Assembly (NCBI RefSeq): GCF_002305875.1
Contig: NZ_CP022098.1
Span: 10,230,001 to 10,294,000 of the forward strand
Source: Cystobacter fuscus
GTDB lineage: Bacteria > Myxococcota > Myxococcia > Myxococcales > Myxococcaceae
Reading direction: 5' to 3'
Length of the DNA: 64,000 nt
Position numbers and translations under genes: made by a program. Of the stretch, positions 1 through 64,000 are shown piece after piece. Within the stretch, counting starts at the first letter, position 1. Each line of letters begins with the position of its first letter. A model generated the notes under the pieces. That model saw only the letters and a program-made list of their open reading frames with translations, ran no database searches and was not told where the DNA came from.

Positions 1-1189
1 GGCTCGGCTCGGTCGCCGCGGGCGCCAGCGCGTCCAGCACCCAGCCCTCCCCCTCCTGGTGGAAGACCCACAGCTCGGTCCACCCCTCCAGCAGTTGCAC
101 CGCCACCGCCACCGCCGAGCCCTGGGCGGACCGCCGCACCGAGCCCGGCCACACCAGCCCATAGGTGCAGCGCTCGAAGAGGGCGGACCCTGGAGCCTTC
201 GCGTCCGCCAGGCGCAGGCACGTCTCTCCCGGCTGCCCCTTGGAGAGCGCGAGCACCGGCCCGGCCCCTGGCTGCTCCGAGGCGGGCTCGGACGCGAAGC
301 GCGAGGCACCCACCCGCACCGCGGCGGCCGCGTAGGCGGACTTGTCCTCCTCGGCCAGCTCCGCCTTGAGGACGCTCGCCAGCGACGCCACCGCGCGCTC
401 GCTGGCCTTCGCGCCCCGCTGCGCCTCGCCCCGGCGGGAGAGCTGGTAGGACAGGGCCGCGTGGACCTCGGCACGGCGCAGGTGGAGCCGGTTGGCCAGG
501 TACGCCGGCAGCCGACCCGCGTCCACCTGCTCCAGCACCGTGCTCCGCCACTCGTCGAGCGCCTGCCGCTCCAGCGGGTTCATCGCCGGGTCGATGCACT
601 CGGGCCGCGTCAGCGCGAGCGCCGCCCGGAGCCGCATCTCGGGGCTTCCACCGAGCGCCAGCACCCGGCGGAACGCCTCCCCGTCATAGCAGACGCGGGT
701 GCGGCCCTCGCGCTCGAAGCTGACGAGCTTCACCCCGTAGCTGGCCGCCACGTCGAGGTGCGCCGCCAGGGACGCGTCATTGCTCCTGTGGGAGGTGGCC
801 CGCCGGGCGAGCCGGTCCGCCATGGAGCCCAGTGCGTCGAACAGCTCCGGCCCCACCTGGGAGGCCGGTACCGCGCGCAGCAGCGCCGCCGCGTAGCCGA
901 TGCCCAGCGCCTCCGCGCCCGGCGTGTCCTCGAGGAACTCCACCACCGCCTGGAGCCGGGGCACGCTCGCCTCGTCGAGGTGGACGACGCGCACCTGCTG
1001 CTCGCGCACGTAGCCGGGGCGCTCGCGGCGGTGATCGTAGACCTGGATGAACCCCTGCCGTTCTCCTCGGACCTCCAGCCACTCTCCCTGCCAGAGGGTG
1101 GCCTGGCGGGGAGCGGAGTCCTGCGACGCGGCGCGCAGGGGCGCCTGGTCCTGCACCACGAGGGCGATGGCGACGAGCGTGGCGAGCAT
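1..1189 (-). CDS. Secreted SH3-like domain protein, 3' end cut by window
   Basis: Open minus-strand frame from an ATG at 1189 that runs off the left edge of the window with no stop, so at least 396 codons. It starts with a short hydrophobic segment (MLATLVAIALVV) that looks like a signal peptide. Residues about 32-70 (WQGEWLEVRGERQGFIQVY, then RPGYVREQQVRV) resemble a bacterial SH3-like fold. The rest is an alanine/leucine/arginine-rich helical region without a recognised motif. The start lies 4 bp after the stop of the SPFH gene at 1194, so the two genes are probably co-transcribed and translationally close. The role is unknown; a cell-envelope location is inferred from the signal-like N-terminus. 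Confidence 0.75.
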   Translation of the reverse strand, partial: MLATLVAIALVVQDQAPLRAASQDSAPRQATLWQGEWLEVRGERQGFIQVYDHRRERPGYVREQQVRVVHLDEASVPRLQAVVEFLEDTPGAEALGIGYAAALLRAVPASQVGPELFDALGSMADRLARRATSHRSNDASLAAHLDVAASYGVKLVSFEREGRTRVCYDGEAFRRVLALGGSPEMRLRAALALTRPECIDPAMNPLERQALDEWRSTVLEQVDAGRLPAYLANRLHLRRAEVHAALSYQLSRRGEAQRGAKASERAVASLASVLKAELAEEDKSAYAAAAVRVGASRFASEPASEQPGAGPVLALSKGQPGETCLRLADAKAPGSALFERCTYGLVWPGSVRRSAQGSAVAVAVQLLEGWTELWVFHQEGEGWVLDALAPAATEPS

Positions 1190-1193
1190 GTTC

Positions 1194-2540
1194 CTACTCC
1201 TCGGAGCCGGTGGTGTCGGAGTCCGTGTTCTCGGAGACCGCGGCCTGCGCCAGGGACGAGCCCTTCGACGAGCCGCCCGCGTACCGGGCCTCCTGGGGCT
1301 GTCCCAACAGGTTGCCGGCGATGAACCCGCCCGCCTGGGGCGGAGCGATGATGACTTGAATCTTGTCGGACAGCTTGTCCGCGAGCGTCTTCTGGATGAG
1401 CAGCGGGTTGCGGCTGATCAGCTCGGCGTCGCGAGCGAGCTGCTCGGAGGCCGCCTTGCCGGTGACATCCACGCGGTAGGCATCGGCCTCGGCGAGCTTG
1501 CGCCGGGCATCCGCCTCGCCGGCGGCCTCGATGCGGTGGGCCTCGGCCTCGGCGCTGGCCTGGGTGAGACGGGAGACCTTGGCGGCTTCGGCCTCCAGGC
1601 GCCGCTGTTCGATCTCCTTCTCCTTGAAGGGAAGAACGTGGCGCATGGCCTCGGCCTTGGCCTTGGCGGCGATGATCTCCTCGTTGCCAGCGGCCTCGGC
1701 GGCCTTCTCGCGCCGGACCTTGTCGGCCTCGGCCTCGAGCGCGGACTGCTTCACCTGTTTGTCCTTGAGCTCGAGCGTGTAGCGCATCTTCTCCGCGTTC
1801 AGCTCCTCGGCGAGCAGCACCTCCATGCCGGTACGGTACTGCTGGGGCAGGTCCACGTTGCCCAGCGTGACCGTGCGGACGATGACGCCATCGGCGGCCA
1901 ACAGGGGCAAGAGCTCGGCGGAGAGGTCCTGCTGGATCTTCACCCGGTGGGTCGAGAAGATCTCCCGGACCGTGTGCTGGGCGAAGTGGCGGCGGAGCAC
2001 GCCGTCGATGACCGGCTCGACGATGTCCCGGCCGATGTCCTCGGGAAGCCGCGCGGCCAGGGCGGGAATCCGCTCCGGGTCGAGCACGTAGCGGATGGTG
2101 ACCTCGACGCCGATGGACAGGCCCTCGACGGACTGGAAGGGGGCCGGATCCGTGGCGCGGGTGCTCCGGGTGGGCTGGTAGGTCTGGTCCTTCAGGCTGT
2201 AGCGGCTCAGCCGGTGGACCTGTGGCACCAGGAGGGCCCAGCCCTCACGCAGCTCGGCGACCTTGCCGGTGAGTCGGTTGACCCGGATGCCGACCTCGCC
2301 CGGCTCGATCATGCACACGGGTTGGGCAACCACCACGCCCGCCACCATCCCCGTCACCGCCAACCCGGCCATCACCCGGCGCCCGCGCTCGGCGTAGATG
2401 AGCCACCGGACCCGGCTGACCATCCCGCGTGTCGCCTCGCTGGCCAGGGAGCTCATCCTCCGGAGGAACTCGCCCCGTTTCTCCTCGCCGTGCTTCCGCT
2501 GCTCCTGCTGCTGCGTCTCGTTCTGATTCTGCTCGCTCAT
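1194..2540 (-). CDS. SPFH/Band 7 (prohibitin-like) membrane protein
   Basis: 448 residues. The chosen ATG (MSEQNQNETQQQ) has an upstream GAGAGG at good spacing; the frame stays open further upstream but that part is low-complexity and lacks a ribosome site. After a charged, Gln-rich N-terminus comes one transmembrane helix (VMAGLAVTGMVAGVVVA, about residues 60-76). A Band 7 domain follows (IEPGEVGIRVNRLTGKV, then VEVTIRYVLDPERIP), then a long Ala/Glu-rich coiled coil with repeated EAEA-type heptads (about residues 270-390), and a disordered Ser/Thr tail. SPFH proteins form ring-like membrane scaffolds that affect proteases or membrane microdomains. It is first in a minus-strand pair with the SH3-like protein, which may be its periplasmic partner (inference). 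Confidence 0.85.
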   Translation of the reverse strand: MSEQNQNETQQQEQRKHGEEKRGEFLRRMSSLASEATRGMVSRVRWLIYAERGRRVMAGLAVTGMVAGVVVAQPVCMIEPGEVGIRVNRLTGKVAELREGWALLVPQVHRLSRYSLKDQTYQPTRSTRATDPAPFQSVEGLSIGVEVTIRYVLDPERIPALAARLPEDIGRDIVEPVIDGVLRRHFAQHTVREIFSTHRVKIQQDLSAELLPLLAADGVIVRTVTLGNVDLPQQYRTGMEVLLAEELNAEKMRYTLELKDKQVKQSALEAEADKVRREKAAEAAGNEEIIAAKAKAEAMRHVLPFKEKEIEQRRLEAEAAKVSRLTQASAEAEAHRIEAAGEADARRKLAEADAYRVDVTGKAASEQLARDAELISRNPLLIQKTLADKLSDKIQVIIAPPQAGGFIAGNLLGQPQEARYAGGSSKGSSLAQAAVSENTDSDTTGSEE

Positions 2541-2710
2541 GAGTGCCCTCTCGGGATGAAGGGCAATGCACGTCGAGTGCCGGGCAGGCGAGCGAACGAG
2601 GCCAGAGGAGCGGGCCGTGGCGAGTGCCGAGAGGGAGCGCGAGGACGTGGTCGCACGGACACACCGCGTGGCTGGAGGAACCCACGGACACGTGCACGGG
2701 TGCGTCCTGA

Positions 2711-2851
2711 AACCCACGGGTGCCTACGCACCAGGAAGTGCGCCAGGGTGAGAAGTCCATCTTCACCTACGAGGTGGAACCCGTCACCCATCCCTCTTGT
2801 GCGTCTGGAGCCTCCTTTTCGAAGCGTTTCGTGCGTAAATCTTGCGCATAG
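2711..2851 (+). pseudogene. 3' stump of a lipoprotein gene (paralogue of the gene at 9846)
   Basis: In the plus frame containing the codons at 2738-2740, the peptide RQGEKSIFTYEVEPV matches the C-terminus of the intact lipoprotein at 9846-10748 (QQGEEFIFTYGVEPV) in sequence and in position relative to the end. The frame stays open to a TAG at 2849-2851. No start codon, signal peptide or upstream body of the gene precedes it; weak similarity (ERED-V-AR) may continue into 2620-2660 in a shifted frame. This is best read as the surviving tail of a duplicated gene whose 5' part was lost. The stump ends 40 bp before the ATPase gene of the RloAB-like pair, so the loss may have accompanied that insertion. 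Confidence 0.6.
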
Positions 2852-2890
2852 ACGCTCGAAACGGCTACGAGGGCTCCTTCGGAGGCTGCC

Positions 2891-4168
2891 ATGCTGATCC
2901 AGTTCCGCGTCGAGAACCACCGCTCGCTGCGCGACGAGCAGGTGCTCTCCCTGGTCGCCGCCAACCTCGGTGGCGCGGAGGATCCTCGGCTGCTCCGTCC
3001 CCCCGAGCTCGGCGAAGCGCTGCTGCCGGCCGTGGCGCTCTACGGCGCGAACGCCTCCGGCAAGAGCAATGTGCTCAACGCCCTTGCATTCATGCGCGAG
3101 GCCGTCCTCCGCTCCCACCGCTTCTGGGATCCGGAGGCGGGCGTACCCCAGGAATCGTTCGCGCTGTCGAGCAAGGCTCAGAAACCTTCACTCTATGAGG
3201 TGGACTTCCTCGTGGGCGGAGTGCGCTTTCGCTATGGCTTCGTCCTGAGTGCGGCGCGCATCGAGGAAGAGTGGCTTCATGCCTGGCCGCATGGGCGTAA
3301 GCAGCTGTGGTTCGAGCGCGAAGGGGACCGCTTCGATTTTGGCAAGCACCTGCACGGCGAGAACGAGACCATTCGCGGACTCACTCGCGTGAACAGCCTG
3401 TTCCTCTCGGCCGCCGCACAGAACAATCACGCCGCGCTCCTCCCTCTCTTTGGCTGGTTCCGGTCAGCCCACCTCGAGCTGCGCCGCGGCCCGCTCCTCG
3501 GGCTCGAGCCCTCACGGGCCGCATTTCTCGGAGACCTCTTCTCCGGGCAACTCGCCCTGTTCGAGGAGGACAATACGGCGCGGAAACACGAGCGTGAAGC
3601 CATCGTTCACCTCCTGCGCTCAGCGGACCTGGGCATCCTGGACATGAAGGTCGAGCTCCCGCGCCCGATTCTTCCGGGCAGGTTCGACCCCCGCAAAGTG
3701 GAGATTCTCCTGCGCCATCAGGCAGAGGCCGGGCACGAGGTCTGGCTTCCACTGGAGTGGGAGTCCGCTGGGACAGTCACCCTGCTCGGTCTTGCCACTC
3801 GGTTGGTGAGGATGCTGAGGCGCGGAGGACTCCTCTGTATCGATGAGCTGGAGGCGAACCTGCACCCTGCTCTTGGGTTTGAACTGTTGCGCCTCTTCCA
3901 AGATCCGCGGCACAACCCCAAGGGAGCGCAACTCCTCTTCACCACGCACGATACGAACCTGCTCGGCAACGTCCTTGGTGAACCGCCGCTGCGGCGAGAC
4001 CAGATATGGTTCACGGAGAAGGACCGGACTGGGGCCACCCAGCTGTATCCGCTCACCGACTTCCGGCCTCGCAAAGAGGAGAACCTGGAGCGTGGGTACC
4101 TCCAGGGCCGTTACGGCGCCATCCCATTCCTGGGCCAGCTCGTCATCGATCCAGAGGAGGAGCAATAG
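2891..4168 (+). CDS. AAA15/RloA-type ATPase of a putative anti-phage pair
   Basis: 425 residues. It begins MLIQFRVENHRSLRDEQ, the usual start of SMC/OLD-like AAA15 ATPases, with a GGAGG-type site about 7 bp upstream. Walker A is YGANASGKSN (51-60). Walker B with the following catalytic Glu is LLCIDELEANLHPA (314-327), and the switch histidine lies in FTTHDTNLLG near 351. It is followed two bases after its stop by an RloB-family gene. This ATPase plus RloB arrangement is known from restriction-linked loci (RloA/RloB) and from the lactococcal abortive-infection system AbiL. The ATPase probably senses infection and controls its partner (family knowledge plus inference). Codon use is less GC3-rich than in the surrounding genes, which fits horizontal transfer. 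Confidence 0.85.
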   Translation: MLIQFRVENHRSLRDEQVLSLVAANLGGAEDPRLLRPPELGEALLPAVALYGANASGKSNVLNALAFMREAVLRSHRFWDPEAGVPQESFALSSKAQKPSLYEVDFLVGGVRFRYGFVLSAARIEEEWLHAWPHGRKQLWFEREGDRFDFGKHLHGENETIRGLTRVNSLFLSAAAQNNHAALLPLFGWFRSAHLELRRGPLLGLEPSRAAFLGDLFSGQLALFEEDNTARKHEREAIVHLLRSADLGILDMKVELPRPILPGRFDPRKVEILLRHQAEAGHEVWLPLEWESAGTVTLLGLATRLVRMLRRGGLLCIDELEANLHPALGFELLRLFQDPRHNPKGAQLLFTTHDTNLLGNVLGEPPLRRDQIWFTEKDRTGATQLYPLTDFRPRKEENLERGYLQGRYGAIPFLGQLVIDPEEEQ

Positions 4169-4170
4169 AG

Positions 4171-4806
4171 ATGGTTTCAAGGCGACGCCACGATGAGCGC
4201 CCCATCCGGCGGCGCGGACCTACCCGTGAGCCCAAACGGCGCATCCTCATCGTTTGCGAGGGGGAGAAGACAGAGCGCGGCTATTTCAAAGACTTCCAGC
4301 GTGAGGTTCGCAACCCAGGCGTCCACGTGGAGGTGGCCAGCGAGACCGGGGAGCCCTTGCAGGTCGTCGAGATTGCAGTGCGCCTCAAGAAGAAGGCCGA
4401 GGGCGAGGCAAGGTCGCAGCACGACGACAACCTTCGCTGGGACGATGTCTGGGGGGTCGTGGACGTGGACGAGCATGCGAAGCTCGACGAGGCCCAGCAA
4501 CTGGCCTTGAAGAACGACATCGACCTTGCCATTTCCAATCCCTGCTTCGAACTCTGGGCGCTGCTCCACTTCCAGAAGCAGCGTGCCCATGTCGAGCGTG
4601 GCAAGGCCCAAGCCGTGCTGCGGCGCCACCTACCTGGTTACGACAAGGGGCTTGATCTTCCAAAGCTCCACCCTGGATATGGAAACGCCGTTCGCCGGGC
4701 GCAGGCGCTGGACGCAGAGGCGCAACGGCAGGCTGCACCGGGCCGCAACCCGACCACGGGTGTCTACCGGTTGACCGAGTCCATTCGTCAGGGAGGCAGT
4801 CCCTGA
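4171..4806 (+). CDS. RloB-family protein, partner of the AAA15 ATPase
   Basis: 211 residues starting at ATG 4171, two bases after the ATPase stop, with GAGGAG located inside the end of the ATPase gene. After a basic N-terminus (RRRHDERPIRRRG) come the family hallmarks: RILIVCEGEKTERGYF (24-39), WDDVWGVVDVDEH (about 90-102) and AISNPCFELWALLHF (about 120-134). The conserved Glu/Asp clusters recall Toprim-like metal sites, and a nuclease-like role is often proposed for RloB/AbiLii proteins but is not shown here. Length is normal for the family and both genes look intact, so the module is probably functional. The tight coupling suggests a fixed stoichiometry with the ATPase. Confidence 0.85.
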   Translation: MVSRRRHDERPIRRRGPTREPKRRILIVCEGEKTERGYFKDFQREVRNPGVHVEVASETGEPLQVVEIAVRLKKKAEGEARSQHDDNLRWDDVWGVVDVDEHAKLDEAQQLALKNDIDLAISNPCFELWALLHFQKQRAHVERGKAQAVLRRHLPGYDKGLDLPKLHPGYGNAVRRAQALDAEAQRQAAPGRNPTTGVYRLTESIRQGGSP

Positions 4807-4995
4807 GGGAGTGCCACTGAAGTGCACGGGCGAAGGCATCCCCCAAGGTCCGAACGAGGCACCTGCCCTTCTGTCGGATAGTCGAAAAAGAGCATTTCGA
4901 CCAGGCACCGGCATCGAGCATTCGGACAGCTCCTTGTTTGATGGAGCATGATCGGCCTGCATCGCCGTATCAACCCATGTTCTGGAGGAATGCTC

Positions 4996-6432
4996 GTGAA
5001 GATGATGAAGCGAGTGCTTGCGATTTGCTCCTTGCCGCTGGTGTCAGCGGCTTCCGTCTACGACTACCGTGCCGACCTGGCGAGCGTGACGATCAACAAC
5101 GGGCCGGTCTGGTACGATACGACGGGAGGAACGATTCAGGCGCATGGGGGCTCCGTCATCAAGGTGGACTCCACGTATTATTGGATCGGCGAAGACAAGC
5201 TCCATGATTCGGCGACGTTCAGGAACGTCGTGTGCTACTCCTCGCCCGACTTGAAGAACTGGAAATGGGTCAGCTACCCGCTGAAACCCAGTTCTCATGC
5301 CGAATTGGCGAGCAGCAAGATCGAGAGACCCAAGGTCATCTACAACCAGACGACCGGCAAATACGTCATGTGGATGCATTACGAGAACGCCACGGACTAT
5401 TCCCTGGGCCGGGTCGCGGTCGCCTCCAGCAATTCGGTCTGCGGCAGCTATACCTATCACGGCAGCTTCCGGCCGCTCGGCTACGAGTCGAGGGACATGA
5501 CCGTGTTCAAGGACGAGGACGGCAGCGCCTACCTGATGTCCGCCTCGAACTCCGGAACGGGGACCAACGGCTCACTCGCGTCCTTCAAACTGACGAACGA
5601 CTACTTGAACGTCTCCACCTTCCTCGGTTGGGTGGCCGAGAACGGACATCGGGAGGCTCCGGCGATCGCCAAGCAGGGCGGACGGTATTTCCTGATCACC
5701 TCGGGTGCATCTGGCTGGTATCCGAACCAGGCCAGATACATGACGGCCACCTCCATGAACGGACCGTGGTCGGCCGCGCAGAATCTGGGCAACAGCTCGA
5801 CGTTCTACTCGCAGTCCAATTTCATCCTGCCCGTGCAGGGCACGTCGGCGACGACGTACCTCTACATGGGAAACCGGTGGAATCCGAGCCGCCTCGGAGA
5901 TTCTCGCTACATCTGGCTCCCGCTGACCTTGAACGGCGCGAACGCAACCGCCTCCCTGGAATGGCGCAGTCAGTGGAACATCGACGCCGTGACAGGGGCT
6001 GTTTCGTATCCGAATCTCGTCAACCATGCCCTGGGGAAAACGGCGACGGCCAGCTCCTCCGCTTCTGGCTTCGCCGCGAGCCGGGTGAACGACGGCAATT
6101 ATCAGGCGGAATGGAAGGCGTCCGGCGTGACCTGGCCCTCCTGGTGGCAGGTCGATCTCGGTGCGACCCGGAACATCCAGGAGGTCGATATCTCGTGGTT
6201 TTTGTACAACGGCTCGGAAGCCTATCACCAATATCGGATCGAACACAGCACGAACGGCACGACCTGGACGACGATCGATAGAACGACGAATAAAACATAC
6301 GGCTTCACGACAGACCCGGTGAACTTCAACGCCCGGTACGTCCGTATCGTGCTCGTCAACGCAGTACTGTGGAACAATCCGAACAACTGGTACACGCCGA
6401 CTCTGTATGAAGTGCAGTTGCTCGGCGGTTGA
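4996..6432 (+). CDS. Secreted GH43-like beta-propeller glycosidase with CBM32 (F5/8 type C)
   Basis: The start chosen is GTG 4996, because GGAGG at 4984-4988 sits 7 bp before it; an ATG at 4990 is too close to that site and an ATG at 4948 lacks one. A signal peptide (KRVLAICSLPLVSA) leads into a five-bladed propeller region (about 25-330). Its signatures HGGSVIKVDSTYYWIGED, RPKVIYN and DMTVFKDEDGSAYL are typical of GH43 subfamilies acting on beta-1,3-galactan or arabinogalactan side chains. A C-terminal F5/8C/CBM32 domain (about 345-478) has the WWQVDLGATRNI motif and a late YVRIVLV strand. It probably trims galactose-containing polysaccharide outside the cell. GC3 is visibly lower than in neighbouring genes, suggesting acquisition. 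The exact substrate cannot be set from sequence alone. Confidence 0.85.
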   Translation: MKMMKRVLAICSLPLVSAASVYDYRADLASVTINNGPVWYDTTGGTIQAHGGSVIKVDSTYYWIGEDKLHDSATFRNVVCYSSPDLKNWKWVSYPLKPSSHAELASSKIERPKVIYNQTTGKYVMWMHYENATDYSLGRVAVASSNSVCGSYTYHGSFRPLGYESRDMTVFKDEDGSAYLMSASNSGTGTNGSLASFKLTNDYLNVSTFLGWVAENGHREAPAIAKQGGRYFLITSGASGWYPNQARYMTATSMNGPWSAAQNLGNSSTFYSQSNFILPVQGTSATTYLYMGNRWNPSRLGDSRYIWLPLTLNGANATASLEWRSQWNIDAVTGAVSYPNLVNHALGKTATASSSASGFAASRVNDGNYQAEWKASGVTWPSWWQVDLGATRNIQEVDISWFLYNGSEAYHQYRIEHSTNGTTWTTIDRTTNKTYGFTTDPVNFNARYVRIVLVNAVLWNNPNNWYTPTLYEVQLLGG

Positions 6433-6637
6433 GTTCGGCCAGGGGTCTCGAGCCCGGCGAAGCTGGTGGCGCGAGCCCGAACCGTCTCTCACGTGAGACG
6501 TGCGCTGGAGTAGGCTCGTCGCGCCTCCCGGCGATGCTCACTCGAAGGAGCGTGCCTGTGTCACATGGCCTACCGCTTGCTCACTGGCGCCGCGGGGACG
6601 ATTGACCGGGCCCGCCGCGCGCCTCACCCTGGCGGGC

Positions 6638-7495
6638 ATGGCACGGGACGAACAGGAACGAGAGGATGCCTTTCCCCGGGCACCCTCTCGGGAAGAGTGG
6701 GCGAGGATGAGCGAGGAGGAGCGGGTCCGGGTGGTGGAGGCCTTGCCCGGAGAGGTGACGTGGGACGAGATGGCGATGCCGGAGGGAGACCTGCACTCCC
6801 AGGCGAAGATGGGCGCGCTGCAGGCCCTCAAGGGGTATTTCTCCCGGCAACGGCGGCGGGTGTACCTGGGCACGGAGCTGCCGGTGTACTACCCCGCCGA
6901 GCGCCGTTTCGCTCCGGACCTGTTGGCCGTGCTGGACGCCGAGACACACCCTCGAAGCAAGTGGGTGGTGAGCCAGGAGGGCAAGGGGCTGGACTGGGTG
7001 CTGGAGGTTCACGTCGGCGGCGACCGGAAGAAGGACGCCGAATACAACGTGAGGCGCTACGCGCGGCTGGGCATCCCCGAGTACTTCATCTACGACCGGG
7101 CCCGTCAGCGGCTGGAGGGTTATCGGCTGCCGTCCATCGAGGCGAGGGAGTACGTCCCCATCACACCGGAGCAGGGTCGCTACGGCTCGGAGGTATTGGG
7201 GCTGGAGTTGCAGGTGGAAGAGGGGCGGCTGCGCTTCTGGGCGGGTCACGCGCTGTTGCTGGAGTACGAGGAGCTCATCGCCCGGATGCAGGAGATGATG
7301 GAGGGGCTGCAACAGCGCGCCGACGAGGAAGCCCGGCAGTTGGAGGCGGCGGAGCGGCTGCGCCAGGAAGCTGAGCGGCGTCTGGCGGACGAGACACGGC
7401 GTCTGGCGGACGAGACACGGCGGCGGGAGGAGTTGGAGCGCCGCCTCGCGGAGTCACAGGCCGAGCTGGAGCGACTCAGGCAGCGTGGGGTGTGA
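6638..7495 (+). CDS. Uma2-family putative restriction endonuclease-like protein
   Basis: 285 residues from the ATG at 6638; the frame is open upstream but that part has no protein-like character. The Uma2/DUF820 core (about 25-200) shows YYPAERRFAPDLLAVLD, then LDWVLEVHVGGDRKKD and NVRRYARLGIPEYFIYD, matching the PD-(D/E)XK-like pattern of the family. The last 70 residues are a Glu/Arg-rich coiled coil with a short tandem repeat (RRLADET twice). Uma2 proteins are abundant in myxobacteria and cyanobacteria, and their biological role is unsettled. It is a single gene with no modification partner nearby, so a restriction function is not implied. Confidence 0.85.
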   Translation: MARDEQEREDAFPRAPSREEWARMSEEERVRVVEALPGEVTWDEMAMPEGDLHSQAKMGALQALKGYFSRQRRRVYLGTELPVYYPAERRFAPDLLAVLDAETHPRSKWVVSQEGKGLDWVLEVHVGGDRKKDAEYNVRRYARLGIPEYFIYDRARQRLEGYRLPSIEAREYVPITPEQGRYGSEVLGLELQVEEGRLRFWAGHALLLEYEELIARMQEMMEGLQQRADEEARQLEAAERLRQEAERRLADETRRLADETRRREELERRLAESQAELERLRQRGV

Positions 7496-7549
7496 GCGGA
7501 GACACGGGGCGCGGGGGCTTCGTGTTATGCGCGGGAGGGGAGAGGTCTC

Positions 7550-8170
7550 ATGGATTGGCTCTGGAGTCCGGTCGGGATCGGCGTGCTGTGGCTCGTGCTG
7601 CACTGCGCTGACTATCTGCTCACCATCGCCACGGCGAGGTTGCGTGTCCGTGGGGACCTCACGGAGCGGGTGCGCTTCGGGGGCAGCCTCGAGCTCAATC
7701 CCCTCTTCGTGCGGGCGGTGGAGAAGGGGCAGTGGGTATCCCCGAGGTTCCTCTTGACGCTGGCACTTGGCGCCGTCCTGTTCCCCATGGTGGTGGCGTA
7801 CATCCAGTGGGTGGCGGAGGAGCTACAGGAGGGGGTGGCCGACAACCTGTCTGAGGCCATGTGTGGCGCGCTGGTCGTGACGCGCTTCGCGGTCATTTCC
7901 GTTCACCTGCAGAACCTCGTGCTCTTCCGCCGGATGCTTCATGTGCCCGAGGCGGCGAGCGTCCGCCTGAGCTACGACCGGGGCACGGTCATGATGGTGA
8001 CCCGTGCCCGGAAGTTCGAGATGGCGGCCTTCTGCGCGATCGCCGCCCTCGTGAGCGGCCGGCCCTTCTTCCTGGGAGGCCTGGCCGCGACGCTCGCCCT
8101 CGTCGCCGCGTTGTATCGCTGGGAGCGCCGTCAGGTGCCCTCCTCGACGGAGAGCAGACCTTCCACGTGA
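7550..8170 (+). CDS. Integral membrane protein of unknown function
   Basis: 206 residues with a strong GGGAGGGGAGAGG ribosome site before the ATG. Hydrophobic segments are at about 8-28 (VLWLVLHCADYLLTIATA), 68-90 (FLLTLALGAVLFPMVVAYIQWV), 108-128 and 160-195 (AFCAIAALVSGRPFFLGGLAATLALVAAL), giving four or five helices. A FGGSLELNPLF motif lies between the first two. It converges with the pectate lyase gene, leaving 21 bp between the stops. I do not recognise the family. Confidence 0.75.
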   Translation: MDWLWSPVGIGVLWLVLHCADYLLTIATARLRVRGDLTERVRFGGSLELNPLFVRAVEKGQWVSPRFLLTLALGAVLFPMVVAYIQWVAEELQEGVADNLSEAMCGALVVTRFAVISVHLQNLVLFRRMLHVPEAASVRLSYDRGTVMMVTRARKFEMAAFCAIAALVSGRPFFLGGLAATLALVAALYRWERRQVPSSTESRPST

Positions 8171-8191
8171 AGGGGCGTCGAGCCGCTGCGG

Positions 8192-9574
8192 CTACGGAGT
8201 CTCGAAAGCTCCCAGGTCGGGCGCCGAACCGTTGTAGGGCAGACCGACGTTGACCCCAGCGTTGACGAGGGCACTCGTCGATTTGAGGCGGAACAGGGTC
8301 GTGGCTGGCAGGCTCCCGTCCGGGTTGCGGGCGGCGGTCGCCAGGTTGGTGTCCAGGCTTTGGAAGTCGGCCGACGACGCCGAGAAGCCAGAGTTCCAGG
8401 AGTTCTTCTGCTCGGTGGAATTGGCGATGCTGTTCGAGGCACCGAGCGAGATGTTGTTCTTCAGGATGTGCTTCTGACCCGAGTTCACCGGGTTTCCGAG
8501 CCCGAAGTTGGTGCCGTTCTTGTAGGCGATCGAGTTGTAGATGATCACCCCACCGGTATTGTTGTTCTGGTCGAAACCCTTTTTCGGATGGCCGAAAGCC
8601 ACGCAGTTGGTCAATTGGTGATTGGCCTGCGCGTAGTTGCCACCGATCTTGAAGCCGTTACCGTTGCCGGTGAAGCCGCCGTAACCCCAGACGTCCACCC
8701 CATTGCGGAAGGCCCAGGAGTCCTTGAAGACAACCGTCTCGGGACTATCGAAGGCGTCGTAGCCGTCATCGGAGTTTTCCCAGGCCCGGCAACCGATGAA
8801 GACGTTACCGGGACCCATGGTTTGTTTGGGTCCGAAGCCATCGGCCATGCTGCCGAGCTTCTTCGGGTCGTAGTTCCGGAAGGCATCACAGTTGATCACC
8901 GTGGTATGATTGCCCCCCTTGTTGATCTCCAGGCCGGTGTTGCGGTTTTCATAGAAACGGCAATTCTCGAAAGTGTTGTAGGAACCAGTGACGTAGGCGC
9001 CCTGGTAGCCGGCCCGGGTAATATCAATCCCCTTGAAGGTCCAATAGCTACCGGTCACGTGGAAGCCGAAGGAGTCCTGAACCCAGGCCTGCTCGGGGAA
9101 GGAGAAGTCGAATACGGCCCTGGCGTTGTTGTAGGACGAAATGGTTATCCGTTTGTCGGATTGGCCGGATTTGGTGAAACCAATCGTGTTCTTCTCCCCA
9201 GAGGTATAGGGGATCGCGTACGTCCCGCCCTGAAGCAAGATGGTGTCCCCCGCCACGACCGCGGCGAGAGCGGTCTTGAAATCCCAGGCGCTGTCGAAAC
9301 CAGCGCCGGTATTGGTCGACTTTCCGGTGGGCGAGACATAATAGGTCCTGGCTGCGGCAGCGGTGGCTGTCGGCGCTGGGGTAGCATCCCGTCTATCGAC
9401 GTTGATACCCAGGCGCTCCGCGCCGCCCGCCGGAGGTTCCGCCGAAGCCGTCGGCTCGTCGAGCGAGAGCGTCTCGGGCTCCTCCGACCCCTCCGGCCCA
9501 CATCCCCCGAGCGAACATCCCGCGAGGACCAGGGAGAGCAGCGTGTAGCGCACGGATCTATTACGCATGATCAT
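8192..9574 (-). CDS. PL9-type pectate lyase lipoprotein (right-handed beta-helix)
   Basis: 460 residues from ATG 9574; an in-frame ATG at 9568 is equally close to the AGGAG site and cannot be excluded. The signal peptide ends in a lipobox (LSLVLAGC). A Ser/Pro/Ala linker follows, then a parallel beta-helix (about 95-455) opening with YYVSPTGKSTNTGAG. The conserved PL9 stretch MADGFGPKQTMGPGNVFIGC and then WENSDDGYDAFDS carries the Asp residues that bind calcium, and NGFKIGGNYA follows. PL9 enzymes cleave polygalacturonate by beta-elimination. As a lipoprotein it would be tethered to the envelope. Together with the GH43 and pectinacetylesterase-like genes it points to growth on pectic polymers. 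Confidence 0.85.
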   Translation of the reverse strand: MIMRNRSVRYTLLSLVLAGCSLGGCGPEGSEEPETLSLDEPTASAEPPAGGAERLGINVDRRDATPAPTATAAAARTYYVSPTGKSTNTGAGFDSAWDFKTALAAVVAGDTILLQGGTYAIPYTSGEKNTIGFTKSGQSDKRITISSYNNARAVFDFSFPEQAWVQDSFGFHVTGSYWTFKGIDITRAGYQGAYVTGSYNTFENCRFYENRNTGLEINKGGNHTTVINCDAFRNYDPKKLGSMADGFGPKQTMGPGNVFIGCRAWENSDDGYDAFDSPETVVFKDSWAFRNGVDVWGYGGFTGNGNGFKIGGNYAQANHQLTNCVAFGHPKKGFDQNNNTGGVIIYNSIAYKNGTNFGLGNPVNSGQKHILKNNISLGASNSIANSTEQKNSWNSGFSASSADFQSLDTNLATAARNPDGSLPATTLFRLKSTSALVNAGVNVGLPYNGSAPDLGAFETP

Positions 9575-9845
9575 GAATCTCCTGTTTTCACGGATATTCA
9601 AGCATGTCAGGTCAGTCCGTTCAAGAGCTGTCACGGAAACACCGCACTCCTGTTACATAAGGCTTCAGTGAAGGAGCCATAAGACACGTCTGACGAGGGA
9701 AAGGTATGCGCAGATGTTGCGCCATGACCGACCCGAGGCTCGGTGGGCGGGAAAACTGGAAATCCCCCGCACAGGGTCGACAGTGGACAGCAGGACTCCA
9801 CGAATCCGTCATGCTCCGTCCCGCGTGGACTACCCTGCGGGCGTC

Positions 9846-10748
9846 ATGAACTCATTGCTTCGCTCATCGTTGTCCGCCGCCCTGCTCACCGGGGTGTGCG
9901 CCTGCGTCACCTCCTCGACTTCACGCAAGCCGGTACCCGAAGGCGCGGTCGTCCTGCGGTTCGCGTGGCCGGAGCAACTCTCCGCCAGGGTCACCCACAC
10001 CCTCCTCCTCAGCGGCTCCCAGGGCCAGCGGACCTACTGGTGGTCGATGTTGCCAGGACCCGAAGAGGGACAGCGGCGGCTGCTCGTTCGAGAGGAGGCC
10101 GGTACCTCCCAGTCCGTGCTCTCCACGATGGCGGACCCCGAGAGTTCGATCATCTTCGACGCCCAGGGCGACTTCGTGAGCTACGAGGCGCACGAGGATT
10201 CGGACTCCATGGGCTTGCTGAACGCATTGCCGCTCAGTGCCGAGCAGGCCGCCGAGGTTCGCGAGCGGATGGATGCGGCGCGGGAGGACGTGGCCCGGGA
10301 GCGCTGGATGCAGCGCGTGGGGCGCTGGCGCGACGTCATGTTGGTGCCGGGAGAGACGGTGCGGACCAGGACTCGGATGTGGGTGGGGCAGAACGCCTTC
10401 GAGCGGGAGGAGATGGAAGCCGAGGAGCGCACCACGATCGAGACAGGAGTCGCGTGCTCGCTGGACGACACGGAGAAGCACTGTGTGCGGGTGCGCACGG
10501 TGACCGAGCCCCTCCAGCCATACCGGGCGTCTGATCCATGCGCGCGAGCCCGGGCCACCAAGCGCTTCGAACTCGTGACGGATCCGCGGACACTCCTGCC
10601 CTACCTGACGCGCTCGCTGAGCGAGTACCAGATGGACTGGTGCCGCGATGATGGGACGGTGCATACCCGGGAGATGCAGCAGGGCGAGGAGTTCATCTTC
10701 ACCTACGGAGTGGAGCCCGTCCCCCAAGGCACCTACTCACGGCGGTGA
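9846..10748 (+). CDS. Lipoprotein of unknown function (intact paralogue of the stump at 2.7 kb)
   Basis: 300 residues from ATG 9846, chosen because it opens a lipoprotein signal peptide (MNSLLRSSLSAALLTGVC). The mature part has short beta-rich segments (VLRFAWPEQLSARVTHTLLL, YWWSMLPG) and a helix at about 120-160. There are paired cysteines near 205-215 and 230-260 and a C-terminus ending QQGEEFIFTYGVEPV. The last element is shared with the remnant at 2711-2851, so this gene belongs to a small lineage-specific family. No enzymatic motif is visible. It stands alone, with a 270-bp spacer from the divergent pectate lyase gene. Confidence 0.75.
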   Translation: MNSLLRSSLSAALLTGVCACVTSSTSRKPVPEGAVVLRFAWPEQLSARVTHTLLLSGSQGQRTYWWSMLPGPEEGQRRLLVREEAGTSQSVLSTMADPESSIIFDAQGDFVSYEAHEDSDSMGLLNALPLSAEQAAEVRERMDAAREDVARERWMQRVGRWRDVMLVPGETVRTRTRMWVGQNAFEREEMEAEERTTIETGVACSLDDTEKHCVRVRTVTEPLQPYRASDPCARARATKRFELVTDPRTLLPYLTRSLSEYQMDWCRDDGTVHTREMQQGEEFIFTYGVEPVPQGTYSRR

Positions 10749-10864
10749 GGGGCTCGGCTCGCGAGCCCGGCGGCCTTCTTCTTCGAGCGGAAGCAAGCCG
10801 GGCAGGTGTTCGCCCAACCCGGGGAGCCATCGCCTGGCACCAAGATCTGGCCTTCCCAAGGCAC
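10733..10864 (-). CDS. Possible small CxxC peptide or gene remnant
   Basis: Minus frame of 43 codons from a GTG at 10864, or an open frame reaching further upstream. It reads QILVPGDGSPGWANTCPACF, followed by three lysines and AAGLASR. This is protein-like, with a CxxC pair and GC-rich third positions, in a place where the plus strand has no gene. It overlaps the last 16 bp of the converging lipoprotein gene. No convincing ribosome site was found, so it may be the tail of a lost zinc-binding protein rather than a live gene. Confidence 0.3.
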   Translation of the reverse strand: MPWEGQILVPGDGSPGWANTCPACFRSKKKAAGLASRAPHRRE

Positions 10865-10934
10865 TGACCGGCGAACGAGGCGCGTGCATAGCGTGAAGGC
10901 GGAGAGGCACCGTGCCCTCCAGGAGTGCCCCGCC

Positions 10935-11744
10935 ATGTCCTCGCCCGAACCCGTGGCCGTCATCCTGTCGCGTGGGGAACTCGATGCGGTCCTGTTCGAC
11001 TTGGATGGAGTGGTGACCCGGACCGCCCGGGTGCATGCCGCCGCGTGGAAGCGGCTGTTCGACGCGTACCTCCGCGAGCATTCAACGGACCCGGACCGGG
11101 ACTTCCAGCCCTTCACGCAGGAGGACTATCGGCGGTACGTGGATGGCCGTCCCCGGCTGGAAGGCATCCGCTGCTTCCTGGCGAGCCGGGGCCTGTCCCT
11201 CCCCGAGGGCGCCCCCGACGATGGTCCGGACGCGGAAACAGTCCACGGGCTGGGAGCGCGCAAGAACGCCTGGTTCCTCGAGGAGCTGGAGCAGCGAGGC
11301 GTGGAAGTGGATCCGGCGGCGGTGGCGCTGCTGGAGCAGGTGCGAGCGGCGGGCCTGCGCACAGCGGTGGTGACCTCCAGCCGCAACGGCGCGGCGGTGC
11401 TGCGGCTGGGAGGCTTGGAGCACCTGTTCGACGCCCGCGTGGATGGAGTGGAGGCTGGGAAGCTGGGCCTCGCGGGCAAGCCCGCCCCCGACACGTTCCT
11501 CGAGGGCGCACGGCGTCTGGGGTCGGAGCCTGCTCGCACCGCGGTGTTCGAGGACGCCCAGGCGGGAGTGCGGGCGGGGCACCTCGGAGGCTTCGCGCTC
11601 GTCATCGGGGTCCGCCGCTCGGGAGAGACGGGCGCCCTGCTGCGGGCTGGCGCGGACGTGGAGGTGGAGGAGCTGTCCGCCGTGCGCGTGGAGGGGGCAG
11701 CACCTCCGCGTCCGGAGTTCCACGCCGAGGGAGCGATGCCATGA
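10935..11744 (+). CDS. pgmB: Beta-phosphoglucomutase (HAD family)
   Basis: 269 residues; the ATG at 10935 has AGGAG nine bases upstream. HAD motif I is AVLFDLDGVV with the nucleophile and general acid at Asp22 and Asp24. Motif II is VVTSSRNG, the Lys motif is GKPAPDTF and motif IV is VFEDAQAG. The cap domain contains the GRPR-EGI region typical of beta-PGM. It isomerises beta-glucose 1-phosphate to glucose 6-phosphate. The following GH65 gene overlaps its stop (ATGA), the usual pairing in which the phosphorylase makes beta-glucose 1-phosphate from a disaccharide and this enzyme channels it to glycolysis. Confidence 0.9.
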   Translation: MSSPEPVAVILSRGELDAVLFDLDGVVTRTARVHAAAWKRLFDAYLREHSTDPDRDFQPFTQEDYRRYVDGRPRLEGIRCFLASRGLSLPEGAPDDGPDAETVHGLGARKNAWFLEELEQRGVEVDPAAVALLEQVRAAGLRTAVVTSSRNGAAVLRLGGLEHLFDARVDGVEAGKLGLAGKPAPDTFLEGARRLGSEPARTAVFEDAQAGVRAGHLGGFALVIGVRRSGETGALLRAGADVEVEELSAVRVEGAAPPRPEFHAEGAMP

Positions 11745-14152
11745 GTCGGGAACAATGGCTGTTCACCTATGACGGCTTCGAGCCCGCGAGGGAAGGACTG
11801 CGCGAGGCGCTCTGCTCGCTGGGCAATGGCTACTTCGCCACGCGCGGGGCCGCGCCCGAGGCCCACGCGGATGAGACGCACTACCCGGGGACGTACCTCG
11901 CGGGCGGCTACAACCGGTTGAAGACGGACCTGGCCGGGCGGGTAGTGGAGAACGAGGACCTCGTCAACATGCCCAACTGGCTGCCCCTGACCTTCCGGCT
12001 CGAGGGCGGCGACTGGTTCGACGTGCGTGCCGTCACCCCGCTGGAATACCGGCAGGTGCTGGACCTGGAGCGGGGGCTGCTGCTGCGCACGGTGCGCTTC
12101 GAGGACGCGGCGGGCCGCAGGACGCGCCTGGAGCAACGCCGGTTCGTGCACATGGGCGACAAGCACCTGGCGGGACAGGAGCTGGTGCTCGTGCCGGAGA
12201 ACTGGAGCGGGCGCGTCCAGGTGCGCTCGGCGCTGGATGGGCGGGTGGTGAACGCGGGCGTGGCCCGCTACCGGCAGCTCAATGGCCAGCACCTGCGACT
12301 GCTCGTGGCCGAGGAGGTGGATCCGGAGACGCTGCTGCTGGAGGTCGAGACGGTGCAGTCACGCCTGGAGGTGGCGGAGGCGGCGCGCACCCGGCTGTTC
12401 GTGGAGGATCACCCGGCGGCGCTCCTGAAGACGCTCCTCCAGGAGGAGGGATTCCTCGCGCACGAGTTCACCCTGACGCTGGCCGAGGGTCAGCGCCTCA
12501 CGGTGGAGAAGGTGGTGGCGCTGTACTCGTCCAAGGATCCCGCCGTGTCCGAGGCGGCGATGGAGGCGCGGGACGCGCTGAAGACGGCACCCGGGCGCTT
12601 CGAGGAGCTGGTGGCCACACACGTCCAGGCATGGTCGCACCTGTGGCGCCGGGTGGACATCGAGCTGGAGCTGGACGGGGAGGACGAGCCCCAGCGCGTG
12701 CTGCGCCTGCACATCTTCCACCTGTTGCAGACGGTGTCCCCACACAGCATCGACCAGGACGTGGGCGTGCCCGCGCGCGGCTGGCACGGCGAGGCCTACC
12801 GGGGGCACATCTTCTGGGACGAGCTGTTCATCTTCCCCTTCCTCAACCTGCGGCTGCCCTTCCTCACCCGCGCCATCCTGCGCTACCGCTACCGGCGGCT
12901 GGGGCGGGCGCGCCAGGCGGCACGCGAGGCGGGCTTCCAGGGCGCGATGTTCCCCTGGCAGAGCGGCAGCAACGGCCGCGAGGAGAGCCAGCGGCTGCAC
13001 CTCAATCCCCGCTCGGGGCGGTGGGTGGAGGACGTGACGTGGCTGCAACGGCACATCAACGCGGCCGTCGCCTACAATGTCTGGCAATACCATCGGGCCA
13101 CGGCCGACTCGGAGTTCCTCTACTACTACGGGGCCGAGATGATGCTGGAGCTGGCGCGCTTCTGGGCGAGCCTGGCCCAGTGGAATCCCGTGCTCGGGCG
13201 CTACGAAATCAAGGACGTGATGGGGCCGGACGAATACCACACGGGCTACCCGGACCGGCCCGCGCCCGGGCTGGACAACAACGCCTATACCAACCTCATG
13301 GCGGTGTGGGTGTTGAGCAAGGCGTTGGAGACCCTCCACCTGCTGCCGCGCGAGCGCCGCGCGGAGCTCCTCGAGTTCTTGCGGCTGGAGCACTCGGAGC
13401 TCAAGCGCTGGGACGACGTGAGCCGGAAGATGCGGCTGGTGTTCCACCAGGACGGGGTGCTCAGCCAGTTCGAGGGCTACGAGCGCCTCCAGGAGTTCGA
13501 CTGGAAGACGTACCGCGCGCGCTACCCGGACATCCATCGGTTGGATCGCATCCTGGAGGCCGAGGGGGACTCGCCCAACCGCTACAAGCTGTCGAAGCAG
13601 GCGGACGTGCTGATGCTCTTCTATCTCTTCTCGGCCGACGAGCTGCGCGAGCTCTTCGAGCGGCTCGGCTACCCGTTCGAGCCGGAGATGATCCCGCGCA
13701 CCGTGGATTATTACCTGCAACGCACCTCCCACGGCTCGACGCTCAGCGGGGTGGTGCACTCGTGGGTGCTGGCGCGCAGTGACCGGGAGGCCTCGTGGAG
13801 GCTCTTCAACGAGGCCCTGCGCAGCGACATCTCGGACGTGCAGGGCGGGACGACGCCCGAGGGCATCCACCTGGGCGCCATGGCGGGCACGGTGGACCTG
13901 CTACAGCGCGCGTACACGGGCCTCGAGGTCCGGGCGGGTGTGTTGCACTTCAATCCCCACCTGCCCCAGGAGTTGAAGCGGCTGAAGTTCTCGCTGCGCT
14001 ATCACAAGCATTGGGTGGAGGTGGAGCTCACTCCGACCGTGCTGCGGCTCACCGGCCTGTGGAGCCCCCTGGAGCAGCCGCTGGAGGTCTGTGTGCGGGG
14101 CGAGTGTCTGCGGCTCCAGTCCTGCGAGACCCAGGAGCTGCGCATCGCCTGA
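11741..14152 (+). CDS. GH65 disaccharide phosphorylase (maltose/trehalose/kojibiose type)
   Basis: 803 residues, translationally coupled to pgmB by an ATGA overlap. It has the N-terminal beta-sandwich (FTYDGFEPAREGLREALCSL, then GNGYFATRGA), and a helical linker. The (alpha/alpha)6 barrel contains GWHGEAYRGHIFWDELFIFP and the catalytic acid Glu498 in VMGPDEYHTG. The phosphate-site region is TLSGVVHSWV, and a small C-terminal beta domain ends the protein. Length and motifs fit inverting GH65 phosphorylases. Maltose, trehalose, kojibiose and nigerose enzymes cannot be told apart from the motifs visible here. The coupled beta-PGM supports phosphorolysis rather than hydrolysis. Likely cytoplasmic, since no signal peptide is present. 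Confidence 0.88.
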   Translation: MSREQWLFTYDGFEPAREGLREALCSLGNGYFATRGAAPEAHADETHYPGTYLAGGYNRLKTDLAGRVVENEDLVNMPNWLPLTFRLEGGDWFDVRAVTPLEYRQVLDLERGLLLRTVRFEDAAGRRTRLEQRRFVHMGDKHLAGQELVLVPENWSGRVQVRSALDGRVVNAGVARYRQLNGQHLRLLVAEEVDPETLLLEVETVQSRLEVAEAARTRLFVEDHPAALLKTLLQEEGFLAHEFTLTLAEGQRLTVEKVVALYSSKDPAVSEAAMEARDALKTAPGRFEELVATHVQAWSHLWRRVDIELELDGEDEPQRVLRLHIFHLLQTVSPHSIDQDVGVPARGWHGEAYRGHIFWDELFIFPFLNLRLPFLTRAILRYRYRRLGRARQAAREAGFQGAMFPWQSGSNGREESQRLHLNPRSGRWVEDVTWLQRHINAAVAYNVWQYHRATADSEFLYYYGAEMMLELARFWASLAQWNPVLGRYEIKDVMGPDEYHTGYPDRPAPGLDNNAYTNLMAVWVLSKALETLHLLPRERRAELLEFLRLEHSELKRWDDVSRKMRLVFHQDGVLSQFEGYERLQEFDWKTYRARYPDIHRLDRILEAEGDSPNRYKLSKQADVLMLFYLFSADELRELFERLGYPFEPEMIPRTVDYYLQRTSHGSTLSGVVHSWVLARSDREASWRLFNEALRSDISDVQGGTTPEGIHLGAMAGTVDLLQRAYTGLEVRAGVLHFNPHLPQELKRLKFSLRYHKHWVEVELTPTVLRLTGLWSPLEQPLEVCVRGECLRLQSCETQELRIA

Positions 14153-14246
14153 GCGAAACGGTAGGCAAGCCAGCGAGCGCGGCCAACCCCAGACTTGGCG
14201 ATTGGATGCTCCATGAGCAGCTTGCGCCCACGGAGGGGAAGGCATC

Positions 14247-15560
14247 ATGGGGCGATGGCACGGGGCATGGGCGCTGGGCATCTGTCTGGCGTTGATCGGG
14301 TGTGGTTCCTCCACTCCACCTCCGTCCCCGGAGACGCCAGGAAATGGCGAGCGGACAGGCCCCCCGCCTGGCACGGGCCCGGGCACACCGTCTCCCACGC
14401 CCGATGGCTCCACGCCCCCCGACGGAGGCGGCGCCCCGCCGGATGCGGGAAGCCCTGCCCCGACGGATGGCGGCACTCCCGCTCCAGATGGAGGCACGCC
14501 TCCTGGAGACGGCGGCACGCCGTCACCCCTGGAGGCCGAGCCTTCACTGCCGCCGCGGGCCTGCATCCCGTGGACGTACACCACGCCTCCGGTGCGGGCG
14601 ACGGCCTGCGAGGTGTCCTCCGAGTTCGCGGATGGCACCACCCAACGCGCCCGGTATGACGCCGACAGCCGTCCGCTGGAGCTGCGCACCTCTACCGCCA
14701 CGGGAGCGCTCGCCTCGGTGGAGACCCACACCTGGCGGAACGGGCTCGAGCTGCTCCGCCGGGTGGACTACCCGGATGGGCGGTTCGAGCAGACGGAGTG
14801 GACCTACGACACGCAGCGCCGGCTCCTGCGGCGGGTCATGACGGGATGGAACTGGTACGGCACGAACTCGGTCGACATCACCTATGACACCCAGGGCCGC
14901 ATCTCCCAGGTGGTCGGCCACTACAACACCCTGGTCATCACGAGCCACTACACGTACGACGCGGCGGGCCGGCTGATCTCCATCGACAGCGACGAGCGCT
15001 GCGGCGGGGATGAAACCCGATGCGCGACCTTCTCCTACTGGCCCAATGGCCAGCTCAAACGCCATGACTGGTCGACGGCGGGATACGCCACCTACTTCGA
15101 TGAGTACGACGAGGCCGGCCGGCTCATCCACTCCGTCTCGGAGTTGAGCGCTGGCGGGAGCGACTCCACGCTGGCCTACGACTCGTCAGGCCGCCTCATC
15201 CGCGTGAGGAAGGTCTCCAGCACGTTCACCACCTCGAGCGAGTCCCTCACCACCACCGTCCACGATCCGGCGGGCTGGCGCGAGCGGTTCGCGGAGGATG
15301 TCTTCCATCGCGGTGACTGCCAGATCGGTGCCTGCGAGGACTACTGGACCCACCAACGCGTCACCCGCCGCACCACCCTCATCTGTGGCACCCCGATCGT
15401 CGCGCTCGACGAGTGGGACAGCAACGAGGACGGAGCGGTGGATGCCCGGCGCACGCACGTCCGGGACGCCACGGGCCGGCTGGTGCACGAGGAGTACTCG
15501 GGCACGCCGGGCCTGGATGCGGGGCCCGTGCGCCGCGACTTCCGCTACGAATGTCCCTGA
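14247..15560 (+). CDS. YD/RHS-repeat lipoprotein
   Basis: 437 residues with GGAGGGG before the ATG. The signal peptide ends in a lipobox (ICLALIGC). A Pro/Gly/Thr-rich tether of about 75 residues follows, with repeated DGGTP units. About 300 residues of YD-type repeats come next: YDADSRPLELR, YDTQRRLLRR, YDTQGRISQV, YDAAGRLISI, YDEAGRLIHS and YDSSGRLIRV. Unlike full RHS toxins it has no DPxGL core closing sequence and no toxin tip, so a surface or periplasmic binding role is more likely than an effector role. It converges with the beta-helix gene, leaving 13 bp between stops. No partner gene indicates its target. Confidence 0.8.
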   Translation: MGRWHGAWALGICLALIGCGSSTPPPSPETPGNGERTGPPPGTGPGTPSPTPDGSTPPDGGGAPPDAGSPAPTDGGTPAPDGGTPPGDGGTPSPLEAEPSLPPRACIPWTYTTPPVRATACEVSSEFADGTTQRARYDADSRPLELRTSTATGALASVETHTWRNGLELLRRVDYPDGRFEQTEWTYDTQRRLLRRVMTGWNWYGTNSVDITYDTQGRISQVVGHYNTLVITSHYTYDAAGRLISIDSDERCGGDETRCATFSYWPNGQLKRHDWSTAGYATYFDEYDEAGRLIHSVSELSAGGSDSTLAYDSSGRLIRVRKVSSTFTTSSESLTTTVHDPAGWRERFAEDVFHRGDCQIGACEDYWTHQRVTRRTTLICGTPIVALDEWDSNEDGAVDARRTHVRDATGRLVHEEYSGTPGLDAGPVRRDFRYECP

Positions 15561-15573
15561 GCCCCGGGGGGCG

Positions 15574-17409
15574 TCAACGGTTCACGTTGGCGTTGTACAG
15601 ATTGCCGCCCCCCGTGCGGACATCGTCGTGCGCTGTCGTCCCCACCGCCGCGCTCGTGGCGTACACGACGTAGCCCGGCGAGTCGTCCAGATCGACGACG
15701 TTGCCGGAGAAGGCGTTGTTCTCGCCCGTCGCGTACCCGGTGCCATGCGTGCGCACCTGGAAGGCATCCAGGACCTTGGCATTGCCCTGACGGAAGCCCC
15801 GGTTGTCGCGCACGACGGTGTTGACGCCCTTGACGTCCACGAAGCTGTCCGCGCTGTTGTCGCCGGAGATGCCCGCGCCCTGGAAGGTGCAGCCCTCCAC
15901 GAGCGTGCCATCGGCGCCTTCCTTGATGTCGATGTGCTCCGCGGTGATGCCTCCGGCGAACTCCACGGAGCGGATGACATTGCCGATGACGACATGCTCG
16001 TACGAGGAGCTGGCGTCGGAGCCGACATAGGCGCCTTCGCCATATCCGGGCTGGTACTTGCCCGTGTCGTGGATTCGCGAGGACTCGAGCGTGTTGTAGG
16101 AGCTGCCATCCCGGAAGTGGACGCCTTCGTCCCCGATCGTGTGCACCTCGAGCCCGTGGAGCAGGTTGCGGTTGCCGTTGTCGATGATGATGCCCTTCTG
16201 CGCGGTGGTGACGCGCAGGTCGCGGATCTGCCAGTAGTCCCCCGTCAGGTGCAGGCCGTAGGAGCCATCGTTGACCGCGGTGCCCTGGAGGGTGGCCGGC
16301 TGGCTGGGATCACAGCTGCGCAGGACGATGGGCTGGGCGGACGTCCCGCTCTGGCCCGAGTAGAACAGGCCCTGTCCCCCCGGATCTCCGCTGTTCTTCC
16401 GATCGCCCGTATAGGTTCCCGGAGCGAGCAGCAGGACGGACCCCGGAGCCGCGGTCTTCAGGGCCGCTTGAATCCGGGCCGTCGAGTCCAGGGCGTTCGC
16501 GCACGAGGACGTGCCGCCGCTCGAGGTCGTCACGGTGACGGGTGCGCTGCTGGCCGAGGTATTGCCCGCCGCGTCCTGGGCCTGGAGGAAATAGGTGTAG
16601 GAGGTCGAGGCGGCGAGGCCCGTGTCACTCGTCGAGGTGCCCGTGACGTTCTTCAGGAACGCGTTGTTCCGGTAGAGGGCGTAGCCGGTGACCCCCACGT
16701 TGTCCGAGGAGGCGCTCCAGCGCAGATCGATCTGACCGCTGGAGACCCCGGTGGCCGTCAGGTTCGCGGGCACCGAGGGCGCCTGGGTGTCCACCGTACC
16801 ACCACCGCTCGGGGTGAGCTCCAGCTGCGGCACGTTCGCGCTGCCTTCACTGCTCACCAGCGTCGTGTACTTGCCCACGGTCTCCTGCAACACGAAGGAC
16901 ACCGTGCCGTCCCCACCCGCCTGCGCGTTCACGTAGGACGTGACGTCGAGTTCGTAATACTTCGCGGTCGTGTTGATCGCCACGTCTGCCACCAGCGCGC
17001 CCACGGCCGGCTTGTTGCTCCAGGTGAGGGAGGACTCCGACCAACCATCCGTTGTCTGGAAGGCCTGGAGCGTCGTGTTCGAGGACGCGCTGCCATGGAC
17101 TCTCAGCCGGGCACTCGAGACCCCGGTGATTCCCGTCAGCTTGAACTTCACATAGGCATACCGGCTCGCGCCCGGATCGTTCTTGATGGCCAGCGAGGTG
17201 CTCGCGCCATAGTTGGAGGCGGCGTTGGATTCATGGACATGGGCGTCCTCCGACGGCGTCAGGGTCGTGAGCGCCCGCCGCGCCGTGTCCAGGGGCTCGG
17301 CCTGCTCCCCGGGCTCCCCGCCGCAGCCCGCGAGCGCCGTGGCCAGTCCCGCGAACAACAGCCACCGCCCGCCACGCCCTCGCGTCTTCCCATGCTGGTC
17401 CCTGTTCAT
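15574..17409 (-). CDS. Multidomain lipoprotein: CBM96/DNRLRE-like domain, FN3, parallel beta-helix
   Basis: 611 residues from the ATG at 17409, which has AAGGGAG six bases upstream. The signal peptide has a lipobox (LATALAGC). Domains in order: a DNRLRE/CBM96-like beta domain (about 45-210; TPSEDAHVHESNAASNYG, YAYVKFKLTGI, WSNKPAVG); an FN3 domain (about 220-310; DTQAPSVPANLTATG, DLRWSASSDNVGVTGY); and a right-handed beta-helix (about 320-611; LLLAPGTYTGD, GLHLTGDYWQIRDLRV, EHIDIKEGADGTLVEGC). This layout is common in secreted myxobacterial polysaccharide lyases or binding proteins, but no catalytic set could be assigned. An AT-richer stretch at 17440-17462 in the 180-bp divergent spacer may hold the promoter. 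Confidence 0.8.
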   Translation of the reverse strand: MNRDQHGKTRGRGGRWLLFAGLATALAGCGGEPGEQAEPLDTARRALTTLTPSEDAHVHESNAASNYGASTSLAIKNDPGASRYAYVKFKLTGITGVSSARLRVHGSASSNTTLQAFQTTDGWSESSLTWSNKPAVGALVADVAINTTAKYYELDVTSYVNAQAGGDGTVSFVLQETVGKYTTLVSSEGSANVPQLELTPSGGGTVDTQAPSVPANLTATGVSSGQIDLRWSASSDNVGVTGYALYRNNAFLKNVTGTSTSDTGLAASTSYTYFLQAQDAAGNTSASSAPVTVTTSSGGTSSCANALDSTARIQAALKTAAPGSVLLLAPGTYTGDRKNSGDPGGQGLFYSGQSGTSAQPIVLRSCDPSQPATLQGTAVNDGSYGLHLTGDYWQIRDLRVTTAQKGIIIDNGNRNLLHGLEVHTIGDEGVHFRDGSSYNTLESSRIHDTGKYQPGYGEGAYVGSDASSSYEHVVIGNVIRSVEFAGGITAEHIDIKEGADGTLVEGCTFQGAGISGDNSADSFVDVKGVNTVVRDNRGFRQGNAKVLDAFQVRTHGTGYATGENNAFSGNVVDLDDSPGYVVYATSAAVGTTAHDDVRTGGGNLYNANVNR

Positions 17410-17589
17410 GAGGCTCCCTTCCTTCGGTTCGAGCAAAAGCAGTTTAAGCCGACTTAAGCCCAAAACCCGATGAAGGGAAGACATGTCCCCGGGTCCTCGA
17501 GGGACTACCTGCGAGAGCCTGCCGGATGACCCACCTGGGAGGACTTCCGGCTCGCCCGGGAGAGCGGGCTCGGCCATACTGCGCCGTGA

Positions 17590-18942
17590 ATGCGTGCCCT
17601 GTTCCTCTCCGCCCTGCTCTCGGCCGCTCCCCCCACGCCGGCGCAGGCCCAGAAGCTCGCCGCCCAGGGCAACTGGGATGAGCTGTACCTGGCCTGGGCC
17701 GCGGTGAAACCCAAGACCCACTCCCCCGCCGAGCGCCGCACCATCGCCACCGCCCTGCTCCAGGGATGCGAGACCCTCGCCGGCTCGGACGCCGTCATGG
17801 CGTACTCGCTCGCCGAGCGTGCCGTGAACTTCATGGAGACGGTGCCGGGCCTGCGCTGCCTGGTCCGCACGGCGCTCGTCACCGACCAGCGCGGCGCCGC
17901 CGAGGAGGCCCTGCGCCAGGGACTGGAGCACTTCCCCAAGCAGGGCTACTTCGGGCTGGAGCTGGGCCGGCTGCTGCTCGAGGACAAGGACCCGGAGGGT
18001 GCGCTCGCGGCGCTGCGGCGCGTTCCCTCGCGCGCCCCCGAGGCGCCCCAGGCCCGGGCCCTGCTGCAGAAGGCCCTCGCCTCGGCGAACGAGGAGAACG
18101 AGGCGCGAGCCCAGTTGCGCGCCATCGAGCGGCGCTTCTCGGGCGAGGAGGAGACCCCACCCTCGCGCCCGGCGTCCACCTCGGGGCTCGCCTTCGCCTC
18201 CAGCGTGGGCGAGGACGGCATGCGCACGCGCGCCAACAGCCGCTTCATCGTGAAGTACTTCAACAACGCGCGCGACTTCGGCCAGCGCGCCGACTACGAG
18301 GGCCGCATCGTCGCCGCGCTCGACGAGGCGCGCCACCACACCCGCCAGGTGCTCGGCGAGGCGCGCGAGACGCCCGTCGACGTCGTCCTCTACACCCGCG
18401 AGGAGTTCCGCACCCACCAGGGCGCCGCCCTCGCGCGCGCCGTGGCCGGCCTGTACTCCGCGGGCGCCATCCGCATCAACGACGCCGCCGAGCTCACCCC
18501 CCAAACCAAGGCCACCCTCGTGCACGAGTACGTGCACGCCGTGGTGGATGACCTCGTGGGCGCCGACGCGGGCGGCCAGCCCATCCCCGTCTGGCTCAAC
18601 GAGGGGCTCGCGGAGTACGTGGAGTGGCGCTACCTGGGCAGCGACAAGCCGCCCTACTCGCTCACCAACCGCCTGCGGGGCGCGGCCCAGGCCGGTCAGC
18701 TTCCCTCGCTGTCGCGGATGGCGGGGCAGGCCCTCATCCAGCAGGGTGATCCGGCCCTGGCCTATGGCACCTCGGGCATGGCGGTGCGCGAACTGTTGAG
18801 TCAGGGAGGGCCCGGCCGGCTCCTCGGCCTCATCCGTCAGGTCGGCCAGGGCGACACCTTCGAAGAGGCCCTCCAGCACCAATACGGCCGGAGCGTGACG
18901 CAGTTGGACGAAGCGGTGAAGGCGGCTCTCTCGCGGAGGTAA
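17590..18942 (+). CDS. Gluzincin peptidase (peptidase MA-like) with N-terminal TPR-like helices
   Basis: 450 residues. A short hydrophobic N-terminus (MRALFLSALLSAAPPTPAQA) is probably a signal peptide. Helical TPR-like repeats occupy about 20-180. The peptidase domain (about 215-440) carries HEYVHA with zinc ligands His312 and His316 and catalytic Glu313. Downstream, LNEGLAEYVEW supplies the third ligand Glu. Peptidase MA-family proteins with TPR arms are frequent in myxobacteria and are presumed periplasmic; substrates are unknown. It is a single gene, divergent from the beta-helix lipoprotein. Confidence 0.82.
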   Translation: MRALFLSALLSAAPPTPAQAQKLAAQGNWDELYLAWAAVKPKTHSPAERRTIATALLQGCETLAGSDAVMAYSLAERAVNFMETVPGLRCLVRTALVTDQRGAAEEALRQGLEHFPKQGYFGLELGRLLLEDKDPEGALAALRRVPSRAPEAPQARALLQKALASANEENEARAQLRAIERRFSGEEETPPSRPASTSGLAFASSVGEDGMRTRANSRFIVKYFNNARDFGQRADYEGRIVAALDEARHHTRQVLGEARETPVDVVLYTREEFRTHQGAALARAVAGLYSAGAIRINDAAELTPQTKATLVHEYVHAVVDDLVGADAGGQPIPVWLNEGLAEYVEWRYLGSDKPPYSLTNRLRGAAQAGQLPSLSRMAGQALIQQGDPALAYGTSGMAVRELLSQGGPGRLLGLIRQVGQGDTFEEALQHQYGRSVTQLDEAVKAALSRR

Positions 18943-18970
18943 CAGGCAGGCGGAATCCGCGTTCGTGAAG

Positions 18971-18999
18971 TTTACCCCCCTTGCCGACTCTCCTAGACT
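18971..18999 (+). promoter_or_regulatory. Candidate housekeeping promoter for the repeat-protein gene
   Basis: TTTACC (18971-18976) and TAGACT (18994-18999) are separated by 17 bp, resembling -35 and -10 elements. They lie 70 bp upstream of the 19070 start and after the stop of the peptidase gene. Matching is 4/6 in each box, so this is only suggestive in GC-rich DNA. Confidence 0.35.
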
Positions 19000-19033
19000 C
19001 GCGCGCGGAAATTTCTTGCTTGGCGCTGTGACG

Positions 19034-19049
19034 GGAGAGCCGGCTCTCC
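19034..19049. promoter_or_regulatory. Perfect 16-bp palindrome in the leader of the repeat-protein gene
   Basis: GGAGAGCCGGCTCTCC reads the same on both strands. It lies between the candidate promoter and the GAGGTGACGG ribosome site of the 19070 gene. It may be a repressor site or a leader hairpin; the sequence does not decide which. Confidence 0.4.
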
Positions 19050-19069
19050 GGTTCGCAGCGAGGTGACGG

Positions 19070-22000
19070 ATGTCCGACACGAGCGTGGCGATGAGGGAGT
19101 TTCGCTTCCTGGACGAGAAGCGGACGCAGGGGAGTCTTTCCCCCGCGGAACAAGCTCGATGGACCGAGCTCCAGGGATTCCTGGGCGGCCAGGGTGCGTC
19201 CACGCAGCCCGCGGAGGCCGTGGACTACGCGCAACAGCCCCAGGGCTACTACGGCGATGATGGCCAGTGGTACGCCTACCCCGCTGGCTACGATCCCCAG
19301 CAGCCCCAGGGCTACTACGGCGCCGATGGCCAGTGGTACGCCTACCCCGCTGGCTACGATCCCCAGCAGCCCCAGGGCTACTACGGCGATGATGGCCAGT
19401 GGTACGCCTACCCCGCTGGCTACGATCCCCAGCAGCCCCAGGCCTATGATCCCCAGGCCTACGCGCAGCAGCAGCCCCAGGGCTACTACGGCGATGATGG
19501 CCAGTGGTACGCCTACCCCGCTGGCTACGATCCCCAGCAGCCCCAGGCCTATGATCCCCAGGCCTACGCGCAGCAGGACTCGGACCACACGACGCCTTTC
19601 GCCCAACCCCTCTCGGCCCAGGACGCCCAGGCCGGGAACGATGCCGTCCTCGAGGCCCCGCCCACCGACGAGCTGACCGCGCTTCCGCTCGAGTCCGAGC
19701 CCCAGTCCCTGGATGGGGCCCAGCCCGCCGACGATGTCTTCGAGGTGGCCGACACCGACCTGACGCCCGTCAGCGAGGCCATCAGCATTCCCGAGCCTGT
19801 CGAGACGGTCGACATGAGCGACTGGGAGGACACCACCACGCCCTCGGCGACCGCGCTCGCCTCCCCGCCTCCGACTCCCGCTCCCGTGAGGGGCGCCTCG
19901 GAGCCCATCCAGGAACTGGGTGAGGACGACTTCTCCTCGCTCAACACCGACACGGACCCCATCCCCGTCTCCTCCCCGCCGCCCGTGCACGAGGAGCTGC
20001 TGGCTCAGCCCCAGACCCTCGACATCCCGGCCACGGACGTCTCGGTGCTCGACACCGCGGACGGTCCGCTCCAAGCCGAGCCGATGTTCGCCGAGGAGCC
20101 CATGGCCCCCGTCTCCGAGGAGTGGGCCTCCGCGCCGCTCGCGGTGGATGGCGCCGCCACGGCCCCTCCGCCCACCGAGGACGCATGGGATGCCAGCGCG
20201 CACCGCTCCTTCGATGCCACCTCCACCGAGGAGGCCCTGAGGGACGCGGACCGGATGGAGGTCACCGCGTCGTACGCGCTGCCCGCCTATCAGGAACCGC
20301 AACCCTACCCCGCGGAGACCCCCGCGGCCGACGAAGCGCCCACGTTCGATGTCTCCGAGCTCGAAGCCGCTCCCGAGCCGGCCCCCACGGACGCCTCGCT
20401 GGAGACCCCGTGGGAGACCGCGCCGGAGGTGGCACCGAGCAGCGCGCCCGTCGAGCAACCGCCCTCCGCGCAGCTCTCGGCGGAGCCCGAGTCCACGGAG
20501 CAGCCCACCTTCGACGTGGCCGACCTTGGCGCCGAGATGGAACCCGCTCCGGCCGCCATGGAAGACCCGGCCGATTACCGCCCGACCACGCTGGAGCTCA
20601 ATCCAGTGCAGGTGGGACCCGATCTGGTGGCGGACACCGTCCAGGTCGCCGACTCGTTCAACCCCGAGGCCACCCAGCCGTCGGACTGGGGCACGAGTGA
20701 GCAGACGTTCGACACGGGCCATCCGGGAGACCCCGTCCCGCTCACCAGCGCCTCCGACTACCTGGGACACAACACGCGGCACGCCGACGGCACGGTGTCC
20801 GACGAGCCGGTGCCGCTCGAGGCGGACATCCGCTCGAGCTGGATGAGCAACGACCTGGACCACGGCACCGCGGAGCCGCTCCAGTTGCAGAGCGCCGCGG
20901 ACTTCATGAACACGCCGGAGTTCATCTCGGCGAGCGCCACCTGGGGTCATCGGCCGGAGAGCGAGCAGCCCGTCCAGGAGACCCACGCCGCCGAGGAGCC
21001 GTATGGCTACGGCACGGCGTACGACGGCAACGGGTCGAGCGACGCCGCGGGCTGGGGCACTCCGAGCGACGTGGCCCCGGCCACCGAGGCCCAGCCCGAG
21101 TGGTCCACTCCCGCCAGCGAGTCGGCCCCCATCGAGGCCCAGCCGGAATGGGCCGCTCAGCCCGAGGAGGCCCAGCCGGTGCTGGAGGCCCAGCCCGAGG
21201 AAGCCCAGCCCGTCATGGAGGCTCAGCCCGAGTGGGCCGCTCAGCCCGAAGAGGCCCAGCCGGTGCTGGAGGCTCAGCCCGAAGAGGCCCAGCCCGTCAT
21301 GGAGGCTCAGCCCGAGTGGGCCACTCAGCCCGAAGAGGCCCAGCCCGTCATGGAGGCTCAGCCCGAAGAGGCCCAGCCCGTCATGGAGGCTCAGCCCCAA
21401 TGGGCCGCTCAGCCCGAAGAGGCCCAGCCGGTGCTGGAGGCCCAGCCCGAAGAGGCCCAGCCCGTCATGGAGGCTCAGCCCGAATGGGCCGCTCAGCCCG
21501 AAGAGGCCCAGCCGGTGCTGGAGGCCCAGCCCGAGGAAGCCCAGCCCGTCATGGAGGCTCAGCCCGAGTGGGCCGCTCAGCCCGAAGAGGCCCAGCCGGT
21601 GCTGGAGGCCCAGTCCGAGTGGGACGCCCAGCCTGAGGCCCAGTCCGAGTGGGCCGCTCAAGCGGAGGCCCAGCCGGTGATGGAGGCCCAGTCCGAGTGG
21701 GGCGCCCAGCCTGAGGTCCAGTCCGAGTGGGGCGCCCAGCCCGAGGAAGCCCAGCCCGTCATGGAGGCTCAGCCCGAGGAAGCCCAGCCCGAGTGGGCCG
21801 CGCAACCGGAGGCCCAGTCCGAGTGGGGCACCCAACCCGGGGAAGCCCAGCCCGTCATGGAGGCTCAGCCCGAGGAAGCCCAGCCGTGGGCCGCGCAGCC
21901 GGAGGCCCAGCCGGTGATGGAGGCCCAGTCCGAGTGGGGCGCCCAGCCGGAAGCCCAGCCCGAATGGGGCGCCCAGCCGGTGATGGAGGCGCAGCCCGAA

Positions 22001-23374
22001 TGGGGCGCTCAGCCGGAGGCGCAGCCCGAATGGGGCGCTCAGCCGGAGGCCCAGGCCGAATGGGGCGCCCAGCCGGTGATGGAGGCCCAGCCCGAGTGGA
22101 GTGCCCAGGGCGAGTGGGCGAGCGCCGAGGCCCAACCCGGCATCGGGGCTCAGACGGATTGGTCGGCACCCGCCGACCCCTACGCGCCCACTGGCACGCA
22201 TTCCGACTGGAGCGCGTCAGCGGAGGCCCAGCCCGCCGCCGAGGCTCAGCCCGAGTGGGCCACGCCCGCGCCCGAGCCACTCCCGGGCCAGGACTCCGCC
22301 CACTGGACGGAGCCCGCGCAGCCCGAGTGGTCGACGGATGGCACCGCCTCGCAGTGGGGTGCGCCGGGCGAGCAGGCTCCGGCTCCCTCCGAGTGGGCGG
22401 CGTCGGAGCCCGCCTCGGGGACGGCCACGCCTGAATGGAGCGCTCCCGCCGCGGAGCAGGACTCCACCTGGGCCAGCCCCATGCAGAGCGAATGGAGCGC
22501 TCCCGCCGCCTCCGAGTCGTGGGAACAAGCCCAGGAGAGCGCCGCGCCCGCCGAGCCACCGCCGCCCGCCGAGCCCGACCTCCCCGTCATGGAAGCCGAG
22601 CCCGAGCCAGTGCGTCTGGCCACGATGGACTTCCAGGAGATCGATCTCTCGGATGAGGTCGAGGAGGCTCCGGCGGTGGCGCCGACTCCCGTCGCGCCTC
22701 CGCCCGCCCCCGCGCCCGTGCCCAGGGCTCCGGCTCCCGCTGCTCCGGCACCGCGAAGCGTGGCGCTCCCCAAGGCGCCTCCGCCCGCGCCCGTGACGCC
22801 TCCGCCCGCGCCCGTGACGCCTCCGCCCGCGCCCGCGCCGCTCCCGAGGGCCCAGACCACTCCACCGGTCTTCGCCATTCCGACCGCGCCCGCCGCTCCA
22901 GCCGCCCTCGTGCCCGGCTCTCCGCCGCCGCGAGCCTCGCGACAGGCCATGGCGACCGTGACGACCCCGCCAGCGGCCCAGGCCGCCGTGGCTCCCCTCA
23001 ATGCCTTCATCGCGGGCGAGCACCGCGTCATCATCCACACGGTGGAGGGACAGGTGAAGCGAGGCGCCATCCGCGACGTGGACCTGCTCGACGCGGCCAT
23101 CCCCCTGGAGCAGCAGGCCGGCTTCGCCCCCGAGTCCATCGCCATCCAGCGCGTGAAGGCCATCTTCTTCATGCTCGCCACGGGCAGCCGTCCCCCTCAA
23201 CCCGAGGGACAGAAGATCCGCGTCACCTTCAACGACGGCCGCCAGGTCGCGGGCTTCTCCAACGACTACCAGGGCACGGGCCAGGGCTTCTTCGTCATCC
23301 CTGCGGACACCCGTACCAACACCTCGCGCATCTTCATCTACCGCTCCAGCGTGCAGACCGTCGCCGAAGGTTGA
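19070..23374 (+). CDS. Giant low-complexity repeat protein with DUF6982-like C-terminal domain
   Basis: 1434 residues. The short N-terminus (REFRFLDEKRTQGSLSPAEQ) is a helix of the kind that opens several myxobacterial PilZ/regulatory proteins. Four aromatic repeats follow (about 59-170; unit GYYGDDGQWYAYPAGYDPQ). An acidic Pro/Ala/Glu region leads to a long EAQP repeat tract (about 670-1015; alternating EAQPVMEAQPEWAAQ and EEAQPVLEAQ forms), then a Pro-rich spacer with PPPAPVT repeats. A folded C-terminal domain (about 1311-1434; GEHRVIIHTVEGQVKRGAI, VKAIFFMLATG, IRVTFNDGRQVAGFS) resembles DUF6982, which is related to PilZ-like beta barrels. There is no signal peptide or transmembrane helix, so it is probably cytoplasmic. 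The composition suggests a scaffold or condensate-forming protein (inference). Repeat number is likely to vary between strains. Confidence 0.85.
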   Translation: MSDTSVAMREFRFLDEKRTQGSLSPAEQARWTELQGFLGGQGASTQPAEAVDYAQQPQGYYGDDGQWYAYPAGYDPQQPQGYYGADGQWYAYPAGYDPQQPQGYYGDDGQWYAYPAGYDPQQPQAYDPQAYAQQQPQGYYGDDGQWYAYPAGYDPQQPQAYDPQAYAQQDSDHTTPFAQPLSAQDAQAGNDAVLEAPPTDELTALPLESEPQSLDGAQPADDVFEVADTDLTPVSEAISIPEPVETVDMSDWEDTTTPSATALASPPPTPAPVRGASEPIQELGEDDFSSLNTDTDPIPVSSPPPVHEELLAQPQTLDIPATDVSVLDTADGPLQAEPMFAEEPMAPVSEEWASAPLAVDGAATAPPPTEDAWDASAHRSFDATSTEEALRDADRMEVTASYALPAYQEPQPYPAETPAADEAPTFDVSELEAAPEPAPTDASLETPWETAPEVAPSSAPVEQPPSAQLSAEPESTEQPTFDVADLGAEMEPAPAAMEDPADYRPTTLELNPVQVGPDLVADTVQVADSFNPEATQPSDWGTSEQTFDTGHPGDPVPLTSASDYLGHNTRHADGTVSDEPVPLEADIRSSWMSNDLDHGTAEPLQLQSAADFMNTPEFISASATWGHRPESEQPVQETHAAEEPYGYGTAYDGNGSSDAAGWGTPSDVAPATEAQPEWSTPASESAPIEAQPEWAAQPEEAQPVLEAQPEEAQPVMEAQPEWAAQPEEAQPVLEAQPEEAQPVMEAQPEWATQPEEAQPVMEAQPEEAQPVMEAQPQWAAQPEEAQPVLEAQPEEAQPVMEAQPEWAAQPEEAQPVLEAQPEEAQPVMEAQPEWAAQPEEAQPVLEAQSEWDAQPEAQSEWAAQAEAQPVMEAQSEWGAQPEVQSEWGAQPEEAQPVMEAQPEEAQPEWAAQPEAQSEWGTQPGEAQPVMEAQPEEAQPWAAQPEAQPVMEAQSEWGAQPEAQPEWGAQPVMEAQPEWGAQPEAQPEWGAQPEAQAEWGAQPVMEAQPEWSAQGEWASAEAQPGIGAQTDWSAPADPYAPTGTHSDWSASAEAQPAAEAQPEWATPAPEPLPGQDSAHWTEPAQPEWSTDGTASQWGAPGEQAPAPSEWAASEPASGTATPEWSAPAAEQDSTWASPMQSEWSAPAASESWEQAQESAAPAEPPPPAEPDLPVMEAEPEPVRLATMDFQEIDLSDEVEEAPAVAPTPVAPPPAPAPVPRAPAPAAPAPRSVALPKAPPPAPVTPPPAPVTPPPAPAPLPRAQTTPPVFAIPTAPAAPAALVPGSPPPRASRQAMATVTTPPAAQAAVAPLNAFIAGEHRVIIHTVEGQVKRGAIRDVDLLDAAIPLEQQAGFAPESIAIQRVKAIFFMLATGSRPPQPEGQKIRVTFNDGRQVAGFSNDYQGTGQGFFVIPADTRTNTSRIFIYRSSVQTVAEG
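19244..19576 (+). repeat. 66-bp in-frame tandem repeats (4 units) encoding aromatic repeats
   Basis: Units start at 19244, 19310, 19376 and 19481. The first three are directly head to tail at 66 bp; a 39-bp spacer encoding QAYDPQAYAQQQP separates the third and fourth. The copies are nearly identical at DNA level (GAT versus GCC at one codon in unit two), which indicates recent expansion or gene conversion. Confidence 0.9.
21085..22110 (+). repeat. Degenerate EAQP-type tandem repeats, about 1 kb
   Basis: The segment consists of alternating short in-frame units built on GAGGCCCAGCCC-like DNA. They encode EAQPVMEAQPEW, AAQPEEAQPVL and, toward the 3' end, WGAQPEAQPEW variants. Long stretches are near-identical at DNA level, so slippage or unequal recombination is likely, and short-read assembly could be wrong here. 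Confidence 0.85.
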
Positions 23375-23377
23375 GTT

Positions 23378-23401
23378 CCACTCGGAGTCCACCCCGAGTG
23401 G
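23378..23401 (+). terminator. Hairpin just after the repeat-protein gene
   Basis: CCACTCGG and CCGAGTGG form a perfect 8-bp stem with an 8-base loop, starting 3 bp after the stop codon. It has no T-run, so it may protect the 3' end or assist the stronger terminator downstream. Confidence 0.45.
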
Positions 23402-23468
23402 GTGCGTGAGAGGACCCGCGGACCTATCTTCCCCGCGGGCGCTCGACATCCAGGACGCCCTTGAACCA

Positions 23469-23508
23469 ACGGCCCCCTGGAACCTCCGGGTTCCAGGGAG
23501 GCCGTTTC
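23469..23508 (+). terminator. Strong intrinsic terminator upstream of the methyltransferase gene
   Basis: The arms ACGGCCCCCTGGAACC and GGTTCCAGGGAGGCCGT pair over 16 bp with a single bulge around a 4-base loop, followed by TTTCCT. It lies only 24 bp before the ATG at 23532, so it either ends the repeat-protein transcript or attenuates transcription into the methyltransferase-flavoprotein pair. Confidence 0.7.
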
Positions 23509-23531
23509 CTCTTGGAACGGGTGTGACTGCG

Positions 23532-24116
23532 ATGGTGATGTCCGATTCCGCACGGGCCTGGCTGCTCTTCCTGGGGTTCATCCTGGTCGAGCGCCTCTTC
23601 GAGCTCGTCCTCTCCGCGCGCAACGCGCGCCGGGCACTGGCCCAGGGAGGCCGGGAGGTCGGGCAGGAGCACTACCGGGTGATGACGGTGCTCCACACGG
23701 CGTTCCTGCTGGCCTGCGCGGGCGAGGTGCTCGTCTTCCAGCGGACCTTCCCAGGGGTGCTGGGGTGGGCCGCGCTCGTGGGAGCCGTGGCGGCACAGGC
23801 GCTGCGCTACTGGGCGATCTCCACGCTCGGCGAGCGCTGGAACACGCGCATCATCTTCATTCCCGGGGCGCGGCCGGTGACCTCCGGCCCCTACCGCTTC
23901 GTGCGCCATCCCAACTACGTCGCGGTCATCCTGGAGATGGCGTGCATCCCCCTCATCCACGGAGGCTACCTGACGGCCCTCCTGTTCTCGGTGGCCAACG
24001 CGGTGCTGCTCTCCGTACGCATCCGCGCGGAGGAGGCGGCGCTCGGCGCCGAGTACCAACGGGCCTTCCAGGCACGTCCCCGCTTCATTCCCGGAAGCGC
24101 CCATGAGCCGCGCTGA
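23532..24116 (+). CDS. Isoprenylcysteine carboxyl methyltransferase-like membrane protein
   Basis: 194 residues from ATG 23532; another ATG at 23538 is possible and the ribosome site is weak. About five hydrophobic helices precede the ICMT/PEMT-like SAM-binding end: TSGPYRFVRHPNYVAVILE (about 118-136) and VRIRAEEAALGAEYQRAF. In bacteria such proteins often O-methylate alkylresorcinols or alkylpyrones beside type III polyketide synthases (SrsB in Streptomyces). Here it is followed 12 bp later by an FAD-dependent oxidoreductase of the SrsC/geranylgeranyl-reductase type, but no polyketide synthase is present in the window. Confidence 0.82.
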   Translation: MVMSDSARAWLLFLGFILVERLFELVLSARNARRALAQGGREVGQEHYRVMTVLHTAFLLACAGEVLVFQRTFPGVLGWAALVGAVAAQALRYWAISTLGERWNTRIIFIPGARPVTSGPYRFVRHPNYVAVILEMACIPLIHGGYLTALLFSVANAVLLSVRIRAEEAALGAEYQRAFQARPRFIPGSAHEPR

Positions 24117-24128
24117 GGCCGCCGCGCC

Positions 24129-25238
24129 ATGACGAAGACGGACGTGGCGATCGTGGGCGGAGGACCCTCGGGGCTCGCGGTGGCCATCCACGCCGCGCGT
24201 CGGGGAATCTCCACGCTCCTCTTCGAGCGGCAGGGACTGCCCCGCGACAAGGCCTGTGGGGAGGGGTTGATGCCCGCGGGCCTGCGCGAGCTCGAGGCGC
24301 TCGGGGCGCGCGCGCACCTCACCCCGGCCGACTGTGCCCCCATCGTGGGCATCCGCTACCTCCAGGAGGATGGCACCTCGGTCGAGGGCCGCCTGCCCTC
24401 GCCCGGTGGGCTCGGCATCCGCCGGCTCGCCCTGGAGATGGCGCTGGAGCGCGTGGCCCGGAACGTGGGCGTGGAGATCCGCGAACACGCCCAGGTCACC
24501 ACGGTGGATCGCACGTCCGAGCGCGTACGGCTGACGACCGCCACCGGAGAGCAGGTGGAGGCACGCCTGCTGGTGGCCGCGGATGGACTGGCCTCGCCAC
24601 TGCGGAGGGACCAGGGCCTGGACATGGAGTCGAGCGCCTCGGCGCCCAAGCGCTATGGCCTGCGCCAGCACTTCCGGATGAAGCCCTGGACGCCCTTCGT
24701 GGAGGTCCACTTCGCCCAGGGCGTGGAGGCCTATGTCACGCCCGCGGGTGGCGAGCGCGTGGGCGTGGCCTTCCTCTGGCAGGACGGAGGAATACAGGGG
24801 CACATCGGCTTCGCCGAGCTCGTGCGCCACTTCCCCGCGTTGCGGGCCCGGCTCGAGGGCGCGCCCCCGGACTCCTCGCCACGAGGCGCGGGGCCCCTGG
24901 AGCGCGGCGTGCGCGCCCGGAGTCTGGACCGCTTCGTGCTGGTGGGAGACGCGGCGGGGTACGTGGATGCCATCACCGGCGAGGGGCTGACGCTCGCCTT
25001 CCGCTCCGCGGCCGAGCTGGGACGGCGGCTGCCCGAGGTGCTCGCGAATGGGGCGTCGCGCACGTCGCTCGCCGGCTATGAGCGGGCGGTGCGCGCGCCC
25101 TATCTCCGCTACGTGTTCTTCACCCGGCTGCTGCTCACCCTGGCGCGGCGTCCCGGGTTGCGCGCCCGGATCATCCGCCAGCTCGCTCGCGTGCCGCCCG
25201 TCTTCGAGTGGATGCTCCACCAGGTCATCGAGCCGTGA
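24129..25238 (+). CDS. FAD-dependent oxidoreductase, geranylgeranyl-reductase/aromatic-hydroxylase type
   Basis: 369 residues. The N-terminal FAD-binding motif is DVAIVGGGPSGLAVAIHAAR. A FERQ...DKACGEGLMP segment is characteristic of the geranylgeranyl reductase/alkylresorcinol hydroxylase group. The DG motif is LLVAADGLASPLRR and the GD motif is FVLVGDAAGYVDAITGEGL. A terminal basic helix could touch the membrane. It overlaps in operon sense with the methyltransferase-like gene, so a joint modification of a lipid or phenolic product is likely (inference). Candidate substrates include alkylresorcinols, quinones and isoprenoid lipids. Confidence 0.82.
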   Translation: MTKTDVAIVGGGPSGLAVAIHAARRGISTLLFERQGLPRDKACGEGLMPAGLRELEALGARAHLTPADCAPIVGIRYLQEDGTSVEGRLPSPGGLGIRRLALEMALERVARNVGVEIREHAQVTTVDRTSERVRLTTATGEQVEARLLVAADGLASPLRRDQGLDMESSASAPKRYGLRQHFRMKPWTPFVEVHFAQGVEAYVTPAGGERVGVAFLWQDGGIQGHIGFAELVRHFPALRARLEGAPPDSSPRGAGPLERGVRARSLDRFVLVGDAAGYVDAITGEGLTLAFRSAAELGRRLPEVLANGASRTSLAGYERAVRAPYLRYVFFTRLLLTLARRPGLRARIIRQLARVPPVFEWMLHQVIEP

Positions 25239-25259
25239 GCGCGCGACCGCGCGGGGCCA

Positions 25260-25787
25260 CTAATAGCCGTGCGTCGGAGAGCCGGGACCGGCCTCATTGA
25301 GCCAGCGAGCCAGGGCGAGCGCGCTCGGCTCGTCGAGCAGCGTCTCGTAGGAGGGCATCGCCGTGTTGGGGAGAAACTTCTCGGGGGTGCGGATCCACTT
25401 CGCCAACATCTCGGGGGACTTGTGGGGAGCCGTGAGGATCTTCCCGTGGTAGCGGGCACCGGGCGCGTGACACACCGGGCAGCCGAGCTTCGTGAAGAGC
25501 GCCGCGGGGTCCACCGGGGGCTTGGCCGCCTTGGCGGGCGGGGTCTTGCCAGGAGCCTTCTTGCCGGGAGTCTTCTTCTCGGGCGCCTTCTTCTCGGGTG
25601 CCTTCTTCTCCGGCGCCTTCTTCTCGGATGCCTTCTTCTCCGGCGCCTTCTTCTCCGGCGTGCCCTGCGTTGGGGCCTCACGGGCCTCGGCGATGCGCTC
25701 GCCTCCGCCCCACAGGGCACAGGTGGCGATCAAGGCACCAGCGAACGCGCGCCAGCGCGACGCTCGCGAACATCTCGTGTTCATCAT
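25260..25787 (-). CDS. Secreted c-type cytochrome with Lys/Pro repeat linker
   Basis: 175 residues from ATG 25787 (an adjacent ATG at 25784 is equally possible). A signal peptide (RAFAGALIATCALWGGG, cleavage near EA-REA) is followed by a KKAPE repeat linker (about 40-85). A monohaem domain has CPVCH and a distal Met in NTAMPSY. The haem domain is about 75 residues, the class I mini-cytochrome size. The lysine-rich linker is unusual and could bind an anionic surface or partner. It converges with the flavoprotein gene. Confidence 0.85.
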   Translation of the reverse strand: MMNTRCSRASRWRAFAGALIATCALWGGGERIAEAREAPTQGTPEKKAPEKKASEKKAPEKKAPEKKAPEKKTPGKKAPGKTPPAKAAKPPVDPAALFTKLGCPVCHAPGARYHGKILTAPHKSPEMLAKWIRTPEKFLPNTAMPSYETLLDEPSALALARWLNEAGPGSPTHGY

Positions 25788-25840
25788 GAAACACCACGAT
25801 GCCTCATCCCGGGGCATGAGCCAAGGAGCCCCAACGACGA

Positions 25841-25864
25841 CGGGGCCCCGTTACCAGGGCCCCG
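25841..25864 (-). terminator. Hairpin after the yceI-like gene
   Basis: CGGGGCCC and GGGCCCCG form a perfect 8-bp stem with loop CGTTACCA, 30 bp beyond the YceI stop on the minus strand and before the cytochrome gene. There is no T-run; it may be a rho-assisted or partial terminator. Confidence 0.45.
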
Positions 25865-25893
25865 CCGGGTGCTGCGCCGGACTTCGCCGGGAA

Positions 25894-26541
25894 CTACTTC
25901 GTGGTCTTGGCGGCGGGGGCGGCGGGGGCAGCGGCCGGAGCGGCAGCGGCCTCCTGCTTCTTGTTGATCTCCAGGTCGATGGTGATGGAGACCTCCTCAC
26001 CCACGGCCACGCCGCCCGTCTCGATGGCCGAGTTCCAGGTCAGGCCGAAGTCCTTGCGGTTGATCTTCGTGGTGGCCGAGCCACCGCGCTTGAGGTTGCC
26101 CCAGGGATCCTTCGACTCGGTGGTGAAGCCCTCCACGTCCAGCACCACCGGCTTGGTCACGCCGTGCAGGGTGAGGTCGCCCGTCACCTTGAGGTTCTTG
26201 CCGGCCTTGGCGATCTTCGTCGACTTGAAGGTGATGGTCGGGTACTTCGCGGTGTCGAAGAACTCCGGGCTGCGCAGGTGCTCGTCGCGCTTGGGCTCGT
26301 TGGTGTTGACGGTGGTGGCGTCGATGGTCGCCTCGATGGTGGACTTGGTCAGGTCCTTCTCATCGATGTTGGCGCTGCCGGTCACCTTCGAGAAGGCGCC
26401 GCGCACGTTCGACACCATCATGTGCTTCACGGAGAAGGCCGCGCTCGAGTGGCCCGAGTCGATGACGTACTCGGTGGCGGAGGCGAGCGAGGGGGCGGCG
26501 AGCACGAGGGCGGCGACGGCGGACTTCATGAACATCTTCAT
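25894..26541 (-). CDS. YceI-family periplasmic lipid-binding protein
   Basis: 215 residues; the ATG at 26541 has GGAG eight bases upstream. The signal peptide is KSAVAALVLAAPSLASA. The YceI lipocalin-like barrel (about 24-190) shows YVIDSGHSSAAFSVKHMMVS, RDEHLRSPEFFDTAKYPTIT, GDLTLHGVTKPVVLDV and INRKDFGLTWN. It ends in an Ala/Pro-rich tail. The family binds polyprenoid lipids in the periplasm. The start is divergent from the V4R activator gene, with a 418-bp spacer carrying a strong palindrome next to the activator. Regulation of YceI by that activator is possible but unproven. Confidence 0.88.
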   Translation of the reverse strand: MKMFMKSAVAALVLAAPSLASATEYVIDSGHSSAAFSVKHMMVSNVRGAFSKVTGSANIDEKDLTKSTIEATIDATTVNTNEPKRDEHLRSPEFFDTAKYPTITFKSTKIAKAGKNLKVTGDLTLHGVTKPVVLDVEGFTTESKDPWGNLKRGGSATTKINRKDFGLTWNSAIETGGVAVGEEVSITIDLEINKKQEAAAAPAAAPAAPAAKTTK

Positions 26542-26917
26542 GGTGTATCTCCAACTGGGGGCACGGACGAAAAGCGGCTCAGCCGCGCAGCTCGAGGCTG
26601 CGCATGGACGAGCCCGCCTGATGAAAACCCTCGAATACGGGGGATGACCCGGTCCTCGGGGAGGGTGGCACCGAGGACGAAGAACAGGGACGACACGTGT
26701 TCGGCACTCAGATGCGCGAGCCGGCGATCCGGTGCATCGTTCCAGCACCGCGCGCCCGTGGACACGAAGAGCGCTGGGGCCACTGCCCCTCCCGCCACCT
26801 CGCCTCCCTGGACGTCCGAATGCATGCCCGGACTCTACAGCAAGCCCCGAGCCATGGAGTCCACCCCTCCAACCCCTTGAAACAACTCGGACACGGCCTC
26901 CTGGATTCGCGGACAAC
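26542..26917. other. Intergenic spacer, no gene seen
   Basis: 376 bp between the divergent yceI-like and activator genes. No protein-like frame with a ribosome site was found. The promoter of yceI should lie in the part near 26541. I found no convincing -12/-24 sigma-54 element by eye. Confidence 0.5.
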
Positions 26918-26953
26918 CTCTCAAAATGATAGTGTGGACACTCATTTCGAGAG
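26918..26953. promoter_or_regulatory. Long palindrome (operator-like) overlapping the activator ribosome site
   Basis: Left arm CTCTCAAAATGATAGTGT and right arm ACACTCATTTCGAGAG are near-perfect inverted repeats around a GG centre (two bases missing and one mismatch in the right arm). The right arm includes the GAGAGG ribosome site of the gene starting at 26960. This position suits autoregulation by repression of transcription or by an mRNA hairpin hiding the ribosome site. Confidence 0.65.
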
Positions 26954-26959
26954 GATGTC

Positions 26960-28657
26960 ATGGAGCCCCTGCCCCCGTTGGACCTGCGCGAGTTGCTGAC
27001 GTTCGACCCCCACGGAGGGCTCATCCACTTCGCGGGCCAGCGGGTGTTGCTGTGGGATCCGGTGGCCATGGGGCTGCTGCGCAAGGAGCTCATCGAGACG
27101 CTGGGGGTGACGGCGGCGCGGGGACTGCTCACGCGGCTGGGCTTCGCGCACGGCTGGCGTACGGCGGAGACGATGAAGAACGCCATCCCCTGGACGGACG
27201 AGGCGCACTGGCGCCGCTCGGGAGGACGGCTGCACACCCTGCAGGGCCAGGTGGTGCTCGAGCCGGTGGAGCGCCGCGAGGAGGACGGCCCCGCCCCCTT
27301 CGCCGAGGCGCTGTGGCGCGACTCGTACGAGGCCGAGCAGCACCTGTTGCACCTGGGCACGGCGGAGGAGCCGGTGTGCTGGTCGCTCACGGGCTTCGCC
27401 AGCGGCTACCTGAGCTACTGCAACGGCAAGCCCATCTACTGCATCGAGACGCGCTGCGTGGGCAAGGGGGACCCTGTCTGCCAGATCATGGGCAAGCCCG
27501 AGGAGGCGTGGCGCCCGGAGTGCCGCGAGGCGCTGCGCTTCTACGAGACGCAGTGCATGGAAGGAGCGCTCGCGCAGGTGACCCATGCGCTCAAGGAGGC
27601 CGAGCGCGAGCTGCGCGCCCGGCGCCAGACGCTCGCGCGGGTGTCAGGCGTGAAGGAGGACCCCGCGGGGATGGTGGCGCGCACCGAGGCCATGAAGCGG
27701 GTGCTGGATCTGTCGCGTCGCGCGGCCCGGGTGGACTCCACGGTGCTCATCACCGGCGAGAGTGGCGTGGGCAAGGAGCGCATCGCGCGGCTCATCCACG
27801 AGGAGTCGGGCCGGGCGCACAAGGCCTTCATCGCGGTCAACTGCGCGGCGGTGACGGAGAGCCTGCTGGAGAGCGAGCTGTTCGGCCACGTGCGCGGCGC
27901 CTTCACCGGTGCCACCCATGATCGGCCGGGGCTCTTCGAGGCGGCGCACGGCGGCACGCTCTTGCTCGACGAGGTGGGCGAGGTGCCCCCGGCGATGCAG
28001 GCCCGGCTGCTGCGCGTGCTCCAGGAGCGCGAGGTGCGGCGCGTGGGAGAGAACGTGAGCCGCAAGGTGGACGTGCGCCTGGTGGCGGCCACCAACCGCC
28101 AGCTCCCCGCCGAGGTGGCCGCCGGCCGCTTCCGGCAGGACCTGTACTACCGGCTGCGTGTCATCGAGCTCAAGGTGCCGCCCCTGCGCGAGCGCCGGGA
28201 CGATGTGCTGCCGCTCGCGCGGCTGTTGCTGGCGGAGGCGACGGAGCGGCTCGGGCGACGGGTGATGGGGCTGTCGCCGGAGGCGGCCGAACAACTGCTG
28301 CGCTACGAGTGGCCCGGCAACGTGCGCGAGCTGGGCAACGCCATCGAGCGCGCCGTGGCGCTGTGCGAGGGCTCGCGGGTGGAGAAGGACGATCTGCCGG
28401 AAGAGGTGCGCGCGGCGCCTCCGAGCCTCCTGCCCGGAGAGCAACCGCGCACCCTGGAGGCCATGGAGCGCGAGTACGTGCTCGCGGTGCTGGCGCGCAA
28501 CGGCGGCAACCGGGCGCGCACCGCCGAGCAGCTCGACATCGGCATCGCCACGCTCTACCGCAAGCTCAAGCAGTACGGAGAGCCCCCCGAGCCGCCGCCT
28601 CCGGGCGCCGGGGGACTCAGTTCAGGTAGCGGTCGTTCGGCCGCTCCTCGGAGATGA
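26960..28657 (+). CDS. Sigma-54-dependent activator with XylR_N/V4R sensor
   Basis: 565 residues. The N-terminal XylR_N-like domain (about 10-110; FDPHGGLIHFAGQRVLL) and V4R domain (about 130-195) contain a cysteine cluster (VCWSLTGFASGYLSYCNG, then YCIETRCVGKGDPVCQI), like the aromatic-sensing DmpR/XylR/PoxR group. After a coiled-coil linker comes the AAA+ domain with Walker A GESGVGKE (about 269-276), GAFTGA (313-318) that contacts sigma-54, and Walker B LLLDEVGE. A Fis-type helix-turn-helix ends it (NRARTAEQLDIGIATLYRKL). Ligand and targets are unknown; phenols or other aromatics would be typical. The palindrome directly upstream suggests self-control. Its 3' end overlaps the converging rhomboid-like gene by 41 bp. 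Confidence 0.88.
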   Translation: MEPLPPLDLRELLTFDPHGGLIHFAGQRVLLWDPVAMGLLRKELIETLGVTAARGLLTRLGFAHGWRTAETMKNAIPWTDEAHWRRSGGRLHTLQGQVVLEPVERREEDGPAPFAEALWRDSYEAEQHLLHLGTAEEPVCWSLTGFASGYLSYCNGKPIYCIETRCVGKGDPVCQIMGKPEEAWRPECREALRFYETQCMEGALAQVTHALKEAERELRARRQTLARVSGVKEDPAGMVARTEAMKRVLDLSRRAARVDSTVLITGESGVGKERIARLIHEESGRAHKAFIAVNCAAVTESLLESELFGHVRGAFTGATHDRPGLFEAAHGGTLLLDEVGEVPPAMQARLLRVLQEREVRRVGENVSRKVDVRLVAATNRQLPAEVAAGRFRQDLYYRLRVIELKVPPLRERRDDVLPLARLLLAEATERLGRRVMGLSPEAAEQLLRYEWPGNVRELGNAIERAVALCEGSRVEKDDLPEEVRAAPPSLLPGEQPRTLEAMEREYVLAVLARNGGNRARTAEQLDIGIATLYRKLKQYGEPPEPPPPGAGGLSSGSGRSAAPRR

Positions 28658-29327
28658 CGCGCAGGTGGCGCGAGCGCCCGCGCAATTGCCGCTGCAGCCG
28701 CCAGTGCTGCACGCGCAGCCACAGGTGCCGGGGATTGAAGCCGCGCGTGGCCACGAAGGCGATGACGAGCGCGAACAGTTCGGGAATCTGGGTCACCCAT
28801 CCGTAAATGAGCCCATTGAGCAGGACGAAGCCCGCGCCAATGCCAGCCAGGACGTTGCCGGTGACGGGAATGCCCCAGAAGTTGGACTGGGCGCGCCCGA
28901 GCGACAGGCCGTAGGTTACCCAGACCAGGGTCGTCATCACCCCGCCGCCGGTGTAGACCATGGGCAGGCGCGAGAAGAGACTCACCGCGATGGTGAGCAG
29001 GCCCGCGAGCACCGAGCCGCCCCATGCCACCGCCAGCAGCCGGCGCGAGCCCCAGCTCATCTCCAGGCCACCGCCGACGGAGTAGAGAATCATCGCCCCG
29101 AAGATGATGCCCAGCGAGCTTCGCTCGACGAAGCCGTAGGTGAAGGGCTGCCACAGCCACAGGTGGGACAGCACGCCCTCGGGCGACAGCAGCAACAGGT
29201 CTCCCGCCGGGCGCAGCAACAGGGAGAGCACCGAGCCCACCACCAGCCCGATGGCCAGCTTGGCGGCCATGGATTCCACGCCGGCGAATCCGAACCTGCC
29301 CCCGCCAAAGCTTCGCATCGGTCTCAT
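28617..29327 (-). CDS. Rhomboid-like membrane protein lacking the catalytic serine
   Basis: 236 residues from ATG 29327 with GGAGGA eight bases upstream. Six hydrophobic helices lie between about 20 and 205, with the loop LWQPFTYGFVE (the rhomboid WR-like loop position). Where active rhomboids have GxSG, this protein reads YTGGGVMTT, and no histidine follows in the last core helix, so it should be proteolytically inactive, like iRhoms or derlins. The C-terminus is basic (RGRSRHLRVISEERPNDR). A chaperone-like or trafficking role is inference. Confidence 0.75.
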   Translation of the reverse strand: MRPMRSFGGGRFGFAGVESMAAKLAIGLVVGSVLSLLLRPAGDLLLLSPEGVLSHLWLWQPFTYGFVERSSLGIIFGAMILYSVGGGLEMSWGSRRLLAVAWGGSVLAGLLTIAVSLFSRLPMVYTGGGVMTTLVWVTYGLSLGRAQSNFWGIPVTGNVLAGIGAGFVLLNGLIYGWVTQIPELFALVIAFVATRGFNPRHLWLRVQHWRLQRQLRGRSRHLRVISEERPNDRYLN

Positions 29328-29430
29328 CTCGTCATCCTCCGCCCGGAGTATCCAGGAGTCGGACAAAGGTGGGGAAACGCCGCGCGCTTGGCAACCGTTT
29401 CCGTCCACTACCGCCCAGTCCAAATGACGA

Positions 29431-29466
29431 AAGGCGCCCTTCCCCTGCTTCCGGGAAGAGCGCCTT
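29431..29466 (-). terminator. Intrinsic-type terminator after the 65-residue gene
   Basis: AAGGCGCCCTTCCC and GGGAAGAGCGCCTT form a 14-bp stem with one mismatch and an 8-base loop. On the minus strand it is followed by TCGTCATTT. It lies 33 bp past the stop of the small gene at 29499. Confidence 0.6.
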
Positions 29467-29498
29467 CGCGCGAACCAGCCGCGGCCGATACGTCCGGC

Positions 29499-29696
29499 TC
29501 AGGACTTATGGCGGTAGAACAGGGTGATGGTCAGGCAGTGGAACTCCTTGTCGGAGGACTGCGTGACCGTCTTGTCCACCACGTCCGCGTTCGGATTCTC
29601 CTTGAGCCACTTGGTGATGTTCTCACCCATGTTCTCGCGATCACGCGCGAGCGTCGTGGAGAACACCTTCACTCCCGTGAAGTTGGTAACGGCCAT
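29499..29696 (-). CDS. Small conserved-looking protein, 65 residues
   Basis: ATG with a GAGGATCGGA ribosome site. The sequence mixes beta and helix (MAVTNFTGVKVFSTTLARDR, ENITKWLKENPNADVVDKTV, FHCLTITLFYRHKS) and looks like a compact alpha/beta fold without signal peptide. It is monocistronic, with its own terminator. The codon pattern is convincing for a real gene. I do not recognise the family. Confidence 0.75.
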   Translation of the reverse strand: MAVTNFTGVKVFSTTLARDRENMGENITKWLKENPNADVVDKTVTQSSDKEFHCLTITLFYRHKS

Positions 29697-29859
29697 TCCG
29701 ATCCTCGTGCAGCCGAAGAGATTCCGCAGGTTTATCGCGAGTCTTGACGGCCATCAAGGAAACGACCCCGATTTCCACCCCTGGGACGACAGTTCAGGGG
29801 ATCCCCCCACCCTACCTCTGGGAGTGGGAGGGGGGCCCGGGACGTGCCCGGGCGGGGGC

Positions 29860-30090
29860 TCAGCGCGTACCCGAGGCGCGGCGGGCCTGACAGGACAGGT
29901 CGTCCTTGCAGGACGGCCCGATGCCATCGGGGTGGGCCACCAGGGGCGCCTTGTCGCTCTCCTCCAGACCGCACACCACGCAGCGGCGCTTGCGGTTGCG
30001 CCGCTCGGCCCGCCGCTGCTCGGCGATCGCCTTGGCCCGCTCCCGGGCCGCCTTCGCATCCAGCTCGTTGCTCATCGTCATCGGATCCAT
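29860..30090 (-). CDS. Small four-cysteine (zinc-finger-like) protein
   Basis: 76 residues from ATG 30090; ATG 30075 (MSNELDAKAARER) is an alternative. A basic helix (AKAIAEQRRAERRNRKRR) precedes a cysteine module CVVCGLEESDKAPLVAHPDG followed by SCKDDLSC, which could bind one zinc ion. It lies 18 bp downstream of the thiolase gene on the same strand and may share its transcript. Role unknown; nucleic-acid binding is plausible from the basic helix plus zinc motif. Confidence 0.65.
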   Translation of the reverse strand: MDPMTMSNELDAKAARERAKAIAEQRRAERRNRKRRCVVCGLEESDKAPLVAHPDGIGPSCKDDLSCQARRASGTR

Positions 30091-30107
30091 TCTCTTGAGA
30101 GCGCCTC

Positions 30108-31313
30108 TTAGAGCGCTTCGATGAGGAGCGCGATTCCCTGGCCGCCCCCGATGCACGCGGAGCCGATGCCGTAGCGGGCTCCCTGGCGCTTGAGCTCATA
30201 AGCGAGCGTCATGGTGATGCGCGCGCCCGAGGCGCCCAGCGGGTGGCCCACGGCGATGGCGCCTCCGTTGACGTTGGTGCGCTCGCGCGGCAGCCCCAGC
30301 TCCTTCTCCACCGCGAGGAACTGCGGCGCGAAGGCCTCGTTCACCTCGAAGAGGTCCACGTCGCCGAGCTTGCACTGGGCGCGCTCGAGCAGCCGGCGGA
30401 TGGCGGGCGCGGGGCCGATGCCCATCACCTTCGGATCGCACCCGGAGATGCCCCAGTTGACCAGCCGGGCGATGGGGGTGAGGCCGTGCTTCTCCACGAA
30501 GCTCCGGGTCGCCATCACCATGGAGCCCGCGCCGTCGCAGATGCCGCTGGCCGCGCCCGCGTGCACCACGCCGTCCTTCTTGAAGACCTTGGGCAGCTTC
30601 TTGAGCCCCTCGAGCGACGTCTCCGGCCGGTTGTGCTCGTCCCGGCTGACCACCGTGTCACCCTTCCTGCCCTTGAGCGTGACGGGGGAAATCTCCTGGT
30701 CGAAGCGACCGGACTCCTGCGCGGCGGCGAAGCGCTTCTGGGTGAGCACCGCGTACTCGTCCACCGCGTCCTGCGACAGCGCGTAGTCCACCGCGAGCTG
30801 CTCGGCGGTCATCGCCATGGGATTGCCGGTATAGGTGTCCGTGAGGGCGCTCCAGAGCATGTCCTCCATGCCGCTGCCCTTGCCCATGCCCAGGGGGATG
30901 CCGAAGCGCGCGCCGCGGATGACGTGGGGCGCCTGGCTCATGGACTCGGTGCCCCCGGCGAGCACGCAATCGGCCTGCTCGGTGAGCATCATCTCCGCGG
31001 CGGTCACGAAGGCCTGGAAGCCCGAGCCGCACAGCCGGTTGACGCCCAGCGCGGGCACCGGCACCGGCACCCCCGTCTTGAGACCCACGTGGCGGGGCAG
31101 GTAGATGGCGTCCGCGCTCGTCTGCACCACGTTGCCGTAGACCACGTGCTGGATGGACTCGGGCGATACCCTGGCCTGCGCGAGCGCGGCCCGGGCGGAC
31201 TCGATGGCCAGGTCCGTGGCGCTCACGTCCTTCAACGCGCCACCGTACGTCCCAAACGGCGTCCGCTTCCCGGACAGGAAATAGATTTCTTCGCTCTTGG
31301 ACAGGCTCTTCAT
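30108..31313 (-). CDS. Acetyl-CoA acetyltransferase (thiolase)
   Basis: 401 residues, normal thiolase length. The nucleophile is Cys95 in NRLCGSGFQ. The other active-site elements are NEAFAPQF, His357 in GHPLGASG and Cys387 in CIGGGQG. It condenses two acetyl-CoA or cleaves acetoacetyl-CoA/3-ketoacyl-CoA. GGAAGAG precedes the ATG by six bases. No beta-oxidation or polyhydroxyalkanoate partner is adjacent, so the pathway is open. It may be followed in the transcript by the four-cysteine protein. Confidence 0.9.
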   Translation of the reverse strand: MKSLSKSEEIYFLSGKRTPFGTYGGALKDVSATDLAIESARAALAQARVSPESIQHVVYGNVVQTSADAIYLPRHVGLKTGVPVPVPALGVNRLCGSGFQAFVTAAEMMLTEQADCVLAGGTESMSQAPHVIRGARFGIPLGMGKGSGMEDMLWSALTDTYTGNPMAMTAEQLAVDYALSQDAVDEYAVLTQKRFAAAQESGRFDQEISPVTLKGRKGDTVVSRDEHNRPETSLEGLKKLPKVFKKDGVVHAGAASGICDGAGSMVMATRSFVEKHGLTPIARLVNWGISGCDPKVMGIGPAPAIRRLLERAQCKLGDVDLFEVNEAFAPQFLAVEKELGLPRERTNVNGGAIAVGHPLGASGARITMTLAYELKRQGARYGIGSACIGGGQGIALLIEAL

Positions 31314-31363
31314 AGATGGCTCTTCCTACTCTCCACCGGTGCGCGGTGCACGCCCCGGCTGCA

Positions 31364-32035
31364 TCAAACCGCGCGCTCGCCGCCCAGGAAGAGGGACACC
31401 ACGATGGCGAGGGCCACGAGCGTCCATAACAACCCCGGCAGGTTCTGTCGCCGGATCTCCTGGGCACCCGGCCCCTGATACCAGTCGCGCCCCGCCTGTA
31501 ACCGGCCTTCCCACGTGAAGTCTTCCGCCGGACAGACCTCCCGCACCCGCAGGCGATGGGCCTGGAGGAGCAACTCGGGAGGGCACTCTGGCATGCCCAC
31601 CACCCGGTACACCCCGGGAACGTCGACCGTCGGCCGTTTGGAATCGGCCGTGAGCACGAACCCCCTGGGAGCGAGCGGCGTCAGCAGGTAGAGCCGGGGC
31701 TGCCCCTGGGAAGAAACGTGGAGGGTGGCGAAGACGCGCTCCTCCGGGTGGACGAAGTCATAGGAGCGCGTGCCCCGGCGCAAGGGGGACTTCTCCAGGT
31801 GCACGCCGAGCGGCCGGAAGCCCAGGGCCCGGAGCTGCTCGCCCGGAGCCACCAGCTCGGGTGGCAGCTCCATCCGCTCCACGGTCGCGTCGGGCAACAG
31901 CCGCACCCGGTCCGGAAAGACGAAGAGGAAGGCGCGCCAGGCGTTGAGCATCAACAGCTTCACGCCCATTGCCAGCACGGCGAGCACCAGGAAGAGCTCG
32001 ACGAGCGCATTCACCGCGGAACCGCCAGGAGACAT
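31364..32035 (-). CDS. Membrane protein with N- and C-terminal transmembrane helices
   Basis: 223 residues. TM1 is at about 8-28 (LVELFLVLAVLAMGVKLLML). A soluble region of about 160 residues has beta-strand character (RTRSYDFVHPEERVFATLHV, RLYLLTPLAPRGFVLTA). TM2 is near the C-terminus (LLWTLVALAIVVSLFLGG). A single pair of cysteines (MPECPPELL, REVCPAEDF) could form a disulfide if the middle part is periplasmic. No family recognised. It lies 50 bp upstream of the thiolase start on the same strand. Confidence 0.7.
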   Translation of the reverse strand: MSPGGSAVNALVELFLVLAVLAMGVKLLMLNAWRAFLFVFPDRVRLLPDATVERMELPPELVAPGEQLRALGFRPLGVHLEKSPLRRGTRSYDFVHPEERVFATLHVSSQGQPRLYLLTPLAPRGFVLTADSKRPTVDVPGVYRVVGMPECPPELLLQAHRLRVREVCPAEDFTWEGRLQAGRDWYQGPGAQEIRRQNLPGLLWTLVALAIVVSLFLGGERAV

Positions 32036-32179
32036 GGGGCGGCCACCCTAGCACTCCACGAAGCGCCCGGTGGCACGCCCGCCAGGCGAACCTGCGGCGA
32101 GGGCCGCGCCCGGAGCATGCACATCGTCCTTCCAGGAAGCGGAGCCGGGAAGGCGCCGCGGGAAGACGGGAGGCGTGAG

Positions 32180-32872
32180 ATGAAGCGCGCGACACTGGCG
32201 GGACTGCTCCTGGGACTGGGGCTGCTGGGCTGCTCTCCCACGAAGCCCGAGGAGCCAGCACCCCAGGAGGCCTGGCAGGACGACATCCGCTCCCTCAAGG
32301 ACGCCACGGTGACGCTCTCCCCTGGGCATTGCGCGGGCGTCATCGTGGCCGACGGCCGCCATGCGCTCACCGCGGCGCACTGCATCAAGGGCGCCCCCGG
32401 GGCGCGGCAATCCGTGGTGACGCGCGAGGGAAAGGTGCTGGGGGGCGAGGTGAAGGTCGTGGACACCCAGCGCGATCTGGCCGTCCTGCGCTTCGACACC
32501 CTGGCTCCCGTACACCCGCTGCCCGTGGCCTCGTGGCTCCCCACTCCCGGCGAGGCGCTCCTCTTCGCTGGCCGCAACGACCGTGCCATCCCGCCCCAGG
32601 AAGTCGAGCTGCGGCGGCTCGGCCGCTGCCCGTCCCTGCCGGACGTCCCCCGCGCGCTCTTCACCAGCTTGAGGGGTGCGCCGGGGGACTCGGGCGCCCC
32701 CGTGGTGGACCGACACCTGCGGGTGGTGGGCCTGGTCCACGGGGGAGCGGCATGCAGCATCGCCGCGCCCACCGCCGAGCTCTCTCCCCTGGTGGACATG
32801 CTCGTCGCGGAGGTGGCCCGGCCCGACGCCCAACAAGGGGTGGGCGGCGCCGGACACTCCGGGCCCCACTGA
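32180..32872 (+). CDS. Trypsin-like serine protease lipoprotein
   Basis: 230 residues from ATG 32180 with GGGAGGCG nearby. The lipobox is LGLGLLGC. The chymotrypsin-fold triad is visible: His in ALTAAHCI, Asp in QRDLAVLRF and Ser in GAPGDSGAPVV. Cysteines HC and GHCAGV may form the usual disulfide. It is small for the family and has no PDZ domain. It is probably anchored in the envelope and degrades or processes extracytoplasmic proteins. Confidence 0.85.
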   Translation: MKRATLAGLLLGLGLLGCSPTKPEEPAPQEAWQDDIRSLKDATVTLSPGHCAGVIVADGRHALTAAHCIKGAPGARQSVVTREGKVLGGEVKVVDTQRDLAVLRFDTLAPVHPLPVASWLPTPGEALLFAGRNDRAIPPQEVELRRLGRCPSLPDVPRALFTSLRGAPGDSGAPVVDRHLRVVGLVHGGAACSIAAPTAELSPLVDMLVAEVARPDAQQGVGGAGHSGPH

Positions 32873-32991
32873 CATTCACCCGCATCCCCTTCCCTCTTCG
32901 CGGAAAACGAGCGAAACTGAACATGTTGGGCTCGCGGTGCGCGGGTCATGCAGGGGACCAGCGGCACCCATTTCCAAGAGAGGTGGCCGCC

Positions 32992-33372
32992 GTGAAACCG
33001 AGGCTCCTGATCGTGGACGACTCGTGGTCCATGCGGCAGACGCTGCGGTTGCTGCTCGCCCCGGACTTCGACTGCGCGCTCGCCGAGGACGGTCCGTCCG
33101 CCCTGAACCATGCGAGGAGCCAGCCGCCCGACATCATCCTGTCGGACGTGAACATGGCGGGCATGGACGGCTTCGAGTTGTGCCGACAGGTGCGCGCCGA
33201 ACCTGCCCTGGAGCAGGTGCCCTTCCTCTTCCTGAGCGGGCATGAGCCTCCCCCGGGAGTCCGCGAGCAGGGCCACATCTACCTCGTCAAGCCGGTGCCC
33301 CCGGCGATCCTCGTTTCCCGGCTGCGCGAGATGCTTCCGCCGCGCCGCGCCATCCCGCCGACGGGAAGCTGA
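32992..33372 (+). CDS. Single-domain response regulator (CheY-like receiver)
   Basis: 126 residues from GTG 32992; GAGAGG lies nine bases upstream. Receiver motifs are complete: LLIVDDSWSMRQ (acidic pair), phospho-acceptor Asp in ILSDVNMAGMDG, Ser in LFLSGHE and Lys in IYLVKPVPP. There is no output domain and no cognate kinase next to it, so it probably relays phosphate or acts by protein contact, as many orphan myxobacterial receivers do. Confidence 0.87.
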   Translation: MKPRLLIVDDSWSMRQTLRLLLAPDFDCALAEDGPSALNHARSQPPDIILSDVNMAGMDGFELCRQVRAEPALEQVPFLFLSGHEPPPGVREQGHIYLVKPVPPAILVSRLREMLPPRRAIPPTGS

Positions 33373-33451
33373 GGACCCCCCCGGAAGTTCCTGGGTATTG
33401 CCACCGAGCGGCTATGCTCCGCCGCCCTTCTTCCACCCCCAGGTGCTCCGC

Positions 33452-35089
33452 GTGATCAACGCCTACGTCCGCGTTCCCTCTCCGCAGAACGAGCCCATCC
33501 TCTCCTACGCTCCCGGAAGCCCCGAGCGCGCCGGGCTCGAGGCCACGCTCAAGCGCATGGCCTCCGAGCAGATTGAAATCCCCATCCTCATCGGCGGCAA
33601 GCGCATCCACTCCACCCGCACGGACACGGTGCGCATGCCCCACCGGCACTCGCACGTGCTCGCCACGCTGCACGAGGCGGATGCCACCCACGCGCAGCAG
33701 GCCATCCAGGTCGCCCTGGAGGCCAAGGACGAGTGGGCGCGCATGCCCTTCGAGGAGCGCGCGGCCATCTTCCTGCGCGCCGCGGAGCTGCTGGCCACGA
33801 AGTACCGGCCGGTGCTCAACGCCGCCACCATGCTCGGGCAGTCGAAGACGGCGCACCAGGCGGAGATCGACGCGGCGTGCGAGGCCATCGACTTCCTGCG
33901 CTACAACGTCCACTTCGCCCAGCAGCTCCTGCACGAGCAGCCGGTGAGCTCCGCACAGACGTGGAACCAGACGGACTACCGGCCGCTGGACGGGTTCGTC
34001 TTCGCGGTGGCGCCCTTCAACTTCACCGCCATCGCGCTCAACCTGAGCGTGGCGCCGGCCCTCATGGGCAACGTGGTGCTCTTCAAGCCCTCGAGCACGG
34101 CGGCGCTGAGCAACTGGTACCTCATGGAGCTGTTGCGCGAGGCGGGCCTGCCCGACGGCGTCATCAACATGCTGCCCGGAGACGGCCCCACCATCGGCAA
34201 CCCCGTGCTGGCCAGCCCCCACCTGGGCGGCATCCACTTCACCGGCTCCACTCCCACCTTCCAGGGCATGTGGCGGCTCATCGGCGAGAACATCTCCCAC
34301 TACAAGCAGTACCCGCGGCTCGTCGGCGAGACGGGTGGCAAGGACTTCATCTTCGCGCACGCCTCGGCGGCCGATGACCTGGACGCGCTCGCCACCGCCA
34401 TCGTGCGCGGCGGCTACGAGTACCAGGGACAGAAGTGCTCGGCCGCCTCGCGCGTCTACGTGCCCGAGTCCATCTGGCCCCGGCTCAAGCCGCGGCTGCA
34501 GGAGCTCATCGCCGAGCTGCGCGTGGGCGACGTGAGCGACTTCCGCAACTTCATGGGCGCGGTCATCGACGAGAAGTCCTTCAAGCGGACCTCCTCGTAC
34601 ATCGAGATGGCCCGGCACGGCGGCACCGAGGCGGCCATCCTCGCGGGCGGCGAGGTGGATCGCAACGAGGGCTGGTTCGTCAAGCCCACCCTGGTGCAGC
34701 TCACCAACCCCCGCCACCGCATCATGCAGGAGGAGATCTTCGCGCCGGTGGTGGGCGTGTACGTCTACCCGGACGCGCGCTTCGAGGAGACGCTGCGCGA
34801 GTGCGACCAGAGCGCCACCTACGCGCTCACGGGCGCCGTGTTCGCGAGGGATCGCAAGGCCATCCGCCAGATGATGGACACGCTGCGCCACACCGCGGGC
34901 AACTTCTACATCAACGACAAGCCCACCGGCGCGGTGGTGGGACAGCAGCCCTTTGGCGGCTCGCGCGCCTCGGGCACCAACGACAAGGCCGGCTCCATGC
35001 TCAACCTGGTGCGCTGGACGTCTCCGCGCACCATCAAGGAGAACTTCGTGCCGCCTACCCGCGTCCCCTACCCCTACATGGGGCAGTAG
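33452..35089 (+). CDS. pruA: L-glutamate gamma-semialdehyde (1-pyrroline-5-carboxylate) dehydrogenase
   Basis: 545 residues starting at GTG 33452 (VINAYVRVP), which matches the usual N-terminus of the stand-alone P5C dehydrogenase. Rossmann and substrate motifs include FNFTAIALNLSVAPALMGN, HFTGSTPTFQGMW and GETGGKDFIFAHASA (general base Glu). The nucleophile is Cys329 in YEYQGQKCSAASRVYVP. It oxidises glutamate semialdehyde to glutamate in proline catabolism. No proline dehydrogenase is adjacent. Confidence 0.9.
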   Translation: MINAYVRVPSPQNEPILSYAPGSPERAGLEATLKRMASEQIEIPILIGGKRIHSTRTDTVRMPHRHSHVLATLHEADATHAQQAIQVALEAKDEWARMPFEERAAIFLRAAELLATKYRPVLNAATMLGQSKTAHQAEIDAACEAIDFLRYNVHFAQQLLHEQPVSSAQTWNQTDYRPLDGFVFAVAPFNFTAIALNLSVAPALMGNVVLFKPSSTAALSNWYLMELLREAGLPDGVINMLPGDGPTIGNPVLASPHLGGIHFTGSTPTFQGMWRLIGENISHYKQYPRLVGETGGKDFIFAHASAADDLDALATAIVRGGYEYQGQKCSAASRVYVPESIWPRLKPRLQELIAELRVGDVSDFRNFMGAVIDEKSFKRTSSYIEMARHGGTEAAILAGGEVDRNEGWFVKPTLVQLTNPRHRIMQEEIFAPVVGVYVYPDARFEETLRECDQSATYALTGAVFARDRKAIRQMMDTLRHTAGNFYINDKPTGAVVGQQPFGGSRASGTNDKAGSMLNLVRWTSPRTIKENFVPPTRVPYPYMGQ

Positions 35090-35104
35090 GAACGCGGGAA
35101 TCCC

Positions 35105-35135
35105 GGGGCGCGGCCTCTCCCCGAGGTCGCGTCCC
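35105..35135. terminator. Bidirectional hairpin between converging genes
   Basis: GGGGCGCGGCCTC and GAGGTCGCGTCCC form a 13-bp stem with two G-T-type mismatches around a 5-base loop, located between the pruA stop and the stop of the esterase gene. It can serve both transcripts, although T-runs are absent. Confidence 0.5.
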
Positions 35136-35143
35136 GGAAGCAC

Positions 35144-36232
35144 TCACGGCCGCAGGGTCTTCCAGGTGGCGTCGTCCACGGTGTGCATCTGGTTGATCCA
35201 CTCCAGCAATGGCACGCCCTGGGCGCTGTAGCCGCCGGGATTCAGCAACATGGTGTGGCTCTGGCCCGGGACGATGAAGGCACGGGTGTGGGCGAGCGGC
35301 TCGAGCACCGAGCTGGAGAGATCCAGCAGCGCCGCCTGGAACTGGGCCGGCGGCAACCCCATGTAGCCCCGGATGACCTGGTCCTGCGTCGAGGACAAGA
35401 GCGCCATGCGATCCTCGGGGAACTTGCGCGCGAGCGCCGGGTGGATGGCCGAGAAGTCATCCTTCACCGCGGGGTCGATGTCGTTCATCACCGCGTCGTA
35501 CTTCCACGCGTTGGCCCAGGCGGCCCGCAGGAGCGGGTGGATGGCGTCGCTCTTGAGCATCGGCCCCGAGTCGTCCAGCAGGAAGACCTTCGCCTTGGGG
35601 AAGTGCGAGCGCACGAGCGCGTAGTTGAGCACCGCGCCGTAGCCGCCCGCGCTCGAGCCGGTGACGACCACCTGCTCGGGCTCGGACACCGTGGAGGCGA
35701 TGCGCGCGAGGAAGGCCTCGGCGTTCGGCCGGCCCTTGTGGTGGAACGTCACGGAGACGGAGCCACTCGTGTACACGTTGTCCGCGTTGCCGATGTGCAG
35801 GTCACCCGTGCAGTACGGGATGAAGAAGTGGTTCCAGTCCTTGTACGGGTTGTTGGCCAGCGCCCGGTCGAAGATGTTCCCCGCCGAGATGCGCGGGGCG
35901 AGCTGATCGAACTGGGTCTTGGTGAAGGGCCCATGCGTGGAGAGGTTCTGCTCCAGGCAGGTGCGCGCGTCCCAACAGGCCCCACCGCCATTGAAGAAGA
36001 TGACCACGTTCTTGCTGTCGGTCAGGTTGACGCCCAGGCCCGTGGGTGTTCCCTCGTCACACTGGGTGTTGGGGAAATCGACCCAGCTCCACGTATGGGT
36101 CGGAGTGGTGATGGGGGGCTCCACCGGAGCCGGGTTGTCCGGCGTCTCGTCCGGCTTCTCACAGCCCACGCCCAGCACCGACACCGCCACCAGCACCGCC
36201 CACAGCTTTCTCGTCTTGCTCGAACCGCGCAT
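35144..36232 (-). CDS. Pectinacetylesterase-family lipoprotein
   Basis: 362 residues from ATG 36232, preceded by AAGGACGG. The lipobox is VSVLGVGC. The family pattern includes VVIFFNGGGACWDARTCLEQ (oxyanion region), WNHFFIPYCTGDLHIGNAD, the nucleophile in VVTGSSAGGYGAVLNY, and a His near the end in PGQSHTMLL. The family removes acetyl groups from pectin, but bacterial members are poorly characterised and may act on other esters. It is divergent from the nucleotidase gene. Confidence 0.83.
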   Translation of the reverse strand: MRGSSKTRKLWAVLVAVSVLGVGCEKPDETPDNPAPVEPPITTPTHTWSWVDFPNTQCDEGTPTGLGVNLTDSKNVVIFFNGGGACWDARTCLEQNLSTHGPFTKTQFDQLAPRISAGNIFDRALANNPYKDWNHFFIPYCTGDLHIGNADNVYTSGSVSVTFHHKGRPNAEAFLARIASTVSEPEQVVVTGSSAGGYGAVLNYALVRSHFPKAKVFLLDDSGPMLKSDAIHPLLRAAWANAWKYDAVMNDIDPAVKDDFSAIHPALARKFPEDRMALLSSTQDQVIRGYMGLPPAQFQAALLDLSSSVLEPLAHTRAFIVPGQSHTMLLNPGGYSAQGVPLLEWINQMHTVDDATWKTLRP

Positions 36233-36410
36233 CGTCCGTCCTTCGAGGATGAGGGGGGCGGGACAATAAGAAGGGGGCATGAGCCGCTCCACTCCAATGC
36301 GGGGCGTGCGAGCGCTCGGTCGTCCATCGGACAGGGCCGGGGTCGGGGCCAGGTAGTAGGGTGCGCGCGCCCGGCGAGGTGTTCCGGGCCCTGCCTCGAG
36401 GTCCTCTTCC

Positions 36411-38246
36411 ATGACTCCACGTTCCGCGACGCGCCCGCGTCACGCGGCCCTCCTCCGCGTCCTCACCTGCGCCCTCCTTCCACTCGCCGCCTGTGAATCC
36501 CCGGAGCCTCCGCCTCCCTCGCCACCCACTCCGCGCACCCTGCGGCTGCTCCAGACGAGCGACCTGCACACCAACGTGTTCGCCTGGGACTACTTCACCG
36601 GCAAGGCGGACGCGCAGCGGGGCCTCGCCAAGGTCGCCACGCTCGTGCAGCAGGCCCGCGCGGAGAACCCCGAGTGCAACCTCCTGCTCGACACGGGCGA
36701 CACCATCCAGGGCACGCCCCTGGGCACCTACTACGCCCTGGTGGACAAGACGTCCAAGCACCCCATGGCCGTGGCCATGAACGCGCTGCGCTATGACGCC
36801 ATGGCGCTGGGCAACCACGAGTTCAACTACGGCCTGGACACCCTCGGCAGGTTCCAGCGCGAGCTGGACTTCCCCGTGCTCGGCGCCAACGTGCGCAAGA
36901 GCGCGGATGACGGCGAGGCCTTCACCCCCTTCCTCCTCAAGGACGTGTGCGGGGTGAAGGTCGGCATCCTCGGCCTGGTGACACCGGGCGTGACCACCTG
37001 GGAGCGCCCGGAGAACATCCCCGGCCTGAGCTTCGCGGACCCCCTGGAGACGGCCCGCAAGTACGTGCCCGAGCTGCGGCGCGCGGGCGCGGACGTGGTG
37101 GTGGTGGCCATCCACAGCGGCCCGGACAAGCAGCCCACCGGCAGCGCGAGCGATCCGACGAGCTGGCTCGTGGACTACGCGGACACGTCGAAGTGGACCG
37201 ACCGCGGCAACCTGCCCGGCGAGAACCAGGCCGTGCAGATCGCCCAGCAGGTCGAGGGCATCGACGTGATGCTCACCGGCCACACCCACCAGCCCATCCC
37301 CAAGATGCTCCTGCGCAACACGAGCGGCCAGGACGTGCTGCTCATCCAGCCCAACCGCTGGGGCAGCCACCTGGGCGTGGTGGACCTGTCGCTCGTCCAC
37401 GAGGACGGACACTGGAAGGTGGAGGGCAAGGACTCGCGCCTGCTCAAGGTGGACGCCAGCGTGGCGGAGGACGCGGAGGTGACGCGGCTCGTGCGCGGCT
37501 ACCACGACACCACCGTCGCCTACGTCAACACGCCCATCGGCTCCACGCGCGCGGCGTTTCCCGGTGGCCTGCAGGCGCGCTACGTGGACAGCGCGCTCGC
37601 GGACCTCATCAACACCGTGCAGGAGGAGGCGGCCAAGGAGAACGGCCATCCCGTGGACTTCTCGCTCGCGGCCCTCTTCACCGACGAGGGCCAGCTGCCC
37701 GCGGGAAACCTCACCCTGCGCGACGCCTACAGCATCTACATCTATGACAACACGCTCTACGTGATGGAGATCACCGGCTCCATCCTGCGCCGCGCCCTGG
37801 AGTGGAACGCGAACTACTTCGCCCCCTGGAACACCCAGGCCCCGCCCGATGCCTCGCGGCCCCGGAGCGCCCTGACCAGCACCGTGGCCGACTACAACTG
37901 GGATTTGTACTCGGGCATCGAGTACGGGTACGACCTCACCCGGCCCGCCGGCTCGCGCCTCACCCACCTGCGCTTCAAGGGCAAGGACGTGAGCGACACG
38001 GACGTCTTCCACGTCGCCATCAACAACTACCGGGCGGGCGGCGGCGGCGGCTACACCATGTACCGCGAGGGCCGTGTGCTGTGGACCTCGGCCGATGGCG
38101 TGCGCGACTACATCGCCAGCTACGTGCGCAACCACCCCGACCTCGATCCGGACAGCGTGAACACCTGCAACTTCGTGCTCGCGCCGGACCCCTACCTCTA
38201 CTTCTTCCAGGGCACGGCCAGCCCGGTGAAGTGCACGGCGCCATAG
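36411..38246 (+). CDS. Lipoprotein 5'-nucleotidase / 2',3'-cyclic phosphodiesterase family
   Basis: 611 residues with signal peptide and lipobox (ALLPLAAC). The metallophosphatase domain (about 45-360) shows LLQTSDLHTNV, LLDTGDTIQG, LGNHEFNYGLD and LTGHTHQPIP, which supply the two-metal site. The C-terminal nucleotidase domain (about 390-605) contains DAYSIYIYDNTLYVM and NNYRAGGGGGYTM, the base-stacking region. It hydrolyses extracytoplasmic nucleotides, and would fit nucleoside salvage with the DeoD enzyme encoded 3 kb away. Confidence 0.88.
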   Translation: MTPRSATRPRHAALLRVLTCALLPLAACESPEPPPPSPPTPRTLRLLQTSDLHTNVFAWDYFTGKADAQRGLAKVATLVQQARAENPECNLLLDTGDTIQGTPLGTYYALVDKTSKHPMAVAMNALRYDAMALGNHEFNYGLDTLGRFQRELDFPVLGANVRKSADDGEAFTPFLLKDVCGVKVGILGLVTPGVTTWERPENIPGLSFADPLETARKYVPELRRAGADVVVVAIHSGPDKQPTGSASDPTSWLVDYADTSKWTDRGNLPGENQAVQIAQQVEGIDVMLTGHTHQPIPKMLLRNTSGQDVLLIQPNRWGSHLGVVDLSLVHEDGHWKVEGKDSRLLKVDASVAEDAEVTRLVRGYHDTTVAYVNTPIGSTRAAFPGGLQARYVDSALADLINTVQEEAAKENGHPVDFSLAALFTDEGQLPAGNLTLRDAYSIYIYDNTLYVMEITGSILRRALEWNANYFAPWNTQAPPDASRPRSALTSTVADYNWDLYSGIEYGYDLTRPAGSRLTHLRFKGKDVSDTDVFHVAINNYRAGGGGGYTMYREGRVLWTSADGVRDYIASYVRNHPDLDPDSVNTCNFVLAPDPYLYFFQGTASPVKCTAP

Positions 38247-38247
38247 C

Positions 38248-40989
38248 TCACGCCGCCGGGAGTGAGGGCAGCTCGTCGCGGGGGAAACGGACCCGGAACA
38301 AGGTCCCCTCCCCCGCCTGGGAGCTCACCTCGATGACACCCCCGTGCGCCTCGACGATCTGCCGGGTGATGAAGAGGCCCAGGCCCACGCTGCCCGGAGC
38401 ACCCGTCGCCCCCCGCCCCCGCCGGAAGGGCTCGAACAAGGTCGACAGCTCCTCGGCGGGAATGGGCGAGCCCTCGTTGTGGACGCTCAACTGGACCTCC
38501 GCCTCCAGGCCCCGCGACTCCACGCGCACCGCGCTGTCCACGGGGCTGTGCTGCACGGCGTTGCCCACCAGGTTGGTGATGACCTGGGCCATGCGGTCCG
38601 CGTCCCATGCGCCGTACGCGTCCCCACTCGCCAGGAAGAGGATGTGCCGCTCGGGGTGCGCGAGCTGCACTTCCTCCACCACGTGCCGCGCGAGCCCGTG
38701 CAGGTCGAGCGGTCTGGGCGACACGGGGATGCCCCCCACGCGCGCCTGGGTGGAATCGAGCAGATCCCGGATCATCCGCAGCGCCCGATCCGCCGCCGAG
38801 TAGATGCGGCTGAGCCCCTTGGCCTGCCAGTCGGTGAGCCCCTCGCGCTTGAGCATCACGCTGGCCGACATGGAGATGGCGGAGATGGGATTGCGCAGAT
38901 CATGGGACACCACGGCCACCAGGTCGTCCCGGATGCGCACCGCCTGTTGCTCCTGCTGGAAGAGCCGGGCGTTCTCGATGGCCAGCGCCGTGCGATCGAC
39001 GACCTCGCGGAAGAGCACGAGATCATCCTCGGAGTAGGCCGGGTTGGGAACGAACCGGTAGAGCACCATCAAGCCGAGGGTCCGCCCCGGAGCGCGCAAG
39101 GGCAGCAGGGCGACACCGTTCGGCCGCCACCGCTCGAGCTCCAGCGCTCCCTTGGGCGGCACCGCCAGGAACATGTCGCGCAGACCCGGTGCTTCGGGAG
39201 ACACGAGCAGGGGCTCGTCCGAGGCCAATGCCCGGGCCGGCGCCTCGTCCTGGGTGCGCAGGGGCACCTGCATCAGGAACTGGCGGGCACTGGCCTCCAG
39301 CTCCGGGTCCCGGGCATGGAGCACCCGGGCCTCCAGCAGACGACCATCCGCGGAGACCATCCGCCAGCAGCACACGTCCCCGACGTGCTCGGCCAGTTGC
39401 CAGCACGTGGTGTCCAGGATGGACTCCAGCGACAACCGGGACTCGGCCAGGGCGCGCGACAGGCCCGCGAGCGCCACCAGGCGCGTGCGCTCCGCCTTCA
39501 GCTCGCGCACCAACCGCTCGCGATCGGCCTCGGCCTGCTGCTGCTGGGTGACGTCATGGGCGATGAGGACCCCGCCCACGGGAGTGCCATCGGGCTGGCG
39601 CAGCGGCGAGGCCGTTCCCTCCAACGTGCGCCACTGGCCATCCGGCCGGAGCACCCGCCAACGGAAGTTGGTGACGACCTCGCCCCGCACCGCCCGTTGT
39701 AGGGGAGCGTCCTCGCGCGTCATGGCCCGCCCGTCCACCGTGAAGAGCTTGTAGGGCCGGGCATCGAACGGCGCGGCCGCCTGCGCCGCGGTGGCCCCAT
39801 GGTGACGCTCGGCGGCGGCGTTGAAGAGACGAACGGTTCCACTCGTGTCCGCCATGATGAGGCCCTCGCCGCTCTGCTCGATGATGAGCCGCAGCAGCGC
39901 CTTCTGGGACTCGGCCTCCTGGCGGGCCTCCGTCTCGCGCACGAGCAACTGGTTGCGCTCGTCGGTGGAGGCCTGGAGCGAGCGCGCCATCCGCTCGAAG
40001 GTGGTGGCGAAGGTCTTCAACTCCCCGGGGCCCTCGGCCGGCACCGCGACGTCGAAGTCCCCCGCCTGCAGCGCCCGCGCCGTCCGCGTGAGGTTGCGCA
40101 CGGGGCGCGACAGCCGGCGCGAGAAGAGGAAGGACAGCCCCACGGTGAGCGACACCAGCGCGGCGGAGGCCTGGGCCACCCGGAGGCGCAACCTGTACGC
40201 CGGGGCGAAGGCCTCGTCATGCTCGATCTGGGCCATGATGCAGCCCCCGCCTATCTCCTCGACGTAGCGAAAGGCGTGGATGACCTGGACGCCGCGATAG
40301 TCCACCCCCGCCATCTCGTCGTCCCGGCCCTCCAGACACAGCCCGATGGGCCGCGAGTCGAGGGGATGGCTCTCCACTCCGTACCCGGGGTACTTCGGCG
40401 TCGTGAGGAAGGCGCCCTCGGGGTCTACCAGGAAGGTCTCTCCGGACATCCCCAACCCATAGCGATCCAGGAAGATGCCGTTGATGGGACCCAGGCCGAA
40501 GCGGATCCCCAGCAGGTCGTCTCCGGAGTGGACGATGAGTTCGTACACGCGCTCGAAGCCCTGTCCCGGCTCGAAGCGCACCCACTGGCCGGGCGGCAGC
40601 CGAGCCAGGGGCGCCGGATCCTCCGGTGCGGTGCCCACCCGCAGCGGCTCTCCGTGGGAGAGCTGGAGCCGCGCCCCCAGTGCCGTCTCGGTGAAGGCGA
40701 AGTCGGCGAGCGCGTCCCGGAAACACCGGGTGCGCTCGCGCTCGGGCATGGGCGCACACCGCACGCGCGTGAGGTTCAGGAAGCCCTGGGCGCGCTCACG
40801 CTGCCGGGAGAGGCGGAACTTCAGCGATTGTTCCCGTGCGTTGGCGGCGATCTCCACCGCCCGGATGGCGTCCTGCGCCACCACCTCGCGGGCGGCCCGG
40901 TAGGACAACCAGCCCAACAGCCCCGTCGCCACCACCACTGGTGTCACCATCAGCAGCAGAAAGAGCGAACGGAAGGACAGGGAACGCAT
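38248..40989 (-). CDS. Membrane sensor histidine kinase (sensor-HAMP-PAS-GAF-HisKA-HATPase)
   Basis: 913 residues from ATG 40989. TM1 (about 9-30), a periplasmic Cache-like sensor (about 31-262) and TM2 (about 264-284) are followed by HAMP (about 285-345; [20 protein letters not shown]). PAS (about 365-490; [16 protein letters not shown]) and GAF (about 515-665) come next. HisKA carries phospho-acceptor His696 in VVSHDLRNP. The ATPase domain contains [10 protein letters not shown] and [19 protein letters not shown]. There is no receiver domain and no regulator gene next to it, so the partner is elsewhere. Its 3' end stops 2 bp from the converging nucleotidase gene. Confidence 0.9.
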
Positions 40990-41171
40990 GGTCTGCGCGC
41001 AAGGATTGTCACGAGCAAGACCGGCGCCAACGCATCGCGGGGCAGGGCATGGGCCCACGGGGCGACCCCGTTCGGGGTGGATCTCCTGGAAACTCCAGGG
41101 CGCGGTCACCGGTGCGGTGGATTCCGGAACTTCATCCCGTCCCCGAGGGAGGGGGGCTATGCTGCCACCCC

Positions 41172-41888
41172 ATGTCTACTCCTCACATTTCCGCCGCACC
41201 GGGAGACTTCGCCGAGGTGATCCTCATGCCCGGAGATCCCCTGCGCGCCCGCTACATCGCCCAGCGCTTCCTCCAGGACGCACGCGAGGTCACCTCGGTC
41301 CGCAACATGTTCGGCTACACGGGCACCCACCAGGGCCGCCGGCTGTCCGTGATGGGCCATGGCATGGGCATCCCCTCGCTCTCCATCTACACCACCGAGC
41401 TCATCCGCGAGTACGGCGTGCGCGTCATCCTCCGCGTGGGCAGCTGCGGCGCCCTGCGCCAGGACGTGAAGCTGCGCGACATCATCGTGGCGACGGCCGC
41501 GGGCACCGACTCCAACGTCAACCGCATGCGCCTGGGCGGCCATGACTTCCCCGCCGTGGCGGACTTCACGCTCGCCCGCCACGCGGTGGAAGCCGCCGAG
41601 AAGCGCGGGCGGCCCGTGCGCGTGGGCAGCGTGTTCACCTCGGATCTCTTCTACTCCCCCGAGGGCGAGGCGGCGAAGAACGCCCTCTATGCCCGCATGG
41701 GCATGCTCGCGGTGGAGATGGAGGTGGCCGGCCTCTACGGCGTCGCGGCCGAGTTCGGCGCCCGCGCCCTCGGCCTGCTCACGGTGTCCGACCACCTCCT
41801 CACCCGGGAGTCCCTCAGCGCCGCCGACCGCCAGACCACGTTCGACGAGATGATCGAACTGGCCCTGGACGTGGCCGCCGCTCAGTAG
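41172..41888 (+). CDS. deoD: Purine-nucleoside phosphorylase, DeoD (hexameric) type
   Basis: 238 residues, the normal size. Motifs are [15 protein letters not shown] (phosphate and ribose site), [47 protein letters not shown] (ribose-binding Glu) and VSDHLLTRE (catalytic Asp). It phosphorolyses purine nucleosides. The 3' end overlaps the converging sugar transferase gene by 7 bp. Confidence 0.92.
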
Positions 41889-43450
41889 GCGCCCGTGCGC
41901 CGGAGCACCGCTGGCAACGTGCGGAAGAGGATTTCAATGTCCAGCCAGAGCGACCAGCGGTGGATGTACTCGCAGTCCAGCCGCACCACCTCCTCGAAGT
42001 CGGTGATGGAGCTGCGGCCGCTGACCTGCCACAGGCCGGTGATGCCCGGACGGGCCCCCAGCCGGCCGAAGTGGTGGTCGCGGTAGGTGGCCAGGTCCGA
42101 CTCGAAGAAGGGCCGGGGCCCCACGATGGACATCTCCCCGCGCAGCACGTTGAAGAGCTGGGGCAGCTCGTCCAGGCTCCACTTGCGCAGCACGGCCCCC
42201 ACGCGCGTGACGCGCGGATCATTGGGAATCTTGAACAGGCGCGCGTCCCCGCTGGTATTCAGGTGCGCCAGCTTCGCCTTCTCCGCGTCCGCGCCCACCC
42301 GCATGGTGCGGAACTTCATCATGCGGAAGGTACGGCCACCGCGCCCCACGCGCTCCTGGGCGAAGAAGACGGGCCCGCGCGAGTCGAGCTTGATGGCGGC
42401 CGCGATCAGCATGAGCAGCGGCGAGATGAGCAAGAGCCCCAGCCCCGCCCCCACCAGGTCCACGATCCGCTTCACCCACAGCTGCTGCGCGCGCAGCGAC
42501 GGCAGCGTCAGCTCCATGAAGGGCATGGCGCGGTAGGAGATGGGCGAGGGGCGCACCCAGCCGCCGAGCCGGTCATATCGGGACACGGCGAGCAGCCGCA
42601 CGCCCGCGGAGTCCACCGCCTCGAGCAACTGCCTGAGCTGCGAGTCCCCGAGCATCCCGCAGAGCACCACGGTGTCCGCGGAGTTGTTCTGCAGCACGCT
42701 CCACAGGTCGTCCAACGAGCCGAGCAGCTTGTCCTCGCCGGAGACCCGCGCGCTCTTCTGGATGGACACCCAGCCCATCATGTCCAGCACGCCGAAGTGC
42801 TCCAGACGCTCTCGCACCCGGCGACTCTCCAGGGCCTCCGGGTCGCCCACCAGCAGCACCCGCTCGGCGGGCGAGCTGAAGAAGGGAATGCGGATCAGCC
42901 GGGCGATGAGCCAGGCCAGCCCCCGGCGTGCCCCCACCAGGGCGACACCGAGGCCCGCCACCGCCGTGATGTAGTGCACCACCACGGGGGCGATGCCGCG
43001 CAGCCACAGATCTCGCCAGAGCACCAGGCCCACGGCGAGCAACACGCCACTGACGATCTTCCGCGGCGAACGCCAGTCATCCCCCGAGTGGTAGGCCCCC
43101 GCCACCAGCAGCCCCACCACGAGCGCGGCCCCCATCTGCCAGCCGCCCGCGGAACCCAGCGGAGGCACCGCCCAGCGCGTGGCCGCGTCGAGTGGCTCGA
43201 AGCGGTGACTCGTCTGAAAGGCATTCAGCGCGGCGCGCGCCAGCACGAAGGCCGTGGCATCCGCGGCCAGCAACAACAGCACCCGGGCGGAGGCCCGCAG
43301 CGCGTGCATCAGCAGCGTGCGCGAGGCGCGGCGCTGCAACATCACCCGGGGCGGCACCATCCAGAGCGACTTGACCGCCGCGTTGACCGCCGCGAAACGG
43401 CCCGACGCGGTGAACTTGCCTGGGGCAGGGGGGGGAACCGAGGGGGTCAC
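41882..43450 (-). CDS. Polyprenyl-phosphate hexose-1-phosphate transferase (exopolysaccharide initiating)
   Basis: 522 residues from a GTG at 43450. Four N-terminal helices (about 45-175) and a CoA-binding-like Rossmann stretch ([12 protein letters not shown]) precede a fifth helix ([21 protein letters not shown]). The conserved catalytic end follows: [67 protein letters not shown] and [14 protein letters not shown]. It transfers a sugar phosphate to undecaprenyl phosphate, the first step of a repeat-unit polysaccharide. The rest of a wzx/wzy cluster is not in the window, so it may serve a polysaccharide encoded elsewhere. A promoter candidate lies at 43585-43614. Confidence 0.9.
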
Positions 43451-43584
43451 CCCCGCATCTTCTCTTTGCTTTTCCTATTAGTCCACGGACCCCCCCTCTG
43501 GCGTCCCGCTCCAGGTGATGGATGGAGGACGTCCTCCCGACCCCCGCGCCAGGCACGTCCGCCTGCCTGCTTTCGAAAGCGTCA

Positions 43585-43614
43585 CTTATCCGCTACGGCG
43601 GATGTATTGACAAG
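43585..43614 (-). promoter_or_regulatory. Candidate promoter with dyad in its spacer, facing the sugar transferase gene
   Basis: Read on the minus strand: TTGTCA (5/6 to the -35 consensus), 17 bp, then GATAAG (4/6 to -10). The spacer and -10 contain the perfect inverted repeat ATCCGC-tacg-GCGGAT (plus strand 43588-43603). That geometry suits a repressor or MerR-like site. A leader of about 130 bases would precede the gene at 43450. Confidence 0.45.
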
Positions 43615-45130
<1,516 letters not shown>

Positions 45131-45162
45131 GCCCCTTCCTCGCTTCTTCCTGGAGACCCGCC

Positions 45163-46632
45163 ATGTCCGCTCCCACCGCCCGCGTCTTCGACCTTCCCCT
45201 GCCCGACCTGCCCCTCGAGGCCGGTGCCCGGATCCGCTCCCACATCGCGCGGGGCTGGTGGTGGGGACCCGCCGGGGATCTCCCCTGGCTCCAATCCCGC
45301 GCCCACCTCCTCTCCGAGGAAGCGGTGCGGGACAACGCGCTCGAGGTCGTGCGCCGCACCCGGGCCGAGCTGGACGAGCGGACCGACTCGCTCCTGCACC
45401 CGGAGCGCGTGGCCCCCGACCCGTCCGTGCCCACGGTGCTGCTCGTCCACGCGCTCACCGGGGACATGCGCGCCGGAGGGCCGGGCGGCTGGTGGGAGCC
45501 CGTCATCGGACCGGGCCGCGCGTTGGATCCCGAGCGGGTGCGGCTGCTGTGCTTCAACAACCTGGGCTCCTGCTATGGCAGCTCGGGCCCGGCGGACGAG
45601 GGCTTTCCCCGGCGCGTGGATGACGCGCGCTTCGGTCCCCCCGCGCCGCTGCTCAAGGGAGACCTGCGGCTCGACGAGACGCACCTCCCGGCGACGATCA
45701 CCCCGTGGGATCAGGCGCGCGCCATCCTCCAGTCCCTGGACGCGCTGGGCATCGAGCGCGTGTCGCTCCTCACGGGCGGCTCGCTCGGGGGGATGATCGT
45801 CCTGTGCCTCGCGGTGCTGGCGCCCGAGCGCTTCGAGCGCATCGCGCCCATCGCCGCCGCGAGCGAGTCGAGCGCGTGGGTGGTGGGGTGGAACCACGTG
45901 GCGCGGCAGACCTTGCTGGCGGACCCCGGGTATCCGAACAACCCCGAGCGGGGACTGGAGCTGGCGCGCCAGCTCGCCACCCTCACCTACCGCGCGGAGC
46001 CGGGCATGGACGCGCACCACGGACGCGGTCGGCCCCGGCCCGGAGAGACCCAGGCCCCGGGCTGGTCCTCTCGGGGGCACTACCCCATCCAGAGCTACCT
46101 GGAACACCAGGGAACCAAGCTCCGGGCGCGCTTCGATGCCCGGTCCTACCTGGCGCTCCTGGGCGCCATGGATCACCATGATCTCTCGCGGTCCCCCGAG
46201 CCCAACACCCGGGGAACGTGGGGCGTGCCGCGCATCCAGGCGAGCGCGCTGTGCGTGGGCATCGAGGAGGACCAGCTCTTTCCCGCCCGGCACATGGAGG
46301 AGCTGACCCGGAGCCTGAGCGCACTGGGCTGCCACGCGGAGTACGCCGCGCTCTCCAGCCCCTACGGCCACGATGGCTTCCTCATCGAGTGGGAGCCGCT
46401 CGACGCGCTGCTGCGGCGCGCGCTCGCCCTGCCGCCGGGAGGCAGGACAGCGGCGGAGGTCGCCTCCGGGGAGGAGCCGCGCACGGAGGTGAGCCTGGTA
46501 GGAGACGAGGCAGCGGCTCTTCGCCCTGGCGTGGGAGCACCACCGGACCTGGCACTACATCGGCTCGAGCCTGCCCGTGCCGCGCACGCTCGCGGACCTG
46601 GTGCACACGGGAGATCGGGTGCGCCTCATTGA
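45163..46632 (+). CDS. metX: Homoserine O-acetyltransferase with aberrant C-terminal tail
   Basis: 489 residues, about 60 longer than needed. The alpha/beta-hydrolase fold has LVHALTGDMRAGG, LCFNNLGSCYGSSGP, nucleophile Ser207 in LTGGSLGGM, Asp370 in GIEEDQLF and His403 in YGHDGFL. The recognisable domain ends near residue 425 (DALLRRALALPPGG). The rest is Ala/Arg/Pro/Gly/His-rich and looks like reading in the wrong frame, because a protein-like frame of another gene occupies 46502-46723. The original stop was therefore probably lost in a deletion or rearrangement. The catalytic domain is complete, so the enzyme may still work. Confidence 0.85.
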   Translation: MSAPTARVFDLPLPDLPLEAGARIRSHIARGWWWGPAGDLPWLQSRAHLLSEEAVRDNALEVVRRTRAELDERTDSLLHPERVAPDPSVPTVLLVHALTGDMRAGGPGGWWEPVIGPGRALDPERVRLLCFNNLGSCYGSSGPADEGFPRRVDDARFGPPAPLLKGDLRLDETHLPATITPWDQARAILQSLDALGIERVSLLTGGSLGGMIVLCLAVLAPERFERIAPIAAASESSAWVVGWNHVARQTLLADPGYPNNPERGLELARQLATLTYRAEPGMDAHHGRGRPRPGETQAPGWSSRGHYPIQSYLEHQGTKLRARFDARSYLALLGAMDHHDLSRSPEPNTRGTWGVPRIQASALCVGIEEDQLFPARHMEELTRSLSALGCHAEYAALSSPYGHDGFLIEWEPLDALLRRALALPPGGRTAAEVASGEEPRTEVSLVGDEAAALRPGVGAPPDLALHRLEPARAAHARGPGAHGRSGAPH

Positions 46633-46723
46633 GAGCTGTCTGTCGAGGACGCTGGGCCTCCCCGCGCGAGAGAGCCCGGTAGGTAGCAGCACGGGTTTCC
46701 CACCCTGGGTGCGTCGGCGTTAG
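46502..46723 (+). pseudogene. 3' remnant of an unknown gene, overlapping the metX tail out of frame
   Basis: In the frame opening right after a TAG at 46499-46501, the peptide reads RQRLFALAWEHHRTWHYIG, then SSLPVPRTLADLVHTGDRVR and LIESCLSRTLGLP, up to a TAG at 46721-46723. Its composition is that of a real protein, unlike the metX frame across the same bases. There is no start codon or ribosome site, so only the C-terminal part of a gene remains. Family not recognised. Confidence 0.45.
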
Positions 46724-46732
46724 ACTCGGGGA

Positions 46733-46957
46733 ATGTCCGAGACGAAGCCGCCCCCTTCCACGGAGTTTGGCAAGCCCGAGACGCGCAAGAAGGTCACGGT
46801 ATTCGGTATCCCAGTGAAGGTGGACCCCTACATGTCCATCCGTCCGGGTACTCCGGGCGAGTACGTCATCGCGCCGAAGCCTCCGCAGCAGGAGGAGCGT
46901 CCGCCCAACGCTCTCGTGGTCGAGCCCTATCCAGGCCACGGCAAATCTCAGCCATGA
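46733..46957 (+). CDS. Small proline-rich protein, 74 residues
   Basis: ATG preceded by CTCGGGGA. The sequence is MSETKPPPSTEFGKPETRKK, then VTVFGIPVKVDPYMSIRPGT and PGEYVIAPKPPQQEERPPNA. It has no signal peptide, and Pro and charged residues dominate around one short hydrophobic beta segment. A possible further start (ATGA at 46954) overlaps its stop but gives only 12 codons before a TGA, which ties this gene to the broken frame that follows. Family not recognised. Confidence 0.6.
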   Translation: MSETKPPPSTEFGKPETRKKVTVFGIPVKVDPYMSIRPGTPGEYVIAPKPPQQEERPPNALVVEPYPGHGKSQP

Positions 46958-46984
46958 GTCTCCATCCCCTCGTCCGCTGGGTGG

Positions 46985-47213
46985 GTGTCTGACAACTCGT
47001 CAAGACAACTCGTCAACTGCCTCTTGTTCCCTGGGTAATGTCATCGCCGCCCGGGGCGGATTCACCGCTCGGGTGACCGTCCTCGGCGGCATGGGCGACA
47101 AGGAGCGCCTCCGCTTCATCAATGCATCACTGTTCGACGACTCGGGACGCCTCTCGGAAACGCGCATCGTCTCCCGTCTTCGCTCGGGCTTGCTGCTGCT
47201 GTGCGCCGCCTAA
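46985..47213 (+). pseudogene. Reading frame broken by a 13-bp tandem duplication
   Basis: GACAACTCGTCAA occurs twice in direct succession (46991-47003 and 47004-47016). With one copy removed, a single frame runs from GTG 46985 through SDNSSTASCSLGNVIAARGG, then FTARVTVLGGMGDKERLRFI and NASLFDDSGRLSETRIVSRL, to a TAA at 47211-47213. With both copies the frame meets a stop within 20 codons. The encoded tail is protein-like but its family is not recognised; upstream sequence in the same frame is short, so the gene may also lack its 5' part. A strong terminator follows. Confidence 0.5.
46991..47016 (+). repeat. 13-bp perfect tandem duplication
   Basis: Two adjacent copies of GACAACTCGTCAA. Because 13 is not a multiple of three, the duplication shifts the downstream frame. 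Confidence 0.95.
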
Positions 47214-47226
47214 ACCAGCCGAATAG

Positions 47227-47259
47227 GCCTCCTCGCTTTCCGCGAGGAGGCTCATTTTT
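47227..47259 (+). terminator. Strong intrinsic terminator
   Basis: GCCTCCTCGC and GCGAGGAGGC form a perfect 10-bp stem around TTTCC, followed by TCATTTTT. It ends the plus-strand run metY-metX and the small genes behind it, and overlaps the stop of the converging gene at 47252. Confidence 0.85.
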
Positions 47260-47866
47260 CCTGGATGCGGCGCAGAACCTGGGCCGCCTCATCGAAGAGA
47301 CTGGCCAGAATCGGCTCCGCCGGACGGTGTCTCTCCAGGAGAGCAACATCCTCCGGCTGGCCTATCAACGCCAGGAGGCTGGCTGCTCGCGTGGCGCAGT
47401 TGAGAGACGTCGCAGAGAGCAGTCTCCGGGCCAGGATGCGCAAATCAAAGCGGACTTCGGGAGCAACCCTCGGGAGGAGCCGCTCCTGCCCGAGCAGGAG
47501 GAGCAGCAAGCGCTCGCAGAAGTAAGCGGCCTCTCCATCCTGGCTCACCGCACTATCGACCCTAGCCTCCGCCGTGGAGATAAAGACGGAAAGGGTAGGC
47601 AGCCATGCGTCGGGCAACTCTTCTTCGAGCACCGTGAGGACTTCCGTCTTGTCCTTTATGGGCACCGACATGTCCTGAGCCCATATGCGAAGTTCCTCGG
47701 GTGACTTCTCCAGAAGCAGTCGTAGACCCCGCAGGGAGTTCAACTCCGACAGGTCGAGTTGCTCCAAGGTCTCTCGAACAATCGGCACCAGGTCGGGATG
47801 GCGGTGGCGCCACAGAGCTCGGGCCAGTGGATTGATCTCAGAGAGTGTGTCCCTGCCAGAAACCAA
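47252..47866 (-). CDS. Helical protein of unknown function, possibly 5'-truncated
   Basis: Up to 204 residues if TTG 47866 is used; an in-frame TGA lies two codons upstream and the first ATG is at residue 66. The sequence is leucine-rich and helical (NPLARALWRHRHPDLVPIVR, ETLEQLDLSELNSLRGLRLL, then FCERLLLLLLGQERLLPRVA, AASLLALIGQPEDVALLER), like HEAT-type repeats. GC3 is lower than in the core genes. The missing good start suggests that the 5' end was lost when the DUF952 gene next to it arrived, or a rare TTG start. No family assigned. Confidence 0.55.
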   Translation of the reverse strand: MVSGRDTLSEINPLARALWRHRHPDLVPIVRETLEQLDLSELNSLRGLRLLLEKSPEELRIWAQDMSVPIKDKTEVLTVLEEELPDAWLPTLSVFISTAEARVDSAVSQDGEAAYFCERLLLLLLGQERLLPRVAPEVRFDLRILARRLLSATSLNCATRAASLLALIGQPEDVALLERHRPAEPILASLFDEAAQVLRRIQEK

Positions 47867-47903
47867 CTGTCACCACCCGTACAGGTGCGATAGGGGAGAG
47901 GGC

Positions 47904-48260
47904 ATGAACTCCCCGATCTATACGCTCGTCCGCGGCGCCGACTGGCGAGCCGCCAGAACGATGGGTGCCTATCACGGCTCGGCCGATGACACGCGCGATG
48001 GCTTCCTGCACCTGTCCACGGCCGAGCAGGTGCGTGAGAGCGCACGCAAGCACCGCTCGGGGGAACGTGACCTGTGGCTGGTGGCCGTCGACCCGGCGGC
48101 ACTGGGCGCCGCGCTGCGCTGGGAGCCCGCCTCGGGTGGCCGTCGCCCGGGACTATTCCCGCACCTGTATGGCCCACTGCCCATGTCGGCCGTGCTGTCG
48201 GAGACTTCGCTTCCACTGGGAGGGAACGGACAGCACGTCTTCCCCGACGAGGTGCCATGA
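47904..48260 (+). CDS. DUF952 family protein
   Basis: 118 residues with GGGGAGAGG before the ATG. The DUF952 pattern is complete: IYTLVRGADWRAA at the start, DGFLHLSTAEQV, RDLWLVAVDPAALG, LRWEPASGGR and FPHLYGPLPMSAV. The family is related to ADP-ribosyl-transferring folds by structure, but its function is unknown. Small single gene. Confidence 0.85.
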   Translation: MNSPIYTLVRGADWRAARTMGAYHGSADDTRDGFLHLSTAEQVRESARKHRSGERDLWLVAVDPAALGAALRWEPASGGRRPGLFPHLYGPLPMSAVLSETSLPLGGNGQHVFPDEVP

Positions 48261-48411
48261 GCCCGGGAAGAACAGCTGGCCGTGCATGATCTCCTCGGCG
48301 TTATGCAGGCCGTCGGGACAGGTCCTGCCGTATTGATAACGCGCATAGCAGGCGTCATTCACACACCAACGGCGCGCGGGCGCGTCAGCGAGCGCGCCCT
48401 GGCTTCCGCGA

Positions 48412-49929
48412 TCAGCGGCTGGCCAGCGCGCGCTTGTTCGGCTTGCCACTCGGCCCGACGGGAACCTCGGTGATGAAGGTCACGGTGCGTGGCGCGCAGG
48501 CCTGCCCCAATCGACCCACCACCCAGTCCCGCAGTTCACCCACGTCCGGCTGCGCGCCCGGCCTCGGCACCACGAAGGCATGTACCGCCTCCCCGGTCTG
48601 CTCGTCGTCCTTGCCGACGACGTAGGCCTGATCCACGGAGGGGTGCTCGGCGAGCACCCGCTCGATGGGGCCCGCGTAATAGACATTCGCGTTGACGATG
48701 ATCACATCTCGCGCCCGGCCCGCGAGGTGCACATAACCGTCACCGTCGACGTAGCCCAGGTCGCGGGTACGAATCCAACCATTGACGAACACCTCGGCGG
48801 CCTCCTGCGGGTCCGCCCAGTAACCGGACGTCTGGTATGGCGTCTGGACGAACAGCTCGCCCACCTCTCCAGGCGGCATCTGGGAGCCGTTGGGGCCGCG
48901 AACCTCCAGCTTCACCCTGTGATGAAGGCGGCCCACGGACTCCAGGGCCCCCTTCGACGCCAGGGCTTCGCGGGGCGTCAACATCGACAGCAGGCCCGCC
49001 TCCGTCTGGCCATAGCCCTGGAAGACCACCGGGCCGAGCCGCCGCAGGGACTCGGCATAGCGCTGCGGGTTCAACGGTGAGCCGGAGACCATGAGCGTGC
49101 GCAGGCTGCTGACATCGACCGGGTCCGTCCGCAGGCTGTCGAGCATCTGGTAGAGGCGCGGCACGCTCAGGATGCTGCTGGTGATGCGGTGGCGGGCGAT
49201 CACGGTCGGGAAGAACGGCCGCAGGTCCATGCTCTCCGGAATGACCACCATCCCCCCACCGAGTAGCGCCACCAGCGCGTAGTCCAGCGCGACCTGGCTG
49301 TTCAGCGTGCCAAACAGCAGATGGCGTTGCATCCCGGAGGCCATCTCGCGGATGGCGGGACTCCAGTACTCGGGGTAGGCCGGCCAATCCTGGCTGATCG
49401 CCGCGTACGTCTGGACGCCTCCCTTGGGATTGCCGGTACTGCCGCTGGTATAGATGATCCGGGCGACGTCCCCCGGCCGTCCCGAGGCCCGCAGGGGCGC
49501 TCCATCATCCGCCGCGGCCAACACATCCGGCAGATCCGGCGCCGCGCCGAGGCACAGCACCGGCAGCTTCCCAGCCGCCTCGCGCATCTCTGCGGTGTTG
49601 TTCGCCGGATCGATGAGCAGAGCGTCGACACGATCACCGAGCAGGTGTGTCAGTTGCCCGGACGTCAACCCTGGACGGATACCCGCGATGCGGGCGCCCA
49701 ACGCCCAGGCCGCCATCATCGCCGCGAAGGTTTCCGGCGTGACGCTGGCGGACACGGCCAGACCGGAGCCCGGTCCCACACCGGCGGCCCGCAGGCCCGA
49801 GGCCACGCGCCGGGTCGTGCGCAGGATCTCGGCCGCGGTGACCCGTCGGCTTCCGTGCTCGAACCAGATCCGGTCTCCGTCGTCACGCATCCGATCGAGA
49901 ACGGTTTGGGGAAACATGAGGTCGGTCAT
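48412..49929 (-). CDS. Class I adenylate-forming enzyme (acyl-CoA ligase type)
   Basis: 505 residues from ATG 49929. Core motifs are IIYTSGSTGNPKGG (A3), VFQGYGQTEAGL (A5), the GWIRTRDLGYVDGDGY segment (A7), GRARDVIIVNANVY (A8) and the catalytic Lys in VGPSGKPNKRALA (A10) at the C-terminus. It activates a carboxylic acid as AMP ester, probably to a CoA thioester. The specificity region (FGTLNSQVALDYALVALLGG) does not reveal the substrate. There is no carrier protein or pathway partner beside it, so it is an orphan ligase in an accessory stretch. Confidence 0.85.
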   Translation of the reverse strand: MTDLMFPQTVLDRMRDDGDRIWFEHGSRRVTAAEILRTTRRVASGLRAAGVGPGSGLAVSASVTPETFAAMMAAWALGARIAGIRPGLTSGQLTHLLGDRVDALLIDPANNTAEMREAAGKLPVLCLGAAPDLPDVLAAADDGAPLRASGRPGDVARIIYTSGSTGNPKGGVQTYAAISQDWPAYPEYWSPAIREMASGMQRHLLFGTLNSQVALDYALVALLGGGMVVIPESMDLRPFFPTVIARHRITSSILSVPRLYQMLDSLRTDPVDVSSLRTLMVSGSPLNPQRYAESLRRLGPVVFQGYGQTEAGLLSMLTPREALASKGALESVGRLHHRVKLEVRGPNGSQMPPGEVGELFVQTPYQTSGYWADPQEAAEVFVNGWIRTRDLGYVDGDGYVHLAGRARDVIIVNANVYYAGPIERVLAEHPSVDQAYVVGKDDEQTGEAVHAFVVPRPGAQPDVGELRDWVVGRLGQACAPRTVTFITEVPVGPSGKPNKRALASR

Positions 49930-50034
49930 GAGGACCACTATGGGACAGCGCTCCAGGGACTTCAACGCTCAGCCCATGTGCCGGGAAGCCTCCGCGAGGA
50001 GCCGTGCGTCCAAGGTTTTTCCGTCTGTCGTGAC

Positions 50035-50463
50035 TCAGAGCAGGCGGTCCGTCGCCTCATCTGCCTTCCCGCCGAAGAACGCGTCGAGGACCCGCTGGAA
50101 CACCGGCTGTGACGGGTCGGCGCGCAGGAACAGCGTCATCGAGGACCGGAGCTTCTGCGCGTCGATGCCGCCGAAGATCGCCTCCGCGGAGGGCGCGGAC
50201 GTGTCGGCGACAACCCTCGCGCACTCGACGAGCCGCGGCCCCAGCGTCGGATGCGCCAGGTACGCCCGCGCCTCGTCGAGCGACGAAATCGCATACCGCT
50301 GGGCCATGGAGCTGCGGCCGAGGCCGGCGATCTGCGGGAACACGAACCACATCCAGTGCGAGGTCTTGCGTCCGCGGCGCAGCTCCGCGAGAGCCCGGTC
50401 GTAGGTGCCACCGTCATCCTGGGCTCGCACGAAGCGGGCGAGGTCGTGGGGATCGTCGTTCAT
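50035..50463 (-). CDS. DUF1810 family protein
   Basis: 142 residues. It shows the family pattern: DLARFVRAQD, YDRALAELRRGRKTSHWMWF, VFPQIAGLGRSSMAQRYAIS, EARAYLAHPTLGPRLVEC and AEAIFGGIDAQKLRSSMTLF. All-helical protein of unknown function that is scattered among bacteria. Single gene, same strand as its neighbours. Confidence 0.87.
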   Translation of the reverse strand: MNDDPHDLARFVRAQDDGGTYDRALAELRRGRKTSHWMWFVFPQIAGLGRSSMAQRYAISSLDEARAYLAHPTLGPRLVECARVVADTSAPSAEAIFGGIDAQKLRSSMTLFLRADPSQPVFQRVLDAFFGGKADEATDRLL

Positions 50464-50518
50464 GCCGTGACGCTACGCGCGCACGCGGAAAAGGTCGACG
50501 GCCCCACCCCGACTGGAG

Positions 50519-51529
50519 TCACCCTACCGGATAGGTCACGGATTCGAAGGAGGCCTTGAACTTACGCAGCGGCAGTTCGAAGGTGTCGTTCACGGTGCCC
50601 ACGAGAGGGTATTGGTCCCCGCCGTGTGGATTGCGCAAGCCGACCATGATCTCGCCGCGGCTGGAAGTCCGAGTGCCGGTCACGGTGTAGGCGTGAGCGG
50701 TTTCAACTCTCGAACTCATCCCTTCGGTCCCATGGTAGTTGGACCCGGCGATCACCGAGACGCCCCGCGTGTTGGCCATGCTGAGGATGTTCACGAGCTG
50801 CTGGTCCGGCATACCCCGGATGGACACATAATCCGCGGGCCGCCCCGTGAAGGACTGCATGGCGTGGATGCCCGTCCCTCCCTCCAGGTCACCGTACCCC
50901 CTGGTCTGGCGAGTACTCGTGTCCTGTCCCCGATAGGCGGACTCGCTGGCGTCGTGAACCTTGGCGTAGCCCTTCTCAACCATGTGCGGCCAGATGACCC
51001 GCTGTCTCTGGGACGTGTGGAAGCTGGGCTCCATTCCCGTGGGGAGCTGGCTGTCCACATGCACTTGCACCGGCTGCATGGTCCTGGGGTCGTGAAGATT
51101 GACCTGGTACGAACCGGATCCTTGTGGCTGCACCATGTACTGGATGGCGTTGGGGTCGCTGGCGACGCCCGCCAGTGACGCCAGCACGTGGCAATCCCCG
51201 AGATTGCCCTGTCTGACATGCTTGGGCTGAGGACCGCCACGCCCATACAGCGTGTGGTTCTGGACCTGCGCATAGGGATTCTCCCCCGAGTACGCGGAGC
51301 CCCACTGGGGCTGGGCGTAGGGGTCGCTCAACGTGTGACGGTCTTCCTCCCGATAGGAGGCGTACTGGTCATAAGCCGCGGCACTGGTGGAGGGCTCGGC
51401 GGAGACGTAGGAAGCCCGGGGAGGAGAAGCCCGCGAGGAAGAGCTGCTCGACGACCGCGAGTGACCATGGGTCCGGGAAGAAGAAGAATAGGGGGAACCG
51501 CTTCCGGAACGACGGACTTCATAGGGCAT
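50519..51529 (-). CDS. Calpain-like (C2 family) cysteine protease with Ser-rich N-terminus
   Basis: 336 residues from ATG 51529; no strong ribosome site. The first 75 residues are Ser/Arg/Tyr-rich and disordered, with a run of seven serines. The protease domain (about 95-336) has the catalytic Cys in HVRQGNLGDCHVLASLAGVA, His in ETAHAYTVTGT and Asn in VGLRNPHGGDQY, the calpain triad. There is no signal peptide. Bacterial calpain-like domains often belong to effectors or toxins exported by dedicated systems, and the disordered leader could be an export or targeting segment (inference). No immunity or secretion gene is adjacent. Confidence 0.8.
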   Translation of the reverse strand: MPYEVRRSGSGSPYSSSSRTHGHSRSSSSSSSRASPPRASYVSAEPSTSAAAYDQYASYREEDRHTLSDPYAQPQWGSAYSGENPYAQVQNHTLYGRGGPQPKHVRQGNLGDCHVLASLAGVASDPNAIQYMVQPQGSGSYQVNLHDPRTMQPVQVHVDSQLPTGMEPSFHTSQRQRVIWPHMVEKGYAKVHDASESAYRGQDTSTRQTRGYGDLEGGTGIHAMQSFTGRPADYVSIRGMPDQQLVNILSMANTRGVSVIAGSNYHGTEGMSSRVETAHAYTVTGTRTSSRGEIMVGLRNPHGGDQYPLVGTVNDTFELPLRKFKASFESVTYPVG

Positions 51530-51738
51530 GAGCAAATCCGGGAGAAAGGGGAGTTGCCCTGTCCATCAGCAAGAAAGAGGCCAACCCACCCCGCCGGGGA
51601 AGACCCCGGATTTCCTCGGGAACGTCTCGGGAGGAGCGCCTTTCCCCCCGCCGTCACCTGATGACAGTTGTCCTGGGTGGTGACAGAAGTCACCACCGCC
51701 CTGGCGGCCCACGCGTCGAACGAAGGGCGGAGGAGGGT

Positions 51739-52824
51739 TCAGGACATGGACTCGGGGCGAGGGGGCGCGAACACCGGAGCCTCGGCCTCCAGGGTGAAGT
51801 CGCGCAGCTTGCGGTAGTCCTCGTACTCGGCCTGCAGCGTCAGCAGGTCTCCCGGCTCGATGAGGGTGTTTCCGGGGGGATGCAGCCGCTCCTCCCCTCC
51901 CCCGTGCCGGCGCATGGACAGGGTCAGGCCACCGAAGCGGTCGCGCACCTCGGAGAGCGTCATGCCCGGCAGCTTCTCGCGCGCCTCGAAGACGGACACC
52001 ACCATCAGGTGCGTGCCGATGCGGAACGAGTGGATGATGCGGGGATCCAACGCCGCGAGCGCCATGGCGGGGGCCGCCAGCGACGAGCTGCTCAGCGCCT
52101 CGGCCTTGAAGGTGTCGCGCACCTTGGCCACCAGGTCGTCATCGAAGAGCCGGATGACCACGCGGATGTTCGGGTTCACCTTCCGGGCATCCAGCGCGAT
52201 GTTCAGGTTGGCCAGGTCATCATCCGTGGCGCAGACGATGGCCGCCGCCGTCTTCACGTTGGTGCGCGGCAGGCACTGCTGGCTGCGGATGTCGTCGATG
52301 AGCAGCGGCACCTGCTCGTCGCGGAGCACCGCCACGAAGGCCGCCTCCTCGCGCTTCTCCACCACCACCACGTCCCGGCCCAGCGCCCGGAGCTGCGACA
52401 CCACCCGGTAGCCCACGCGCCCCGCGCCGCACACCACCACGTGGCCCTTCATCGTCTCGGCGATCACCTCGAACCACTCCTTGTCCTGCCGGTGCCTGGC
52501 GAAGAAGAGGTAGGCGAAGCGCACCACGCCGTCCACCAGCACGGCGATCCCCACCGGGGGAATCACCATGTCGAGCACCATCAACAGGGTGTCATCCACG
52601 TCCAGCGAGGGCTGCCCGTAGAGCAGGAAGTACACGTGGCGCAGCGCCTTGCCCAGGCTCACCCCGTGGCCATCCGCCCCCACGTGCCGCCAGCGGTACA
52701 CCAGCGGCATGAAGCCGAAGAGGACCACCGCCATGAGCACCGTGGGGCGGAAGCGGCGCAGCAGCGCCACGAGGTAGCGCAAGTCATTGGCCAGTCGGCG
52801 GCGGCGGGGGGGAGTCACCAACAC
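51739..52824 (-). CDS. RCK (TrkA-N/TrkA-C) domain membrane protein without an evident K+ filter
   Basis: 361 residues from GTG 52824. Hydrophobic segments lie at about 24-42 (FRPTVLMAVVLFGFMPLV) and 82-105 (LLMVLDMVIPPVGIAVLVDGVV). RCK-N (about 125-260) has the dinucleotide motif HVVVCGAGRVGYRVVSQL and acidic GREKREE-like end (VVVVEKREE). RCK-C (about 270-350) follows. The pore region between the helices reads YFLLYGQPSLDVDD and lacks TVGYG, so conduction of potassium is doubtful. It may be a divergent channel or a ligand-sensing membrane protein. Confidence 0.8.
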   Translation of the reverse strand: MLVTPPRRRRLANDLRYLVALLRRFRPTVLMAVVLFGFMPLVYRWRHVGADGHGVSLGKALRHVYFLLYGQPSLDVDDTLLMVLDMVIPPVGIAVLVDGVVRFAYLFFARHRQDKEWFEVIAETMKGHVVVCGAGRVGYRVVSQLRALGRDVVVVEKREEAAFVAVLRDEQVPLLIDDIRSQQCLPRTNVKTAAAIVCATDDDLANLNIALDARKVNPNIRVVIRLFDDDLVAKVRDTFKAEALSSSSLAAPAMALAALDPRIIHSFRIGTHLMVVSVFEAREKLPGMTLSEVRDRFGGLTLSMRRHGGGEERLHPPGNTLIEPGDLLTLQAEYEDYRKLRDFTLEAEAPVFAPPRPESMS

Positions 52825-52878
52825 GCCCCCGTGCCTAGCACGCCCCCACTGCTCCGGCCACCCGCGCCGGGCCCCGGC

Positions 52879-54108
52879 TCAGGCGCCCGTCGGGGTGATG
52901 CCCGTCTCGGCCGCGTTCTTCGCCCGGCGGCGCTCGATGAGCCACACCGCGATCACGCCCATCTCGTAGCACATGAGCATGGGCCCGGCCATGAGCGACA
53001 GGTTCACCACGTCACCGGTGGGGGTGAGGACCGCCGCCAGGATGAGGCACACGACGAAGGCGTGCCGCTGGTACTTGAGGAGGAAGCTCGCCTTGATGAT
53101 GCCCACCACGCCCAGCAGCGCCATCACCAGCGGCAGCTCGAAGATGATGCCGAAGGACAAGAGCAGGAGCAGCACCAGCGACAACTGCTCCTCCATGGTG
53201 AGCATCGGCCGCGTCCACGCCTGCGCCACGTAGCGCGCCTTGCCCAGCGCCAGCTCCTTCTCCAGGCGCCACAGGCCCGCCACCTCCTCGGCCCGGGAGG
53301 GCGCCACGCCCGCCAGCAGGCTCGCCGCCTCGTCCATGGCCCGGCTGGAGGCCGAGAAGTCCTCCCGGGCGTACGCCTCCACCGCCTCCGCGCGCTTCTC
53401 CACCGTCTGCCGCAGCACGACGCGCGCCGGCACCGTGTTGAAGCCCTGCGCCGCCGCGTCCACCAGCCGACCCAGTCCGCTCAGCCGCGCCTCCAGCTCC
53501 ACCTTCTCCGAGGGCTCCCGCGCGGCCTCGGGCATCGCTCCCGCGCCGTCCGCCTTGAGCGCCGTGCTCGTCTCCTGGGCGAGCCTTCCCGCGCGCTCGG
53601 CCTCGCCGATGCTCAGGAAGCGCAGCGCGTCGTCTGCTCTCAGCCGCCCCACGTCCAGCCGCTGCGCCGTCGCCGTGCTCTCCTCCTCGTTGAGGAGGAA
53701 CTGGAACATCGAGGGCAGCACCGCGAAGTAGCAGAACAGCGCGCCCAGCAGGAACGCGAGCGTGCCCATGAACACGAACGGCGAGGCGTAGCGGCGCTCC
53801 TCGGGGTAGAGCCCCGGCGCCACGAAGCCCCAGATCTGCCACAGGAGCACGGGCGTCGTCAGGAAGATGCCGCAGTAGACGCCCACCTTCATGAGGACGT
53901 TGATTTCCTCGATACCCGACGTGTAGACGAGCGAGCGCCCATCGGGCGGCAGCGCGTCCAGCACCGGCCTCATCAACAAGCCGAAGATGGGCCGGGCGAA
54001 CACGAGCGACACGGCCCCGAGGACGAACACCGCGGCGATGCATTTGATCAGGCGGGAACGGAGCTCCGACAGGTGCTCCATCAAACTCATCCGAAGGTCA
54101 TTTTCCAC
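52879..54108 (-). CDS. tatC: Sec-independent translocase TatC with a long periplasmic insert
   Basis: 409 residues (GTG 54108; ATG 54090 is an alternative) against about 250 usually. The N-terminus MSLMEHLSELRSRLIKC and the loop GLYPEERRYASPFV are TatC hallmarks. Helices 1-3 occupy about 20-137 and helices 4-6 about 305-390. Between helices 3 and 4, where the periplasmic P2 loop normally has some 20 residues, there is an insert of about 140 residues (about 141-300). It is rich in Ala/Glu/Arg and predicted helical (RADDALRFLSIGEAERAGRL, ARVVLRQTVEKRAEAVEAYA). TatC recognises twin-arginine signal peptides. tatB lies 18 bp upstream, the usual order. Confidence 0.9.
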   Translation of the reverse strand: MENDLRMSLMEHLSELRSRLIKCIAAVFVLGAVSLVFARPIFGLLMRPVLDALPPDGRSLVYTSGIEEINVLMKVGVYCGIFLTTPVLLWQIWGFVAPGLYPEERRYASPFVFMGTLAFLLGALFCYFAVLPSMFQFLLNEEESTATAQRLDVGRLRADDALRFLSIGEAERAGRLAQETSTALKADGAGAMPEAAREPSEKVELEARLSGLGRLVDAAAQGFNTVPARVVLRQTVEKRAEAVEAYAREDFSASSRAMDEAASLLAGVAPSRAEEVAGLWRLEKELALGKARYVAQAWTRPMLTMEEQLSLVLLLLLSFGIIFELPLVMALLGVVGIIKASFLLKYQRHAFVVCLILAAVLTPTGDVVNLSLMAGPMLMCYEMGVIAVWLIERRRAKNAAETGITPTGA

Positions 54109-54126
54109 GGGTACGGATCTCGGGGG

Positions 54127-54570
54127 CTAGCCGCTCTTGGAGGGGTCCTGCGCCACCGTGCCGGGCAGGGGCTCGGCGGTGGGAACGGGAGAGGGGGCGG
54201 GCAGTTCGGGGGAGTCGGCGGAGGCCGAGGCGGCCAGGGCACCCGGGACCGGCATGGGCGCCACCGGGGCGTCGGGCGAGGCCTCCGGCGCGGGCAGGGA
54301 GGACAGGGACTCGGACGACACGGCCGGCACCGGCGAGGGCAGCACCGCCGGCCTGCCCATGGGCACCGGGGGGCGCGGCTCGTCGTTGAACTCCTGGTCC
54401 ATCTTGTAGAACTCGCGCTCCACCACCGTGCGCACGTCGTCCGTCTGCCGGCGGAACTCGCGCACGAACTTGCCGATGGCCCGGGCGAACTCGGGCAACT
54501 GCTTCGGGCCGAGCACCACCAACGCCGCCACCAAGATGAAGATCAGCTCGCCTGCACCGACGTTGAACAT
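54127..54570 (-). CDS. tatB: Twin-arginine translocase subunit TatB
   Basis: 147 residues from ATG 54570 (a GTG two codons earlier is possible). It has the single N-terminal helix and hinge FNVGAGELIFILVAALVVLG, then PKQLPEFARAIGKFVREFRR amphipathic helix, with the TatB-type Glu in the membrane segment. The C-terminal 80 residues are Pro/Ala/Ser-rich and disordered, longer than in enterobacteria. It forms the receptor complex with TatC, which is encoded directly downstream. TatA is not in the window. Confidence 0.88.
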   Translation of the reverse strand: MFNVGAGELIFILVAALVVLGPKQLPEFARAIGKFVREFRRQTDDVRTVVEREFYKMDQEFNDEPRPPVPMGRPAVLPSPVPAVSSESLSSLPAPEASPDAPVAPMPVPGALAASASADSPELPAPSPVPTAEPLPGTVAQDPSKSG

Positions 54571-54687
54571 GCGCACGGACTCCGAATGAACCGCCCCGGG
54601 TTATGACGCCCCGGGCGGCCTGGTGCAACCCGATGAGTGCCTGTTCGCCCGGCATCCGTCCAGCGCGGACACAAGGCCCGCTCCTTC

Positions 54688-56745
54688 CTAGACCTTGAAG
54701 CGCCGGCTCTCGGCGCGCAGCACCTCGGACTGGCGTTGCAGGCTGTCGATCGCCTCCTCCAGCGCCTTCACCGAGCGTGCCTGATGGTCGGACACGCCCT
54801 TGATGGCCTCCACCGCCTTGAGCACCTGCTCGCTGCCCTTGGTCTGCTCCTTCTGGGCGCGGTTGAGGTGGGTGACCATCTCGTTGATGTTCTCGATGGA
54901 GCGGGTGATCTGCTTGCTGCCGTGGGCCTGCTCCTGGCTGCTTCGCTGCACGTGCACGGTGATGGCCTTCATCCGCTCGGCGCTGTTCATGATCTGCTCG
55001 CCGCCCTTGGCCTGCTCGTTGGAGGCCTTGGAGATCATCTGCACCGTCTGGGAGATGCGCTGGATGGCCTGCGTCACCTGCTTGCTGCCGCGCGCCTGCT
55101 CCACCGTGGCGCGGGCGATCGCCTTGACCATCTGCGTGGACTTCTGGGCGCTGTCGTTGATTTTACGCAGCGTGGCCTCGGCCTCGAGACCCAGTTGCAC
55201 GCCCTCCTCCACGTTGCGCACGCCCAGGTTCATCACCTGCACCGCGTTGCGGCTCTCCTCCTGCACGCTGCTGATGAGGTCGGCGATCTCCTTGGTGGAC
55301 TTGCCGGTGCGGTCGGCCAGATCCTTGATTTCGTCCGCCACCACCGCGAAGCCCTTGCCGTGCTCGCCCGACTGCGCGGCGATGATGGCCGCGTTGAGCG
55401 CGAGCAGGTTGGTCTGCTCGGCCACGTCGTCGATGACGTTGAGGATGTTGCCGATCTCCGAGATGCGCCGGCCCAGGCTGTCGATGACGCCCGAGGCGGT
55501 GAGGCTGGACTCCTTGATGCGGTCCATGCCCTTCATCGTCTTGCGCAGCGCCTCCACGCCCGTCTTGGCGTCCTCGGACACCTGCTCGGACAGGCGCGCC
55601 GTCTCGTTGGCGTTGGCCTCCACCTGGCTGATGGAGCTGTCCATCTGGCTGATGGACGAGCTGGTCTCCTCGGTGGAGTCGCGCAGCTCGTCGATGTTCT
55701 TGGCCACTTCCTTGATGGAGAACGTCATCTCCTCGATGGCGCTCGTGGTCTCCTCCACGCTGCCCGCCATGGCCTGGACGTTCTCGGCCACCTCGTCGTT
55801 GGTGGCGGCCATCTCCATGATGGAGGAGCTGCTCTCCTCGGCGCTCTGGTAGAGCACCTCCACGTTCTCCGCGATGCCGCGCAAGGAAGCGAGCATCTGC
55901 TCCATGGAGGAGGACGTCTCGGCCACCCGGCCCTGGGTGGTGGCGGCGCCCGAGGACACGGTGTTGCCCGCGCGCGACAACTGCTCGATGACGTTGGAGA
56001 CCACCTCGGACACGCCCCGCACCTGGCTGAGCGTCTTGCGCAGGGACTGGCCGATGCTGTCGAGCGCCTCGGCGAGCTGGCCCAGCTCACCTCCGGCGTC
56101 CACCGTCACCCGGTTGGTGAGATCGCCCTCGGCCATCTTGCGCGCCACCGCCATCATCCGCTCCAGGGGCTGGAGGATGAGCTTGTTGGTGACGAAGTAG
56201 ACGAGCGTCACCACCAGCACGAGCCCGGTGACGAAGACCACCACCAGCATGATGGTGAGCTGGCGCTGCATGGCGCGCAGGGGCTCGAAGCTCACCACCA
56301 CCACCACCCGGCACGACTCGGCCCGGCACTGGGGCCCCGGCGCCAGCTCCGTCAGGAGCCGGTCCCCGTTGGGGAGGATGAAGGAGGACTCGGCACCCGG
56401 CCGGAAGAACCGGGACTGCCACTCCGGGAGCCGCTGCGGAGGCTCCCCCCCCTCCAGGAGGAGGCTGCCGTCGCTGGCGACGATGGCGGCGTAGATGAAG
56501 TCCTTGTCCGAGTCGGTCACCCCGCCAACGGCCCTCATGGCGAGCCGATCCGAATCGGGCCGGGCCATCAGGCCCGCCAATTCCTGCGCCTTGGCGCGGC
56601 CATGTTCCATCAACCGGGTCTCGAGGTAGTTCGAGACCAACCAGGAGATGGAGACGTACAGGGTCGCCAGGATGACGGACAGGGTCAGCGTGAACGTGGC
56701 GAGGAGAGCGACTCGAAGACCGGGCTTTTTCAGGCGTCTGAGCAA
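54688..56745 (-). CDS. Methyl-accepting chemotaxis protein
   Basis: About 685 residues if the TTG at 56745 is the start; the frame is open further but no ATG lies near TM1, so the start is uncertain. TM1 is at about 13-38, a small periplasmic domain of about 125 residues at 39-165, TM2 at about 166-189 and HAMP at about 190-243 ([20 protein letters not shown]). The long cytoplasmic coiled coil has the signalling hairpin [20 protein letters not shown], followed by [20 protein letters not shown]. It lacks a C-terminal CheR-binding pentapeptide. No che genes are nearby; it is a stand-alone receptor feeding a cluster elsewhere. Confidence 0.87.
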
Positions 56746-56890
56746 GGCGCCCGGACTGTAGAGAGGTTCTCTGGTGGAGGGCAAGGAACCGGCGCTCCAC
56801 CGCCTGCCCGACGCGCCATTCCCCGGCTGGAGGGGGAGATGGCGAGCGTCTGGACTTCGGCCCCGCCATACTGCATGGGTGGGAGACCCG

Positions 56891-57922
56891 ATGACCCAGA
56901 CGCTGCTGCTGACCGACGCGCTCTTCCTCCAGCATGACCCGGGACCCGACCACCCCGAGTGTCCCGCGCGGTTGGGGCGCATCCTGAGCCTGCTGGAGAG
57001 TCAGCCCATCCCGGGAACGGAGCGCCGGGCCCCCCGCCCGGCCACCGACGAGGAGCTCGCCGCGGTGCACTCCCCCCAGTTGCTCGAGGCCCTGCGGGGG
57101 CTGCGCGGGAAGAGCACGAGCCTGGATCCGGACACGACAATGTCCCCGGACAGCTACGACGCGGCGGTACTGGCGGCCGGGGCCTCGGTGCAGGCGGTGG
57201 AGGAGGTCATGGCGGGCCGGGCGCGCAATGCCTTCGCGCTGGTGCGCCCCCCCGGCCACCACGCCGAGCCGGACCAGGCCATGGGATTCTGCCTGCTGAA
57301 CAACGCGGCCATCGCCGCCGAGGCCGCGCGCCGGCTGGGCGCCCAGCGGGTGCTCATCTTCGACTGGGACGTACACCACGGCAACGGTACCCAGGCGGCC
57401 TTCTGGAAGCGGCGGGACGTGCTCTACATGTCCGCGCACCAGTTCCCCTACTACCCCGGCACGGGAGCCCCCACGGAGATCGGCGAGGGCGAGGGCCTGG
57501 GCTACACCGTCAACTGCGGGCTCCCCGGGGGCTCGGGTGACGCGGACTATGGCGCGCTCTGCGAGCGGCTCTTCCTCCCGGTGGCACGCGCCTGGCGGCC
57601 CGACCTGGTCATCATCTCCGCGGGGTTCGACGCGCACCGCGAGGATCCCATCGGTGGCATGGTCGTCACCGAGCGCGGCTTCGCCGCCATGTGCACGGCG
57701 TTCCAGCGGCTGGCGCGGGACTTCTGCGACGGCCGGCTCGTGCTGCTGCTCGAGGGGGGCTACTCGCTGGAGGGCCTGTCGCGCTCGGTACACGCGTGCG
57801 TGGAGGTGATGGCGGGGCAGCGCGAGGAGCACTTCGTGGAGGGCGTCTCGCGCGACGCGGCCGATGCCCTGCGCCGCAGCCGGGAGGCGCTCCAACCCCA
57901 CTGGCCCGTGTTGGGCCAGTGA
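56891..57922 (+). CDS. Histone-deacetylase-family (class II-like) amidohydrolase
   Basis: 343 residues with GGGAG six bases before the ATG. The deacetylase fold has [17 protein letters not shown] at the N-terminus, [20 protein letters not shown] (two catalytic His), the zinc ligands in [12 protein letters not shown] and [10 protein letters not shown], and [10 protein letters not shown] with the C-terminal active-site Gly/Tyr. Bacterial members deacetylate polyamines, acetoin-pathway proteins or lysines; the substrate here is unknown. An uncharacterised gene and a GST gene follow at short distances and may form an operon. Confidence 0.88.
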
Positions 57923-57963
57923 GGCGGAGCATGGCAACGACTCGTACAGGGGATGGGTGAGAC

Positions 57964-58506
57964 GTGGATCGTGAAGCCGTGGAGAAGTTGCAGCGCGCGG
58001 GCCTGAAGGTGGAGCAGCCCGAGCTGCTGCGGGTTCCCGTCCAGCGCGACGAGGCGGGCCAGGTGATTGCGGTGGAAGACGCGGTGCCGGTGATGGGCAA
58101 CGAGGGCCTGGTGCTGATCTCGCTCCAGCCCGTCTCGCGCCTGTGGACGGGAACGGCGGTGCCACCGGACCTGAGCCGGACGCCGCCGCCCGAGTACCAC
58201 GCCTTCCTGCTGCTGCTGGAGTCGACGGCCGCCAACTATTGCGCGGCCACGGGCAAGCCCGAGACGGACGACACCTTCGAGCGGCTCTACCGCCAGTTGC
58301 GCCGCAAGCCGGAGGGACGCGACCCCCACCCGCTCTTCTCGTACCTGCGAGGAGCGGCGCGGCTGTACCTGTCCCTGCGCGACACGAGCCAGGCCGAGTT
58401 CGAGGCGGTGCTCAACCGGCTGAGCCAGTCGGCGAAGTGGCATTCCACCCACGTGGGCAGTACCAACTACCACCGCGAGGTGCTCCAGAAGCTATTCGGG
58501 GCCTGA
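57964..58506 (+). CDS. Conserved-looking protein of unknown function, 180 residues
   Basis: GTG start at 57964. A beta-rich N-terminal half ([39 protein letters not shown]) is followed by a helical C-terminal half ([54 protein letters not shown]). There is no signal peptide or transmembrane helix. It sits between the deacetylase-like and GST genes with gaps of 41 and 19 bp, so a shared function is plausible. I do not recognise the family. Confidence 0.75.
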
Positions 58507-58525
58507 GACGCGGAGGAGACCGGAG

Positions 58526-59209
58526 ATGATCGACCTGTACACGTGGGCGACGCCCAATGGTTACAAGATTTCCGTCACGCTGGAGGAGCTGGGGCTGCCC
58601 TACACGGTGCACCCCATCGACATCGGCAAGGGCGTGCAGAAACAGCCCGACTTCCTGAAGCTCAACCCCAACGGGCGCATCCCGGCCATCGTGGACCGCG
58701 AGGAGGGCGACTTCCCCATCTTCGAGTCGGGGGCGATCATGCTCTACCTGGCGGAGAAGACGGGCAAGCTCATGCCCACGGACCGCAAGGGCCGCTCGCG
58801 GGTGACGCAGTGGCTGATGTTCCAGATGGCGGGCGTGGGGCCCATGCAGGGCCAGGCCAACGTCTTCTTCCGCTACTTCCCGGAGAAGCTCCAACCGGCC
58901 ATCGACCGCTACCAGAACGAGACGCGGCGGCTGTACACCGTGCTCGACACCCAGCTCGCGCGCGGCGAGTACCTCGCGGGGGACTACAGCATCGCGGACA
59001 TCGCCAACTGGGCCTGGGTGCGCGTCCACGCCTGGGCGGGCGTCTCCGTGGAGGGGCTGCCGAACCTGCAGCGCTGGCTCGCCGCCATCGAGCAGCGGCC
59101 CGCGGCGCGCAAGGGCCTCACCGTGCCGCACGAGTCGAAGCTCGACCTCACCAACCCGACCCAGGCCGCCCAGACCGTCCAGTCCGCCCAGTCGATCCTC
59201 CAGCGCTAA
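58526..59209 (+). CDS. Glutathione S-transferase, YfcG/Ure2p-like (nu class)
   Basis: 227 residues with GGAGACCGGAG before the ATG. The thioredoxin-like domain shows [20 protein letters not shown], the GSH-binding cis-Pro region [12 protein letters not shown] and [17 protein letters not shown]. The helical domain has [20 protein letters not shown] and the N-capping stretch [19 protein letters not shown]. In the nu class (TPNG-K motif near the N-terminus) the enzymes act as disulfide-bond reductases rather than conjugating transferases. The last 20 residues are Gln/Ser/Thr-rich. Confidence 0.9.
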
Positions 59210-59256
59210 GCCAGGGGAGCGTCAGCCGCCGTGAGCCTCGCCGCCTTCGCCTGTCC

Positions 59257-59468
59257 AGTTGGGTGAGCAGCTCGGAGTGGGCGGAGTACACGGTAAACGT
59301 GGCGACGAGCGGCACGTATACCGTGTCCGCCCGGGTCGCGACGCAGACGGCCAATGGCAGCTCGTTGCGCATCCTGTTCGACGGAAAGAAGGTGGGCACC
59401 CTCGCCGTGCCGAACACCGGAGAGTGGCAGACCTATACGACGGTGAGCACGCAAGTGAACCTGGAGGG
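59257..59468 (+). pseudogene. CBM6-like carbohydrate-binding domain remnant
   Basis: In the frame with TGG at 59260 the peptide reads WVSSSEWAEYTVNVATSGTY, then TVSARVATQTANGSSLRILF and DGKKVGTLAVPNTGEWQTY. This is a clear CBM6 core (the EWAEYTVNV and G-Y-x-ARVA strands). There is no start, no catalytic domain, and the frame decays after VSTQVNLEG. It is a leftover of a secreted glycoside hydrolase, found in the 438-bp gap after the GST gene; nothing else was seen in that gap. Confidence 0.7.
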
Positions 59469-59647
59469 GCGCAAGTCCCCGGGCTCCCGTCTTCGGGGGG
59501 CTGGCCCGCCCCCTCCCTATACCCGAGGAAAGCCGGGGTCATCCCTTGGTATGAGCAGGATGACATCCCAGTACGATTTCGCCGTTACGGCGTCCGGGTC
59601 ATCATCCCTCCCGTTCCACCGCCATCGAGGCGGAGCACGGGAGGTAG

Positions 59648-60301
59648 ATGATGACCCTGGATGTCACGCGTACCGCGCTACTGTTCGTCGACCCCTATAA
59701 CGACTTCCTGGCGGAGCAAGGCAAGCTATGGCCGATGGTCGCGCAGGTCGCGACCGAGGTCGGCCTTCACGCCCATCTGAAAGCGATCACCCACGCGGCG
59801 CGGACGGCTGGCATCCAGGTCGTGATCGTGCCGCACCATCGCTGGAAGCCGGGCGATCTCGACGGATGGTCGCACCCCAACCCCTATATGGCCGGTGGCT
59901 ATCGGCGCCAGGTATTCGCCGAAGGCACATGGGGTGGCGAGTGGTACCCGGATTTCGCTCCGCGGAGTGGTGACTTGATCTGCACGGAGCACTGGGGTTC
60001 CAGCGGCTTCGCGAACACCAATCTCGACACGATCCTGAAACAGAAGGGCATCACCCACGTCATCCTGATCGGGCTCATCGCCAATACATGCATCGAAAGC
60101 ACGGCCAGGTACGCGGTCGAACTCGGCTATCACGTGACCCTCGTCCGCGACGCGACCGCGGCGGCGAGCGCCGAGGCAATGCGCTGCGCCCATGACATCA
60201 ACGCGCCGACCTATGCCCATGTCGTGACGACGACGGCGGAGCTGGTCAGCGCTCTGGCTCCCCTCGAGCCCCCCCAGGCGGCCGAGAAACAACCCCGATG
60301 A
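59648..60301 (+). CDS. Isochorismatase-family cysteine hydrolase
   Basis: 217 residues, GGGAGGTAG directly before ATG-ATG. The catalytic Asp lies in LLFVDPYNDFLAE and the Cys in GLIANTCIESTARYAVELGY; HHRWKPGDLDGW supplies the lysine region. The family includes nicotinamidases, N-carbamoylsarcosine amidases and isochorismatases; the aromatic HHRW loop does not settle which. The next membrane-protein gene overlaps its stop or follows within 60 bp. GC3 is lower than in core genes, in line with acquisition. Confidence 0.85.
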   Translation: MMTLDVTRTALLFVDPYNDFLAEQGKLWPMVAQVATEVGLHAHLKAITHAARTAGIQVVIVPHHRWKPGDLDGWSHPNPYMAGGYRRQVFAEGTWGGEWYPDFAPRSGDLICTEHWGSSGFANTNLDTILKQKGITHVILIGLIANTCIESTARYAVELGYHVTLVRDATAAASAEAMRCAHDINAPTYAHVVTTTAELVSALAPLEPPQAAEKQPR

Positions 60302-60360
60302 CATCCGCACCACCTCAGAGCAATACCAACGGCTTTGGCCCACAAACAAGGAGCGTCACC

Positions 60361-60873
60361 ATGATACTCGGATTGTCGATATCCACCCTCACCATCATCC
60401 ACGTGCTGTTCAGCCTCGTTGGCATCGCCGCCGGGCTCGTCTGGTTGTTGGCACTCACGAACGGCCGATGGCTATCGTCGGTGAATGTGCTGTTCTTCAC
60501 GACGACCGTGCTCACGACCGTGACCAGCTTCTTGTTCCCAATCACGATCTTCACCCCGGCGCTGGGTGTTGCCATCATTTCCGCGATCGACCTCGCGATC
60601 GCGACCCACGCGTTGCTTCGGATGAACGCTCACCCAGCGGGAAAGACGACCTACATCATCACGGCAACGATCGCGCTCTACCTCAACTGCTTCGTCGGCG
60701 TCGTTCAGGCCTTCCTCAAGATCGCACCATTGCATGCGCTCGCGCCCAACGGCACCGAGCCCCCTTTCGCGGCGGCACAGGCAGCAACGCTCATCGCGTT
60801 CGTCATGCTGGGTATTCTCGCTGTTCGACGGAGCCGGCCGCTCGCCGCGCTGAGCACGCCGAGCGGTGGGTAG
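60361..60873 (+). CDS. Four-helix membrane protein of unknown function
   Basis: 170 residues from ATG 60361, chosen because AAGGAGCG lies at ideal distance; an ATG at 60298 that overlaps the upstream stop (ATGA) would add 21 polar residues. Helices are at about 7-30 (LTIIHVLFSLVGIAAGLVWLL), 42-62, 68-88 (LGVAIISAIDLAIATHALL), 98-118 and 140-158. It is probably co-expressed with the isochorismatase-family enzyme. Family not recognised. Confidence 0.7.
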   Translation: MILGLSISTLTIIHVLFSLVGIAAGLVWLLALTNGRWLSSVNVLFFTTTVLTTVTSFLFPITIFTPALGVAIISAIDLAIATHALLRMNAHPAGKTTYIITATIALYLNCFVGVVQAFLKIAPLHALAPNGTEPPFAAAQAATLIAFVMLGILAVRRSRPLAALSTPSGG

Positions 60874-60874
60874 T

Positions 60875-61505
60875 GTTGGTGTCCAGGAAGCCCACGTCCG
60901 ACGTCCCCTCCCACCCCCCGGAGGATGCCGTGTCCGGCGCTGTGTTCGATATGGGTATGGGTGATGAACGCCGTGGCGGGCTTCTCGAACAGCAGGATGG
61001 CCGAGGCGACCGAGAACGAGCCCGGCAGGTAGTTGCACCCGTAGCTCGAGCACTGGCAGTCACCGCCCGCGTAGCGCACCCGCACGTGCTCCAGGCGGTT
61101 CTGGGATTGAGGCTCCTGGAAGCTCAGTCCCGTCCAATCCCCGGGGGCCGGGACGGCTCGCTCCGAGGTGAACACCACGGGGTGCTGCTCCGTGCCCACG
61201 GCGACCAGTGCGCTGCGTGCGTCATACACCTCGAGCCTCGTCGCGGGTGAGAAGCGCAGCTCCACGCCGGGCTCCAACGTGAGGCGTCCACCGACACCTG
61301 CACCCCCGGGCCCAGCCGCACCACGGCGCACGCCTCCACGGTCACCGGGGCGCTCAGCGACAGGCTCGGCGTGCTCCACGGGCGCTCCCGTGGGCTCGGC
61401 ACAGCCAGGGTCCACGGGCGGTTCCACCTCCGGGCTCGAGCAGCCCACGAAGCAGAGGCTCACGACTCGCCAGGTCCATTCACGAGGCCACTTCGAGTTG
61501 CGCAT
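60875..61505 (-). pseudogene. Beta-helix lipoprotein pseudogene with at least three frameshifts
   Basis: It starts at ATG 61505 with a lipobox-like VVSLCFVGC. One frame gives SSPEVEPPVDPGCAEPTG, then the reading must move to another frame near 61390 (STPSLSLSAPVTVEACAVVR) and back near 61275 (GRLTLEPGVELRFSPATRLE). It continues through QNRLEHVRVRYAGGDCQCSS and THIEHSAGHGILRG. A further shift at a G-run near 60915 gives WEGTSDVGFLDTNT. The 3' end runs into the converging membrane-protein gene, so the C-terminus is lost. The original product was a secreted right-handed beta-helix lipoprotein. Sequencing error at homopolymers could explain one shift but hardly all. Confidence 0.7.
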
Positions 61506-61812
61506 GGGGTCCATTGCTCCAAGTCGCGAGGACAAGGGCTCGACCGTAGCGAGTTCCCTCCCCTCAGGCGCTCTCCGTCACGCCTCGACGCATGACGGTC
61601 GTCATCTCATCCAAATCAGCCATGGTTCAAGGAGAGCACCCTCGTTCACCGCGAGTACGTAAGCGACCGTCCGTTCGAGACGGTGGATGTATGTGATTGG
61701 CGATCCACTGCTCGCCCGGACGATGCCGCGGCACGACGTCGCCATGGGGCCGCGTGGTTCCGGTGCGCGTGTTCATCTCCGAGCACCCGGGCAATGGGGC
61801 CGGCGCCACCTG
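61506..61812. other. Intergenic spacer, no gene seen
   Basis: No frame with start, ribosome site and protein-like composition was found. A short protein-like string (REYVSDRPFETVDVCDW) near 61655-61705 lacks context and may be debris. The promoter of the following hydrolase gene should lie at the right end. Confidence 0.4.
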
Positions 61813-61835
61813 GGCGATGACGTGCCGTCATCGCC
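61813..61835. promoter_or_regulatory. Perfect 10-bp inverted repeat upstream of the oligomer hydrolase
   Basis: GGCGATGACG-TGC-CGTCATCGCC, followed closely by a third GATGACG half. It lies 82 bp before the ATG at 61917 and could be a repressor site or, as RNA, a short hairpin without a T-run. Confidence 0.45.
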
Positions 61836-61916
61836 GATGACGCGCCTGGACAACTCGCTGAAAGGGCCAGGAGCCCCTGTCGCCAGACGCCCAGAAAACG
61901 GAAGATGGATGGCGAC

Positions 61917-63968
61917 ATGCACAAAAACACCCATCCCTTGGTCATTGCCAGCGCGACGCTCCTCACCCTGATTTCCTGTAAGGGCGAGAACAGTGGCCCG
62001 CTGAACCAGAAACCCGGTTATCTCGGCACGGTCACGGCCACCTCATACGACGGCAACAGCGACGACCTGCTCACCGCGGGCCTCGGCGCCAGCGGCATTG
62101 CCGCCACCACTCCACCCGCCTATGCCGATCCCAACAACCCCACCGCGGCCGAGCTGCGCCGCAACGCCATCTACACCAACTACAGGGCCGTGCTCGATAT
62201 CTCCGCCAACAGCGGCTACGGCACGATGTACGGCCCGAACGTGAACGCGGCGGGCGTGGCGACCACCGACACCGGCAAGGTCGCGGGCACCGAATACATC
62301 GCCTATGCGGACGACGGCAGCGGCACGCAGAACGTGACGCTGATGGTGCAGGTGCCGGCCAGCTTCGATCCCACCCACAATCCCTGCATCGTCACCGGCA
62401 CTTCCAGCGGCTCGCGCGGCATGTACGGGGCGATCGGTAGCGCGGGCGAGTGGGGCCTGAAGCACCATTGCGCCGTCGCCTACACGGACAAGGGCGGCGG
62501 CACCGGCCTCTATACCTTCGACGACGACAACGTCAACCAGCGGAACGGCACGCGCGCGACGCGCACGGCCGCGGGCAAGGACGCCCTCTTCGCGCCAGCC
62601 CTCGGCGACGCGGAGCGCAGCGCCTACGCCACCACCTTCCCCAACCGTATCGCCTTCAAGCACGCGCACTCCCAGCAGAATCCCGAGAAGGACTGGGGCA
62701 GGATGACGCTGCAGGCCGTGGAGTTCGCTTTCTATGTGCTGAACGAGCAGTACGGCGAGCTGGCGCCGGACGGCAAGAGCAGGCTCGTGCGCCTGACGCC
62801 CGAGAACACATGGACCATCGCCTCCAGCATCTCGAACGGCGCGGGCGCGGCGCTGCTGGCCGCCGAGCAGGATACGAAAGGGCTGATCGACGCCGTGGCC
62901 GTGACCGAGCCGCAGATCCAGCCGAAGAGCAGCACCGGCTACACGGTCAATCAGGGCGGAGCGAGCGCGGCGGCGCAAGGCAAGTCCATCCTGGACTTCT
63001 CCAGCTACGCGGCGCTGTACCAGCCCTGCATCGCCGGTGCCGCTGGCCGTTGCGCATCGCTGGTCGCCAAGGGCCTGCTGTCGGGGGCCGACCTGACGGC
63101 GCAGATGAACGATGCCAAGGCGCGCATGAAGGCCTACGGCTGGCTGCCGGAGTCGGAGCCGCTGCAGAGCCTGCACGCGCTGAGCAATCTCCTCGTCGCG
63201 GTGACCTACGTGAACGCCTACGGCAGGTTCTCGGTGACCGACCACGTCTGCGGCTTCAGCTGGGCGAACACCGATGCGAACGGCAATCCGGTGGCCTTTA
63301 CCGCCGCGCAGAAGGCCGTCAGCTTCGCCACCCTGAGCGGCCTCATCGGCACGCCGGTCTATGAGAACTCGGTGGGCGGCGCCAAGGTCTACAGCGCGGC
63401 GATCTCCCCTTCCACCAACGTGGCCGACCAGGCGCTGGACGGCTTCCTCTGTCTGCGCTCGCTGGTGACGGGCGTGGACGCCGTCACGGGCGCGCCGCTG
63501 ACGGGCGAGACGGCGGCGCAAAGCGCCCGCGTGCGCGCAGGCATCGCCGAGGTGCAGGCGACAGGCGACCTGCACGGCAAGCCCGCCATCATCGTGGCGG
63601 GCCGTAACGATGCGCTGATCCCGGTGAACCACGCGTCGCGCGCCTACCTGGGCCTGAACGCGGCGGTGGAGGGCAACAGCAGCAAGCTGCGCTACATCGA
63701 GGTGACGAACGCCAACCACTTCGATTCCTTCGCCAGCGCGCTGCCCGCCAGCATCGTGCCGCTGCACGTCTATCTCTTCCGTGCGCTGGACGCGGCCTTC
63801 GCCCATCTCAAGAGCGGTGCCGAGCTGCCGCCCTCACAGGTCGTGCACACCGTGACACGGACGGACGCGACGACGCCGATCACGAACACCCATGTGCCGC
63901 CGATCTCGGCGTCGCCGGGGGCGAACGCGATCAGTGTCAGTGGCACCACGGTCGACGTCCCGAACTAA
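61917..63968 (+). CDS. 3-hydroxybutyrate oligomer hydrolase-like lipoprotein
   Basis: 683 residues from ATG 61917 (ATG 61905 sits directly on the purine-rich site and is less likely). The signal peptide has a lipobox-like LLTLISC. The sequence matches the D-(-)-3-hydroxybutyrate oligomer hydrolase family known from Ralstonia/Burkholderia: LLTAGLGASGIAA near the N-terminus, nucleophile region TGTSSGSRGMYG, AFKHAHSQQNPEKDWG, and the C-terminal His in TNANHFDSFASALP. It splits oligomers released from polyhydroxybutyrate. Codon choice differs from neighbouring genes and the upstream region is full of decayed DNA, so acquisition from a proteobacterium is likely (inference). Confidence 0.85.
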   Translation: MHKNTHPLVIASATLLTLISCKGENSGPLNQKPGYLGTVTATSYDGNSDDLLTAGLGASGIAATTPPAYADPNNPTAAELRRNAIYTNYRAVLDISANSGYGTMYGPNVNAAGVATTDTGKVAGTEYIAYADDGSGTQNVTLMVQVPASFDPTHNPCIVTGTSSGSRGMYGAIGSAGEWGLKHHCAVAYTDKGGGTGLYTFDDDNVNQRNGTRATRTAAGKDALFAPALGDAERSAYATTFPNRIAFKHAHSQQNPEKDWGRMTLQAVEFAFYVLNEQYGELAPDGKSRLVRLTPENTWTIASSISNGAGAALLAAEQDTKGLIDAVAVTEPQIQPKSSTGYTVNQGGASAAAQGKSILDFSSYAALYQPCIAGAAGRCASLVAKGLLSGADLTAQMNDAKARMKAYGWLPESEPLQSLHALSNLLVAVTYVNAYGRFSVTDHVCGFSWANTDANGNPVAFTAAQKAVSFATLSGLIGTPVYENSVGGAKVYSAAISPSTNVADQALDGFLCLRSLVTGVDAVTGAPLTGETAAQSARVRAGIAEVQATGDLHGKPAIIVAGRNDALIPVNHASRAYLGLNAAVEGNSSKLRYIEVTNANHFDSFASALPASIVPLHVYLFRALDAAFAHLKSGAELPPSQVVHTVTRTDATTPITNTHVPPISASPGANAISVSGTTVDVPN

Positions 63969-63992
63969 GCTCCGGCTCCGGCCGGAGCTTTC
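63968..63992 (+). terminator. Intrinsic terminator after the oligomer hydrolase
   Basis: AGCTCCGGC and GCCGGAGCT form a perfect 9-bp stem with a 4-base loop followed by TTTC, starting at the last base of the stop codon. Confidence 0.7.
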
Positions 63993-64000
63993 ATGCTTCC

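Follow-up and report, generated by a model that had tools for sequence, protein, structure and literature searches.

Two adjacent genes near the left end of the 64,000-nucleotide stretch of Cystobacter fuscus DNA analysed here (the window) resemble an anti-phage module and stand beside a remnant of a lipoprotein-like gene, which raises the question of what kind of system the pair forms and how it came to lie at this place. We conclude that the pair is probably an AbiL-type (RloA-RloB) anti-phage module with a predicted RloB nuclease that the ATPase would restrain, placed at a variable junction, and that the gene fragment beside it looks like what remains from an earlier rearrangement. Features are given below in window coordinates; G000 denotes the own genome, a single contig of 12.35 Mb that encodes a single RloB, and G001, G002 and G003 denote relatives of the same genus.

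1194-2540, minus strand: SPFH/Band_7 gene, a flanking gene outside the system, within the conserved left block (73.7 bits against Pfam Band_7, cut-off 23.6)
2719-2790, plus strand: fragment like the 3'-proximal part of a lipoprotein-like gene (78% identical to its own paralogue over 72 bp, E 1.3e-7, blastn in the own genome; 81% to the G001 orthologue, E 2.4e-10)
2720: left edge, the last base common to G003 (blastn, junction sequences)
2891-4168, plus strand: abiLi-like gene for an ABC-type ATPase of 425 aa, the predicted sensor and restrainer (AAA_21, AAA_15, AbiLi, ABC head fold, motifs)
4171-4806, plus strand: abiLii-like gene for an RloB protein of 211 aa, the predicted Toprim nuclease effector (PF13707, AbiLii, acidic motifs, model pLDDT 93)
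4837: right edge, the first base of the right block common to G001 (window 4837-9627, 91% to G001)
9846-10748, plus strand: full lipoprotein-like gene, the fragment's paralogue (start chosen at M45 of the ORF from 9714)

Assignment of the gene pair

The earlier note on this DNA, made from the sequence alone, had described two tightly coupled genes of a known anti-phage type, AbiL/RloAB-like, and both parts of that description hold. The two ORFs lie on the same strand with the ATPase first and a gap of 2 nt between them, and each follows a purine-rich segment that could act as a ribosome-binding site. In searches with Pfam and PADLOC models, the first protein passed the cut-offs of AAA_21 (121.7 bits, cut-off 27) and AAA_15 (39.6 bits, cut-off 32.1) and matched AbiLi best (PDLC02335, E 2.7e-98; next-best AriA, E 3.6e-33), and the second passed PF13707 with the full model covered (133.7 bits, cut-off 31.5) and matched AbiLii (PDLC02337, E 7.6e-27). 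The note had named failure of the RloB gene against PF13707 as a refutation of its reading, and the gene passed that test. NCBIfam gave no match for the RloB protein. The Pfam and PADLOC matches, the gene order and the motifs described below support the AbiL/RloAB-type identity.

AbiL was described in 1999. The Lactococcus lactis system consists, like the pair here, of AbiLi and AbiLii in the same gene order, but it is plasmid-borne (excerpt of PMC10440598) and the present pair is chromosomal; the AbiL models were matched in part (AbiLi over 49-292 of 326 positions, AbiLii over 21-86 of 170). The feature shared with the RloA-RloB genes of type I restriction loci is an RloB protein over the Pfam cut-off, and unlike at those loci, the neighbours scanned here included no gene recognisable as part of a restriction-modification system. 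In PARIS, too, an ABC-type ATPase and a Toprim-like protein, which RloB is predicted to be, are encoded separately (passages of PMC12409363). It differs in that RloB is not a DUF4435 protein (a PF14491 match is absent from RloB and from the own genome, and the profile match is weak) and in that AriA models fall below AbiLi for the ATPase by the E values given above. Septu and retron PtuA proteins have a similar ATPase head fold (Z 17.4-18.9), but their partner is the HNH protein PtuB and the partner here is RloB.

The pair is a further, ordinary member of the known AbiL kind, sited at a variable junction, and opens no new kind of system. A text search of one literature collection returned, among the matches listed, none that combined myxobacteria with AbiL, and the earlier remark that myxobacterial versions are little studied is plausible within that literature. 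A well-formed AbiL from a myxobacterium widens the range of sequences in the family and offers well-defined residues for mutation.

Relatives and distribution of the pair

A scan of 84,980 genomes with the RloB protein yielded at least 420 confirmed candidates, of which the best 80 were retained. These 80 loci come from planctomycetes, acidobacteria, proteobacteria, cyanobacteria, Bacteroidota-type and archaeal records, and their RloB proteins are 27-49% identical to the own protein over the aligned proteins in alignment A1 (72 of the best 80 loci plus the own protein, after removal of near-duplicates and broken ORFs). In 79 of these best 80 loci of other genomes, RloB is immediately preceded on the same strand by a separate AbiLi-like ORF, which in 73 of the 79 is at least 370 aa long; at the one exception (L061), the sole match is the RloB ORF itself.

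Among 193 relatives of the host the distribution is patchy, and 10 have an RloB that exceeds the Pfam cut-off. The Pfam search had a positive control, in that the own genome and others match; a search of seven relatives with the RloB protein gave no match in any of them, with no positive control. Within the genus (G000-G003) RloB is over the cut-off in G000 only, the G002 match falling below it. The earlier note had said that the same pair in all related strains would count against its reading, and this is not the case. Ten non-self RloB loci were compared among host relatives, and an AbiLi relative lies within the stretch in seven of them; none was found in L048, L051 and L052, whose stretches are short and of which L052 has an RloB below cut-off.

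Conserved residues, predicted folds and proposed mode of action

Conservation in the ATPase was read from alignment A2 (53 of the best 80 loci plus the own protein, filtered in the same way). Walker A is represented by G52, G57 and K58, a signature-like motif by E291-S292-x-G294-T295 and Walker B by D318 and E319, followed by H353. All named residues up to D318 are kept in 54/54 aligned rows, E319 in 53 and H353 in 51, and the Walker A and B motifs are intact, as had been noted. When the predicted structure (pLDDT 88.8) was compared with the PDB, it matched Rad50 (Z 20.5), retron Ec83 PtuA (Z 18.9) and Septu PtuA (Z 18.2), and PtuA was also matched by the ATPase profile (E 9e-06). From the model, the protein is clearly predicted to be a stand-alone ABC-type head of the Rad50/PtuA/AriA kind.

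RloB residues G31, T34, E35, D98, F126, E127, W129, Y157 and T196 are invariant in the 73 rows of A1; E30 is kept in 72 rows, and D100 is D in 67 and E in the other six. The acidic set E30, D98 and D100, and also E127, combines conservation with a confident model (pLDDT 93.0, pTM 0.86) of alternating strands and helices, in which D98 ends strand 92-98. The first three stand in Toprim order and fit E...DxD, which we take to be the order of the Toprim metal ligands.

The structure and profile searches made here showed the Toprim relation of RloB only weakly. Foldseek of the model against the PDB returned no match at E 0.001 or better. With VIA-align the top match was 2p62, a hypothetical protein (Z 8.7 over 157 residues); OLD Toprim regions, aligned over 147-149 residues, reached Z 8.0 (6nk8, 149 residues), 7.5 (6njv) and 7.3, and lumazine synthases tied with them (Z 7-8.5 over 110-125 residues). 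Profile comparison was carried out with OLD (28/30 loci) and DUF4435 (8/9 loci) sets and gave RloB the low probabilities of 8.9% against OLD-like Toprim and 15.4% against DUF4435, with reversed controls at 0.4% and 1.8%, respectively; the OLD-like Toprim and DUF4435 profiles matched each other at 87.7%. In these low-probability alignments RloB CEGEKTE is paired with OLD VEGxSE, and RloB DxD with DUF4435 DxD. Sequence searches of the PDB yielded 0 matches with the single RloB protein and unrelated weak matches only with its profile. AriB is absent among the PDB matches listed for either model, which says nothing on relatedness. A published HHpred comparison relates RloB to OLD_TOPRIM (excerpt of PMC10440598); this and the motif order make it likely that RloB is of the Toprim type, with a metal site like that of Toprim proteins.

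The likeliest mechanism is drawn by analogy from PARIS, in which AriB, a tRNase of the Toprim type, is held by a hexamer of AriA and let go only on the sensing of a phage protein (passages of PMC12409363). In the same way, the ATPase would assemble and hold the RloB nuclease in check, a phage product would alter the ATPase, and RloB, then freed or switched on, would cut nucleic acid, with tRNA as the single most plausible substrate on the example of AriB in PARIS; growth would stop and phage spread would be prevented. A Clostridium algidicarnis RloB-type toxin with an AAA antitoxin is among the pairs in neutralisation assays (PMC10440598, in part), and Fusobacterium AbiLii is toxic in Escherichia coli (PMC3985639, in part). 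Against the proposed mechanism, Fusobacterium AbiLi had no antitoxic effect in E. coli, and neither AbiLi nor AbiLii of L. lactis was toxic there (both from the same excerpt of PMC3985639, 2014). The main competing explanation is an ATP-regulated DNA nuclease in the style of OLD or Gabija, which would cut phage DNA and not RNA. Of the named nuclease folds matched by the RloB model, that of OLD Toprim domains came closest, and OLD and GajA cut DNA (excerpt of PMC10568477); the two-gene layout, however, is that of PARIS, whose AriB cuts tRNA (PMC12409363, same passages), and we hold a DNA nuclease to be a possible but less probable account.

The junction and the history of the pair

The pair sits about 100 bp to the right of the lipoprotein-gene fragment. 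What the earlier note had called the 3' stump of that gene is a real match of 72 bp and is not a complete 3' end: it spans residues ~316-337 of 344 (as protein, 18 residues at 67%), is open at both ends, and is without the last codons and the stop codon. The full paralogue lies at 9.8 kb as had been reported, and has no Pfam or NCBIfam family. Since the full genes of the own genome and G001 are 92% identical to each other over 961 bp, compared with 78% and 81% for the fragment against them, the fragment is, judged by sequence divergence, an older duplicate and not a recent copy. The fragment reads on the plus strand with the pair to its right; residues 1-315 therefore went missing on its left, where the upstream region of the SPFH gene adjoins it directly at 2720, and on the side of the pair no more than the last few codons could have been lost.

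Identity across the SPFH block is 96% in G001 and G003 and about 86% in two further relatives, G010 and G030. The last base shared with the window is 2747 in G001, 2720 in G003 and 2717 in both G010 and G030, and the sequences part there; RloB was not found in any of these four, which share or nearly share the left edge. The first ~26 bp after the left edge are alike in G000 and G001 (0/2000 shuffles as good), and the G001 stretch alone, compared with the lipoprotein gene, was no better than chance (11% of shuffles).

These data bear on the claim that the pair landed in, and removed, a duplicated gene, that is, that it entered an intact duplicate of the lipoprotein gene and eliminated the greater part of that copy. 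A true fragment of that gene does lie 100 bp to the left of the pair. However, what was lost had lain beyond the fragment as seen from the pair, the edge at 2720 recurs in siblings where RloB was not found, and G001 keeps the ~26 bp like the fragment's start. We regard such an insertion as highly improbable; it was rejected because of the way the fragment is oriented and because siblings share the left edge. Nor was a full lipoprotein gene at this site, or an empty site (flanks without the pair or another insert), seen among the relatives compared.

In G000, the left edge is followed by the fragment, the AbiL pair and then the right block from 4837. The corresponding G001 interval (L053:11357-15022) holds a methyltransferase gene into which an ISAzo13-type transposase is inserted, then a small lipoprotein-like ORF and a short-chain dehydrogenase, and after these the right block. 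Since the right block and the ~26 bp are common to both genomes, one interval differs between them, and either state may be the older. The pair might be older in this lineage than it looks, if the last ancestor that G000 and G001 share already had it and G001 lost it as the segment with the methyltransferase, insertion sequence and dehydrogenase arrived. The shared right block (4837-9627) and ~26 bp favour such a history, which we nevertheless consider unlikely, with RloB not over the cut-off in any of the three other genomes of the genus.

G003, G010 and G030 differ from the window on the right side too. A patatin-like gene follows the SPFH gene in G002, G010, G030 and G075, and is found elsewhere in G000, G001 and G003 (in G000 at 9.377 Mb, about 0.85 Mb away). 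With the gene elsewhere in those three genomes, the left edge would most simply be a rearrangement breakpoint in their ancestor. Because the edge recurs in siblings where RloB was not found and G001 keeps the ~26 bp, the loss of the lipoprotein gene looks like an older rearrangement.

In G003 two ORFs that match no family come after the edge; about 1.7 kb from it, on the opposite strand, there follows another ATPase-partner pair (L054:8080-9887; PADLOC PDC-M07A, E 2.5e-145, and PDC-M07B, E 6.1e-41). Two such pairs beside one junction are suggestive, and two cases are few. That the junction at ~2720 serves in this lineage as an exchange site for small ATPase-effector defence modules (AbiL in G000, PDC-M07A/B in G003) seems to us doubtful, well short of an even chance; as a variable junction it is a small lead to other defence genes in the genus.

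Traces of transfer were sought in composition and in flanking elements. The GC3 values of the two genes (0.755 and 0.791) rank second and sixth lowest among 30 ORFs hand-picked from 39, so the earlier observation of a weaker GC3 bias than in the surroundings stands as a ranking, but other genes are as low, and GC3 is weak evidence of transfer. No tRNA was found in window 1-14000, and none of the ORFs scanned next to the pair in G000 was recognisable as a transposase gene. The best direct repeat spanning the pair (14 nt, 93%) joins 2714-2727 at the left edge to 4754-4767; it was rejected as a target-site trace, its second copy lying inside RloB, and is probably due to chance. Between the two flanks, the repeat shared is no longer than 9 nt.

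Three further observations concern the neighbourhood and G003. To the left of their SPFH blocks, both G000 (at G000:C1:10227561-10228323, before the start of the window) and G003 carry an uninterrupted relative of the split methyltransferase gene. The right block common to G001 contains a Uma2 gene at 6500-7495 (Pfam: putative restriction endonuclease; weak PADLOC match to PDC-S03), which is also present in G003 at another place. G003 further encodes a DUF4435 (AriB-like) protein (L218, G003:C16:58403-59113).
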